Shown here: positions 1 through 47,731 of the stretch, piece after piece
How the letters are laid out: the number at the start of each line of letters is the position of its first letter
How positions within the stretch are numbered: the first letter of the stretch is position 1
Source: Bacteroidota bacterium
Lineage (GTDB): Bacteria > Bacteroidota > Ignavibacteria > Kryptoniales > JAKASW01
Direction: 5' to 3'
Length of the DNA stretch: 47,731 nucleotides
NCBI GenBank assembly: GCA_021789975.1
Contig: JAJYIT010000009.1
Coordinates: 78,557 to 126,287, forward strand
The notes under the pieces: generated by a model
The model's database searches: none
What the model was told of the DNA's origin: nothing
Seen by the model: the letters and a program-made list of their open reading frames with translations, nothing else
Program-made: the position numbers and the translations under genes

Positions 1-443
1 TCTACAAATACAGGATGGATTCAGGCATGGATTGTATCAACAGAGGTGCTACTGGAAAGAAACCAGAGTTTCTGGACGCTCACTAAGAACTCAAAGATCG
101 ATGATGTGATGCAGCAAACTGTACACATTATGTTTGGGAGTGGAACAAAGTGATTGCCGACAGGGATCGCAATTTCCTAACGCGGCGGAGTCCAAACCAA
201 ACGCATGTAAGCTCCTCCATAGGAGTCCTTCGTACAAACAGCAACTTTCAAGTTCAAAACAAGCTCCAATTCCCAAAGAGAAAAATCAATAAGACACGAT
301 CTCTGCACAAATTGAAACTTGGCTATAAGTGCATGGAATTTGTTCGGAGCTTGGTGTTTGTAACTTGTAGCTTTTGCCCTCTTGAAATATCCCTGTTTCA
401 ATGGCACAAATTTGGCTTCTAATAGATTAAGGAGGAAATAGAG
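1..443. other. Region without a supported gene, upstream of sulfatase
   Basis: No convincing gene is seen. Frame 1 stays open from the window edge to a TGA at 151-153 (50 codons), which could be the tail of a gene starting outside the window, but the translation is not recognised. The longer reading frames on both strands lack a good ribosome binding site and resemble nothing familiar. A strong AGGAGG at 430-435 belongs to the sulfatase at 444. I found no clear promoter and no good copy of the ROK operator described elsewhere in the window. Confidence 0.5.
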
Positions 444-2057
444 ATGGCTAAGAACAATTTAACACGCAGACAGGTGATCAAGTCTATCGCAGTTGGCGCA
501 GTCGGAGCTGCAACGCTACCAAGAATGTTGATCGCTGAGACCGGAGCAAAGATTAATTTTCCAAATGTCCTTTCGCGAACGCCGGGGAAGAAGCCGAATT
601 TTCTTTTCATACTTGCCGAAGGGACACCGCTAGGAGCCATCGGTGCCTATGGCAGCTACCGGATGAAGACACCGAATATTGACCGACTCGCGACCGAAGG
701 CATGAAGTTGGAGAACGCATGCGTGACAAATGCCCTATGCTCGCCGAGCAGGGCAACTTTGCTAACCGGTACATATAGCAACGTAAACGGTATGACGGGA
801 AATGCAGGTGTTCCACCGCTCGGATATGACACCGATCTCTTCGACGGATCACAACTGACATTTCCAAAGGTTCTCAGAGACCACGGCTATCAGACTGGGA
901 TTGTAGGCAAATGGCATCTCGGAAGCACGCCGACCGGATTTGATTACTGGAACATCACTTACGAGCCTGCAGGTCCGTACTATGACCACACCTGGTACGA
1001 GAAGCCCGAGAAGAGCGGCGATGAAGAGAAGAATCCGGATTACACAAAGTACGGTATTAAGAAGTTGCACAAGGAGTACGTTACCGACCTCACTACAGAC
1101 CTTGCCATCAAATTCATGAAAAGCGCGCGCGAGCCTTTCTGCCTGATCTTTTCTCCCATCGCCGTCCATGGCCCGTTCGAGCCTCCTGATAAATACAAGC
1201 ACCTCTATGACAACGAAAGGATCGTAGAACCAGGAACGTTCTGGGATGATTACTCGAATCGTTCTGCCGCAGCAAAAGAAGCGCACATGAGAATAGAAGA
1301 CATGGGAAATTTTCAGTTCCCTGATCATGTCGCTGAACACCGCCCTAATGATCTAACGGACAAACAGCGAAAAGAGTGGAATTATCAGACATTCATTAAG
1401 GGCTTCAAAGGCACGATGAAGTCGCTCGACGACAACATCGGCCGTATGATGCATTCCCTTGATGAATCGGGTCTGAGGAATGACACCATAGTTATCTTCA
1501 CGTCTGACCATGGCCTGTTTCTGGGTGAGCACGGCTGGTTTGATAAACGATTCATGTATGAAGAAGCTATCAGGGTTCCTTGGATCATCCGCTATCCCGG
1601 CGAGATCAAAGCAGGAAGTACTGCAGATGCCCTTGCTCTCAATATTGATAACGCGCCGACCCTGCTCGATCTTGCCGGCTTGCCGGTTCCATCAGTGATG
1701 CAAGGCGTGAGTCTCAGGCCCATCTTTGAAGAAAAGACTACGTCCGACTGGCAGACTATGATGTACTATCATTACTATCCTCAGGGGCCGCCACATTTTA
1801 TCCTGCCGCACTACGGCATCCGAACGGATCGATATTCGTTGATAAACTACTACACGATCAATGAGTGGGAGCTCTTTGACAGGAAATACGATCCCGATGA
1901 GATGGACAGCCTCTTTGTGATGGGAGGTTATAAAGTCGACCCCAACTATGAAAAGACAGTGCCTTCGTTGATAGGCGATCTGAAAAAGCTTAGGGAAAAG
2001 TACAAAGACAGCACCGGCTCGAAAGTCAGGTTCTGGCCTACAAGTATGTACGACTGA
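444..2057 (+). CDS. Tat-exported S1-family sulfatase (Cys type)
   Basis: Hydrolyses sulfate esters or sulfamates, probably on a glycan, in the periplasm or at the cell surface. The N-terminus carries a twin-arginine signal (TRRQVIK at residues 7-13, then a hydrophobic stretch). The catalytic signature CSPSR at 99-103 is followed by ATLLTG; Cys99 would be converted to formylglycine. Other conserved parts are GKWHLG (K156, H158), VHGPFEPP (H242) and SDHG (D355, H356) with K368. Its 537 residues fit the family. The usual Asp-Asp/Asp-Gln metal pair after the first strand (LADD) is replaced by LAEG (E59, G60), so the N-terminal half of the calcium site is altered. The start follows AGGAGG by 8 bases. 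The maturase gene begins 17 bases downstream, so the two form an operon. The exact substrate is unknown. Confidence 0.93.
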   Translation: MAKNNLTRRQVIKSIAVGAVGAATLPRMLIAETGAKINFPNVLSRTPGKKPNFLFILAEGTPLGAIGAYGSYRMKTPNIDRLATEGMKLENACVTNALCSPSRATLLTGTYSNVNGMTGNAGVPPLGYDTDLFDGSQLTFPKVLRDHGYQTGIVGKWHLGSTPTGFDYWNITYEPAGPYYDHTWYEKPEKSGDEEKNPDYTKYGIKKLHKEYVTDLTTDLAIKFMKSAREPFCLIFSPIAVHGPFEPPDKYKHLYDNERIVEPGTFWDDYSNRSAAAKEAHMRIEDMGNFQFPDHVAEHRPNDLTDKQRKEWNYQTFIKGFKGTMKSLDDNIGRMMHSLDESGLRNDTIVIFTSDHGLFLGEHGWFDKRFMYEEAIRVPWIIRYPGEIKAGSTADALALNIDNAPTLLDLAGLPVPSVMQGVSLRPIFEEKTTSDWQTMMYYHYYPQGPPHFILPHYGIRTDRYSLINYYTINEWELFDRKYDPDEMDSLFVMGGYKVDPNYEKTVPSLIGDLKKLREKYKDSTGSKVRFWPTSMYD

Positions 2058-2074
2058 GCCTGTGAGGTGACGTC

Positions 2075-3433
2075 ATGCCGTATTCTGAGTTATTCCATAT
2101 CATGGTTAAGCCAATCGGACCGCTTTGCAATCTTGACTGCGAGTATTGTTTCTATCTTGAAAAAGAAAAGCTATATCCCGGCACCAAGAATTGGGGAATG
2201 TCAGACGAGGTATTGGAAAAGTACATCCAGGACTATCTCCAAGCCCAGGGAGGCTCTGAGGTCACTTTCGCGTGGCAAGGCGGCGAACCGACGCTGCTCG
2301 GAATTGATTTCTTTCTGAAAGCGGTTGAGATGGAAAGAAAATATGCGGAGAGTAGAAAGATAAAGAACACGTTACAGACAAACGGAGTGTTGCTGAACGA
2401 CGAGTGGTGCAAGTTCCTTTCTGAAAACGATTTTCTTGTGGGTCTTTCGATCGACGGTCCACGGGAAATACACGACAAGTATAGGGTGTTCAAAGGAGGG
2501 CAGCCTTCCTTTGACAAGGTGATGGCAGGGGTGAAGTGCCTCGTCAGTTACGGAGTGGAATTCAACACACTTACCTGTATCGAGCGTGATAACTCCTGCA
2601 AACCACTCGAGGTTTACGAATTCCTGAAATCCATCGGGAGCAGGTTCATGCAATTTATCCCCATCGTCGAAAAGCAAAGCACCGTCGTGGGGGAAGATAG
2701 CCGTGAAGATTCGCTTCTACATTTGGATAGCTCGGCAGTGACCGACTGGTCGGTAGAACCACTTCAGTACGGAAGATTCTTGACCAGCATTTTTGACGAG
2801 TGGGTGCGGCATGACGTTGGAAAATATTATATCCAGGTATTCGATGTGGCGTTGCAGATGTGGTACGGCCAGCCTTCTAGTCTCTGCATTTTTAGAGAAA
2901 CATGCGGTTCTGCACTTGCGTTGGAGCACAACGGTGACGTCTACTCGTGCGACCATTTTGTGACCCCCGAGAATATGCTGGGGAACATCATGGAGCAGTC
3001 GATGGGAAAGCTCGTCGGATCTGAAAAGCAGAGGGAGTTTGGACGCGACAAACGGTCGCCCCTCCCTAGTTATTGTCTTCGATGCAATGTTCGTTTTGCA
3101 TGCAATGGCGAGTGCCCTAAGAATAGGTTCATTCAAACTCCCGACGGCGAAGAGGGACTCAATTATCTTTGTGAAGGATACAAGCATTTCTTCAACCACA
3201 TCGATCCGTACATGAGATTCATGGCAAGCGAACTGGCCGAACAGCGTGCGCCTGCAAACGTAATGCAATGGATCATGGAAAAAGATGAAGGATTCCCTGG
3301 CTCGAAAAGAGGAAGGAACGATCCATGTCCTTGCGGAAGCGGATTGAAATTCAAGAACTGTTGTCAGAAAAATGGCCCGTCGGTGTTTTCGAAAAGTGGC
3401 AGATCGCGGGCATTGCCGGATCACAACAGTTGA
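2075..3433 (+). CDS. Anaerobic sulfatase-maturating enzyme (radical SAM, SPASM) with C-terminal SEC-C motif
   Basis: Converts the active-site Cys of the upstream sulfatase to formylglycine without oxygen, in the cytoplasm before export. The radical-SAM motif CNLDCEYC gives C18, C22 and C25 for the [4Fe-4S]-SAM cluster. SIDGP at 125-129 matches the conserved Asp region of the family. The SPASM cysteines are C271, C277, C292, C334, C337, C343, C347 and C366. After the usual end of the family there is a SEC-C type zinc motif, NDPCPCGSGLKFKNCC (C418, C420, C429, C430), and a short basic tail. The start follows GAGGTGA. Pairing with a Cys-type sulfatase supports the assignment and indicates an anaerobic life style. 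Confidence 0.93.
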   Translation: MPYSELFHIMVKPIGPLCNLDCEYCFYLEKEKLYPGTKNWGMSDEVLEKYIQDYLQAQGGSEVTFAWQGGEPTLLGIDFFLKAVEMERKYAESRKIKNTLQTNGVLLNDEWCKFLSENDFLVGLSIDGPREIHDKYRVFKGGQPSFDKVMAGVKCLVSYGVEFNTLTCIERDNSCKPLEVYEFLKSIGSRFMQFIPIVEKQSTVVGEDSREDSLLHLDSSAVTDWSVEPLQYGRFLTSIFDEWVRHDVGKYYIQVFDVALQMWYGQPSSLCIFRETCGSALALEHNGDVYSCDHFVTPENMLGNIMEQSMGKLVGSEKQREFGRDKRSPLPSYCLRCNVRFACNGECPKNRFIQTPDGEEGLNYLCEGYKHFFNHIDPYMRFMASELAEQRAPANVMQWIMEKDEGFPGSKRGRNDPCPCGSGLKFKNCCQKNGPSVFSKSGRSRALPDHNS

Positions 3434-3525
3434 GTGTAGGTTGGCAGAATGTCTATTTGAATTGTGACTCCCCCTGAGCACAAAACACGGCGTACTACAA
3501 TTAAGGATTAAAAAGTCGTTGGAGA

Positions 3526-3642
3526 ATGACATTCAAGAAGACATGGCGTCCCACCGAGAAAAGGTTTGGAGGTCATCGGACAATTATAGAGATCGCTTTG
3601 GAAGAGGACAACTCAGTTAAGCATCAAGTCCTGGCCGTCTGA
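3526..3642 (+). CDS. Possible small ORF, 38 residues, unknown
   Basis: ATG at 3526 is preceded by GGAG at 3521-3524, only one base before the start codon, which is closer than usual. The product is short, polar and basic at its N-terminus (TWRPTEKRFGGHR) and resembles nothing I can name. It could be a relic of a longer gene or chance. Little supports it beyond start, weak ribosome binding site and stop. Confidence 0.12.
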   Translation: MTFKKTWRPTEKRFGGHRTIIEIALEEDNSVKHQVLAV

Positions 3643-3721
3643 GTTGACCATCCACACTTACTCTTCCGTCTTCTTCATGGACGAGATCAATGAACCACTG
3701 AAACCAGCTCAAATCCAGCCC

Positions 3722-3773
3722 TTGACAAAGGAAATCATGTCAGTTATATTCGTTTGTTGACCGAACGAACCAA
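3722..3773 (+). promoter_or_regulatory. Promoter and ROK-type operator 1 (receptor operon)
   Basis: TTGACA (3722-3727) and TATATT (3745-3750) are separated by exactly 17 bases. A 25-base imperfect palindrome at 3749-3773 overlaps the -10 end and expected start site. Its arms are TTCGTTTGTT and AACGAACCAA around a 5-base centre, with 8 of 10 pairs complementary. The centre and right arm match the site at 31112-31136 almost base for base. The layout resembles XylR-type ROK operators (recalled form TTAGTTTGTT-N5-AACAAACTAA), so repression by the ROK protein at 34118 is inferred. Confidence 0.75.
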
Positions 3774-4178
3774 CCAAAAAGGAAGCGACATCACGGTGAA
3801 CTTCCACCGGCAGAAAACAAATCTCGAAGCTCCACATGCAAACAAGTTCGGCGGTACATCTTTGAGGGACCGTACGGTCCAAGACCCTCTCTCATGGTTC
3901 ACCATCGAGATTGTCTCTAAGAAATCATGCCCTGCCGAAATGCTCTCTCTTCCAGTTGGCGCGAACGAACTGCAAAGTGAAATTAACGATGGCGTACCAT
4001 CTTAGTCTCAACCCTTTCATCTAAATGAGGACCTTCTGTTTGATTGTGACTTGTTACTTGTTTTCCTCCCTTCTATTGAAGAAGTCAAGTCTTGCTTTAC
4101 GATTTAAACCAATGCCGGTTCTATAGTCGAAAAGAATTCCGACACGACAGCCCGGCTCAAACTGAAGAGGAAATACGA

Positions 4179-7097
4179 ATGATCAAAAGACTACCATCTA
4201 CAATGAAAGCGTTGTCCGTAATGATCTTATGCTTTGCAAGCGGAGTACTCGCAGCAAGCTCAAGCATCGAAGGTTCGGTAAAAGATGCTCAGACTGGTCA
4301 TCCGCTTCCGGCGGCGACCGTGTTCTTGAAAGGCACCAGTTTTGGCGCGTCGACTGATCTGAACGGCAGATATGAAATCAGAGATGTGCCGCCTGGCACA
4401 TATACATTTCGGGTCAGTTACGTCGGCTACAAGACAAGGGAAATCCGGGTTACCCTCGCCGAAGGAGAAAAAGCGAGACGAGAATTCAAGCTGGAGCCGG
4501 TCGGTGTGCAGGGGAAGAACGTTCTTGTAACTGCACAGGCCAGCGGTCAGGCACAGGCCATCAACCAGGAGCTGTCATCAGACAACATCATAAGCGCAGT
4601 ATCGGCGGCGAAGATACGCCAGCTGCCGGACGAGAATGCGGCCGAGTCTGTTGGGAGATTGCCTGGAGTATTTGTGTTGAGGAGTGGAGGGGAAGGATAC
4701 GCAGTGGTGATCCGCGGAATGGCGCCTCAGTATAACGAAGTTACGATAAACGGAATCGAGATGGGATCATCGAACCCAAGTAATCGTAGCACTAACCTGA
4801 GCATGGTATCGTCGAACATGCTTGAAGGGATACAGGTGTCAAAGACGGTTACGCCCGATATGGATGCGAACGTGATAGGTGGAGTTGTGAACTTCGATAT
4901 GAGAGAAGCACAGGTAAAGAAGCCAGGTGTGCCGGAGTTTAGTTTCCTTGCGCAGGGAGGATACAATAATCTTTCTGATGCTTACAACAGATACAACAAC
5001 TACAAATATGTGGGGAGTGTCGAGGACAGGTTGTTCAACGACAAACTTGGCGTGTTCGCGCAGGTGGATATCGAGAGGCTGAACCTTACTTCCAACGAGT
5101 TGGGAAGTTCCTACACGTACTTCGGCAACAGCCTGTCCCAGTACGTGATATCAGGAGTAACACTTTTCGATATACCGCGGGACAAGAGACTTTACAATGG
5201 TGCACTCGATCTGGATTATGAATATTCAGGAGGGTCGATCAAGCTGATGAACTTTCTGAGTACTGGGACAACCAGTTCGCAGCAGCGATCGCAGTCGTTC
5301 AGCGTCAGCGGAAACATGCTTTACTACGGGTTGTCGGGGGCAAGCACTATATTGAACACGATTTCAGATGTGCTGGACTTCAAGCAGAAACTTCCTGTTT
5401 TCGAGATGGACGTAAGGCTGGGCCACACTTACTCAGAGACCAAATCACCCAACAACTGGGACGTCCAGTTTTCACAGACTTCTGCAAATCTCAGCCAGTT
5501 GAGTAGCATGTTGAATATCGCCCCGCAGGCGGTTGTGAACGCGGCAAACCGGGACCTTTCTGCTACATATCTCTACTATCTTGACAACACGAGCAGCTTC
5601 TCGCGGTCGCGTGCATTGACGGCGGCACTCGATTTAAAGACCAATATCAATTTCTCTGATGCGGTGTCCGCGGTGATAAAGTTCGGAGGCGAAACCAGAT
5701 ACACGACGCGGTCATATCTATTCAATGAGTATGACACGGCTCAACTCCTGAATTCAGGGAGTGCGCTGTCTCTCGACAACATGATTACTTCGTACTTCTC
5801 TCTGCCGACAGGGAATTTTCAAATTCCCATAACTGATTTTCTGGATCCGAACTATAGTTATGGCAAGTTTCTAAACGGTGATTATACGATGAGTGCACCG
5901 ATAAGTTTCGGGATGATGTCAGAACTTGCGGGGTATCTGCAGGGGAATGCGCAATATATCGATTCAACGATCGGTCCAAGCAATTACGGTCACGACAACT
6001 ATGCTTCGACGATACCGAGCTACTCGGGGCATGAGAATCCGAATGCCGCTTACGCGATGGCGACTGTGAAAGTTGGTTCTCAGGCTACGGTGATCGGTGG
6101 AGTGAGGTTTCAGACGTTCCAGTCATCGTATACTGGAGTTGCAGGCGTGACGAGTCCCGAATCGTATTACGTATACAACCACTACGACACAACCATTACC
6201 CGGTATCACGGCTATTGGTTGCCGGACATCACTCTACGATACGATCCTGTATCGTGGTCTGACATTAGGCTTTCCTACACAAACACATTGTCCTATCCGA
6301 GTTTTTCCAATTACGTGCCCAGAATAGACCTATCGGGGATAACGGTCGGGTGGAACAACAACGGGCTTGTACCGGCGCATTCGATGAACTACGATGCGGC
6401 TGTCTCCATTTACAATAACACGATAGGACTTTTCACGGCAGATGTATTTCTCAAGAAGATTCGGAACATGGTGTACTCATGGACGTTCTTCCTGAAGGGA
6501 CAGGATGCGCTGACATACCTGCCGCTGAACCTGGCGAATTACAATCCTAATGCGACTTATCAGATATCTACGACTGAGAACAATCCATACCTGAACACTG
6601 TATATGGAGTGGAGCTCGACTGGCAGACTCACTTCTGGTATCTGCCGGGAATATTGTCTGGATTGGTGCTTGACCTGAACTATACGCACACGAAATCCCA
6701 AGCGAAGTATCCATATGTGCTGTCGGTATCAAACGGACGAACACTGAAATACGTCGACACATCGTTTACGGATCGGCTTGTGGATCAGCCTGACAACATA
6801 TTCAACCTTTCACTTGGGTATGACTACCGCGGATTTTCGGTAAGGGTAGCGATGGTATATCAGGCAGGGATATTCACGGGAGCGAGTCAGTGGCCACAGC
6901 TAAGGGGGTACACAGCAGCATACAGACGTTGGGATGTCGCGGCCAGGCAGGAACTGCCGTGGCAAGGTCTTGAAGTATACGCCGATCTGAATAACATCAA
7001 CGCAGCGAACGACGTGCAGATAATACAAGCTGGAGTCCCAACGGCGATAGAGGACTACGGTTTCACAGCTGACATGGGAGTCCGTTGGAGATTATGA
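4179..7097 (+). CDS. TonB-dependent receptor with N-terminal carboxypeptidase-D-like domain
   Basis: Outer-membrane channel for TonB-driven uptake of a ligand, here probably a glycan fragment. The start at 4179 is chosen because AGAGGAAA precedes it and a normal signal peptide follows (basic, then a hydrophobic stretch ending VLAAS). Residues about 28-105 form a carboxypeptidase-D regulatory-like beta-sandwich (GTSFGASTDLNGRYEI, PPGTYTFRVSYVGY). The plug domain follows (about 130-250; QLPDENAAESVGRLPGV, VVIRGMAPQYNEVTINGIE), including a KTVTPDMDANVIGGVVNFD segment like that of the TonB-Xanth-Caul receptor group. The rest is a beta-barrel ending on aromatic/basic residues. No SusD lipoprotein follows, so this is not a classical SusCD pair. 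It is the first gene after operator 1, with the two beta-helix genes 46 bases downstream. Confidence 0.92.
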   Translation: MIKRLPSTMKALSVMILCFASGVLAASSSIEGSVKDAQTGHPLPAATVFLKGTSFGASTDLNGRYEIRDVPPGTYTFRVSYVGYKTREIRVTLAEGEKARREFKLEPVGVQGKNVLVTAQASGQAQAINQELSSDNIISAVSAAKIRQLPDENAAESVGRLPGVFVLRSGGEGYAVVIRGMAPQYNEVTINGIEMGSSNPSNRSTNLSMVSSNMLEGIQVSKTVTPDMDANVIGGVVNFDMREAQVKKPGVPEFSFLAQGGYNNLSDAYNRYNNYKYVGSVEDRLFNDKLGVFAQVDIERLNLTSNELGSSYTYFGNSLSQYVISGVTLFDIPRDKRLYNGALDLDYEYSGGSIKLMNFLSTGTTSSQQRSQSFSVSGNMLYYGLSGASTILNTISDVLDFKQKLPVFEMDVRLGHTYSETKSPNNWDVQFSQTSANLSQLSSMLNIAPQAVVNAANRDLSATYLYYLDNTSSFSRSRALTAALDLKTNINFSDAVSAVIKFGGETRYTTRSYLFNEYDTAQLLNSGSALSLDNMITSYFSLPTGNFQIPITDFLDPNYSYGKFLNGDYTMSAPISFGMMSELAGYLQGNAQYIDSTIGPSNYGHDNYASTIPSYSGHENPNAAYAMATVKVGSQATVIGGVRFQTFQSSYTGVAGVTSPESYYVYNHYDTTITRYHGYWLPDITLRYDPVSWSDIRLSYTNTLSYPSFSNYVPRIDLSGITVGWNNNGLVPAHSMNYDAAVSIYNNTIGLFTADVFLKKIRNMVYSWTFFLKGQDALTYLPLNLANYNPNATYQISTTENNPYLNTVYGVELDWQTHFWYLPGILSGLVLDLNYTHTKSQAKYPYVLSVSNGRTLKYVDTSFTDRLVDQPDNIFNLSLGYDYRGFSVRVAMVYQAGIFTGASQWPQLRGYTAAYRRWDVAARQELPWQGLEVYADLNNINAANDVQIIQAGVPTAIEDYGFTADMGVRWRL

Positions 7098-7143
7098 GAT
7101 ACTCATTTCAACTAACCACACCTTTGAGAAAAGGAGAAATATC

Positions 7144-8877
7144 ATGAAAAAACTACTAGCCGAGATGGCAGTAATAGCTTTGGTCGTCTTTTTCGGTCTA
7201 TCGAAGGAGACATTTGCAGCCGGTGGCGATACCCTAGTCGTTTACGCGAGTGGCCCATATCTCGATCAGGTCATTAACAGCGACACGACTTTGACAGGTC
7301 AACAGGCTCACAGTGTGTATGAGTTCGTTTCACTGGACACGACCTATGTGTTCCTGGGTGAGATTTCGCCCAGGTCCAACGTAACGTTCCTGGGAGTATT
7401 GGGCTCTGATGGGCGGCCGCCCTGCATTCAACCGGGTGTCCTGAATGACGGCTCCATACCACGAATACTATTCAACCTTAACAGGAGAGGTATAAGAGCA
7501 ACATTTGAAAATCTCTACTTCGAGGATTTGTCCACAAATAGTTCTCACGCCTCGGGTAGCCGAGATGTCCTTGTCTCAGGTGATTCCGTGAAGCTTTACA
7601 TGAACAACGTCATCTCTGACGGCAATACCGGCACTGTCGTCGGCTACACTGGCAACTGGGATGATTTCTACATAACGAATTGTGATTTCAGGAACGGAGT
7701 TAACCCGCCGACATGGACAGATACGGAGATACTTGCCCCATTGTGGCCAGCGGTACCTGCAGTCGATTCTATTGTTATGAAGTACAATACTCTTTTCTGT
7801 GATAACGCCTATGCGGTTGTGGCAAAACCCCCGACAAAGTATATCGATTTTTCTCATAACAGCGTAGTTTTCTCATTCCTGCAGCCTTTCTTTATCTTCT
7901 CTGCCTTACATGCAAAGATCGATAACAATATTTTCTACGGCGCGTTCGTCGGTGGCGAATTGAAATCGGAATACCCCTGGTGGGATGAAGAATTCTCGCC
8001 TGCCCCTCCTTCACTAATAGACTTCGATACCATGAATGTTGCCACTGACAAAGTGTTTGATCCGGGTGATTCCACTCAGGCAAACTGGAGAATGCTGGCA
8101 GAGGCAAAGAGAACGGTCGAAGTTGCGAACAATGACTTTTATCAGCCCCAGGCGATCACGAATTTCTGGACGGCATGGAACGACACAGCGAAGGGCGGTG
8201 ATTCCCTTTACACGCCACCATGGATGAACGCCCGCACCGAGCACATGTTCAATGACCCGACAGACTGGCCGGGATTCAAGCAGTCGGGAAATATGATCGG
8301 CGAAGATCCTGGTTATGGAGCGTCGTTTGCGAACGTACTCACGGGCGGTGGTGCATACGGTACTGGTCTGTTGCCGTACTTCACTATGATCAGAACGTCC
8401 CAGTCGCCGACTATCCCGTGGGGATATCAGATTGCCTCAATTCCTAGTACCAGCACGAACTGGATCCCGACCTGGCCGCTACCTGAGGCCGCAGACATGC
8501 AGTACACAAATGCATCAGTTAAGAATGGAAGTTCGGACGGCAAACCTCTTGGCGACCCTTACTGGTTCAACGGACTTACAGGGATCGCAAAGCAGCCCAC
8601 GACTGTTCCGGAAAGGTTCCACTTAAACAACAATTATCCGAACCCATTCAACCCATCGACTGACATCAGCTTCACGGTTGCCCGGAATGGTCCGACAAGT
8701 CTGAAGATCTACAATGTTCTGGGTCAGGAAGTTTTGACGGTGTACCAGGGTAACGCTGTGGCACATCAGAATTATACCTTCAACGTCAGAATGGACAATT
8801 TTGCCAGTGGAGTGTACTTCTACGCGCTCCAGCAAGGGTCTAACGCGATGACGAAGAAGATGCTTTTGCTCAAATAA
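7144..8877 (+). CDS. Secreted right-handed beta-helix protein with T9SS sorting domain (paralogue A)
   Basis: Unknown activity; probably binds or cleaves a polysaccharide at the cell surface. It starts after AAGGAG with a signal peptide ending about TFAAG. The body has repeated short strands with N-rich turns (ATFENLYFEDLS, VKLYMNNVISD, FYITNCDFRNG, IDFSHNSVVF, AKIDNNIFYG), typical of pectate-lyase-like beta-helices. The C-terminal ~80 residues are a T9SS type A sorting domain (NNYPNPFNPSTDISF, LKIYNVLGQEV, SGVYFYALQQG, KKMLLLK). It closely resembles the next gene along its whole length, so the pair arose by tandem duplication. It lies 46 bases after the receptor and probably shares its operon. 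No catalytic residues can be assigned. Confidence 0.82.
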   Translation: MKKLLAEMAVIALVVFFGLSKETFAAGGDTLVVYASGPYLDQVINSDTTLTGQQAHSVYEFVSLDTTYVFLGEISPRSNVTFLGVLGSDGRPPCIQPGVLNDGSIPRILFNLNRRGIRATFENLYFEDLSTNSSHASGSRDVLVSGDSVKLYMNNVISDGNTGTVVGYTGNWDDFYITNCDFRNGVNPPTWTDTEILAPLWPAVPAVDSIVMKYNTLFCDNAYAVVAKPPTKYIDFSHNSVVFSFLQPFFIFSALHAKIDNNIFYGAFVGGELKSEYPWWDEEFSPAPPSLIDFDTMNVATDKVFDPGDSTQANWRMLAEAKRTVEVANNDFYQPQAITNFWTAWNDTAKGGDSLYTPPWMNARTEHMFNDPTDWPGFKQSGNMIGEDPGYGASFANVLTGGGAYGTGLLPYFTMIRTSQSPTIPWGYQIASIPSTSTNWIPTWPLPEAADMQYTNASVKNGSSDGKPLGDPYWFNGLTGIAKQPTTVPERFHLNNNYPNPFNPSTDISFTVARNGPTSLKIYNVLGQEVLTVYQGNAVAHQNYTFNVRMDNFASGVYFYALQQGSNAMTKKMLLLK

Positions 8878-8909
8878 TAAAAGAAGGCTTTATGTCACTT
8901 GTCGTCATT

Positions 8910-8983
8910 CAGTTGTCATTCGTAGTTGTTCGTCGTCGCGGCCCATTTACGCGCGAGAATCATTGACTATTGAATGACAATTG
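8910..8983. repeat. 12-bp inverted repeat between the two beta-helix genes
   Basis: CAGTTGTCATTC at 8910-8921 and GAATGACAATTG at 8972-8983 are complementary at 11 of 12 positions, separated by 50 bases. The spacer contains CG-rich CGTCGTCGCGG and GCGCG. No T-run follows, so an ordinary terminator is unlikely. It could be an mRNA processing or stabilising structure between the duplicated genes, or chance. Confidence 0.35.
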
Positions 8984-9021
8984 GGTGACCCCGAGTGGCA
9001 GCAACTGAAAGGAGAAACACA

Positions 9022-10761
9022 ATGAAGTTGGTATCAGTAGTTGTGGCGGCAATTGCAGTAGTCGTCTTCTTTGGTCTTCTAAAAGAGGCACTCGCGGCAG
9101 GAAGCGATACTCTTATTGTCTACGCGAGCGGACCATATCTGGATCAGGTGATCAACGATGATACGACCTCGACTGGACAACAGGCTCATAATGTATATGA
9201 GTTTGTATCCCTGGATACAACCTACGTGTTCTTGGCACCGATCTCGCCGAGGTCCGGCGTCACGTTTGTAGGTGTCCTTGGTCCCGACGGACGGCCACCG
9301 TGTATTCAACCTGGAGTACTCAGCGACGGTTCGATACCGAAAATCCTGTTCAATATCAACAAAAGAGGATCAACAGCGACATTTGAAAATCTTTACTTTG
9401 AAGATTTATCCACGAATAATTCCTTCGCTGCTACCGATCGTGATGTCCTTGTTTCGGCTGACTCGGCAAAAATCTACATGGACAATGTGATCTCTGACTA
9501 CAACCATGGGAGTATAGTAGGTTACACCGGGAACTGGGATGACTTCCACATTACTAATTGCATATTCCGAAATGGGGTTAGTCCAGCGGTGTGGACTGAT
9601 GCCGGAGTTTTATGGCCGGTGTGGCCGGCTGTGCCCGTCGTCGACTCGGTGATTATGGATTACAACACCTCTTTTTGTATGAATGATTACGCCTGCGGAC
9701 CGGATCAAGGTATACCGCCAAGATATGTCGAATTTTGTCACAACAGTGTTGTGTTTACCTTTCTCCAACCTTTCGCACTTTTCACTGCTTATTCTGCCAA
9801 AATCGAGAACAATATATTCTACTCTACTTTGGTGTCGGGTGAAACACGAGAAGAGTATCCATGGTGGTACGAGGTATATTCGCCTGATATTCCTTTGCAA
9901 ATCGATTTCGATACAATGAGCGTGACAGCCGACTCCATCTACGATCCGACCGACGCCGGGAAGTCGAACTGGCGGATGCTGGCTGAATCAAAAAGGAAGA
10001 TCGAGGTTGAGAACAACGACTATTTCATGCCCACTTCAGTGACCAAGCTTTGGACGGCATGGGACGACACCGCCAGAGGTTCTGACTCTGTATATACTCC
10101 AAGCTGGATGAATGTGCGCACCGAGCATATGTTCTCCGATAAGGCAGACTGGCCGGGCTTTGCTCAGTCAGGGAACATGGTTGATGTTGACCCGGGTTAC
10201 GGATCCTCATTTGCAAACGTGTTGACTGGCGGCGGCACCTACGGTGTAGGACTATTGAATTACTTCACACTCATTCGGTCGCAACAATCTCCCACTATCG
10301 GATGGGGATATCAAATGCAATCGATCCCTAGCACTAGTCCCAATTGGATCCCGTACTGGCCTTTACCCGAAGCCGCCGACATGCAGTATACCAATGCGAC
10401 AGTAAAGAACGGAAGCAACGACGGGAAACCTCTCGGTGATCCTTACTGGTTCACAGGGCTTACCGGAATTGCGAAGCAGCCATCGACCGTTCCGGCGAAA
10501 TTCCAACTAATAGATAATTATCCAAATCCATTCAACCCGTCGACCGATATCAGCTTCAGTGTTGGCCAAAACGGTCCGACGAGCCTGAAGATTTACAATG
10601 TCCTGGGTCAGCAGGTTATGACGGTGTTCCAGGGTAATGCCGTGGCGCATCAGAATTATACGTTCAACGTGAGAATGGACACCTTTGCGAGCGGCGTATA
10701 CTTCTACACTCTCCAGCAAGGAGCCAATATTTTGACGAAAAAGATGCTTCTCCTCAAATAA
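9022..10761 (+). CDS. Secreted right-handed beta-helix protein with T9SS sorting domain (paralogue B)
   Basis: Sister of the upstream protein, 579 versus 577 residues, with the same blocks in the same order: DTLIVYASGPYLDQVIN, SPRSGVTFVGVLGPDGRPP, GYTGNWDDFHITNC, RTEHMFSDKADWPGF and LPEAADMQYTNATVKNGS. ATG 9022 is chosen because AAGGAG lies at 9009-9014 and a signal peptide ending about ALAAG follows; an upstream GTG at 8995 would add nine non-signal residues. The T9SS domain spans about the last 80 residues. The middle loops differ most from paralogue A (for example CMNDYACGPDQGIPPRY), which may mean different ligands. A terminator-like hairpin follows at 10771. Confidence 0.82.
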   Translation: MKLVSVVVAAIAVVVFFGLLKEALAAGSDTLIVYASGPYLDQVINDDTTSTGQQAHNVYEFVSLDTTYVFLAPISPRSGVTFVGVLGPDGRPPCIQPGVLSDGSIPKILFNINKRGSTATFENLYFEDLSTNNSFAATDRDVLVSADSAKIYMDNVISDYNHGSIVGYTGNWDDFHITNCIFRNGVSPAVWTDAGVLWPVWPAVPVVDSVIMDYNTSFCMNDYACGPDQGIPPRYVEFCHNSVVFTFLQPFALFTAYSAKIENNIFYSTLVSGETREEYPWWYEVYSPDIPLQIDFDTMSVTADSIYDPTDAGKSNWRMLAESKRKIEVENNDYFMPTSVTKLWTAWDDTARGSDSVYTPSWMNVRTEHMFSDKADWPGFAQSGNMVDVDPGYGSSFANVLTGGGTYGVGLLNYFTLIRSQQSPTIGWGYQMQSIPSTSPNWIPYWPLPEAADMQYTNATVKNGSNDGKPLGDPYWFTGLTGIAKQPSTVPAKFQLIDNYPNPFNPSTDISFSVGQNGPTSLKIYNVLGQQVMTVFQGNAVAHQNYTFNVRMDTFASGVYFYTLQQGANILTKKMLLLK

Positions 10762-10770
10762 AATCACAAC

Positions 10771-10816
10771 AAAGTGCCAGCCCTCGGTTTCCTCATGACT
10801 GAGGGCCGGCAACTTT
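10771..10816 (+). terminator. Stem-loop terminator after beta-helix paralogue B
   Basis: AAAGT-GCC-a-GCCCTC (10771-10785) pairs with GAGGGC-c-GGC-a-ACTTT (10801-10816), a stem of 14 pairs with one A/C mismatch and a single bulge around a 15-base loop. The distal strand ends in CTTTG, a short T-run. It probably ends or attenuates the receptor/beta-helix transcript. Confidence 0.6.
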
Positions 10817-10887
10817 GAATTCCAGGACGACATTGGTCTTCTGCAATAGTCACTGGATGATTCTTAGTTCGGTGAGGCGGGACAAGT

Positions 10888-13068
10888 ATGAAGAAACTGA
10901 TACTGCTATCGATTTTCTTTACCAAGGTCTTGTTTGCTCAATCGATTACGTGGCAAGATATCTCGTCAAGTTTCAGCTTGCCGCAATCCGTGAAACTTTA
11001 CAAAGGTGTCAGCACATCACCTCCGTTGAAGGTGTGGTATCTTGATGTGAATCTCGCTGATACTACTGTGGCGGTACGGCCGTACGTATCAAGCACGGAT
11101 ATGATCGTTCCCGATTTTACTTCGAAGGTCGGTGCCTATGCGGCGGTTAACGGAGGCTTCTTCAGCGGCAGCACACCGCTCTCGGCAGTCGTTTATCCGG
11201 ACGGAGTCCAGGCCGTGAATGTCCAGTCGGTTACCAGAAACGCTGAACCATATCCAGTCATAAGAAGCTTTTTCGGAATGACAACCGACCGATCGGCCAG
11301 TGTGAACTGGATATATCAGTTCGGAACCGGGCTTAATGACATTTATGTCTTTCCCTCGCCGCTGGCTTATTCGTACAATGATTCCAATCCTCTGCCGGCA
11401 CCTACGAAGAATGAAGGAACCCCGTACAATAACCTGCTTACCGGGATAGGTGGAGGGCCGACGCTGATTAAGGACGATTCAATCGATGTGACCTACAATC
11501 AGGAGATAATGTGGGGCTCCGGAGTGGGGGAGACTGACGACGATTCTCGAACTGCCGTCGGATATACTGCCGACAAACATGTAATCCTGCTGGTTACTGA
11601 CGGAGGGCAGACCGCCAGCCAGGGAGTAAGTCTCAACGAATTGGCTGTAATCATGAAATCTTTGGGGTGTGTTGAAGCTATGAACCTTGACGGCGGCGGT
11701 TCAACACAAATGGCGGTAACAAATCAATATGTAAATTCACCAAGTGTGCAACGGCCTGTGCCTGTCATTCTGGCAGTCGTAAACTCAGATTCACTAAACG
11801 CACCATTGAAACCTCCAACCCCTCAGAGCGAGTTGACAACCGTTTGGCAGAAATCGAGCGGAACAGGTAATCTCCCATCGTGGTTCACCACTGACTATGG
11901 AGAGCGAAGTATCGCCTACAACAGCACCGTCGATCATCTGTACGTTGTTCATGCGGCCGGGGCCGGTTTTACCGTTACGATTCTCGACGCATCGACGGGC
12001 GACTCGGTCGGGGTACTTGAGACTTCGGGAGTGTCAGGCGGTACATTTCCTCTGGATGGTATCGGCGTGTCCACAGACGGAATAATTTTTGCGGGGAATC
12101 TCACACTTAATGCGCAAACAAATGCGTTCAAAGTCTACAAGTGGGACAACGAGAGCTCCTCGCCAGCGACAGTAATAAGTTATTCAGATAGCGCTTACCG
12201 GCTCGGCGACCATATCACGGTCACCGGCTCGGCGGCAGACAATAGCCTGGCAATCTGGGCAGTAGCCAGCGGGCATAATGACGTAGTAAAATTCACGACA
12301 ACAGACCATGGGGCGTCATTTGCCGCTAATGTGATTCAACTTAATGGTGCGCAATCAATTGGCACCATGCCGAAAATAGCGCCTGGAGATACAAGCCTCT
12401 TTGTAAGCTCCTTGAGTACCGGCGTACAGGAGTTTGATACTTCAGGCAAACTGCTGGCCACTTTGCCCTCGGCACCAACTCTGACAGGAAGTATCGCATA
12501 CGTCTCCGGAGACTCACTCGCAAATTCTGATGTGTTTGCTTTTGACTCCCAGCACGAATATGCCAGTGTATTTGAACTCATAGACGGATCAATATCCAAC
12601 GGCAACGTGCATGCAAACTTTATTGGATCGACCCCCTTGTTAGGATCCACAGCCAATCCGAATGGAACAGGCGATGTCGCGATAAGAAACAATATGAATG
12701 GAACCGCAACCCTTTATGTGCTCGGTACAAACAACGGGATCGGCGCATACAATCTCAATTCCAAATTGACAGGAATACATCACGAGTCCCCGAATTCCAA
12801 GCCGGGGAAGTTCGCACTCACTCAGAATTACCCCAACCCGTTTAATCCCACGACTTCTATCAGGTATCAATTGTCCGAAAGCGGTTACGTTACATTGAAG
12901 ATATACGATGTGCTCGGACGGGAGGTCGCAACGCTGGCGCGAGGACTTCAGAATGCGGGGACACACACAATGACATTTAACGGCAGCATGCTTACTAGCG
13001 GGGTATACTTCTATACCCTTCGACAGGGGGTGAATGTCATGACAAAGAAAATGTTGCTTTTGAAATAA
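10888..13068 (+). CDS. Phosphodiester glycosidase-DUF4623 fusion with T9SS sorting domain
   Basis: Three modules. Residues about 20-300 form a phosphodiester glycosidase domain (NAGPA family, PF09992), with AAVNGGFF at 85-92, IGGGPTLI at 187-194 and MNLDGGGST at 265-273. Characterised members cleave N-acetylglucosamine from sugar-phosphate diesters. Residues about 316-610 match DUF4623 (VWQKSSGTGNLPSWF to NNGIGAYNL), a propeller-like domain of unknown role. The last ~80 residues are a T9SS sorting domain. A signal peptide (MKKLILLSIFFTKVLFAQ) is present and GAGG precedes the start. The DUF4623 part is close to two copies in the next gene. It probably acts at the cell surface on a phosphodiester-containing or GlcNAc-containing glycan; the substrate is not proven. 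Confidence 0.85.
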   Translation: MKKLILLSIFFTKVLFAQSITWQDISSSFSLPQSVKLYKGVSTSPPLKVWYLDVNLADTTVAVRPYVSSTDMIVPDFTSKVGAYAAVNGGFFSGSTPLSAVVYPDGVQAVNVQSVTRNAEPYPVIRSFFGMTTDRSASVNWIYQFGTGLNDIYVFPSPLAYSYNDSNPLPAPTKNEGTPYNNLLTGIGGGPTLIKDDSIDVTYNQEIMWGSGVGETDDDSRTAVGYTADKHVILLVTDGGQTASQGVSLNELAVIMKSLGCVEAMNLDGGGSTQMAVTNQYVNSPSVQRPVPVILAVVNSDSLNAPLKPPTPQSELTTVWQKSSGTGNLPSWFTTDYGERSIAYNSTVDHLYVVHAAGAGFTVTILDASTGDSVGVLETSGVSGGTFPLDGIGVSTDGIIFAGNLTLNAQTNAFKVYKWDNESSSPATVISYSDSAYRLGDHITVTGSAADNSLAIWAVASGHNDVVKFTTTDHGASFAANVIQLNGAQSIGTMPKIAPGDTSLFVSSLSTGVQEFDTSGKLLATLPSAPTLTGSIAYVSGDSLANSDVFAFDSQHEYASVFELIDGSISNGNVHANFIGSTPLLGSTANPNGTGDVAIRNNMNGTATLYVLGTNNGIGAYNLNSKLTGIHHESPNSKPGKFALTQNYPNPFNPTTSIRYQLSESGYVTLKIYDVLGREVATLARGLQNAGTHTMTFNGSMLTSGVYFYTLRQGVNVMTKKMLLLK

Positions 13069-13126
13069 AGACAAACGTAGGACTTAGAGTAACAGTGATT
13101 CCAAAAACCAAAGGAGGTACTTGACC

Positions 13127-16100
13127 ATGTTGTTATCAACAGGACGTGTTGAGGCAATTTCCGGAAACGCCAGGTTGCATCGATTCCGAGGAGCATTGTG
13201 TGTCCTGCTTCTCGGGCTGGTCTTTCCATTTTGTTCTGCGCTCTTTGCACAGACATCCACGTATGACTTCACCCGTGCCCTGAGTTTTCCGGTGGCAGAT
13301 TCCCTGGTGTCTCCATACTTGTGTACGGTTGATTCTTCGGGAAATTTATGGGTAGCATCGTCGCAAGCGACGCCAACCGGAGACGACTCTACCTTTCTAA
13401 ACGCCCTTTTCGAGGCGGCGCCCGGTGATGCACATCTTCATATGGTCCTTACATTTGCAGACTCAGACAGCGTGCTGGATGTAACGGGACTGACTTCTAT
13501 AGGGGACGATATATTTGTCATAGCACAGGTCTACAACCCCGCTGGTCCACTTGCTTATCCGTACTCCGAAATGATTTACCTGCCAGATGGAAACCCAGCC
13601 ATGAGGGAACGATTCACTCATCCGCACGGAGACTATGGAACATGGTACAGCGGTCTCGCCGGTACACGAGACGGATACCTTTATTACGGCCAGTCTTACC
13701 TGATGACCATCGGTACAATTTGGGGACAGGTCGCGGATTCATTGCATTTCGGCTCTACGATTGGATTTGCACATATTGACTGGAGTACCCCGATGGACCC
13801 GGGCGGACTTCTTACACCTCCGAATTATTCTGATCTTATCCGCAGCGTCGCCGTCAACCCAGACTCGGCCTATGGTGATATCGGGATGAGCCAAGGTCTG
13901 CTTCCAACAATCTGGCAGTCGTCTCTGGCGACAAACAATGTGCCCACCTGGTTTGACACAAAGGACGATCAGCGCGGTTTCGCTTACGGGGACGTTGGAG
14001 GTAACAACCGCCTTTACGTCGTGCATAAGTCTGGCCCGATCGTGATTGTTAGCGCCACTACCGGAGATTCTGTAGGTACCCTGGACACTGCCGGAGTAAG
14101 CGGGGGAACATTTTTGCTCAACGACGCCGAAGTGTCATCGAACGGAGTCATCTATGCCTGCAACCTGACCGTCAACGCACAAACCAGCCCGTTCAAGGTT
14201 TACGAATGGAATAGCGACAGCAGTAAGCCGGCATTGGTGGTGAGTTATGCCGATAGTGCTTACCGATTGGGCGATCATTTCACCGTGATGGGCTCGACAG
14301 CGGACAACTCGCTTACCATCTGGGCGGCGGCGATGGGAAAGAGAGCCGTCGTAAAGTTTGCGACGACGGACCATGGTACAACCTTTACGCCGACTGTGAT
14401 ATCTCTAAATGATGCGGCTAACATAGGAAGCACACCGAAAGTATATCCGTTGCCCAACGGTGATTTCTTCATCAGCTCTGCCGGAGTAGGGATAAAGGAG
14501 TACGATGCGAGCGGCAATCTAATCGGAGCCGTCGCTTCGAACTCGACAGCAATTGGAAGTATGGCATATTTGACGGGCGGTTCACCGGAACATGATTACG
14601 TTGTGGAATACGATTACAACGGCGAGTTTGCCAGAATTCTCGATGTGACTAACGGTCTCGCGAGCGCAGATTCAGTTGCAGTGACTCCAGTTCTCGGCAC
14701 AGGGAAGAATCTGAATGGAACCGGGGATATAGCCGTCGAGAGCAATCCGGATGACTCTTACACATTGTACGTGCTAGGAACAAACAACGGGCTTGGCGCC
14801 TACACCTTCGGCACCCGCGTTATGGATACCAGCGTCGTCGTTTTCACGTCCAGGAATTCTGCCATAGGTGCAAGTGCACCGAACGGCGGTATCGTCGCAT
14901 GGACTGGCGGCAATGCCTCCAATCCGCTTGGCTACCACGCTGCCAGGGTCACCGATCAAAATGGTTTCCTCAATTGGGGAACAAGTATGCCATACGGCAT
15001 CGCGATTCAGCCGAAGACGGGAGACCTCTTTGCATGTGGCACCGATTCGACCCGCAGGTGGGTGAAAGGTTTCCAGGTGACGTATGCACCGGGATTTGGA
15101 TACTTTGCGACTCAGTCGAACGAGTTGCCTAGCAGCACGTCCGCAGACAAGAGCAATGCCAGCCTCGCAGGTGCTCCATTCGTTGCACCAGCTGATGTGG
15201 CATTCAACCAAGACGGTTCGATCGCGTATGTTGCGGATGCAGGTTCAAAAATGGTCTATGTGTTCAATTCTGCGGCCACGACGCTCGGCCTGCCGAAAGT
15301 CTGGCAGTACTCCGAATTCACAGGTAATCTCCCGGATTGGTTCTACACAAACAGTGACCTGCGTAGTATGGCTTACGGGAAAGTGGGAGGTAACCACGAT
15401 CTTTTTGTTACGTACGGCGCAAAATCTCTAATCTCTCCGTTGATACTAAGTGCCAGCACCGGTGATTCAGTAGGCACACTTGATACGACCGGGATATCAG
15501 GCGGCACATTTCCGCTTGATGGCATTGGAGTATCATCAGATGGTTTGATCTTTGCTTCGAATCTGACAGTCAATGCGCAAACTTCTCCGTTTAAGGTTTA
15601 TGAATGGACAAGCGAAAGCGCAAAGCCGATAGCAGTGATCAGTTACGCCGACAGTGTTTATCGACTTGGTGACCATATTACGGTGACAGGCAAAGCGGCC
15701 GACAACTCATTGACGATCTGGGCGGCGGCGATGGGAAAGAAAGCCGTCGTCAAGTTCACAACGGCAAACAACGGAGCAACGTTCACGCCGACGGCAATAT
15801 CGCTTAACGATGCAGCCAGCATCGGAAGCACACCGAAAGTCTATCCGGCGTCTAACGGGGATTTCTTTGTGAGCTCTGCCGGCGTAGGTATTAAGGAATA
15901 TGATGCAACGGGCAAACTGCTCGGCACGGTCTCTTTCCCTTCATCCTGGATCGGGAGCATGGCATATCTTTATGGCGGTTCACCCGAGCATGATTATGTT
16001 TTAGAGTACGACTACTCCAATGAAGTTGCCAGGGTCCTCGATGTAACAAGCGGCATTGCAAGTGCCGATTCCATAGCAGGGACTCCCACTCTTGGATCGT

Positions 16101-16522
16101 CTGCGAACTTGAACGGAACCGGTGATATTGCTTATGAGACCAATCCTGATAGCACTGCGACGATATTTGTGCTTGGAACCAACAATGGGATCGGCGCCTA
16201 CACTTTCCAGGCGCACATAGCTACAGGAATACGCGCTCAAAATTCTACCGGTGTGCCGAAATCGTTTACACTCAGCCAGAATTATCCGAATCCGTTTAAC
16301 CCGACGACGATAATTCAATACTCTGTGCCGAAAAACAGCTTCGTTACGTTGAAAGTGTATAACGTGCTTGGTCAGGAAGTAGCGACACTTTTCTCCGGAA
16401 GAGAAATGGCCGGGAACTATGTAGCGACATTTGACGGGAGCAAATATGCAAGCGGCGTGTATTTCTATCGCATGCAGGCCGGCGGCGCTTCCTTTACCAA
16501 GAAAATGGTGTTGATGAAATAA
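13127..16522 (+). CDS. Secreted propeller protein with two DUF4623 modules and T9SS sorting domain
   Basis: 1131 residues. ATG 13127 is chosen because AGGAGGT sits at 13112-13118; an earlier TTG at 13121 is too close to it. The signal peptide ends about ALFAQ. Residues about 45-255 resemble the start of the protein at 35424 (YDFTRALSFPVADS..., VDSSGNLWVASS). DUF4623 copy 1 spans about 260-560, then a second propeller block (GGIVAWTGG, IAIQPKTGDLFACG, IAYVADAGSKMVYVF), then DUF4623 copy 2 (about 724-1027) and the T9SS domain (about 1045-1131). The two copies are very alike, including a 25-base identical run at 14318-14342 and 15716-15740. Copy 1 appears inserted into an ancestral propeller. 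No enzyme motif is visible; a surface binding role is possible. Confidence 0.8.
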   Translation: MLLSTGRVEAISGNARLHRFRGALCVLLLGLVFPFCSALFAQTSTYDFTRALSFPVADSLVSPYLCTVDSSGNLWVASSQATPTGDDSTFLNALFEAAPGDAHLHMVLTFADSDSVLDVTGLTSIGDDIFVIAQVYNPAGPLAYPYSEMIYLPDGNPAMRERFTHPHGDYGTWYSGLAGTRDGYLYYGQSYLMTIGTIWGQVADSLHFGSTIGFAHIDWSTPMDPGGLLTPPNYSDLIRSVAVNPDSAYGDIGMSQGLLPTIWQSSLATNNVPTWFDTKDDQRGFAYGDVGGNNRLYVVHKSGPIVIVSATTGDSVGTLDTAGVSGGTFLLNDAEVSSNGVIYACNLTVNAQTSPFKVYEWNSDSSKPALVVSYADSAYRLGDHFTVMGSTADNSLTIWAAAMGKRAVVKFATTDHGTTFTPTVISLNDAANIGSTPKVYPLPNGDFFISSAGVGIKEYDASGNLIGAVASNSTAIGSMAYLTGGSPEHDYVVEYDYNGEFARILDVTNGLASADSVAVTPVLGTGKNLNGTGDIAVESNPDDSYTLYVLGTNNGLGAYTFGTRVMDTSVVVFTSRNSAIGASAPNGGIVAWTGGNASNPLGYHAARVTDQNGFLNWGTSMPYGIAIQPKTGDLFACGTDSTRRWVKGFQVTYAPGFGYFATQSNELPSSTSADKSNASLAGAPFVAPADVAFNQDGSIAYVADAGSKMVYVFNSAATTLGLPKVWQYSEFTGNLPDWFYTNSDLRSMAYGKVGGNHDLFVTYGAKSLISPLILSASTGDSVGTLDTTGISGGTFPLDGIGVSSDGLIFASNLTVNAQTSPFKVYEWTSESAKPIAVISYADSVYRLGDHITVTGKAADNSLTIWAAAMGKKAVVKFTTANNGATFTPTAISLNDAASIGSTPKVYPASNGDFFVSSAGVGIKEYDATGKLLGTVSFPSSWIGSMAYLYGGSPEHDYVLEYDYSNEVARVLDVTSGIASADSIAGTPTLGSSANLNGTGDIAYETNPDSTATIFVLGTNNGIGAYTFQAHIATGIRAQNSTGVPKSFTLSQNYPNPFNPTTIIQYSVPKNSFVTLKVYNVLGQEVATLFSGREMAGNYVATFDGSKYASGVYFYRMQAGGASFTKKMVLMK

Positions 16523-16541
16523 CTACTGTCTCCTTGAGGTT

Positions 16542-16580
16542 AGCCGGGACTGTCCTTCTGAAAACGAGGGGGTCCCGGCT
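16542..16580 (+). terminator. Hairpin after DUF4623 gene
   Basis: AGCCGGGAC (16542-16550) and GTCCCGGCT (16572-16580) form a perfect 9-bp GC-rich stem with a 21-base loop, 20 bases after the stop codon. The T-run after it is poor (GAGACTTTGC), so termination may be incomplete or the hairpin may protect the 3' end. Confidence 0.5.
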
Positions 16581-16658
16581 GAGACTTTGCCTTGTGAGAT
16601 AGAAAGTTAAAATTCAGAAAATGACATTCGTAAAAGCAACACACTCGGGCCTGACGAA

Positions 16659-19202
16659 ATGAAAAAGAAATTGTGGTACATGTCTCTAATACTGGCGGTG
16701 AACATTTTTGCACATACATCTTATGCTCAAGTTTTTGTTGATCCGGAGACGCGCGGTGTGTGGGCGCCAGTTGGTTTCGTGCCGTATGATTCTGCCTCAG
16801 TGGAGACTATCGTGAGAAATCTAAGCGCTGCAAATTTTAACGTGATCTATGTTGGTGTATGGGACGGTCATAGCGTTGATGCAAGCACGATTTATCCAAG
16901 CGCTGTCGTGGCTGACGCAGGTGGACCTCGCCAATATCCGGAGTTTGTTGGGACAGATCCGCTGAGGACTTGGATTGATATTGCACATAAGTATGATATG
17001 GAAGTAATTGCCTGGTTTGAATTGATGCCTTACGACATAAGTGTCAGCAGTGATTCAATAGAAGCTGACGAGCCACTTTTGCTTAAGGCCAATCCAAGCT
17101 GGGCTCTTGTTCAGCGCGACACGACCAAGGTAGGATACCATCACGAAAGCTACGGGTACTACTGGGGAGTTGATCCTGCTGTTTCCGGAGTTCAGAACTT
17201 CGTTGTAAATCTTTATACCGAGTTGGCAAAAAATTACCCCGATCTCGACGGAATCCAGACCGATATAGAGAATGATACAACTTTTTCTTACTCCGACGTT
17301 GCGCGCTCTCTTTTTATGCAGCAGACCGGTAATCCCGATCCACTGACCCTGCCCAGCAACAACCCGGCGTGGCTCTCGTGGCGGCAGCTCCAGGTAACTA
17401 ATCTAGTGAAGAGAATCTATCAGAGTGTGAAACAGATAAATCCGCAGTGTGTGATGGCAGCAGCCGTGGTTCCTCCAGCCTGGGGACTGAACAACTACCT
17501 TGCAGCATGGAATGTTTGGGCGAAAGACAGTTACGTCGATATGGTGGAGCCAATGCTGTATGAGCCGCCGCTCTACTTCGGGAGTGAGTTACAGGGATGC
17601 ATTTCAGTTGCACCGCCCGGATTCAAAGTATCCGCCGGAACCGATGCGTCTGGAAACTCGCTGAGTGATGTGATATCCGAAATACGGACCGCAAGAGCGG
17701 ATGGTGCAGCAGGCGAAGTGGTTTGGTATTACACGCCGATATCTTCGGCAAGCGCCCTCGCGACCATAAAGTCCCAGGTCTTCACAGCCAAAACGCTCCC
17801 GGCTTTTGATGATCTTGTAATGGACAACAACAGCAATGGATTATTTCACTCGGCCGGTACCTGGACCTTACAACGGGGTGGCTACAAGGGGAATTACGTG
17901 GTTGGACAGGCAGTTGCAGGTGATACTGCATACTTCACCGTAAGGGTTCTGAGGAGTGGTGATTATACGCTGTATGGATACTGGTCTGGTGATTCGGCAA
18001 CAAATTCTCCTCAGGCTATCGTCAGTATGACTAGCGGCTCTTTTGCCAAGACGGACACCGTGGATCAACAGCTCAATCTCAATGAGTGGTCGTTCGTGGA
18101 CAAGTTCTTCCTGAACTCCGGCGACACCGCTGTGATCAAACTGGCGGGAAGCGACGGAAGCAATCTAATCGCCGATGCGTTCAGGTTGAGGCGCGGCCGC
18201 CCGTTCACGCTGATAGATTATGCGGTCCCGGATAGCCAGGATATTTTGCTGAAGTTTTCCAACAGGCTTACCTTTCCAGCGTTGCCGATTACTCGGGTCT
18301 CGACGTCCTTCGGAAATAAAGGGATTAGTTACTACGTGGATCCCGGGGATAATACAGTGTTGCACATAAACCTCCCTCCTCTGAAGCCAGGGATTGAATT
18401 CACCCTGAATGTGGATAGTCTTGTCGATGTATCTTATGACACTTTAAATGTTGTCCAATCTCTCTCATATGATCCCGACAGCACAACTCTTGTAGTAGAT
18501 GACAATACATCTGGATCATTTCACAAGATATCAGGAACATGGACCCAGGACACCAGCATTACGGCTATTAATGGCGAGTATTGGTTGACGAAACAGTCAT
18601 CCACGATTGCGCGGGCGGAGTGGGGACCGGCGCCTATCGACGTAACCGGATACTACAACGAGTTTGCAAATATTCCCAGCACGCAAGTCCCTTTGACTGA
18701 CACCTGTGTCTACATAGTTTCAGAGCATTTTGGTACTGACTCCATCCGCACTTCGCAGGTATCGACAAAGGGATGGTTGAAACTCGGCAGTTTCCCATAC
18801 AACGCCGGAGACCAATTCGCCGCTCTGGTGTCATCCGTACCTGGGGCCGACACGACGAAATACCTGGTTGCAGACGCGATGATGTTACAAAGGTCCGTTC
18901 AAATAACCGGCATCAAGACCTCGATGAGTGTGCTCCCGGAGAAACTTGATTTGAGTGACAACTATCCAAATCCATTTAATCCATCAACCGTAGTGAATGT
19001 TGAATTGTCCCGCGCAGGCCCCATGAGTCTAAAGGTCTATAACTCTCTGGGACAATTGGCGATGACCGTGGATGATGGATTGAAATCTGCTGGAGAATAC
19101 AAATATATCATCAACATGAACAGATTCGCGAGTGGAATCTATTTCTGCGTGCTTCGGCAGGGAGAGGCCTCCATCGTCAAGAAGATGGCCCTGATCAAAT
19201 AG
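16659..19202 (+). CDS. GHL10-family hydrolase with two golvesin-like domains and T9SS sorting domain (paralogue 1)
   Basis: A family 10-like glycoside hydrolase (GHL10, DUF187, PF02638) at residues about 25-360, with PETRGVWAPVGF, NVIYVGVWDG, IYPSAVVADAGG, EVIAWFEL, DLDGIQTDIEND and VDMVEPMLY blocks. These give the acidic residues expected in a TIM-barrel active site. Two golvesin-C-terminal-like beta-sandwiches follow, one ending LIADAFRLRRG and one ending LVADAMMLQRS. The last ~75 residues are a T9SS domain (DNYPNPFNPST, LKVYNSLGQ, SGIYFCVLRQG). A signal peptide ending SYAQ is present. It is close to the genes at 28163 and 31301. The substrate is not visible; GHL10 proteins are poorly characterised and are thought to act on glycans. 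Confidence 0.85.
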   Translation: MKKKLWYMSLILAVNIFAHTSYAQVFVDPETRGVWAPVGFVPYDSASVETIVRNLSAANFNVIYVGVWDGHSVDASTIYPSAVVADAGGPRQYPEFVGTDPLRTWIDIAHKYDMEVIAWFELMPYDISVSSDSIEADEPLLLKANPSWALVQRDTTKVGYHHESYGYYWGVDPAVSGVQNFVVNLYTELAKNYPDLDGIQTDIENDTTFSYSDVARSLFMQQTGNPDPLTLPSNNPAWLSWRQLQVTNLVKRIYQSVKQINPQCVMAAAVVPPAWGLNNYLAAWNVWAKDSYVDMVEPMLYEPPLYFGSELQGCISVAPPGFKVSAGTDASGNSLSDVISEIRTARADGAAGEVVWYYTPISSASALATIKSQVFTAKTLPAFDDLVMDNNSNGLFHSAGTWTLQRGGYKGNYVVGQAVAGDTAYFTVRVLRSGDYTLYGYWSGDSATNSPQAIVSMTSGSFAKTDTVDQQLNLNEWSFVDKFFLNSGDTAVIKLAGSDGSNLIADAFRLRRGRPFTLIDYAVPDSQDILLKFSNRLTFPALPITRVSTSFGNKGISYYVDPGDNTVLHINLPPLKPGIEFTLNVDSLVDVSYDTLNVVQSLSYDPDSTTLVVDDNTSGSFHKISGTWTQDTSITAINGEYWLTKQSSTIARAEWGPAPIDVTGYYNEFANIPSTQVPLTDTCVYIVSEHFGTDSIRTSQVSTKGWLKLGSFPYNAGDQFAALVSSVPGADTTKYLVADAMMLQRSVQITGIKTSMSVLPEKLDLSDNYPNPFNPSTVVNVELSRAGPMSLKVYNSLGQLAMTVDDGLKSAGEYKYIINMNRFASGIYFCVLRQGEASIVKKMALIK

Positions 19203-19329
19203 CAAGTGATGACCAGTGATCGCAAAGGACTTTCTGATCATTCTTCGGCCTTCTGCAGTCATCAGCTTTAGCGTACTGTAATTTATTGCCCATTTATAGA
19301 AGAGAGATCTTAAGAGAGGGGAGACTATT

Positions 19330-21531
19330 TTGAGGCTTCCATGCGCCCTGACAATTGTTGTCTTGCTCAATGTCCTTATCCTTCCGATTGGCGCTTTCGC
19401 CGATCACATTCATTCCCTCGCGAGTCCAGGTACCATTTCTGTTTCTGTATCGCCCGTCAGGGCAAGTGTCGGAGACACTGTCAAAATAAAGTTTGAAGTA
19501 AAAAGCAACGTATCACCCAGCGCCGAGATTTTGATTCCTGATAAAGGTGTTCTTCCTCTCGCAGTTGCGCGTGCAAAACCAGGCGTCTATGCATCCAGAT
19601 TTGTGATCGGCAAGGGGGACTCGCAGGGACTCTACGCTATACAATCGTGGACAGGACAGGCCTCAAATCCGGATGCAGTCGGGAAGGGGACATTTCTCTT
19701 TAACAAACTCATCGGGGATTTTTGCATTACAGACGTTTTCGATCCCCAAGATCCTGAGAAAGGCATGAGTCGCTACGTCCATCAAATGAAAGGTTTCGGC
19801 GGCAACTTCATTATTGCGACCTCATTCATCACTTCGAAGAGAATCTATTACAAATCAACGATCTGCAACACCGAGCACTCTTCTACAGTTGATGAAAGCT
19901 ATCTCGGCGATTTGCTCCAATGCGCCGATAAAAACGGAATAGCCGTTATGGTTTCTGCAACATGGGATGCTACGCGAGATATTCCTTACACGGATAGAAT
20001 GAAAAGCACAAAAGAGATAGCGAAAGAGCTTTATGATCTTTACGGAAGTCACCCGTCTCTTGTAGGCTTTTATGTGGACCAGGAAGGAAGCGGTATATAT
20101 TATGCACCGTACGTGAGGAAGCTGTGTAAGTATGTGAAATACCTAAACCCGGGGCTGCTCACCGCTTGTTCACCTTACATGGATAATCCATTGCTCGCAA
20201 GCTATCTGAGTGTCATCAGGAATCTGAACATTATAATCTATCAGGGTATGACTATGGCCAGTTATAGACCGGACAATCGCCTTAAGTTCCCGCTGAGAAG
20301 GGTAAAGGATTTAGGCTCAGTTTCGACAGGCGCAAAGGAGCTTCAGGACAAGATTGCCCTGACTCACGTTGAGACTTTCGGATACGGGGCGAACAGACTG
20401 GAGGACCAGTACATCACCGGGTATAACAATATCTATCAACAAATACTGAGCGCCGCCACCGTGCCCGATAATGACGGAATCATAATGTATGATTACAGCG
20501 GATCTATCTATGGCATTTTGAAACAATTCCCGCAATACAGGCGGGAATTTGCCCAAAGCCGGGACGCCGTCTTCGACGGGATCAAAGCTTTCGACTTGAT
20601 TGGCGACGCCTCGAAGAACCGGAACCAACTGACTGTTTATTACCCATACACCGACTGGCAGGAGTACAGATGGGAGCGTCACTATTACAGCGCTCTCGAC
20701 GCCTTCAGGGTGTTGGGAATTCCGGTCGACGTCCTCCCATACGCCCCGCCCCACAATGAATCTTACCCACCTTACTGGCCGTTCCACGAAAACCGACACG
20801 TGCTGGAACGATTGCTCAAGGAGAAAACTGTACTCGTGCTTCCCAGCGTGTCCGGTTTCCAGGCAACGGACAGTGATTTGATGAAAAACTTTTTGTTCGA
20901 TGGCGGAACGATTATTGCGTTTGGGCCAAGGATTCCAATGGGCAGGACTTACAGCCGTACTGACGTCTTTGGAATCGAGAACACTGAAAGAGAAGTCAAT
21001 CATTCACGAATAATCGGTTTGATAGGGGCATCTGGAAAGACGCACGGAGAATGGAACCTTGGCGAAGTCACACTTCCGGTTTGGCGAACCAAAGGTGCAA
21101 CTGTCCTCGCAAAATTTGAGGACGGCTCTCCTGCGATCACTCTTCACGATTATGGGAATGGGAAAGTCGTTTCAATCTTCACGGACGCTATGACCGGCGC
21201 GAAAAGATTCCCGGATCTTATGAGGGCCGTGCTAAACAAGGTGGGGGTACAGCGATATGTGGATATAGTAGGAACAAACAAGGACTGCGACGTGGCTGTC
21301 TCTAAGACAAATTCAGGATTCATCGCTGCCGTCGTGAATCACAACAAAAGTAAACTTAGAATTACGCTAAGGCCGCTGAATCTTTACTCGGCAGGTGAAT
21401 CGCGGGAGTGGGTAGACCTGGTGTCCGGCAAAGAGATGGCGACTCTGAAAGACAGCAATCCATTGGTAATGGAGGTAATGCCCGGAAGCTATAGACTTGT
21501 CGAGATGGTGGCAAGGGGCGGCGATCGGTAG
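19330..21531 (+). CDS. Exported DUF4434-like (TIM-barrel) putative glycoside hydrolase
   Basis: 733 residues starting at TTG 19330, chosen because GAGGGGAG lies 8 bases upstream and a signal peptide (LTIVVLLNVLILPIGAFA) begins at once. After an N-terminal beta-sandwich (about 30-130) comes a TIM-barrel-like domain similar to DUF4434 (GFGGNFIIATSF, VMVSATWDATRD, PSLVGFYVDQEGSG, TACSPYMDN, LTHVETFGYG). VDQEG and HVETF carry candidate acidic catalytic residues. About 430-620 looks like the glutamine-amidotransferase-like domain of beta-galactosidase-type enzymes (YYSALDAFRVLGIPVDVLP, VLVLPSVSGF, FDGGTIIAFGP), and a small beta domain ends the protein. There is no T9SS domain, so it is probably periplasmic. 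Stop and next frame touch. Family placement is by pattern only. Confidence 0.65.
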   Translation: MRLPCALTIVVLLNVLILPIGAFADHIHSLASPGTISVSVSPVRASVGDTVKIKFEVKSNVSPSAEILIPDKGVLPLAVARAKPGVYASRFVIGKGDSQGLYAIQSWTGQASNPDAVGKGTFLFNKLIGDFCITDVFDPQDPEKGMSRYVHQMKGFGGNFIIATSFITSKRIYYKSTICNTEHSSTVDESYLGDLLQCADKNGIAVMVSATWDATRDIPYTDRMKSTKEIAKELYDLYGSHPSLVGFYVDQEGSGIYYAPYVRKLCKYVKYLNPGLLTACSPYMDNPLLASYLSVIRNLNIIIYQGMTMASYRPDNRLKFPLRRVKDLGSVSTGAKELQDKIALTHVETFGYGANRLEDQYITGYNNIYQQILSAATVPDNDGIIMYDYSGSIYGILKQFPQYRREFAQSRDAVFDGIKAFDLIGDASKNRNQLTVYYPYTDWQEYRWERHYYSALDAFRVLGIPVDVLPYAPPHNESYPPYWPFHENRHVLERLLKEKTVLVLPSVSGFQATDSDLMKNFLFDGGTIIAFGPRIPMGRTYSRTDVFGIENTEREVNHSRIIGLIGASGKTHGEWNLGEVTLPVWRTKGATVLAKFEDGSPAITLHDYGNGKVVSIFTDAMTGAKRFPDLMRAVLNKVGVQRYVDIVGTNKDCDVAVSKTNSGFIAAVVNHNKSKLRITLRPLNLYSAGESREWVDLVSGKEMATLKDSNPLVMEVMPGSYRLVEMVARGGDR

Positions 21532-21546
21532 TGGGGGGAAATCTAC

Positions 21547-21663
21547 ATGAACGCCAGACCTTCGCTGAAGACCGGGTATCACATCAGTGCGGACCGAATC
21601 CTCTTACAAGCAAAAGAAAAAGAACACATTCGATCCAAAAAGGCATGGAGACACTCAGCGTGA
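21547..21663 (+). CDS. Possible 38-residue coupled small ORF
   Basis: ATG 21547 follows a GGGGGG stretch at 21534-21539. The short basic product ends in TGA at 21661-21663, overlapping a GTG (21660-21662) that is a possible start of the next gene (GTGA overlap). This would couple the two by translation. The peptide is not recognised. It may be a leader peptide, or simply a false frame before the real start. Confidence 0.2.
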   Translation: MNARPSLKTGYHISADRILLQAKEKEHIRSKKAWRHSA

Positions 21664-22766
21664 AGATTGCATCTGCACTACTTTTTGCAGTACTCCCGGT
21701 CGTTACTTCGCACCCATTGAGGACCACTCTGGCCGCCGGTGGTCCAATTGTCTCGCTGAGAACAGCTAAATCTTATGAAAAGGACTCTCCTAAGCTTAGA
21801 TTTGATTTTCTCCGGTTGTGTGATTCAACGATAGTAAGATTGAAAAACGAGAAGACTCATCATCCATTTTTCATAGACTCCTATGGTGTGCGCAGTCTTT
21901 GTGTGGCGTACGATATTACAGGCAACAATAAATATCTCGATGCCTGTCAATCTTGGGCTATTCGGATGGTGAATTACCAGAAGAAGATGATCCCCCGGGG
22001 TGCATACTACATTGACTATGGTCGAAAGCCAGGAGAGAAGAAGGGGGACTGGTACGTAGCCGACTGCTCATCGATAGCTATGGGTGTCCTCTCCACCGCT
22101 ATTAGGTGCAAGGGTGCCGAGCGCAGACGACTACTACATTCCGTCGAAGAGTTCGGTTCGCTAGTAATCAAGAGTTTTGTTCGGCCTTCGGGTGGTGTAA
22201 CCGATGGCTATTGGCCGCAATACGACGGCGCATGGTGGTGCAGTTCGAGTCTGTTTGGTTCTTTCTCCTTCTTACTTTACAAAAACACTGCCAATAAAAA
22301 GTATCTCAATGTCGCGCTTGGGATTGTAGATTGGCTGAACAAACAGGACCTTGCGACAGTTCAGCCGTTGCCTCTTTCACACCAGGGGCCGTCGCTTCTG
22401 ATGTATGTCCTCGAATGTTATTCAGCAGGCTGGCCATATCTAAGCAGAGAAATGTCGAGAAAGCAAGATGCTCTGAAGCAGATTGATTGGTGCCTCAACT
22501 GGGTGGAAACACAGCAGAAAATTCCACTTGGAAAAAGGGATTGGCCTATCCTGAGCTGGTGGGGAGCAAAGTATGGCGGTCTGCCATTCCATGAAAACAT
22601 ATACTCCCGTCTTTTCGGGGATAGACACTTGAAAACCTTGGCCGATCGCGAGGTGAGATTGCTATCTCCGATTGCCCTTTCAAACGACAACGGGGTGTAC
22701 CAGCTTAGGGAATTTGTGCTGATGTCGTATGCTCAACTTCTTGATTCAGGTGCAATTTACAGATGA
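21645..22766 (+). CDS. Exported alpha/alpha-barrel-like protein, putative glycosidase
   Basis: About 373 residues. The frame is open from 21531, but the signal peptide (VKIASALLFAVLPVVTS) implies a start at ATG 21645 or GTG 21660. The GTG has GGAG upstream at good spacing and overlaps the stop of a small ORF. The body has repeated helical hairpin signatures, for example GVRSLCVAYDITGNNKYLDAC, ADCSSIAMGVLSTAIRC, GGVTDGYWPQYDGAWWCSSS and FSFLLYKNTANKKYLNVAL. These look like six-hairpin (alpha/alpha)6 enzymes such as GH88/GH105 or the GH127/GH154 types. I cannot place it in a named family. It lies in a run of exported glycan genes, between a putative hydrolase and an acetyltransferase-like protein. 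Confidence 0.6.
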   Translation: METLSVKIASALLFAVLPVVTSHPLRTTLAAGGPIVSLRTAKSYEKDSPKLRFDFLRLCDSTIVRLKNEKTHHPFFIDSYGVRSLCVAYDITGNNKYLDACQSWAIRMVNYQKKMIPRGAYYIDYGRKPGEKKGDWYVADCSSIAMGVLSTAIRCKGAERRRLLHSVEEFGSLVIKSFVRPSGGVTDGYWPQYDGAWWCSSSLFGSFSFLLYKNTANKKYLNVALGIVDWLNKQDLATVQPLPLSHQGPSLLMYVLECYSAGWPYLSREMSRKQDALKQIDWCLNWVETQQKIPLGKRDWPILSWWGAKYGGLPFHENIYSRLFGDRHLKTLADREVRLLSPIALSNDNGVYQLREFVLMSYAQLLDSGAIYR

Positions 22767-22837
22767 GCCGGCGAAAGGCAGCGAAATGAGATCAGTGATC
22801 CCCTTTGCAATGAGCATTAACAATAGGTGAATGAACA

Positions 22838-24340
22838 ATGTCGACCTATAACGAAGTAGTTCCATCCCCGCGAAGAGCCATGGCGTTAGACGCGCTGCGG
22901 GGACTTTCAATTCTCATGATGGTATTTGCTAATACGATGCCAAACGGGCTTCCGTCATGGATGTATCATGGGCAGCTCCCTCCGCCGGCACGTATGTTCA
23001 TTCCAACATTACCGGGGATTACGTGGGTCGATCTCGTGTTTCCCTTCTTTCTTTTCGCGATGGGAACAGCGATACCTCTTGCTCTCTCGCGGCGAATCGA
23101 GGGCGGTCATACGCCATGGGAAGTGGTAAAGTCGACTCTCTACCGCGGCTTCTTGCTTGTTGGATTTGCGATGTTTATCCAGCAGACACATCCGTTTATG
23201 CTCAGTGATAATCCTGACTGGAAGATTTGGCTGATAGGTCTAATAGGCTTCGCACTGTTGTTCCCGATCCTTGCCCGATTGCCTGAAAGCTGGACGAGGA
23301 AGAAGAAAAATGTTGTCCGCGGAATCGGCTGGGGTGGTGCAATTATCATGATGGCGCTCATCAGATTTCCGGACGGGTCAGGGTTTTCGCTCTATAGAAG
23401 CGATGATATCATCATGATACTTGCCGAAGTTGCGGTCTTCGGGGGACTGATATGGTTGATTACCCGTGATAAATGGCTCCTTCGTTTGAGTTTCATGGGT
23501 GTGCTGATAGCATTTAGATTATCTTCGGGAGGACCGGTCTGGGTGCCTGACTTTTCGCCCAACAGCCCGATCTTATTTCCTGTCGGTTTTTCTGCTGCTC
23601 CGTCTCAGTGGATTCACAGTCTCTGGCTCATCTCTCCGTTTCCATGGCTCTTTCAGATGAGATATCTCCAATACCTTTTCATAATCATTCCCGGCACAAT
23701 CGTCGGGGACATGATTCTTAAATGGATGAAGATATCGCATAGTGGTTCTGATGTTGAGAGGTCAGTGTGGGGTGTCGGGAGGCTTGCCTCCATATCGATC
23801 CTCATGATCTTGATAAACGTTGTTGTTGTGATTGGCTTGAAAGCACAATGGGTTCTAGGGACCTCCGTGGTCGCCATCATTCTATCTCTGATCGGCTGGA
23901 GGCTGGTAGTGAAACCGGCGGACAGCAACGAAAATTTGATAAGCACACTTTTCAAATGGGGTTTTTACTGGATGATTATCGGTTTGTTGTTCGAACCTTA
24001 TGAAGGCGGAATCAAGAAAGACCCCGCGACGATGAGCTACTATTTTGTAACGACCGCTCTTGCGATTTTTGTATTGATAGCATTTGTGGTAATCATCGAT
24101 GTCCTCAATCATAGGAAGGCGTTTCGGTTTCTCGTCGAATGTGGCCAGAATCCAATGATAGCGTATGTGGGCGGTGATAATCTGATCGCACCAATATTTG
24201 GACTTACCGGCCTTGGCTATCTCCTTAAAATTTTCACGCCGACACCATGGCTCGGTGTTATTGGTGATGCAGTCATAGTCTGTCTTGTCGCTCTCGTAAC
24301 GGTTTTCTTCACGAGAAAGAAGGTATTTCTGAGGACATGA
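22838..24340 (+). CDS. HGSNAT/NagX-like membrane acetyltransferase (DUF5009), copy 1
   Basis: 500-residue polytopic membrane protein with the HGSNAT-type N-terminus (MALDALRGLSILMMVFANTMPNG, then LPGITWVDLVFPFFLFAMGTAIPLALSRR). Further landmarks are HFPDGSGFSLYRSDD-like RFPDGSGFSLYRSDD, IIPGTIVGDMILKW, FEPYEGGIKKDPATMSYYF and CGQNPMIAYVGGDNL. About ten or more membrane spans are visible. The human relative N-acetylates terminal glucosamine of heparan sulfate across the lysosomal membrane using acetyl-CoA. Bacterial relatives (COG4299, NagX) occur in N-acetylglucosamine regulons. A second copy lies at 39995. A role in acetylating glucosamine ends of imported glycan is inferred; some NagX proteins have been called transport-related. 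Confidence 0.83.
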   Translation: MSTYNEVVPSPRRAMALDALRGLSILMMVFANTMPNGLPSWMYHGQLPPPARMFIPTLPGITWVDLVFPFFLFAMGTAIPLALSRRIEGGHTPWEVVKSTLYRGFLLVGFAMFIQQTHPFMLSDNPDWKIWLIGLIGFALLFPILARLPESWTRKKKNVVRGIGWGGAIIMMALIRFPDGSGFSLYRSDDIIMILAEVAVFGGLIWLITRDKWLLRLSFMGVLIAFRLSSGGPVWVPDFSPNSPILFPVGFSAAPSQWIHSLWLISPFPWLFQMRYLQYLFIIIPGTIVGDMILKWMKISHSGSDVERSVWGVGRLASISILMILINVVVVIGLKAQWVLGTSVVAIILSLIGWRLVVKPADSNENLISTLFKWGFYWMIIGLLFEPYEGGIKKDPATMSYYFVTTALAIFVLIAFVVIIDVLNHRKAFRFLVECGQNPMIAYVGGDNLIAPIFGLTGLGYLLKIFTPTPWLGVIGDAVIVCLVALVTVFFTRKKVFLRT

Positions 24341-24415
24341 CCACGTGAGAAAAGTTTTAAGGAAAAAAGAAATCAACAGAAGTTCCCAGGAGCCTATCGT
24401 GATGAAGCTAAAAAG

Positions 24416-25591
24416 TTGAAAAACCAGATCTTCCGTTTCCTTGCTGTCTGCCTGATTGTATCATCGTTGGCATTTGTTTCAATCGCGCAATCTCTCGACA
24501 CACTGCGAGCTAACAGAGTAGCTCCCGGCGTCGAATACTATTTCCTTCGTTCGAAAAGTCTTTCACTCACGGCAATGATGCTGAAGGTAAACCTGGCTAA
24601 GCCTGGTGTCTCCCTTCGTGTCGCCAAAGCATCGAAAGACGGAAGTGAGATCCTTGCTGCGAGACAAAAAACGAGTGAGATGATGAAAGAGGCCAACAAT
24701 GACAGCACAGTAGCCGTGGCGGCAGTGAACGGCGGTTTCTTTACTTTGAAGACGGGCCGTCCCGTCAACCTCGACATCGAAGACGGGATGATTGCAAGGC
24801 TGCCGGGAGCGAAACGAAGATTTTCATCGCTTTTGATAACATCCGATAATAGGGCGAAGATCGGGCGATACGATCTTGATGTCGCACTTGCGGTGTCGGA
24901 CACGACTTTTGACATCAACGATATCAACAAGGTCTCACCAACTGATCGCACGGTTTTGTTTGATAGGTTCTACGGAAGCAAAACGCCATCCGATTTTCAT
25001 GGTGGCGCAGTGGTTCTTGAGCCGATTGGCACGTCCCTGGTCGGTGGCGTATTCAAATATGTTGCTGATACACTTGTTCGATCATCGGGCAGCTTCTCTA
25101 TCCCGCGATCTGGGTATGTGCTTGTCTGTCGGGGGCGTGTTGACCTGACCCTTCTGAGAAAACTTTCGATTTGTGACACCGTCTGGATGCTGACACAGTT
25201 TACTCCTCAAGCTGATGATGTCAGGCAGGCGCTTGGCGGATTACCTGAAATTGTCCACGATGGCAGAAATGTGTCGGCTGCAAACGCCGATTCTGAAAAG
25301 GTTAATTCATACATACGCGACGAGCATCATGCCAGAACTGCCATAGGGGTTTCCAGGGAAGGGAGGAAAGTAGTCCTTGTTGTAGTGAATGGCGATGAGA
25401 AAGCAATTCCCGGGATGACGCTTTCCGAGTTGACCAACTTGATGGTAAGACTCGGCTCATACAATGCATTGAACTTAGACGGAGGCGGGTCGTCAACGAT
25501 GGTGGTCGACGGCAAAATTGTCAACTCTCCATCCGACTCCACAGGTGAGCGGGCAGTTTCGAATGCGCTTGTTGTCACGGTAACCAAATAG
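24416..25591 (+). CDS. Exported phosphodiester glycosidase (NAGPA family), single domain
   Basis: 391 residues with a signal peptide ending FVSIAQS. NAGPA-family blocks are AAVNGGFFTL near residue 102, TAIGVSREGRKVVLVVVNGD and YNALNLDGGGSSTMVV. It is the stand-alone counterpart of the domain in the gene at 10888. The visible start is TTG 24416, but the good ribosome binding site AGGAG (24389-24393) lies better placed for ATG 24402, whose frame stops after five codons at TGA 24417-24419, overlapping the TTG. A one-base deletion in an A-run would explain this. There is no T9SS domain, so it is probably periplasmic. GH31 follows 13 bases downstream in the same operon. Confidence 0.85.
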   Translation: MKNQIFRFLAVCLIVSSLAFVSIAQSLDTLRANRVAPGVEYYFLRSKSLSLTAMMLKVNLAKPGVSLRVAKASKDGSEILAARQKTSEMMKEANNDSTVAVAAVNGGFFTLKTGRPVNLDIEDGMIARLPGAKRRFSSLLITSDNRAKIGRYDLDVALAVSDTTFDINDINKVSPTDRTVLFDRFYGSKTPSDFHGGAVVLEPIGTSLVGGVFKYVADTLVRSSGSFSIPRSGYVLVCRGRVDLTLLRKLSICDTVWMLTQFTPQADDVRQALGGLPEIVHDGRNVSAANADSEKVNSYIRDEHHARTAIGVSREGRKVVLVVVNGDEKAIPGMTLSELTNLMVRLGSYNALNLDGGGSSTMVVDGKIVNSPSDSTGERAVSNALVVTVTK

Positions 25592-25604
25592 ATCCGTAAC
25601 GAGA

Positions 25605-28088
25605 ATGAATTCAAACAAATACTTTGTCATTATTGTGCTGATGATGGTTTCTGTTTTCACGTCATCCGCCTCGTTACAAACTTATCTTGGCAACTTCAGC
25701 GGATACTCGAAGAACGGGAACGAAATAACCGTACATACCGGCAATTCTGCACTTCGCTTCGTCTTCTTCAAGCCAAACCTCGTGCGCGTTGAATATCTTC
25801 CGACAAGTTCTACGCCCTTTCCTAAATCACTTGTTGTGATCCGGCGTGCAAACGAACACATAAACTATTCAATAGCAGACGGTGATTCGACTCTTACCAT
25901 AAGCACTTCCTCTCTGCGGATTACCTGCCGAAAGTATCCTCTTCGAGTGAGTTTCGCGAGTCGTAAGAATCGACTACTTTTGAAAGAGCCTTCCTCGGGA
26001 GGCATCTCAAACCGTGGCATGGAACGGATCGCAAATTTCGTTTTGCCTGCCGATGAACATTTCTACGGAACGGGGGAGCGTGGAATAAGTCTCGATCTCC
26101 GCGGAAAAGCGTTCGACTCCTTCAACGAGCAGCATGGTGGATATCCGACGATTGGCGGGATACCCCCTACAATGAATGTCAACGTCCCGTTTATTGTTTC
26201 TACAAATCACTACGGTATCTATTTCGACGATACGTACAAAGGACACTTCGATATTGGCCATTCAATCCCTGACCGGTTCACTTATGGCGCATATGGAGGC
26301 GAGCTCACTTACTATTTCATTTATGACTGTACGATGAGTGCAATTCTCTCGGACTATACCTGGCTCACCGGCAGGGCACCTCTTCTTCCTGAATGGGCGT
26401 ATGGCTACATCCAGTCGAAGTTCGGATACAGGAACGTGAACGACGCCGAAAGGATGATTCATACAATGAGGAGGGACAGCATCCCGTGTGACGCGATCGT
26501 GCTCGATCTCTACTGGTTTCGTGTAATGGGAGACCTGTGGTGGAACACTCAGGATTGGCCCGACCCTAAGAAGATAATGTCGAACTTCCTATCGCAGGGC
26601 TTCAAGACTATCGTTATCACTGAGCCGTACATTGCGCAACCGTCTTTAAATTTTCTTGGTGCAGTACGACGTGGATACTTCGCGAAAGATTCTGTGGATA
26701 GCACCTATATCCTCAGCAATTGGTGGTCATGCCATTGTGATGCCGGACTAATCGATATCACCGATCCGGCGGCAAGAAGATGGCTATGGCACAAGTACCT
26801 CGACATTTTCAAAAGCGGTGTGTCGGGGATTTGGACCGACCTCATGGAGCCCGAACGCGATAGTCCTGACATGCTTTTCCATATGGGACCTGATCTAGAG
26901 GTGCATAACATTTACGACTTCTTATGGGCAAAGTTGATTTACGATGGTTATCGGAAATACTTCCCAAACAGGCGCTTGTTTAATCTTACCCGGTCAGGAT
27001 ACGCTGGGATTCAGAGATTCGGCGTAGTAACCTGGTCAGGCGACGTGGCCAAAACATTTGGCGGCCTCGCTTTACAGGTGCCAATCCTGCTGAATATGGG
27101 GATGTCCGGCCTGGCTTATCACAACTCAGACATCGGTGGGTTTAATCCGGGAAAAACAACCACTGAACTTTACACGAGGTGGATGGAGTTCGGCGCTTTT
27201 TGTCCTGTCATGCGCGCGCACGGATATGATGGAGATGGTGGCACGGAGCCGTGGGCGTTTGGAACTTCCGCGAAGAATATGGTCAGGAAGATTATTCAAA
27301 TGCGGTACTCGCTCCTCTCTTACAATTATACTATGGCGCATGAGACATATGAATCCGGGATTCCGCTTGCAAGACCGCTGGTTCTCGAGTACACGGACGA
27401 TAGAAACATCTACAACGACAGCAATGCTTACATGTGGGGAGACGATTTCCTCGTTGCTCCGATTGTCGAAGCCGGGCAAAGAACGAAAACCCTTTATCTC
27501 CCGGAAGGAAAGTGGATAGACTTCTGGAATGATCGGATGTACAATGGAGGTGACAGCATCACCGTCCCGGCACCTATCGATCAAATACCTTTGTTTGTCA
27601 AAGCAGGGAGCATCATCCCCATGTTGCCCGTCAGAGAATCTATCGGATCATCTCCTGAAGACAGCATGTATCTCGAAATCTACCCCGACCCAAAGATGAC
27701 CGCAAGTTTCAAATTGTACGAAGATGATGGCCATTCGCTTGATTATCAAAAAGGGGCATTCGCCACCACCCTTTTTCAGGAAAAGGTGGAGGCAAAAGCT
27801 AAGTCAAGTAAGATGATTATTTCAATCGGAACTGCAATTGGAAATTATGATGGGAAACCATCGCACCGCTATCTCCAATGCGATGTGCACGGCATAGCTT
27901 ACCTGCCAGGGTCAGTCTCAGTCGGCGGTGTTAAGCTTTCGCAAATGAAGTCAGGAGCGGTCCTTCGCGAAAGCAAGTCTGGGTATGTGTACGATCGCGA
28001 GTCGAAGATATTGTTAATAAAGTTTTGGGTCAAAAGTGATTCAAGCGATACCGTCGTTATACATAATGTTGCGACAGTAGGCAACTAG
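25605..28088 (+). CDS. Glycoside hydrolase family 31 (alpha-glucosidase/alpha-xylosidase type)
   Basis: 827 residues with a signal peptide (YFVIIVLMMVSVFTSSAS). It has the GH31 N-terminal beta-sandwich (about 25-250, with EHFYGTGERG), then the catalytic barrel (LPEWAYGYIQSKFGYRN, CDAIVLDLYWF). The nucleophile is in GIWTDLMEPE (D412), and the likely acid/base is D480 in VVTWSGDVAKTF. RAHGYDGDGGTEPW and the C-terminal beta-domains follow. WTDLMEPE differs slightly from the common W(T/L)D(M/L)(N/G)EP. GH31 enzymes release alpha-linked glucose, xylose or related sugars; some recently described members act on N-acetylgalactosamine. The substrate is not determinable here. It lacks T9SS and lipoprotein signals, so it is probably periplasmic. 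Confidence 0.92.
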   Translation: MNSNKYFVIIVLMMVSVFTSSASLQTYLGNFSGYSKNGNEITVHTGNSALRFVFFKPNLVRVEYLPTSSTPFPKSLVVIRRANEHINYSIADGDSTLTISTSSLRITCRKYPLRVSFASRKNRLLLKEPSSGGISNRGMERIANFVLPADEHFYGTGERGISLDLRGKAFDSFNEQHGGYPTIGGIPPTMNVNVPFIVSTNHYGIYFDDTYKGHFDIGHSIPDRFTYGAYGGELTYYFIYDCTMSAILSDYTWLTGRAPLLPEWAYGYIQSKFGYRNVNDAERMIHTMRRDSIPCDAIVLDLYWFRVMGDLWWNTQDWPDPKKIMSNFLSQGFKTIVITEPYIAQPSLNFLGAVRRGYFAKDSVDSTYILSNWWSCHCDAGLIDITDPAARRWLWHKYLDIFKSGVSGIWTDLMEPERDSPDMLFHMGPDLEVHNIYDFLWAKLIYDGYRKYFPNRRLFNLTRSGYAGIQRFGVVTWSGDVAKTFGGLALQVPILLNMGMSGLAYHNSDIGGFNPGKTTTELYTRWMEFGAFCPVMRAHGYDGDGGTEPWAFGTSAKNMVRKIIQMRYSLLSYNYTMAHETYESGIPLARPLVLEYTDDRNIYNDSNAYMWGDDFLVAPIVEAGQRTKTLYLPEGKWIDFWNDRMYNGGDSITVPAPIDQIPLFVKAGSIIPMLPVRESIGSSPEDSMYLEIYPDPKMTASFKLYEDDGHSLDYQKGAFATTLFQEKVEAKAKSSKMIISIGTAIGNYDGKPSHRYLQCDVHGIAYLPGSVSVGGVKLSQMKSGAVLRESKSGYVYDRESKILLIKFWVKSDSSDTVVIHNVATVGN

Positions 28089-28162
28089 GTATGTCGATCC
28101 CATATCATTTGTATTGGACTGAAGTTTAGGTCGGTTCTAACTCTAAGCATGGAGCTCTTTAA

Positions 28163-29719
28163 ATGAAAATTCCCTTACTCTGTTTGTTTCTCTCACTTAG
28201 TACTTTTGCAGTCCCATCACTTGCGCGGGTGCTCCCCGAGCCTCAGACGCGGGGAGTGTGGGTTCCAGCAGGATATTCCCCGGAAGATTCTGCAGGGATC
28301 GACACTCTGATGAGAAATTTGAGTTCCGCACACTTCAATGTAGTCTATCTCGGTGTCTGGGACGGGCACAGCACAGATGCCGGTACGATCTATCCAAGCG
28401 AAGTTGTCAAAGACGCCGGTGGTCCCATGCAATTTCCTGATTTCGTGGGACTTGACCCTCTTCGAACCTACATAGATATTGCACACAGATACGGGATCGA
28501 AGTCATCGCATGGTTCGAGCTAATGCCTTTTGACGTGAGCGTCGGCAAGACGCCGACCGACATACCAACTCTTCTGAAAGCTCACCCGGATTGGTCATTG
28601 CTCCAGCGTGACACCACACTCGATTATCATCGAAATGTCTACGGCTATTTCTTTGGAATAGATCCAGGCGTCCCAGCCGCCTGCAACTTTGTCGTCGAAC
28701 TTTACAGAGAGATTGCCCGGAATTATCCTGACCTCGACGGCATAGAGACGGATATCGAAAATGACACGCTATTCTCTTATTCCGCTATTGCGCGTGAACG
28801 ATTCATGCGTGAAACCGGGAATCCTGATCCGCTTACACTGCCTTCCGATAATGCGGCATGGTTAGCGTGGCGCCGACAGCAAGTGACCGATGTTGTCAAG
28901 CGGATCTATACTACCGTTAAGAGGGTCAACCCGGAATGTGTGGTGACCGGAGCAGTCCCACCTCCGTACATGTCAAGCTACATGCTGGAATCGTGGAACG
29001 ACTGGGCAAAGAAGGGATACGTCGATATGCTTGAGCCGATGCTATACGTGAACACGTCTGATTTCGACCACCAGATGAAGCTATGCGACGGTTACGTCCC
29101 GCAGGGATTCCAGCTTACGCCAGGAATCGCCATTAGTTCTGCGGGCTCGACACAGAAAACGATCGTCGAAATAAAGGATGCCCAGAGGATGGGTGCTGCG
29201 GGCGTGACAATTTGGTACTACAACTACTTATTGAGCTACCACGCCCTCGCTGATTTGAAATCTGAAGCATTTCCAGAAAAGACTCTTCCGAGTTACGATG
29301 ATCTGTTGATGGACAATGTTTCGGGATGCATGTTTCGCCTAACAGGATCATGGACGACGCGGCGGGGTGGTTATAGCGGGACATATTTTGCAGCCCGTGC
29401 AGTCAAGGGGGATACGGCCATCTTCTCGGTGAGAGTGCTTCGAAGTGGTAAATACTCCCTTTACGGATATTGGGACGGAGACTCGTTTTCCAGTCGCGCC
29501 AGGCCGACCGTGAGAGTCGCAACACCCGGTCTAGCAAAGTCGTTCGCCGTCGACCAGCAAAAGAATTTGAGCACCTGGTCTTATCTCGATAGATTTTATC
29601 TGAATTCCGGTGATACAGTGACGGTGAAATTGTTCGGAACGGACGGCAAGACTCTGGTAGCAGACGCCTTCCGGCTAAGAAGGGAGACTCCACCAACTCA
29701 AATCCAGAAGGAGAAATAG
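28163..29719 (+). CDS. GHL10-family hydrolase, short paralogue without sorting domain (paralogue 2)
   Basis: 518 residues. It matches the genes at 16659 and 31301 from the signal peptide through the GHL10 barrel (PQTRGVWVPAGYS, NVVYLGVWDG, EVIAWFELMPFD, DLDGIETDIEND, VDMLEPMLY) and the first golvesin-like domain, ending VADAFRLRR. Where the paralogues continue with a linker, a second golvesin domain and a T9SS signal, this one ends within about 12 residues. It is therefore probably periplasmic rather than surface-attached. GGAG precedes the start by 8 bases. The next gene begins 4 bases after the stop, so no relic of the missing part remains. Three paralogues with two destinations suggest successive cleavage outside and inside the outer membrane (inference). 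Confidence 0.85.
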   Translation: MKIPLLCLFLSLSTFAVPSLARVLPEPQTRGVWVPAGYSPEDSAGIDTLMRNLSSAHFNVVYLGVWDGHSTDAGTIYPSEVVKDAGGPMQFPDFVGLDPLRTYIDIAHRYGIEVIAWFELMPFDVSVGKTPTDIPTLLKAHPDWSLLQRDTTLDYHRNVYGYFFGIDPGVPAACNFVVELYREIARNYPDLDGIETDIENDTLFSYSAIARERFMRETGNPDPLTLPSDNAAWLAWRRQQVTDVVKRIYTTVKRVNPECVVTGAVPPPYMSSYMLESWNDWAKKGYVDMLEPMLYVNTSDFDHQMKLCDGYVPQGFQLTPGIAISSAGSTQKTIVEIKDAQRMGAAGVTIWYYNYLLSYHALADLKSEAFPEKTLPSYDDLLMDNVSGCMFRLTGSWTTRRGGYSGTYFAARAVKGDTAIFSVRVLRSGKYSLYGYWDGDSFSSRARPTVRVATPGLAKSFAVDQQKNLSTWSYLDRFYLNSGDTVTVKLFGTDGKTLVADAFRLRRETPPTQIQKEK

Positions 29720-29723
29720 TACT

Positions 29724-31040
29724 ATGAGACGCGCTTTTGCGGTGATCCTTTTCTTGACGTCTGTTTCTATCGTTCGTACTGACGCAAGATCTCTTCAAAA
29801 GAAACCCGCCTTTTTGTGGCTTGACGGTCAGGCAAACTTCAAGCGTCTAGGCACGAAAGCCGGAGTTGATCGTGTACTAAAAGAAGCCAGGGCTGTGGGA
29901 TTTACAGGGATCGTTGTGGGTCTCAAGGGAATCGACGGCTACGTATTGTATCCGAGCCGTATCGCTCCAGTTCTACATTCATACCGCGGGTATATACGGC
30001 CCGCAAATTACAATTACCCTGCTATCATGTTAAAGGAGGGCCACAAACTCGGGCTCAAGGTGTATTTCGGTATGGAGATGTTTCAGGGCGGGGAAAGAAA
30101 TGACCGCAGAGGAATCGTCTACAGCGAACATCCCGATTGGCAATGCCAGGTCTACACCTCGAAAGGTATCGTTCCGATGACTCGGACATCTGAAGGAGCG
30201 GCGGTATTTCTCAATCCGGCGCTGCCTCAGGTTCGTTCCTACGAGATTTCACTTTTGCAGGAGCTACTCAAGATGTACAAGCCCGATGGAATTGTTCTCG
30301 ATGGTGCCAGATATCCCGACTCTAAGATCACGGACGTAACCGACTTCAGCAATGCTTCGAGGAAAGCCTTTGAGGAATTCATTGGCAGAAAGATCAAGGA
30401 CTGGCCCGATGACGTATTTGAACTTGTCACATCAAAGAACGGCAAAGTAACTCAAGTTCCAGGACCATTCTTCAATAAGTGGATAGAGTGGCACGCGGAT
30501 GTAATACACAATTTTATACTGCAAGTCCGTGACAGCGTCAAGAAGATCGATCCGAAAATCATATTCTCAGATTATGTAGGTGCCTGGTATCCCATCTACT
30601 ACCAGATGGGTGTCAATTGGGCAAGCGATACTTATAATCCCGCAAAGGATTACAACTGGGCCGATCCCACATACTACCTTACCGGATATGCTGGGCTACT
30701 CGACAATATTTTCGTCGGGACCTATTTCTACGACGTGACAGAAAAGGAGGCGATTGAATCGCACACGCCTCCTCCTGATTCGACAAAGAAGCCATCCAAC
30801 TATTGGTGGTACTCGGTAGATGGCTCTGCCAAAATTGCAATGAGAGTAATAAAGGGAGTCGCACCAGCTTACGGGAGCTTGTATGTCCAACAGTATCTTG
30901 ACAAGAACAATCCCCGACAATTTGTCAGAGCAATCAGGGCTGATCTCAAGTTGACAGACGGGGTTATGATATTTGATCTCGTTCATCTCGATAAATTTGG
31001 GTGGTGGAAATACGCGAAACAAGCTCTTAAAGGAAAGTAG
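29724..31040 (+). CDS. Exported GHL-type (GHL6/GHL10-like) putative glycoside hydrolase
   Basis: 438 residues with a signal peptide (MRRAFAVILFLTSVSIVRTDA). The fold signatures are those of family 10-like TIM-barrels: FLWLDGQANF, VGFTGIVVGLKGIDG, GLKVYFGMEMFQGG, YKPDGIVLDGARYPDS and FSDYVGAWYP. D and R in LDGARYPD and acidic residues in FGMEMF are plausible active-site parts. It starts 4 bases after the upstream GHL10 gene, with AAGGAG at 29708-29713, so the two are cotranscribed. It has no sorting domain. Assignment to GHL6 or GHL10 is not certain. Confidence 0.65.
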   Translation: MRRAFAVILFLTSVSIVRTDARSLQKKPAFLWLDGQANFKRLGTKAGVDRVLKEARAVGFTGIVVGLKGIDGYVLYPSRIAPVLHSYRGYIRPANYNYPAIMLKEGHKLGLKVYFGMEMFQGGERNDRRGIVYSEHPDWQCQVYTSKGIVPMTRTSEGAAVFLNPALPQVRSYEISLLQELLKMYKPDGIVLDGARYPDSKITDVTDFSNASRKAFEEFIGRKIKDWPDDVFELVTSKNGKVTQVPGPFFNKWIEWHADVIHNFILQVRDSVKKIDPKIIFSDYVGAWYPIYYQMGVNWASDTYNPAKDYNWADPTYYLTGYAGLLDNIFVGTYFYDVTEKEAIESHTPPPDSTKKPSNYWWYSVDGSAKIAMRVIKGVAPAYGSLYVQQYLDKNNPRQFVRAIRADLKLTDGVMIFDLVHLDKFGWWKYAKQALKGK

Positions 31041-31300
31041 AGATGGAATTGTCACTCATTTGAGACATTTAGCCGGAGTTTCCTTGACAGGAGAAAAACA
31101 GGGTGTTATATTTAGTTTGTTGACCGAACGAACTAACATTGTCAAGCTAATGAGACCTGAAGTGCGTATTGCTATTGTGGTATCGGATCATCTCGGTTCT
31201 TCTTTAAGTATCGTGCGCAATACACTAAAGAAATGGAGTTTATGTCATACCTTGAATCAATTAGTCCGCATCTAACTTCGATGGAGGTTCTCATTCAATC
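31041..31300 (+). other. 260-base intergenic leader with promoter/operator 2
   Basis: The gap contains the promoter and operator described separately, followed by a leader of about 180 bases. A weak hairpin (GTATTGC 31166-31172 with GCAATAC 31217-31223) lies in the leader. The ribosome binding site GGAGG at 31282-31286 is somewhat far from the ATG at 31301. No small gene is supported. Confidence 0.5.
31084..31136 (+). promoter_or_regulatory. Promoter and ROK-type operator 2 (GHL10 gene)
   Basis: TTGACA (31084-31089) and TATATT (31107-31112) are 17 bases apart. The 25-base palindrome at 31112-31136 has arms TTAGTTTGTT and AACGAACTAA around GACCG, with 9 of 10 pairs complementary. This is the best of the three sites. 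It matches the recalled XylR-type ROK operator in the whole left arm and all but one base of the right arm. Its position over the start site implies repression. Confidence 0.8.
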
Positions 31301-33832
31301 ATGAGTCGATTCTCTTGGAGAATTTGCTTGTGGAGCATCTTTCTTTCAGTATCCGTGAATGCAGCAACTTTTCCTAACCCAGAGACGCGAGGCGTGTGGA
31401 TAAGCGGAAGCTACCTTCAAGGCGGATCCAACTCTATCGAAAATGTGATACGAAACCTGAGCCAGGCGAATTTCAACACCATCTATGTTGATGTCTGGTA
31501 CAGAGGCTCTACGATCTATCCAAGCCAGGTTGTCCAGGACGCTGGCGGCCCTCTTCAAAATCCTTCGTTTTCTGGCAGCGATCCTCTGGAAACAACTATC
31601 CAAATTGCACATCGATATGGCATGGAGGTATTTGCGTGGTTTGAATATGGGTTCATGGTCGGAAACAGTGGCGACTCAACAGCCGTTCCTGCTATCTTGA
31701 AGGTACATCCCGACTGGGCGATGGTGCAAAGGGATACAACAAAACATTTCCTTCACACATCTTACGGTTACTACTTTGCGGTGGACCCGAGTGTAAGTGC
31801 GGCATCGGACTTTATCGTTAACATGTACAATGAGTGCGCAAGGAACTATCCTGATCTCGATGGGATAGAGACAGATATTGAGAACGATACCAGCGTGTCC
31901 TACTCCGATACTTCACGGATTCGATTCATGAGAGAAACAGGCGACCCCGATCCTCTAACTCTTCCAGCAGACAATCAGGCATGGCTGTCGTGGCGGCGTC
32001 TTCAGATAACTGATGTTGTAAAGCGAATTTACCAAGCTGTTAAGGCTGTCAACCCCCAGTGTGTAGTAAGCAGCGCAGTACCTCCGCCCTACATGTCAAA
32101 CTATATGCTCGAATCGTGGGACATATGGGCCAAGAGCGGTTACCTTGATATGGCGGAACCAATGCTCTACCTCAACACCGGTGATTTTGATAACCAGATG
32201 AGCCTTTGCAGCGATTATATCCCGCAAGGGTTCCAGTTGTCTCCCGGCATAGATATGAGCTCAGCCGGTTCTGTCTCAAATACTATCTATGAGATCCAGG
32301 ATGCGGTAAGGAGAGGCGTTTCAGGTGTCACCATATGGTACTATGGCTATCTAAGCACTTACGCCAATGCTTTCGCAGAGTTGAAGTCGTCCGTTTTTCC
32401 TACAAAGACCGCTCCTAGCTATGACGACCTTGTCATGGATAATTTCGCGGCAGGAACCTTTCGCTCCACCGGATCATGGATGACACAACGTGGAGGCTAT
32501 GGCGGCAATTACGTCCTGGCGCGCGCCGTTTACGGAGACACAGCAATCTTCTCAGTGCGAATATTGCGGAGTGGCAGCTACAGTCTTTATGGATACTGGA
32601 GTGGTGACTCCTCTTCGAATTGCGCTGATGCGATAGTACAGACCGGCACTCTACATATACTCAGATCAGACACTGTTGACCAAACAAAGGATCTGAACAC
32701 CTGGTCATATATCGACAAGTTCCAGTTGAACTCAGGCGACACAGTGACCGTGAAGCTGTTCGGGGCGAGCGGAGGAAATTTGATTGCAGATGCTTTCCGC
32801 CTGAGACGCGGCAGCCCATTTGTGTTGAGCGACTATGCCGTTCCTGACAGCCAAACTATCCTAATGAAGTTCTCCGATCCTCTTCTTAGCCCCATCTCAC
32901 CCATCACTAGAATATCCACCCAGACTGGCGGTCAAATTCTGAATGCCTTTGTGGACCCAAGTGACAATACTATTCTGCACGTGATGGTTGCACCAATGCG
33001 CCAGGGTATCCCGTTGATGTTAAATGTGATCGATTTGCTCGACGCATCGTTTGACACACTCAGCATGTCGCAGACTCTATCCTATGATCCTGACAGTACG
33101 ATGTTCACGATAGACGATCAGACTCCAGGCCTATTCTGGAAATTAACGGGGATCTGGACAGAAGATACAAGCATGTCTGCGGTCGATGGCAGCTATTGGT
33201 TTGCCAAACAAGGTCCTCAAGCCGTGCGCGCGCAATGGGGCCCATTTCAGATCACCACAGACGGTTACTACGATGTGTATGCAAGAATTCCTGCTGTCAA
33301 TATTCCACTCAGCGGAAGATGTTTGTATGTAGTCAAAGATCATTTTGGAATGGATTCGGTCTATATCTCACAGGCTGCGGAGGCCGGGAAGTGGGCTGAC
33401 CTCGGTAATTTCCCTCTAAGAGATGGTGATTCCTTTGCCGTTCTTCTTTCGTCCGTAGTCGGTTCAGACACTGGTCAGTATCTTGTTGCAGATGCCGTGA
33501 TGTTGACGAGAGCCGTTCAGATCACCGGCATCTCCATGGCGGGTTCCGTCCCTAAGACTTTCCGCGTATTTCAGAACTATCCCAACCCATTCAACCCTGA
33601 GACACTCATAGCTTTTCAACTTCCGGGCGCAGGACTGGTCGACGTAACAATTTACAATTCATTGGGTGAGCGAGTTGAAGATCTCGTTCGCAATCAAACA
33701 TACCAAGAAGGATCTTGGAATGTGAGGTTTGATGGCGCCCGCTATCCGAGCGGCGTGTATTTTGCCTCCGTAAATGTCAGTGGAGGGACATTCTCTGGTA
33801 GGAAGATAATAAAGATGGTTCTTATAAAGTGA
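31301..33832 (+). CDS. GHL10-family hydrolase with two golvesin-like domains and T9SS sorting domain (paralogue 3)
   Basis: 843 residues. The signal peptide ends about VNAAT. The GHL10 barrel spans about 25-370 (PETRGVWISGSYL, TIYVDVWYRGS, FAWFEYG with E115, GIETDIEND with E190, D192 and E194). Golvesin-like domain 1 is about 385-505 and domain 2 about 605-745, each ending ADA(F/V)xL. The T9SS domain is about 757-843 (QNYPNPFNPET, IYNSLGERV, SGVYFASVNVSGG, KIIKMVLIK). It is the only gene between operator 2 and the ROK promoter, so it is probably induced with the receptor operon. Its loop after FAWFEYG differs from the other paralogues. Confidence 0.86.
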   Translation: MSRFSWRICLWSIFLSVSVNAATFPNPETRGVWISGSYLQGGSNSIENVIRNLSQANFNTIYVDVWYRGSTIYPSQVVQDAGGPLQNPSFSGSDPLETTIQIAHRYGMEVFAWFEYGFMVGNSGDSTAVPAILKVHPDWAMVQRDTTKHFLHTSYGYYFAVDPSVSAASDFIVNMYNECARNYPDLDGIETDIENDTSVSYSDTSRIRFMRETGDPDPLTLPADNQAWLSWRRLQITDVVKRIYQAVKAVNPQCVVSSAVPPPYMSNYMLESWDIWAKSGYLDMAEPMLYLNTGDFDNQMSLCSDYIPQGFQLSPGIDMSSAGSVSNTIYEIQDAVRRGVSGVTIWYYGYLSTYANAFAELKSSVFPTKTAPSYDDLVMDNFAAGTFRSTGSWMTQRGGYGGNYVLARAVYGDTAIFSVRILRSGSYSLYGYWSGDSSSNCADAIVQTGTLHILRSDTVDQTKDLNTWSYIDKFQLNSGDTVTVKLFGASGGNLIADAFRLRRGSPFVLSDYAVPDSQTILMKFSDPLLSPISPITRISTQTGGQILNAFVDPSDNTILHVMVAPMRQGIPLMLNVIDLLDASFDTLSMSQTLSYDPDSTMFTIDDQTPGLFWKLTGIWTEDTSMSAVDGSYWFAKQGPQAVRAQWGPFQITTDGYYDVYARIPAVNIPLSGRCLYVVKDHFGMDSVYISQAAEAGKWADLGNFPLRDGDSFAVLLSSVVGSDTGQYLVADAVMLTRAVQITGISMAGSVPKTFRVFQNYPNPFNPETLIAFQLPGAGLVDVTIYNSLGERVEDLVRNQTYQEGSWNVRFDGARYPSGVYFASVNVSGGTFSGRKIIKMVLIK

Positions 33833-34117
33833 AGGATGATTTCCAAGTGGGTGCCGGAAGAGGTAAGCTCATTGTCAGGTCGAAACGTGGCTGCTCAGCG
33901 ACAGCAAATTTATGGCACTTATTGGCGAATTACTTGCCTGGGCGAGGTCAAAAGAATATATTTGTTTCCAGGGCGAACAAACCACCATTCGGTGTCAGTA
34001 TGATTGGAGAGGGGCCTACGGGCAAAGTCAGCGCAGCGGGCTATCCTCGGTCAGTTGACGCCTGCTGGAATTTGCGCCTCCGGTTGAGATCCATTGAACC
34101 GAATTCAGGAGACTGAT
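33833..34117 (+). other. Intergenic region with ROK-gene promoter
   Basis: About 285 bases between the GHL10 and ROK genes. An open frame on the + strand crosses all of it, but it runs through the promoter/operator annotated at 33934 and has no recognisable content, so it is not called. The expected transcript start near 33969 leaves a leader of about 150 bases. Confidence 0.5.
33934..33985 (+). promoter_or_regulatory. Promoter and degenerate ROK-type operator 3 (autoregulation)
   Basis: TTGCCT (33934-33939), 17 bases, then TATATT (33957-33962), the same layout as the two other sites. A 25-base site at 33961-33985 keeps the left GTTT and a strong right half GCGAACAAACCA. In the best alignment it matches operator 1 at 16 of 24 positions, but the inner left arm is changed. 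It lies directly upstream of the ROK gene, so weaker self-repression is inferred. Confidence 0.5.
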
Positions 34118-35401
34118 ATGCTTGACTTTCTTTCTCAGAAGATGAAAGCCATCGGGGAACCGAGCGCTGCTGTCAAAGTTTTAAAATTTGTTCGTGAGAA
34201 GGGAACTACATCCCAAACCGAGATTGCCAGGAGTTGTCAACTGTCAAAGGCAGCCGTTTCGGAAGTAGTGCAGAGACTTTTGGCGGACGGTTATCTTCAG
34301 GAAGTGGGGATGTCCTCATCAACAAGCAGCGGTGGCCGTCGCCGTGTCTTATTGAAATTCAATTCGCTTTCCGGTCTCGTGATAGGAGTCGATGTTAAGA
34401 TATCGTCCGCAACGCTGGCGCTATCCGATCTCGATGCGACCATACTATCCAAACGCGAGATAAAATTCCCCAAAGGGGCGACACCTCCCGACGTGATCCC
34501 AATGTTGGTCAAGGCAGCGCATGAAATCCTGTTGGCAAAGCCCCAGTCTTCCGGAAGTCTTATTGGTATAGGCATCGGTATTCCCGGCATCATAGATTAC
34601 TCCACCGGCACCCTTGTAGTTGCTGACACTCTAAAAGGATGGGACGGCGTGAGCATCACTCAAATGTTCGAGTCACACTTTGGGTGCGCCGCATATGTGG
34701 AGAACGATGTCAAGTCCATGACGATAGCGGAATACTTGTTGGGAATCGCCAAAGGTGTTCAGAACTTTGTTCTACTCTGGGTTGGCAGCGGCGTAGGTGC
34801 CGGCATTATGGTTGACGGAAGACTTTTGCGCGGCGTCACCTCCAGTGCCGGAGAAATCGGATACAACGACCTCGGATTTTCCGTCGGAAACGGATCTAAT
34901 TTTCCGCTTCTCTATAACGGCCAGAAAGATTTCGGCGACCTTCTCTCTGAGGATTCGATAGTTGATGCCTATGTCCGTGCCGCGGGGAATAAGATTGCAG
35001 AACCGCCCTCATTCGAGACCATCCTTGACCTTGGGTCGAAGGGCGACGTTGTGGCTGAGAACATATTTCGTGAGATGGGCCGGGTAGTCGGCATCATGAG
35101 TATAATGCTGGCCAACACCCTCAATCCTGAACTCATAGTATTGGGGGGTAGCGTCATAGACTCCAATCCGCAGGTGCTCCGGGAGGTATCTGAGTTTATG
35201 AGCCGGGACATACTTCCGACACCGGTCCAAAGCGTCCGCATCGAGCCGGCTCACTATAAAGCGGACGAAGTTCTGCTTGGTGCTATTGGGCTGATCCTGT
35301 ACGAATTGTTTGAGCCTGCGATGCCTTTAATGATTATGAAACAACGTCCCAGAAAAGTATCGGAGCCCCGCGCTACGCGAGTGCTCGGCCAAGGAGTCTG
35401 A
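34118..35401 (+). CDS. ROK-family transcriptional repressor
   Basis: 427 residues. ATG 34118 follows AGGAG at 34107-34111. The N-terminal winged helix-turn-helix (about 15-85) reads TSQTEIARSCQLSKAAVSEV, then VVQRLLADGYL and a GGRRR wing. The ROK domain follows (VIGVDVKISSATLALSDL, IGIGIGIPGIID, YVENDVKSMTIAEYL, WVGSGVGAGIMVDGRLLRG). The CxCGxxGCxE zinc motif of ROK kinases is absent, as in some ROK regulators of the Thermotoga type. It should sense a sugar or sugar phosphate and release DNA. Operator-like palindromes at 3749, 31112 and 33961 are its predicted targets. It heads a run of co-directional genes to the kinase fusion and NanE. Confidence 0.88.
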   Translation: MLDFLSQKMKAIGEPSAAVKVLKFVREKGTTSQTEIARSCQLSKAAVSEVVQRLLADGYLQEVGMSSSTSSGGRRRVLLKFNSLSGLVIGVDVKISSATLALSDLDATILSKREIKFPKGATPPDVIPMLVKAAHEILLAKPQSSGSLIGIGIGIPGIIDYSTGTLVVADTLKGWDGVSITQMFESHFGCAAYVENDVKSMTIAEYLLGIAKGVQNFVLLWVGSGVGAGIMVDGRLLRGVTSSAGEIGYNDLGFSVGNGSNFPLLYNGQKDFGDLLSEDSIVDAYVRAAGNKIAEPPSFETILDLGSKGDVVAENIFREMGRVVGIMSIMLANTLNPELIVLGGSVIDSNPQVLREVSEFMSRDILPTPVQSVRIEPAHYKADEVLLGAIGLILYELFEPAMPLMIMKQRPRKVSEPRATRVLGQGV

Positions 35402-35423
35402 CTTAAATTAATAGAGGATCACC

Positions 35424-36947
35424 ATGATATTAAAATCGCTACTTCGAGGATTGAGTCTAGCGCTCGCAGCGGTGCCGTCACTTGGGCTTTTTCTTCCGGC
35501 ATTTGCTCAGGAGACATGGTACTACAATCGTGCTATTAAATTCCCTTTAAGCGACACTTCTCGTGTGAGACCTTACGGGTTAACAGTGGATTCAAAGGGC
35601 AACATATGGGTCATCTCTTCCAGTGCGACAGATACTTTGGCACATAATTCAGTTTGGGAAGCTAGCCCATCCGACAGCGTTTTCAGGAAAGTCATCGACT
35701 TCGGCAGTTACTATGATCCTTCTTCAAGTTCGTATTTTGACAAGAACGTAGGTAGCCTGCGCGGAATATCAGCGCTCGGCCAGAATATCTATCTGACAGG
35801 AAGTCAGCCGTATGCTCTCACACAACCGAACACGTTGGCATTCATGTACATCCTGCGCAATGGAAGTGTTGATGATTCCGTTCATCTCGGTTTCGGCATG
35901 AGAGGTTCCGGATTTGGAACTTACCTGGACTGCAATGCAGTGTCGAACGATTCTATCGCCTTTGTGGGCTGCCCTTACGATCCCAACCATGTTGGTCCAT
36001 CATGGAGAGCTTACAATATTGGCAGTAACCCAATTGTCGCGTATGACAAAGCAGGATCTCCTTCAACCAGAGATTTCGGTTTTTATCTCTTAGGTGATCC
36101 ATCATATACTTATTCGGCCTACTACTCACCCGCTCCCGGCGGATCGATGGATCCGAGTTCGAACAATCAGATCAGAAGCATCGCTCTAGTTCCCGGTATG
36201 GATTACGGCGACAGTTCAAACGCGATAAAGAATTCCTACTTTTACACATCTCGGAGCAGCAGCACGGCGGATCCCGCGTCCGGAGGAATTGCCATCTGGA
36301 CCGGAGGTTATGACAGACAGCCTTCGCTGTATTCAGCCAAGAAAGTTACAGATTTACTCGGTGCTCTGTCTCTGGGGGACTACACATATTACGGGATAGC
36401 TGCAGACTCAGCAGGAAACTTGTTCGTCTGCAGGCCTGACTCTGGATATGAATGGGTGAAAGTATTTCAGATATCCGGAACATTTGCGACTGAGATTGGT
36501 CACCTTCCTAGTCAAACCGATCCGAACAATCCTGATCCTAAGGGTGCGCCATTTCAGGGGCCAACTGCTATCGCACTGTCTCCCGGTGAACAAAACGTAT
36601 ATGTGGCTGACCGAGTTGCGCGCAAGGTTTTCGTGTTCGGGACAACGGCCACCGGCATCAAAAGATATCAATCCAGTGTGCCTTATCGTTTCGTCTTGAA
36701 CCAAAATTTTCCCAATCCCTTTAACCCGACCACCATCATATCGTATGTGCTCGAAAAAAGGGAAAAAGTAAACCTTAGCGTATATGATGTATTGGGGGAA
36801 AGGGTCATGACCCTCGTAGACGGAGTCGAGATTGCCGGACCTCACTATGTTGCATTTAACGGATCAATGCTCTCATCCGGAATGTACTTCTATTCTCTCC
36901 GAAGCGGGGAAGAGAGAATAACCAGGAAGATGGCAGTGTTGAGGTGA
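35424..36947 (+). CDS. Secreted beta-propeller-like protein with T9SS sorting domain
   Basis: 507 residues, 22 bases after the ROK gene with AGAGGA before the start. The signal peptide ends LPAFAQ. The body has NHL/propeller-like strands (YGLTVDSKGNIWVISS, YYGIAADSAGNLFVCRPD, AIALSPGEQNVYVADRVARKVFVF) and a GGIAIWTGG block shared with the protein at 13127. The T9SS domain is the last ~85 residues (QNFPNPFNPTTIISY, LSVYDVLGERVMTLV, SGMYFYSLRSG). It is the simpler relative of the 13127 protein, without DUF4623. It probably binds a ligand at the surface; no enzyme motif is seen. Confidence 0.8.
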   Translation: MILKSLLRGLSLALAAVPSLGLFLPAFAQETWYYNRAIKFPLSDTSRVRPYGLTVDSKGNIWVISSSATDTLAHNSVWEASPSDSVFRKVIDFGSYYDPSSSSYFDKNVGSLRGISALGQNIYLTGSQPYALTQPNTLAFMYILRNGSVDDSVHLGFGMRGSGFGTYLDCNAVSNDSIAFVGCPYDPNHVGPSWRAYNIGSNPIVAYDKAGSPSTRDFGFYLLGDPSYTYSAYYSPAPGGSMDPSSNNQIRSIALVPGMDYGDSSNAIKNSYFYTSRSSSTADPASGGIAIWTGGYDRQPSLYSAKKVTDLLGALSLGDYTYYGIAADSAGNLFVCRPDSGYEWVKVFQISGTFATEIGHLPSQTDPNNPDPKGAPFQGPTAIALSPGEQNVYVADRVARKVFVFGTTATGIKRYQSSVPYRFVLNQNFPNPFNPTTIISYVLEKREKVNLSVYDVLGERVMTLVDGVEIAGPHYVAFNGSMLSSGMYFYSLRSGEERITRKMAVLR

Positions 36948-36952
36948 CTTCA

Positions 36953-36984
36953 GTCCGGGCTTCAACATTTCTGTGATGCCGGAC
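36953..36984 (+). terminator. Weak hairpin after propeller gene
   Basis: GTCCGG (36953-36958) and CCGGAC (36979-36984) form a 6-bp GC-rich stem with a 20-base loop, followed at some distance by ACTTTTGCC. It could be a weak terminator or attenuator before the kinase fusion gene. Confidence 0.3.
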
Positions 36985-37051
36985 CGGCCACTTTTGCCCC
37001 ATATCCCGAAATACAAAAGCTGATTTGCATGCTTTACTCATAGGAGATTAA

Positions 37052-39190
37052 ATGTCGTACCTTAAACCAGACCAACCGGAATACAATCACCTAAGGCACC
37101 TTGTACTTCTTTACGGTGCTGCCGGGAGACCTTGGACAAAGGAGGAATTGAAGTACTACGTTGCGCATCTTGATTCCGATGGCCGTCCTGACGATTGGTT
37201 CTACGATTCATTCTTGTTTATAAATACAAAATTCAAATCCGGGGCCGATTGCGTTGCAGATGTGAACTTAGGCAAATCGATGTCCGGCGAAGGCGATTTC
37301 TTTGCAATGTGCTCGCCGAATCCTTCCGACAAGGATGACTGGGAAGAGCTTCTGGATTTTTATCTCGGCAAAGGTGGAGCTTTGCAGACACTCGATGACA
37401 CCGTCGGTGAAATGTCCGCCGGTATCGGGTCTGCGGTCTGCAAGAGAAACGTAGTCCTCACGCTTCCATATCCACACATTACGCAGGAAGCGTTCGGGGC
37501 AATAGACGGGTCGGGCCACAACCTGAATTTTTCCATAAAGGGACAATCGCTTTCCCCTGCGACTGATTCGCGTCTGAAGGCTGAAACCTGGTTTATGGAA
37601 GAGGTCGTTAGAAGGTGGAGTGAACGACGGTACAAGAACCTGAACTTGCTCGGAATGTATTGGATATTTGAGACAGTCTATAGATCCTGGGAGGTGGATG
37701 ACCATATCCTCCTGAAAGAGCTCCGGAAAGTAATAAACTCGAAAGGACTCAAGTTCCTCTGGATTCCGTTTTACGCTACATACAATTTTCATCTTCTTGA
37801 AAGTTACCAGGACTACTATTTTGACGCGGCATTTCTTCAACCGAACTTTCTATTTTATAAAGAAGGCAAGACGATCGAGATGGCATCAGCCGTCGCGAAA
37901 AAATGCGGTGCCGGTCTGGAGATGGAATATTACATGGACCTGAACGAGCCGATCTCCATCAAGAACGAAAGGCACATCAGGTTCAGAGAATACCTCAATG
38001 CCGGAGTGAAGTACGGCTACATGAACGGATCTGCCTGTGCTCACTTCCAGGGAGCGGGCTCGTTGGAGCGAATGTACAATCACAAAGATCCAGTTGAACG
38101 GGAATTCTATGAAGATATTTATCACTTCGTCAATGGTACCTATCAAGTCAAAACCTATCCGCCTCCTCCTCCTCGATGTATTTTCGTACCGGGGAGCCGG
38201 GCCGCGGTAGCCATAGATCTTGGTGGAACAAATTTGAGAATGGGAGTTGTAGATAACTCAGGGAAGGTCCTTCATTGGAGCCAGGTGGAAACACCCCCTG
38301 ATAAACAGCTGATTCTCCACTCAGTAGTCGCGAAGGTGCAAGAAGGGTTGAGGTTCTGCAAGGCGAACGGCCTGACGCCTGTGGGAGTCGGAGTAAGTAC
38401 CGGTGGAAGAGTAGACTTCGAAAAAGGTGAAGTCGTCGATTCGACATCTCTGATACCCGGATGGAAGAACGTCGAGATCAGGAACGCCATTGAATCCGGT
38501 GTTGATATTTCCGTTGTCGTCGATAACGACGGCAACTGCTCTGCCGTGGCGGAGAGAGTTTTCGGGAAAGCGAAATGCGTCGACAATTTCATATCCATTG
38601 CGTTAGGTACCGGCATAGGCGGAGGCATTTACGTCGACGGGAAGTTGCTCCGCGGACAAAACAACTTCACTGCGGAAATCGGCCATGTGAGCGTCAATTC
38701 GGATGGGCCGCTCTGCTCCTGCGGGAATCGCGGTTGTGTGGAATTGTATGCTTCCGGATCAGGCCTCGTGAGATGGGCCAGAGACGAATTTCCCCTGCTA
38801 TCGGACCTGGCCGCGCGAGACAGTCTTTCTGCTAAAGAAATCGGAGATATGGCGCGATCCGGAGATCGTGTCGCAATCGATTTGTTGAAGAAGGCGGGTG
38901 AGAAGCTGGGTATAGCCGTTGCCGGTTTTGTGAATATCTTCAATCCTTCTATGATCGTGATTTCCGGGAGTCTTCTAGGATTAGGTGCTCCCTACTTCGA
39001 TGCCTTCGAGAGCACCGTACGCTCACGTGCCATCAAGCCGACAGCAGACGCTTTGAGGATTGAATTCTCCGATCTGCGTAACGAGGCAGGGATTCTCGGC
39101 GCTGCCGCAACCGCGTTCGGGGATTCGATGGCGGGCCCACTGCGTGTCAAGGCTGTCAAGCCGAAGCAGGATGGAGAGACCGATGATTGA
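37052..39190 (+). CDS. DUF4855-ROK sugar kinase fusion protein
   Basis: 712 residues without signal peptide, so cytoplasmic. Residues about 5-370 match DUF4855 (PF16147): GMYWIFETVYRSWEVDD with E207, LKFLWIPFYATYNFH, FDAAFLQPNFLFYKEG, GLEMEYYMD. This is a TIM-barrel-like family of unknown activity often found in glycan loci. A proline linker (370-374) leads to a complete ROK kinase: DLGGTNLR at 389-396, VDNDGN with catalytic D493, ALGTGIGGGIYVDG, and the zinc site H545, C555, C557, C562 (CSCGNRGCVE). The kinase half probably phosphorylates an N-acetylhexosamine or glucose. NanE follows directly, which favours N-acetylmannosamine. The N-terminal half may hydrolyse or bind the imported oligosaccharide. 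The frame is continuous, so the fusion is not an artefact of annotation. Confidence 0.87.
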   Translation: MSYLKPDQPEYNHLRHLVLLYGAAGRPWTKEELKYYVAHLDSDGRPDDWFYDSFLFINTKFKSGADCVADVNLGKSMSGEGDFFAMCSPNPSDKDDWEELLDFYLGKGGALQTLDDTVGEMSAGIGSAVCKRNVVLTLPYPHITQEAFGAIDGSGHNLNFSIKGQSLSPATDSRLKAETWFMEEVVRRWSERRYKNLNLLGMYWIFETVYRSWEVDDHILLKELRKVINSKGLKFLWIPFYATYNFHLLESYQDYYFDAAFLQPNFLFYKEGKTIEMASAVAKKCGAGLEMEYYMDLNEPISIKNERHIRFREYLNAGVKYGYMNGSACAHFQGAGSLERMYNHKDPVEREFYEDIYHFVNGTYQVKTYPPPPPRCIFVPGSRAAVAIDLGGTNLRMGVVDNSGKVLHWSQVETPPDKQLILHSVVAKVQEGLRFCKANGLTPVGVGVSTGGRVDFEKGEVVDSTSLIPGWKNVEIRNAIESGVDISVVVDNDGNCSAVAERVFGKAKCVDNFISIALGTGIGGGIYVDGKLLRGQNNFTAEIGHVSVNSDGPLCSCGNRGCVELYASGSGLVRWARDEFPLLSDLAARDSLSAKEIGDMARSGDRVAIDLLKKAGEKLGIAVAGFVNIFNPSMIVISGSLLGLGAPYFDAFESTVRSRAIKPTADALRIEFSDLRNEAGILGAAATAFGDSMAGPLRVKAVKPKQDGETDD

Positions 39191-39228
39191 ACTTGTTGAT
39201 CTCGTTTCACCAATCTCAGGAAATAAAA

Positions 39229-39924
39229 GTGATTAAGCTAGGGAAAGGATTGATCGTCTCTTGCCAGGCAGAGGAGGGAAGTCCGTTCAACTCTCGACAA
39301 TTCATAGCCGCCTTTGCTGTGGCGGCCGAACTTGGCGGTGCTATAGCTGTCAGGGTTCGTGACCCGGAAAACGTGGCAGCCGTGAAGATGGCCACAAGGC
39401 TTCCAATAATAGGTCTTACAAAAGCTTCCTACCCGGACGGAAACGTGCTCATTACGCCGTCGATCGGAGATGTTCAGGCACTCGTTGACGCTGGTGCTGA
39501 CTTTGTGGCAGTTGATGCGACTAATAGAAATCGACCAGATGGAATTGCCGGTCCTGAATTTCTGAGGTTCGTGAAATCCAAGATAGCTAAACCTGTGATA
39601 GCGGACATCTCTAATCTTGACGAAGCATTAGTCGCCGTCGATGCTGGAGCCGATTATGTTGCAACGACTTTGTCCGGCTATACCGGGAAGAGCGATTCTC
39701 CGAAGGATGAACCCGACTTCGAGCTTGTGAGAAGCGTCTCAGCACGCACGAGGACGCCTGTGATCGCTGAAGGAAGGGTCTGGACTCCGGAGCAGGCGAG
39801 AGAGGTATTGGAGAGCGGGGCTCATGCAGTTTGTGTGGGCACAGCCATCACGCGACCGGTCGCTGTCATTGCGAGATTTGTCAAGGCGCTTTCTGTGAAC
39901 AGACCTGCGGAAGCAACCAGATGA
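39229..39924 (+). CDS. nanE: N-acetylmannosamine-6-phosphate 2-epimerase
   Basis: Converts N-acetylmannosamine-6-phosphate to N-acetylglucosamine-6-phosphate in the cytoplasm. The family pattern is complete: GLIVSCQA, AVRVRDPENV, PIIGLTKASYPDGNVLITP with the catalytic Lys (K65), VDATNRNRPDG, TTLSGYTG and TPVIAEGRVWTPEQA with the catalytic Glu (E181). GTG 39229 is chosen because AGGAAA lies 8 bases upstream and homologues begin close to the GLIVSCQ block. The frame is open back to a TTG at 39187, overlapping the stop of the kinase fusion, so a longer form is possible. Coupling to the ROK kinase gives a two-step kinase-epimerase module. No nanA (sialate lyase) is seen, so the ManNAc source would not be sialic acid cleavage within this window. 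Confidence 0.92.
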   Translation: MIKLGKGLIVSCQAEEGSPFNSRQFIAAFAVAAELGGAIAVRVRDPENVAAVKMATRLPIIGLTKASYPDGNVLITPSIGDVQALVDAGADFVAVDATNRNRPDGIAGPEFLRFVKSKIAKPVIADISNLDEALVAVDAGADYVATTLSGYTGKSDSPKDEPDFELVRSVSARTRTPVIAEGRVWTPEQAREVLESGAHAVCVGTAITRPVAVIARFVKALSVNRPAEATR

Positions 39925-39994
39925 ATTCGGCTTTACACCAATCAATTACAATGCTCACAACCTACCTAACTCGTTCACCGAAAGGAAAGGAGTA

Positions 39995-41431
39995 ATGTCC
40001 CAGACCATCGTGTCGGCCCCACAACAACAACGGAGAATGCTCGCGCTTGATGCGTTGCGCGGGCTCTCAATACTATTGATGTTGTTTTCTTCCAGCATTC
40101 CTTTTGGAGTATTGCCGTCGTGGATGTACCATGCTCAGGAACCACCTCCTACACACGTCTTCAACCCTAATCTACCCGGCATTACATGGGTTGATTTAGT
40201 TTTTCCCTTCTTTCTCTTCACCATGGGAGCCGCGATACCTTTGGCACTATCGTCAAGGATGAAACGCGGGCAAGGTTCCTGGCACCTTGGGTTTGCAGTT
40301 CTCTGGCGGGGGCTTTTGCTCGCTGGGTTCGCCATCTACGTGATGCAGATTAGACCGAACGTAATAAGCAACAACCCTGACTGGAAGATCTGGCTCGCTG
40401 CCTTGCTCGGATTCGCATTACTATTTCCTGTGATGGCTAAGCTGCCCAATTCCTGGCCCCGAAATGTCAAGTACGCCGTGCGCGTGGTGGGCTGGCTCGG
40501 CGCAATCCTATTCATGGCGTTAGTACACTTCCCGGACGGATCGGGCTTCTCACTTTACAGGAGTGACATAATAATTCTTGTACTAGCTAACGTGGCCTTC
40601 TTTGGTGGTATCATATGGTTATTTACTCGTGAGCGTTGGCTTATACGATTCGGCATCATGGCGATGCTCGTTGCGATGCGCCTCTCCGCAACCACTCCGG
40701 GATGGATAGACAGCTTCTGGAGCTTCTCACCATTCTCATGGCTGTATCAATTCAGGTTTCTGCAATATCTCCTTATCATTATCCCCGGAACGATCGTCGG
40801 AGATATCATAGTGAGATGGATGGGGGAAGCAAAAGACGACCCGGTTACCCTGAAGAGCTGGGGAAGTTCGAAGCTTACTTTGCTTACCATCGCGATGGTA
40901 GCGACGAACTTTGTCGCCGTGATCGGGTTGAAGGCACAATGGGTTCCGGGAACTACCGCTGCTGCCGTCGTTCTTTGCATGGTCGGGTGGCTTCTTGTGC
41001 GGAACGCTCGTTCTCCGGAAGAAAAGCTGATACGAATCCTCTACCAATGGGGAGTCTTATGGCTCCTGCTCGGTTTGCTCTTCGAGCCGTACGAAGGTGG
41101 AATCAAAAAGGACCCTGCAACTCTCAGCTATTACTTCGTGACTAGTGGGCTCGCGATCTTTGTCCTGATCGCGTTCCTGATCATTGTCGATATACTCAAA
41201 CAGAGGAGATCGCTTCAGTTCCTGATCGACAGCGGACAGAATCCCATGATTGCTTATGCCGGCATAAATAATCTGATAGCGCCGATCCTTGGTCTCACAG
41301 GATTGAATACTTTTCTTGATTCAATCACTCCAACTCCCTGGCTCGGAGTTCTCCGGGGCGCGTTCATTACCTATCTAATCGCTCTGGCAACTACAATCTT
41401 TACGAAGCGAAAAGTGTTCTTGAGAACCTAA
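39995..41431 (+). CDS. HGSNAT/NagX-like membrane acetyltransferase (DUF5009), copy 2
   Basis: 478 residues, paralogue of the gene at 22838 with the same blocks (LALDALRGLSILLMLFSSSI, LPGITWVDLVFPFFLFTMG, HFPDGSGFSLYRSD, IIPGTIVGDIIVRWMG, LFEPYEGGIKKDPATLSYYF, SGQNPMIAYAGINNL). About ten or more membrane helices. AAGGAG precedes the ATG by 4 bases. The position after NanE and before an AmpG-like carrier matches the gene content of bacterial N-acetylglucosamine loci containing NagX. The proposed role is transmembrane N-acetylation of glucosamine units, by analogy with human HGSNAT; a transport-linked role cannot be excluded. Confidence 0.85.
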   Translation: MSQTIVSAPQQQRRMLALDALRGLSILLMLFSSSIPFGVLPSWMYHAQEPPPTHVFNPNLPGITWVDLVFPFFLFTMGAAIPLALSSRMKRGQGSWHLGFAVLWRGLLLAGFAIYVMQIRPNVISNNPDWKIWLAALLGFALLFPVMAKLPNSWPRNVKYAVRVVGWLGAILFMALVHFPDGSGFSLYRSDIIILVLANVAFFGGIIWLFTRERWLIRFGIMAMLVAMRLSATTPGWIDSFWSFSPFSWLYQFRFLQYLLIIIPGTIVGDIIVRWMGEAKDDPVTLKSWGSSKLTLLTIAMVATNFVAVIGLKAQWVPGTTAAAVVLCMVGWLLVRNARSPEEKLIRILYQWGVLWLLLGLLFEPYEGGIKKDPATLSYYFVTSGLAIFVLIAFLIIVDILKQRRSLQFLIDSGQNPMIAYAGINNLIAPILGLTGLNTFLDSITPTPWLGVLRGAFITYLIALATTIFTKRKVFLRT

Positions 41432-41477
41432 GTGGATAGAACGATTTATGTGAGACAAGGATTGCTTCTCCTCAAAA

Positions 41478-41512
41478 GACTCCTCCCCCATCAATTGGAG
41501 AAGGGAGGAGTC
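41478..41512 (+). promoter_or_regulatory. 10-bp perfect hairpin in the leader of the AmpG-like gene
   Basis: GACTCCTCCC (41478-41487) and GGGAGGAGTC (41503-41512) form a perfect stem with a 15-base loop. No T-run follows; instead AAACCGGAGAAAAAAAAC leads to the ATG at 41567. It could reduce read-through or protect the 3' end of the upstream mRNA. Confidence 0.45.
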
Positions 41513-41566
41513 CGAATTAAACCGGAGAAAAAAAACAAACATTCACCAACCCAGAAGGCTCCACAC

Positions 41567-42895
41567 ATGTCCGACACAATCTCTAAGAAAATAAGCCCCG
41601 CATTCTGGGTACCAACTCTCTATACGGCAGAAGGCCTTCCCTTTGTGATTGTAAACGTCGTGTCGGTACTCATGTACAAGGATATAAGCCTGATGTTGAA
41701 GAGCAAGGGGCTTCCCAGCATTCCGGACAGTCAGATCGCCCTCTTTACAACTCTGGCTGCGTGGCCCTGGATGCTCAAGCCTCTCTGGGCTCCGTTCCTC
41801 GAAATGTTCAAAACCAAGAAATACTTCGTAGTGGCGACCCAATTCTTCGGCGGAATTTGTCTCGGTCTTCTCGGCCTGGTTCTGAAGCTCCCAGATTTTT
41901 TCCAGTGGTCTCTTATCCTCTTCGGGATAATTGCATTCACTTATGCTACCCATGACATAGCCGCGGATGGGGTATACATTAGTATGCTTTCTCAGAAGGA
42001 CCAATCTAGATATGTCGGATGGCAAGGGGCATTCTATAACGTCGGGAAAGTCCTTTCGCAGGGAGTGTTTGTAATTATAGCAGGATATCTGGAAGTGAGA
42101 ATTGGCGTGACGGGTGGATGGATGGCGGTGATGATGATGTTCGGCGCGTTTATGGTACTCGTGAGCTTGTACCATGTGAAGATGCTCCCGACGGGTGGTA
42201 GTGCCGGCAAAGTGAAGTCACTCCACGAGACATTGGTTACCTTCGGCGACGTTGTGAAGACATTCTTCGAAAAGAAGTATATCTGGTGGGATATCATCTT
42301 TCTTGTTTTCTATCGATTTGCCGAAGGACAGGGAATCAAGATATTTCCACTCTTTATGCGTGCGCCACGAATTCAGGGCGGCCTCGGGTTGCCGGTAGAA
42401 GAGATAGGCGTTCTTTACGGAGTCTTTCCGCCCATCGCATTTATCGTGGGTTCCATACTCGCCGGCTATTTCACGGCGCGAATCGGCCTAAAGAAATCCC
42501 TTTTGACGCTTTGCGCCTTTTTCAACGTACCTTTTGCAGCTTACGCTTTCTTAGCGATCACCCAACCGACCAGCACGCTCGTCATCGGTGTGGCAGTTGT
42601 CATAGAGTATTTCGGTTATGGCTTCGGTTTCGTCGGTCTGGTTCTGTTTGTTATGCACCAAGTCGCTCCTGGAAAATACAAGATGGCACACTATGCCTTT
42701 GGAAGCGCAATACTCGCATTTGGCTTTAATCTTCCGGCGATGTTCAGCGGCTACCTCAGCGACTTCCTTGGTTACAAAGACTTCTTTATCTGGGTTCTGA
42801 TAGCGACGATACCCTCGTTCTTGGTTTCATGGCTTGTGCCATTCAGAAATGCCGAGGCCGATGCAGCTGAAGCACAGATCGAGACGCAGGGCTAG
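41567..42895 (+). CDS. AmpG-like MFS transporter
   Basis: 442 residues, about 12 membrane helices. The start at ATG 41567 is preferred because the frame further upstream (from GTG 41432) crosses a hairpin and gives a charged, non-membrane leader. AmpG/PAT-family blocks are TLYTAEGLPFVIVNVVSVLM, AAWPWMLKPLWAPFLEMF, FTYATHDIAADGVYISML and YVGWQGAFYNVGKVLSQG. Characterised AmpG proteins import GlcNAc-anhydroMurNAc muropeptides with protons; relatives in Bacteroidota glycan loci probably carry other amino-sugar disaccharides. With NanE, the ROK kinase fusion and NagX-like genes directly upstream, an N-acetylhexosamine-containing substrate is likely. A hairpin after the gene suggests the transcript ends here. 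Confidence 0.8.
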   Translation: MSDTISKKISPAFWVPTLYTAEGLPFVIVNVVSVLMYKDISLMLKSKGLPSIPDSQIALFTTLAAWPWMLKPLWAPFLEMFKTKKYFVVATQFFGGICLGLLGLVLKLPDFFQWSLILFGIIAFTYATHDIAADGVYISMLSQKDQSRYVGWQGAFYNVGKVLSQGVFVIIAGYLEVRIGVTGGWMAVMMMFGAFMVLVSLYHVKMLPTGGSAGKVKSLHETLVTFGDVVKTFFEKKYIWWDIIFLVFYRFAEGQGIKIFPLFMRAPRIQGGLGLPVEEIGVLYGVFPPIAFIVGSILAGYFTARIGLKKSLLTLCAFFNVPFAAYAFLAITQPTSTLVIGVAVVIEYFGYGFGFVGLVLFVMHQVAPGKYKMAHYAFGSAILAFGFNLPAMFSGYLSDFLGYKDFFIWVLIATIPSFLVSWLVPFRNAEADAAEAQIETQG

Positions 42896-42949
42896 AACAC
42901 GTGTGGCTGCGAGATTTGTACTGCTCGAACTTTTCCGATGACCGAAGAT

Positions 42950-42985
42950 GTTAGTCGGCATTGGATTGCCGGTCGGCCGTCTAAC
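42950..42985 (+). terminator. Hairpin after AmpG-like gene
   Basis: GTTAGTCGGC (42950-42959) and GCCGTCTAAC (42976-42985) pair at 9 of 10 positions around a 16-base loop, 54 bases after the stop. A small second hairpin, ATTCC-TGAA-GGAAT, follows at 42993-43006. No clear T-run, so a processing or weak termination site is possible. Confidence 0.45.
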
Positions 42986-43142
42986 GAGTCTAATTCCTGA
43001 AGGAATCCGAAGTATGAGTTCACGCGGGAGCACCGGTCCCCCTTATTATACTTGAGATTCTTGTTTGTCAATAACAATCCACTGCCATCTATCTACCCGA
43101 CTACGATGCGGCGAAGGTCAGAGAGGCACGGGAGATTCTAAC

Positions 43143-45032
43143 ATGAAACTGAACAGACTGATTACTTGGTTTATAGTTTCTCTTATGGTTCTGGCAACCA
43201 TACCTGCGCAAGCATCGTTGTCCAGGGTACTCAATTGCGATGTGCTGGTCGTCGGAGGCGGGACTGGTGGTACAGCAGCGGGAATCCAGAGCGCCAGGCT
43301 CGGTGCGAAGACCATCATCGTGGAATCGACGAGCTGGTTGGGAGGCATGTTGACCGCTGCCGGAGTGAGCGCGACGGATGGCGACAACAGCCTTGCGTCC
43401 GGGATCTGGCAGGAATTCAGGCAAGCCATATGGAAGCGTTACGGCGGTCCTGAAGCCGTCTCTACCGGATGGGTGAGCAACACCTGCTTCCAACCATACG
43501 TCGCCGATAGTATCTTCAAGTCCATGGCGGCGAAAGAAAAAGATCTTAAAGTCATATATAACTTTTGGTTTCTTCACGTCCTCAAAGCTGGCAACCGGGT
43601 GGTAGGTGCAGTATTCACCGATAATCGAGATTCGATATTGACTGTCCATGCAAGAATCGTCATAGACGCGACGGAGTTGGGAGATGTCTTCAGGAATGCG
43701 GGAGCCGGTTACAATGTCGGCTTGCGACTGAAAGCGCAGAAAGGCAAACCAAGGACACGCGGTCAGGACAGGTACATCATACAGGATATAACCTACGTAG
43801 CAACTTTGAAAGATTACGGGCCCGCTGCCGACAAAACTATATCACGACCGGCATCATACGACTCGACCATGTTCATTTGCTCGTGCAAGAATAAAGGATG
43901 CCCGAACGCTCAATGGTCCCCCCGGCAAATGCTATATTACGGAAAACTCCCCGACAACGAGTACATGATCAACTGGCCCGGCAACGGCAACGATTTCTAT
44001 TTGAATGCCATTGACATGACGCACGTGCAACGCGAAAGGGCGTATCGTGCGGCGAAAGAGAAGACTTTATGTTTCGTCTATTTCATCCAACATGAGCTTG
44101 GATACAAAAACCTCGGATTGGCGGATGATGAATACCCGACAAAAGATAAGCTCCCGTTCATCCCGTACAACCGCGAGGGTAGAAGAGTGAAGGGCGTTGT
44201 CAGACTCACCGTCGATGATTTACTACATCCTTATTCCAGCGAAATGCCGTTGTACCGCACCGATATTTCAGTGGGAGATTACCCGATTGATATGCATATC
44301 AAAGAAAATCCCAGCGCGCCGCAGGTAACGCTCCCGAAGATACCTTCATTCGGCGTTCCACTTGGCTGTCTTATTCCGAGGGGAATCGATGGATTGATTG
44401 TTGCTGATAAAGGAATTTCCGTCTCCGAGTTCGTGAACGGAGCGACGCGAACCACGACATGTGTATTGCTTACCGGGCAGGCGGCAGGTACATTAGCGGC
44501 TTATTGTGTCGAACACCACGTGGAGCCGGCCCAGGCAAATGTGCGCAGCATCCAGGATACACTGCTCGACTGCAACGCCTATCTCCTTCCTTTCGTAGAC
44601 GTAAATCCATCCGATCCTATGTTCAAAGCGGCCCAGAGAATAGGCGCGACGGGGATACTGAAAGGATATGGCGTGCCTTACGACTGGGCGAACCAGACGT
44701 GGTTTTATCCGGATCGTCCCATAAGCCAATACGAACTTGTCAAAGGTCTCAGAAGTTATTACCCCGGACTCGACAGCTATAACGAAGCGACCGGACAAAA
44801 TCTCACCGTCGACTCCTTTTTGAAAATAATTTCAATAGCAGGGAAAAATCTATCTTTGTCGCAGGTCAACCAGGACTGGAAGCAGTTTCAGTTTGGGAAC
44901 CCATTCGCTGCAAACTTGCAGTTGAACAGGGGGATGACGGCAGTACTGCTCGACCATTACTTACATCCCTTCAATGTACCCGTTGATCTGTCCGGCCACA
45001 AGATTGCACATCGGAAGGCAGAATCAAGATGA
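43143..45032 (+). CDS. Exported FAD-dependent oxidoreductase (FAD_oxidored family)
   Basis: 629 residues. ATG 43143 is chosen because a signal peptide starts there (LITWFIVSLMVLATIPAQAS). The FAD-binding Rossmann motif VVGGGTGGTAAG is at about 36-47, followed by TIIVESTSWLGGMLTAAGVSATDG, RIVIDATELGD and a C-terminal DKGISVSEFVNGATRTTTCVLLTGQAAGTLAAYC block. These define the PF12831-type flavoproteins common in glycan loci, usually of unknown substrate. A cysteine cluster ICSCKNKGCP (C246, C248, C253) lies in the middle and is unusual enough to note. The C-terminal ~120 residues look like a separate helical domain. Its stop overlaps the ATG of the following decayed lipoprotein gene (ATGA). Confidence 0.85.
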   Translation: MKLNRLITWFIVSLMVLATIPAQASLSRVLNCDVLVVGGGTGGTAAGIQSARLGAKTIIVESTSWLGGMLTAAGVSATDGDNSLASGIWQEFRQAIWKRYGGPEAVSTGWVSNTCFQPYVADSIFKSMAAKEKDLKVIYNFWFLHVLKAGNRVVGAVFTDNRDSILTVHARIVIDATELGDVFRNAGAGYNVGLRLKAQKGKPRTRGQDRYIIQDITYVATLKDYGPAADKTISRPASYDSTMFICSCKNKGCPNAQWSPRQMLYYGKLPDNEYMINWPGNGNDFYLNAIDMTHVQRERAYRAAKEKTLCFVYFIQHELGYKNLGLADDEYPTKDKLPFIPYNREGRRVKGVVRLTVDDLLHPYSSEMPLYRTDISVGDYPIDMHIKENPSAPQVTLPKIPSFGVPLGCLIPRGIDGLIVADKGISVSEFVNGATRTTTCVLLTGQAAGTLAAYCVEHHVEPAQANVRSIQDTLLDCNAYLLPFVDVNPSDPMFKAAQRIGATGILKGYGVPYDWANQTWFYPDRPISQYELVKGLRSYYPGLDSYNEATGQNLTVDSFLKIISIAGKNLSLSQVNQDWKQFQFGNPFAANLQLNRGMTAVLLDHYLHPFNVPVDLSGHKIAHRKAESR

Positions 45033-45420
45033 CACTTGTGAACAAACCTCTTCTGCCTTTCTTACCAGTTGCAGCCGCAATTATGCAACTGAACGGCTGC
45101 GCACCTGTCTTGACCAGGAGTGCAGGGAAAAGAGTTCGTACTTGCCGACAACGCGAAGATAGAGTACATTGGGCGTTTTGATTTTGCCAACCCGAAAGAC
45201 GTCGTATTCGATTGGGCTAGGGTCTATATCGTTGCCCGCTTCCAGGGGGCGAGTTGCTCGGTTTTGTTCAAGGACAGCACTAGCGATTATGACGTGGTGG
45301 TAGACGACCATGCGCCCGTGATACTTCAAGCATCCAGTTCCCGAGAGGTCTATGAAGTTGCTGTCGGACTCTCCCCTTACGTTCCTCATACAATCATGAT
45401 CTAGAGAAGTACTGAGTCTC
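45029..45420 (+). pseudogene. Decayed lipoprotein, carbohydrate esterase 2-like N-terminal domain
   Basis: ATG 45029 begins a lipoprotein signal (PFLPVAAAIMQLNGC, lipobox LNGC) overlapping the previous stop. Reading then needs a shift of one base near 45105-45125, into the frame from 45120, which gives a jelly-roll typical of CE2 esterases (IEYIGRFDFANPKDVVFDWA, VYIVARFQGASCSVLF, YDVVVDDHAPVIL, EVYEVAVGLSPYVPHTIMI). A TAG at 45402-45404 ends it where homologues continue with K/R-R-T-E; the same frame goes on RSTESLVG after the stop. The SGNH catalytic domain is missing. Two lesions plus truncation make this a relic. Confidence 0.6.
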
Positions 45421-46172
45421 TTGTGGGACGGGTCCACGATGTTTAGAATCAACCAGACTGTTAGCAGAATCCTGAAGGTGAAGATCGAGCTTGGTCTTTT
45501 GAAGAATCCGTACCCGGATACGGAGATAAAGAGAAATGTTGCCTCGCTTTCTTCGGACAGTATTTACCTCGAGGCCGTTTGGGAGCAGATCACGCTTGTC
45601 AAAAACGAGGATCATTTACTCCCGTTTTCCAAGAGTACTAAGGTGCTGGTGAGCGGTCCGAATGCGGACAAGCTTTCGACAATGAACGGAGAATGGACAA
45701 TTACATGTCAAGGAGATGTTGAATCCCTGACGAGCCTGAAGTTCTTGGCGGCAATACGTTCGAATCCGAATGGAACTTTGGATTTGGTCTGAGCTATACA
45801 AAGTTCGAATACATCGGATTAAAGTTGAGCAAGGATGCAATCAAGCTCGGGGATGGAACTGTCGCGTCGGTGAAAGTCACGAAATCCGGAAAGGTGGCGG
45901 GCAAAGACGCAGTTATGCCTTATCTGGGAGAGAAATACAGGCAGGTCACGCACCCGGTCATCCATCTGGAGGGATTCGATAAAATCTTTCCTAAGCCTCG
46001 GTAGACAAAGGAGATAAGTTTCGTTATATCTCCGGAACAAATGTCTTTCATCGGCATAAGCGAAAAAGCTGTTATTCAACCAGGAGAATTCACCGTGACT
46101 GTCGGAAATCTCTCGAAGAAGTTCGTGGTCACTGGAGATGCGGTACAACCTATTGAACAAACAGGAAAATAA
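45421..46172 (+). pseudogene. Relic of a glycoside hydrolase family 3 beta-glucosidase
   Basis: Two GH3 pieces remain. The first, in the frame of 45421, reads INQTVSRILKVKIELGLLKN and then VKNEDHLLPFSKSTKVLVSG and MNGEWT, the end of domain 1 and start of the GH3 C-terminal domain. After about 45740 the frame changes: from 45741, GNTFESEWNFGFGLSYTKFEY starts the C-terminal fibronectin-like domain, so roughly 200 residues are deleted. In that frame a TAG at 46002 interrupts KPR*TKEISF, where homologues have KPGETKEVSF; a single base change (GAG to TAG) explains the stop. The relic then continues in frame to TAA 46170-46172. The N-terminal catalytic part is lost, so no activity is expected. Confidence 0.82.
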
Positions 46173-46184
46173 GGAGAACTTGAA

Positions 46185-47507
46185 ATGAACAGGGATCTAT
46201 TGTTTGCAACCGTCGTGTCGGCACTGGGGAGTCTTCTCTTCGGATTCGACACCGCGGTAATCTCAGGAACCACTTCGTTTATCACGAACTTCTTCGGGCT
46301 GACCGACACTACACTCGGAATTACTGTGTCAATGGCACTTTGGGGAACCGTTGTAGGATCAATTATTATAGGCAAGCCCGGAGATTTGTGGGGGCGGCGT
46401 GCAATGCTCATGGTCTGTGCCGCGCTCTACCTGCTTTCTGCGTTTGGCAGCGCGTTCGCAACAGGCTGGTACATGCTTCTGTCCGCCCGCTTTGTTGGCG
46501 GCATTGCAATAGGAGCATCGTCGGTTATGGCGCCGATGTACATTGCTGAAATATCTCCCGCCCGGTTGCGCGGCCGTTTGGTTGCAGTCTCCCAATTCAA
46601 CATAGTTATGGGTATTCTTATTGCTTTCTTCTCGAACTACCTGCTTGTTGGCGTCGGAGTAAACAACTGGCGGTGGATGTTCGGAGTGGTGGCTATACCC
46701 TCTTTATTATTTTTTGGATTGTTGTTCATCGTGCCTGAGAGTCCCCGCTGGCTCATGAAGAAAGGTCGACCGGACGAGGCACGAGACGTTTTGCAGAAAG
46801 TCGGTGCGGCGAATGTTGAGTTGGAGCTTGACAGCATATCAAATTCTCTTAAGGAGGCACGCGGGACAACAAAATTGTTTCAGAAGAAATACGCGCTGGC
46901 TATTGCGTGCGGGACATTGATCGGGTTCTTCGGACAACTCACCGGAATCAACATCATAATGTATTATGCACCGATGATATTTGAGAAGTCGGGTTCGAGT
47001 GTGAATTCAGCGATGCTCGAAGCGGTTGGAGTGGGTATAACCAACTTGATATTTACGATCCTTGCCATGTTCTTTATCGACAAGATTGGCCGTAAGCCGC
47101 TACTCATAATTGGTATTGTCGGGATGTTTCTATCCCTTGCCGGAGCGGCTTTGCACTACTACGATCCGGTTCTCGTCGGCAGCACAGTAATGGTTATATC
47201 GATTGTTGCCTTCGTCGCCTTCTTTGCGTTTTCCGTCGGTGCCGTCATATGGGTGTTCATGTCTGAAATATTCCCGAACAAAATCAGGGCACAGGGGCAG
47301 GCGCTAGGAGCTTTTGTGGATTGGGTCGTTAACGCAGTAATCGGTCTGTTGTTTCCGATTGCTCTTGCAAGGTTTGGCGGCGGGAACGTTTTCATGTTTT
47401 TCGCCGTGCTGATGATTCCGTTCTTCTTGTTTGTGATTAAGGTGATGCCTGAGACAAAAGGAAAATCGCTTGAGGAGTTGGAGAAACTCGTTGTCTTGGA
47501 AGAATAA
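46185..47507 (+). CDS. Sugar-porter MFS transporter (GLUT/XylE-like)
   Basis: 440 residues, 12 membrane helices. Sugar-porter signatures are complete: LFGFDTAVISGT in helix 1, GDLWGRRAML, APMYIAEISPARLRGRLV, PESPRWLMKKGR, GQLTGINIIMYYAP in helix 7, DKIGRKPLLIIG, MSEIFPNKIRAQGQ and PETKGKSLEELE. The gene starts 13 bases after the GH3 relic with AAGGAG at 46171-46176. It imports a monosaccharide, probably with protons, across the inner membrane; the sugar is not predictable. It is intact although the genes before it have decayed. Confidence 0.92.
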   Translation: MNRDLLFATVVSALGSLLFGFDTAVISGTTSFITNFFGLTDTTLGITVSMALWGTVVGSIIIGKPGDLWGRRAMLMVCAALYLLSAFGSAFATGWYMLLSARFVGGIAIGASSVMAPMYIAEISPARLRGRLVAVSQFNIVMGILIAFFSNYLLVGVGVNNWRWMFGVVAIPSLLFFGLLFIVPESPRWLMKKGRPDEARDVLQKVGAANVELELDSISNSLKEARGTTKLFQKKYALAIACGTLIGFFGQLTGINIIMYYAPMIFEKSGSSVNSAMLEAVGVGITNLIFTILAMFFIDKIGRKPLLIIGIVGMFLSLAGAALHYYDPVLVGSTVMVISIVAFVAFFAFSVGAVIWVFMSEIFPNKIRAQGQALGAFVDWVVNAVIGLLFPIALARFGGGNVFMFFAVLMIPFFLFVIKVMPETKGKSLEELEKLVVLEE

Positions 47508-47731
47508 ATGGAATTATCTGTTAGACTTCACAGCTTACTGGACAGAATGAGGTGGAAAAATAAGAGATGAATTTGAACACATTGACCTGCCCCCGTTTGT
47601 TGTACCAACGATAAGTTAGTGATCCGGTCAGGCCTGACTGCTCCCCATCTTTGATCCAAATTGAATAAGAACAAAATCGTGGTTAATGTCAAGTGACTAC
47701 TGTCCTTTGTCGTTCGATTAGGTTGATGAAT
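47508..47731. other. Window-end region without a supported gene
   Basis: A 20-codon frame from ATG 47508, directly after the transporter stop, has no supporting feature. A core resembling the ROK operator lies at 47595-47613 (GTTTGTT, 5 bases, AACGATA); its inner TTGTT/AACGA part fits but the outer arms do not, and no TATATT precedes it. It may belong to a gene beyond the window. Confidence 0.3.

Follow-up and report, generated by a model that had tools for sequence, protein, structure and literature searches.

A predicted ROK-family repressor and its putative operators in a TonB-receptor/T9SS polysaccharide-degradation cluster of an Ignavibacteria-related bacterium

Sugar-responsive ROK repressors are generally released by sugar. 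In Paenibacillus, XylR represses by steric hindrance at the promoter, and Bacillus XylR forms a roadblock further along, past the -10 box (PMC9104551). In Bacteroides thetaiotaomicron, the ROK regulator NanR (BT0433) is linked to the use of sialic acid and N-acetylglucosamine (PMC3878776). The ROK regulators of Thermotoga maritima (XylR, ManR, BglR, ChiR and others) serve single saccharide clusters, sometimes with several sites each (PMC3750489). A search of a literature library returned no publication that describes an Ignavibacteria ROK regulon. Here, a window of 47,731 nucleotides (the whole stretch of DNA that was analyzed) is described, in which one sugar-sensing repressor very probably keeps a polysaccharide-degradation cluster silent via two near-identical promoter switches. 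The genome that contains the window, which was scanned as a whole, is Ignavibacteria-related (4.7 Mb, 85 contigs, 98% complete).

Promoter-operator elements and surrounding genes

A first-pass annotation of the window had described a TTGACA-N17-TATATT promoter running into a 25-base palindrome at 3722-3773 and the same design at 31084, 27 kb away; both were present as claimed (Table 1). At site 1, the -35 box TTGACA (3722-3727), a 17-bp spacer and the -10 box TATATT (3745-3750) lead into the palindrome TTCGTTTGTT-GACCG-AACGAACCAA. At site 2, TTGACA (31084-31089), N17 and TATATT (31107-31112) lead into TTAGTTTGTT-GACCG-AACGAACTAA. Both palindromes are imperfect, with arms complementary at 8 of 10 positions (site 1) or 9 of 10 (site 2), and both promoters scored 11/12 in a promoter scan. 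TTGACA is conserved, and TANNTT is compatible alike with a classical -10 box and with the Bacteroidota -7 box TAnnTTTG, whose start it fits (PMC9723704). Each site holds a XylR-type inverted repeat, 25 bp overall. The B. subtilis XylR operator consensus TTNGTTT-AAACNAA, which the annotation had given in agreement with the published form, fits both with one changed base each (PMC9104551); the arms read TTCGTTT...GAACCAA and TTAGTTT...GAACTAA, and the departure lies in the right arm.

When up to 3 mismatches were allowed, a scan of the window returned two places only (4 strand hits), operators 1 and 2; 100 shuffles gave a mean of 0.10 and a maximum of 2. With up to 2 mismatches in the whole genome, operators 1 and 2 were found with 0 mismatches and one other site with 2, and the palindrome thus had no exact copy in 4.7 Mb besides these two, each before genes of this cluster. 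A weak third copy, TTGCCT-N17-TATATT with TTTGTTTCCAGGGCGAACAAACCAC, lies before the ROK gene. It has 4 mismatches at specified positions, shares the promoter register of sites 1 and 2, and scores low alone; it explains the mention of three sites in the annotation. In the whole genome it did not reach E 10 with a held-out sequence model (see below), and its assignment is based on a position-weight score, the promoter register and the orthologous sites.

Table 1. Features of the window and the evidence for them
Feature	Coordinates	Strand	Details
Promoter of TonB-dependent receptor operon	3722-3750	+	-35, -10 and spacing kept in orthologous promoters of 3 other species
Operator 1, 25-bp imperfect palindrome overlapping the -10 box	3749-3773	+	Held-out motif, conserved block
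TonB-dependent receptor, first gene after operator 1, leader about 420 nt	4179-7097	+	Pfam Plug, TonB_dep_Rec_b-barrel, CarbopepD_reg_2; TIGR01782
Eleven further co-directional genes, putative operon	7144-31040	+	Internal gaps up to 137 bp
Promoter 2, TTGACA-N17-TATATT	31084-31112	+	Sequence and promoter scan
Operator 2	31112-31136	+	Pattern scans; held-out motif E 1.6e-5
Secreted GHL10 glycoside hydrolase-like protein, Golvesin_C domains, T9SS tail, behind operator 2	31301-33832	+	
Weak third promoter-operator	33934-33985	+	TTGCCT 33934-33939, N17, TATATT 33957-33962, degenerate palindrome 33961-33985
ROK-family transcriptional repressor (predicted)	34118-35401	+	Winged HTH, LSKAAVS recognition helix, GGRRR linker, ROK domain
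Probable downstream catabolic genes: DUF4855-ROK sugar-kinase fusion and NanE (N-acetylmannosamine-6-phosphate 2-epimerase)	37052-39924	+	

Many of the proteins encoded behind site 1 carry T9SS sorting tails. The genes that follow the receptor encode two T9SS-tailed proteins without another Pfam domain, a NAGPA domain (x2), DUF4623, GHL10 (x3), DUF4434, a protein without a Pfam hit, DUF5009 and GH31. Behind site 2, the order is the GHL10 protein, the ROK regulator, the DUF4855-ROK-kinase fusion, NanE, a second DUF5009 protein and an AmpG-like transporter. The NanE assignment is above its NCBIfam cut-off (258.6 vs 189 bits), and nagA is located elsewhere in the genome. This gene content suggests that the substrate is probably a glycan that contains amino sugars. 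When plasmids were searched with the GHL10 protein, the matches were distant and family-10-like only. As separate observations, the single open frame at 37052-39190 that joins DUF4855 to a ROK sugar-kinase domain is conserved in three relatives, and just ahead of the receptor operon (444-3433) lie a sulfatase gene and then a gene for a radical-SAM/SPASM protein, a possible sulfatase-maturing enzyme.

The ROK protein and the conservation of its putative sites

The predicted regulator has a C-terminal ROK domain (PF00480, E 7.4e-41, 141 bits, cut-off 22.9) and an N-terminal winged helix-turn-helix (PF13412, E 6.2e-7), and is therefore described as a diverged ROK-domain protein; repressor structures align with it from residue 18. 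The zinc motif H...CxCGxxGC, common in the ROK family, is absent from its ROK domain, where GEIGY...PLLYNGQKDFGDLLS is found instead. The Pfam ROK model does not require this motif. It was lost in 8/8 aligned members of the clade, six other ROK proteins from the class retain it, and aligned orthologues from Ignavibacteria-related genomes have GEIGY...P[LM]LYxGQxDxGxxLS where the zinc motif would be. This loss is a real departure of the clade and its one unusual feature.

Among the 13 genomes of the genus, four encode an orthologue of the ROK protein (its own, G057, G112 and G118; 61-65% identity), the best ROK matches in the others having at most 29% identity. The GACCG-type palindrome is present in exactly the same four. 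It lies upstream of the orthologous TonB-receptor gene in 4/4, upstream of the ROK gene in 4/4, and before the GHL10-hydrolase block in 3/3 genomes in which that upstream region is assembled (the G057 contig starts inside the block). This co-occurrence is partly co-inheritance, the ROK orthologue and the sites sharing one gene cluster. In the aligned receptor leaders, the -35 box and the -10/operator block are conserved and the remainder has diverged. MAFFT placed gaps in an alignment that included the -35 box, and the sequence model was therefore confined to the -10/operator block. Built from G118, G112 and G057 only and run on the whole held-out genome, it recovered operator 1 (E 3.5e-8) and operator 2 (E 1.6e-5), and the next best match had E 0.13, none being significant beyond these two. 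Before the orthologous ROK genes, the site has the perfect pattern in G118 and is moderate in G112 and G057, about 85-130 bp upstream. The autoregulatory site of the own genome is degenerate, though strong or moderate in these three relatives.

Several further features of the genus were noted. At the receptor and hydrolase sites of the window, G118, G112 and G057, the half-sites are asymmetric (GTTTGTT left, GTTCGTT right) in an orientation that is constant with respect to the promoter; the sites before the ROK genes of the relatives have the opposite orientation. In the leaders of G112 and G057 (L066 8323-8769 and L069 4096-4512), an open frame of ~140 aa fills the gap between operator and receptor; the G112 protein has no Pfam match, and the receptor leader of the window has no open frame of at least 90 aa. 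In G057, a motif site (L067, contig C16, 631-655) stands ahead of a LacI-family gene at a second TonB-receptor locus, which hints at a regulator cascade. A related palindrome, TTAGTTGGTT...AACCAACTAA, was found in two genus genomes (L070 10225-10249 and L071 7314-7338), flanked by a glucosamine-6-phosphate isomerase-like gene and a gene for a 780-aa protein without a Pfam match.

When 391 genomes of the class were scanned blind, 15 contained the symmetrical pattern, compared with two hits for the reversed control. Of the ten palindrome loci inspected in other families, nine lay just upstream of a ROK gene and the tenth before a glycosyltransferase gene. When the single ROK protein was the query against genome contigs, no relative was found; an eight-orthologue alignment, searched against named genomes, reached Ignavibacteria, 'Bacteroidetes' MAGs, Calditrichota and Marinimicrobia. 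At these orthologue loci, a site with at most 2 mismatches was present within 400 bp upstream in 10/29; the controls gave two sites in 306 kb elsewhere, 0 with the reversed pattern and 0/27 at distant ROK loci. Another 17/29 lacked a site in the upstream 400 bp when up to 3 mismatches were allowed, a set that includes some contig edges, possible operon-internal genes and other phyla with diverged motifs. In Ignavibacteria the geometry is constant: a TTGACA-like box, 17 bp (18 once), a TANNTT-like box and the operator, which starts one to two bases inside the -10 box or three bases past it. The two Calditrichota sites are without a clear promoter of the TTGACA-N17-TANNTT kind. In several Ignavibacteria, the ROK gene adjoins TonB receptor, NAGPA or GHL10 genes. 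Some relatives seem to have tandem operators with a 4-bp offset, which would recall B. subtilis xyl, but these were set aside because the 4-bp periodicity of the motif itself yields such hits.

Proposed regulation and alternative readings

Comparative genomics supports the proposal of the annotation that the ROK protein at 34118 would control the receptor operon. The link between palindrome and ROK protein held in partly independent tests: co-occurrence in the genus, conservation of the orthologous promoters, blind recovery of ROK genes, the upstream sites of relatives and specificity among paralogues. It is highly probable on these comparisons that the palindromes are operators of this protein, jointly silencing the cluster until a sugar inducer appears; that the protein binds them, that it represses and does not activate, and what kind of sugar induces are what we infer. 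When no inducer is present, the ROK protein would occupy 25 bp, from the end of the -10 box across the expected transcription start (near 3757 at site 1 and 31119 at site 2), a position from which its occupancy should exclude or trap RNA polymerase, so that the promoter would not be opened. The receptor operon (4179 to about 31040) and the hydrolase gene at 31301 with the genes after it would thereby be silenced, and the ROK gene itself would be weakly repressed. Breakdown of the target glycan would release a sugar, probably an N-acetylhexosamine or the phosphate of one, which would bind the ROK domain and free the operators, and uptake, extracellular hydrolysis and catabolism would be switched on together.

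The operators might instead belong to a different DNA-binding protein, either a LacI-type regulator or a further ROK paralogue, with the neighboring ROK gene coincidental. The genome does encode several ROK regulators, and one G057 site precedes a LacI-family gene, but the recognition helices of the other ROK regulators differ: the window protein is alone among the HTH-bearing ROK regulators of its genome in having an LSK helix. Genus paralogues with LSF helices often go with a different palindrome, as at L009, which has CTTATT-N11-AATAAG sites instead. This sequence occurs exactly twice in the genome of the window, each time immediately before the same LSF-type ROK gene. The lysine of the recognition helix is common to ROK proteins of other families that bear the GTTnGTT palindrome, and in those families the palindrome stands ahead of ROK genes, not LacI genes. 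Ownership by another protein is very improbable. As a side observation, the two CTTATT-N11-AATAAG copies (contig C47, 39176-39250; L169 and L170) are 52 bp apart and suggest a second ROK operator code.

Activation by the ROK protein from the same sites was also weighed, since some ROK-family regulators have dual roles. Against it, operators that reach from the end of the -10 box over the start region are in a position typical of repression, and the -35 and -10 boxes are near consensus; this reading is very improbable. Least probable is an RNA element, a 5' transcript hairpin controlling stability or translation, which was judged unlikely after a fold test: the operator does follow closely on the -10 box, and the strong sites can fold as RNA at -6.8 and -8.6 kcal/mol, but the expected start is inside the palindrome, so that the transcript would hold only part of it, shuffled sequences fold as well as the own ROK site (z 0.17), the G118 ROK site retains five pairs only, and the marking of ROK genes by the pattern is left unexplained.

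Comparison with known ROK systems

Repression of the cluster by the ROK protein, as predicted from sequence comparison, would be a new, well-supported example of a familiar form of bacterial control, ordinary in kind. Few regulatory data are available for this group, and a candidate operator, promoter and regulator can now be named for a large cluster of glycan-use genes within it. Scans of Ignavibacteria with the motif could predict regulons and the sugars concerned, and the promoter-palindrome unit might serve as an inducible part. We suggest, tentatively, that the zinc-less ROK clade across Ignavibacteriota, Calditrichota and Marinimicrobia might form a dedicated switch whose targets include, at least in Ignavibacteria, TonB-receptor/T9SS polysaccharide loci. 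Control would be by derepression, unlike that in Bacteroides, where the known activators are of the SusR, hybrid two-component or sigma/anti-sigma types, and a changed effector pocket might occupy the position of the zinc site.

The window protein and XylR are alike in the ROK fold, the N-terminal winged HTH and the Arg/Gly-rich linker. They differ in the zinc motif, which the window protein lacks, in their genes (a TonB receptor/T9SS hydrolase cluster vs xylose genes) and in operator position, the window operator overlapping the -10 box whereas the B. subtilis xyl operator lies between the -10 box and the ribosome-binding site (PMC9104551). No xylA or xylB xylose gene was found among the window proteins scanned, and the protein, which would work like XylR, is not classed as a XylR orthologue. 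The sites indicate that the use of XylR-like operators extends well beyond Firmicutes, where they apparently serve other sugars.

The closest solved structure by sequence is Lmo0178 of Listeria monocytogenes (PDB 5F7P/5F7Q, E 2.5e-41), which shares the HTH, Gly/Arg linker and ROK domain but, unlike the window protein, has retained the zinc ligands H and C-x-C-x4-C. With NanR (BT0433), compared by function and family only, the likeness lies in the NanE and ROK-kinase domain of the window cluster; unlike that of NanR, the putative regulon includes an outer-membrane receptor and many secreted hydrolases. In regulon organization, the T. maritima ROK regulators are similar, one regulator being dedicated to one saccharide cluster, although they belong to a different phylum and go with ABC transporters, whereas the window cluster has TonB receptors.
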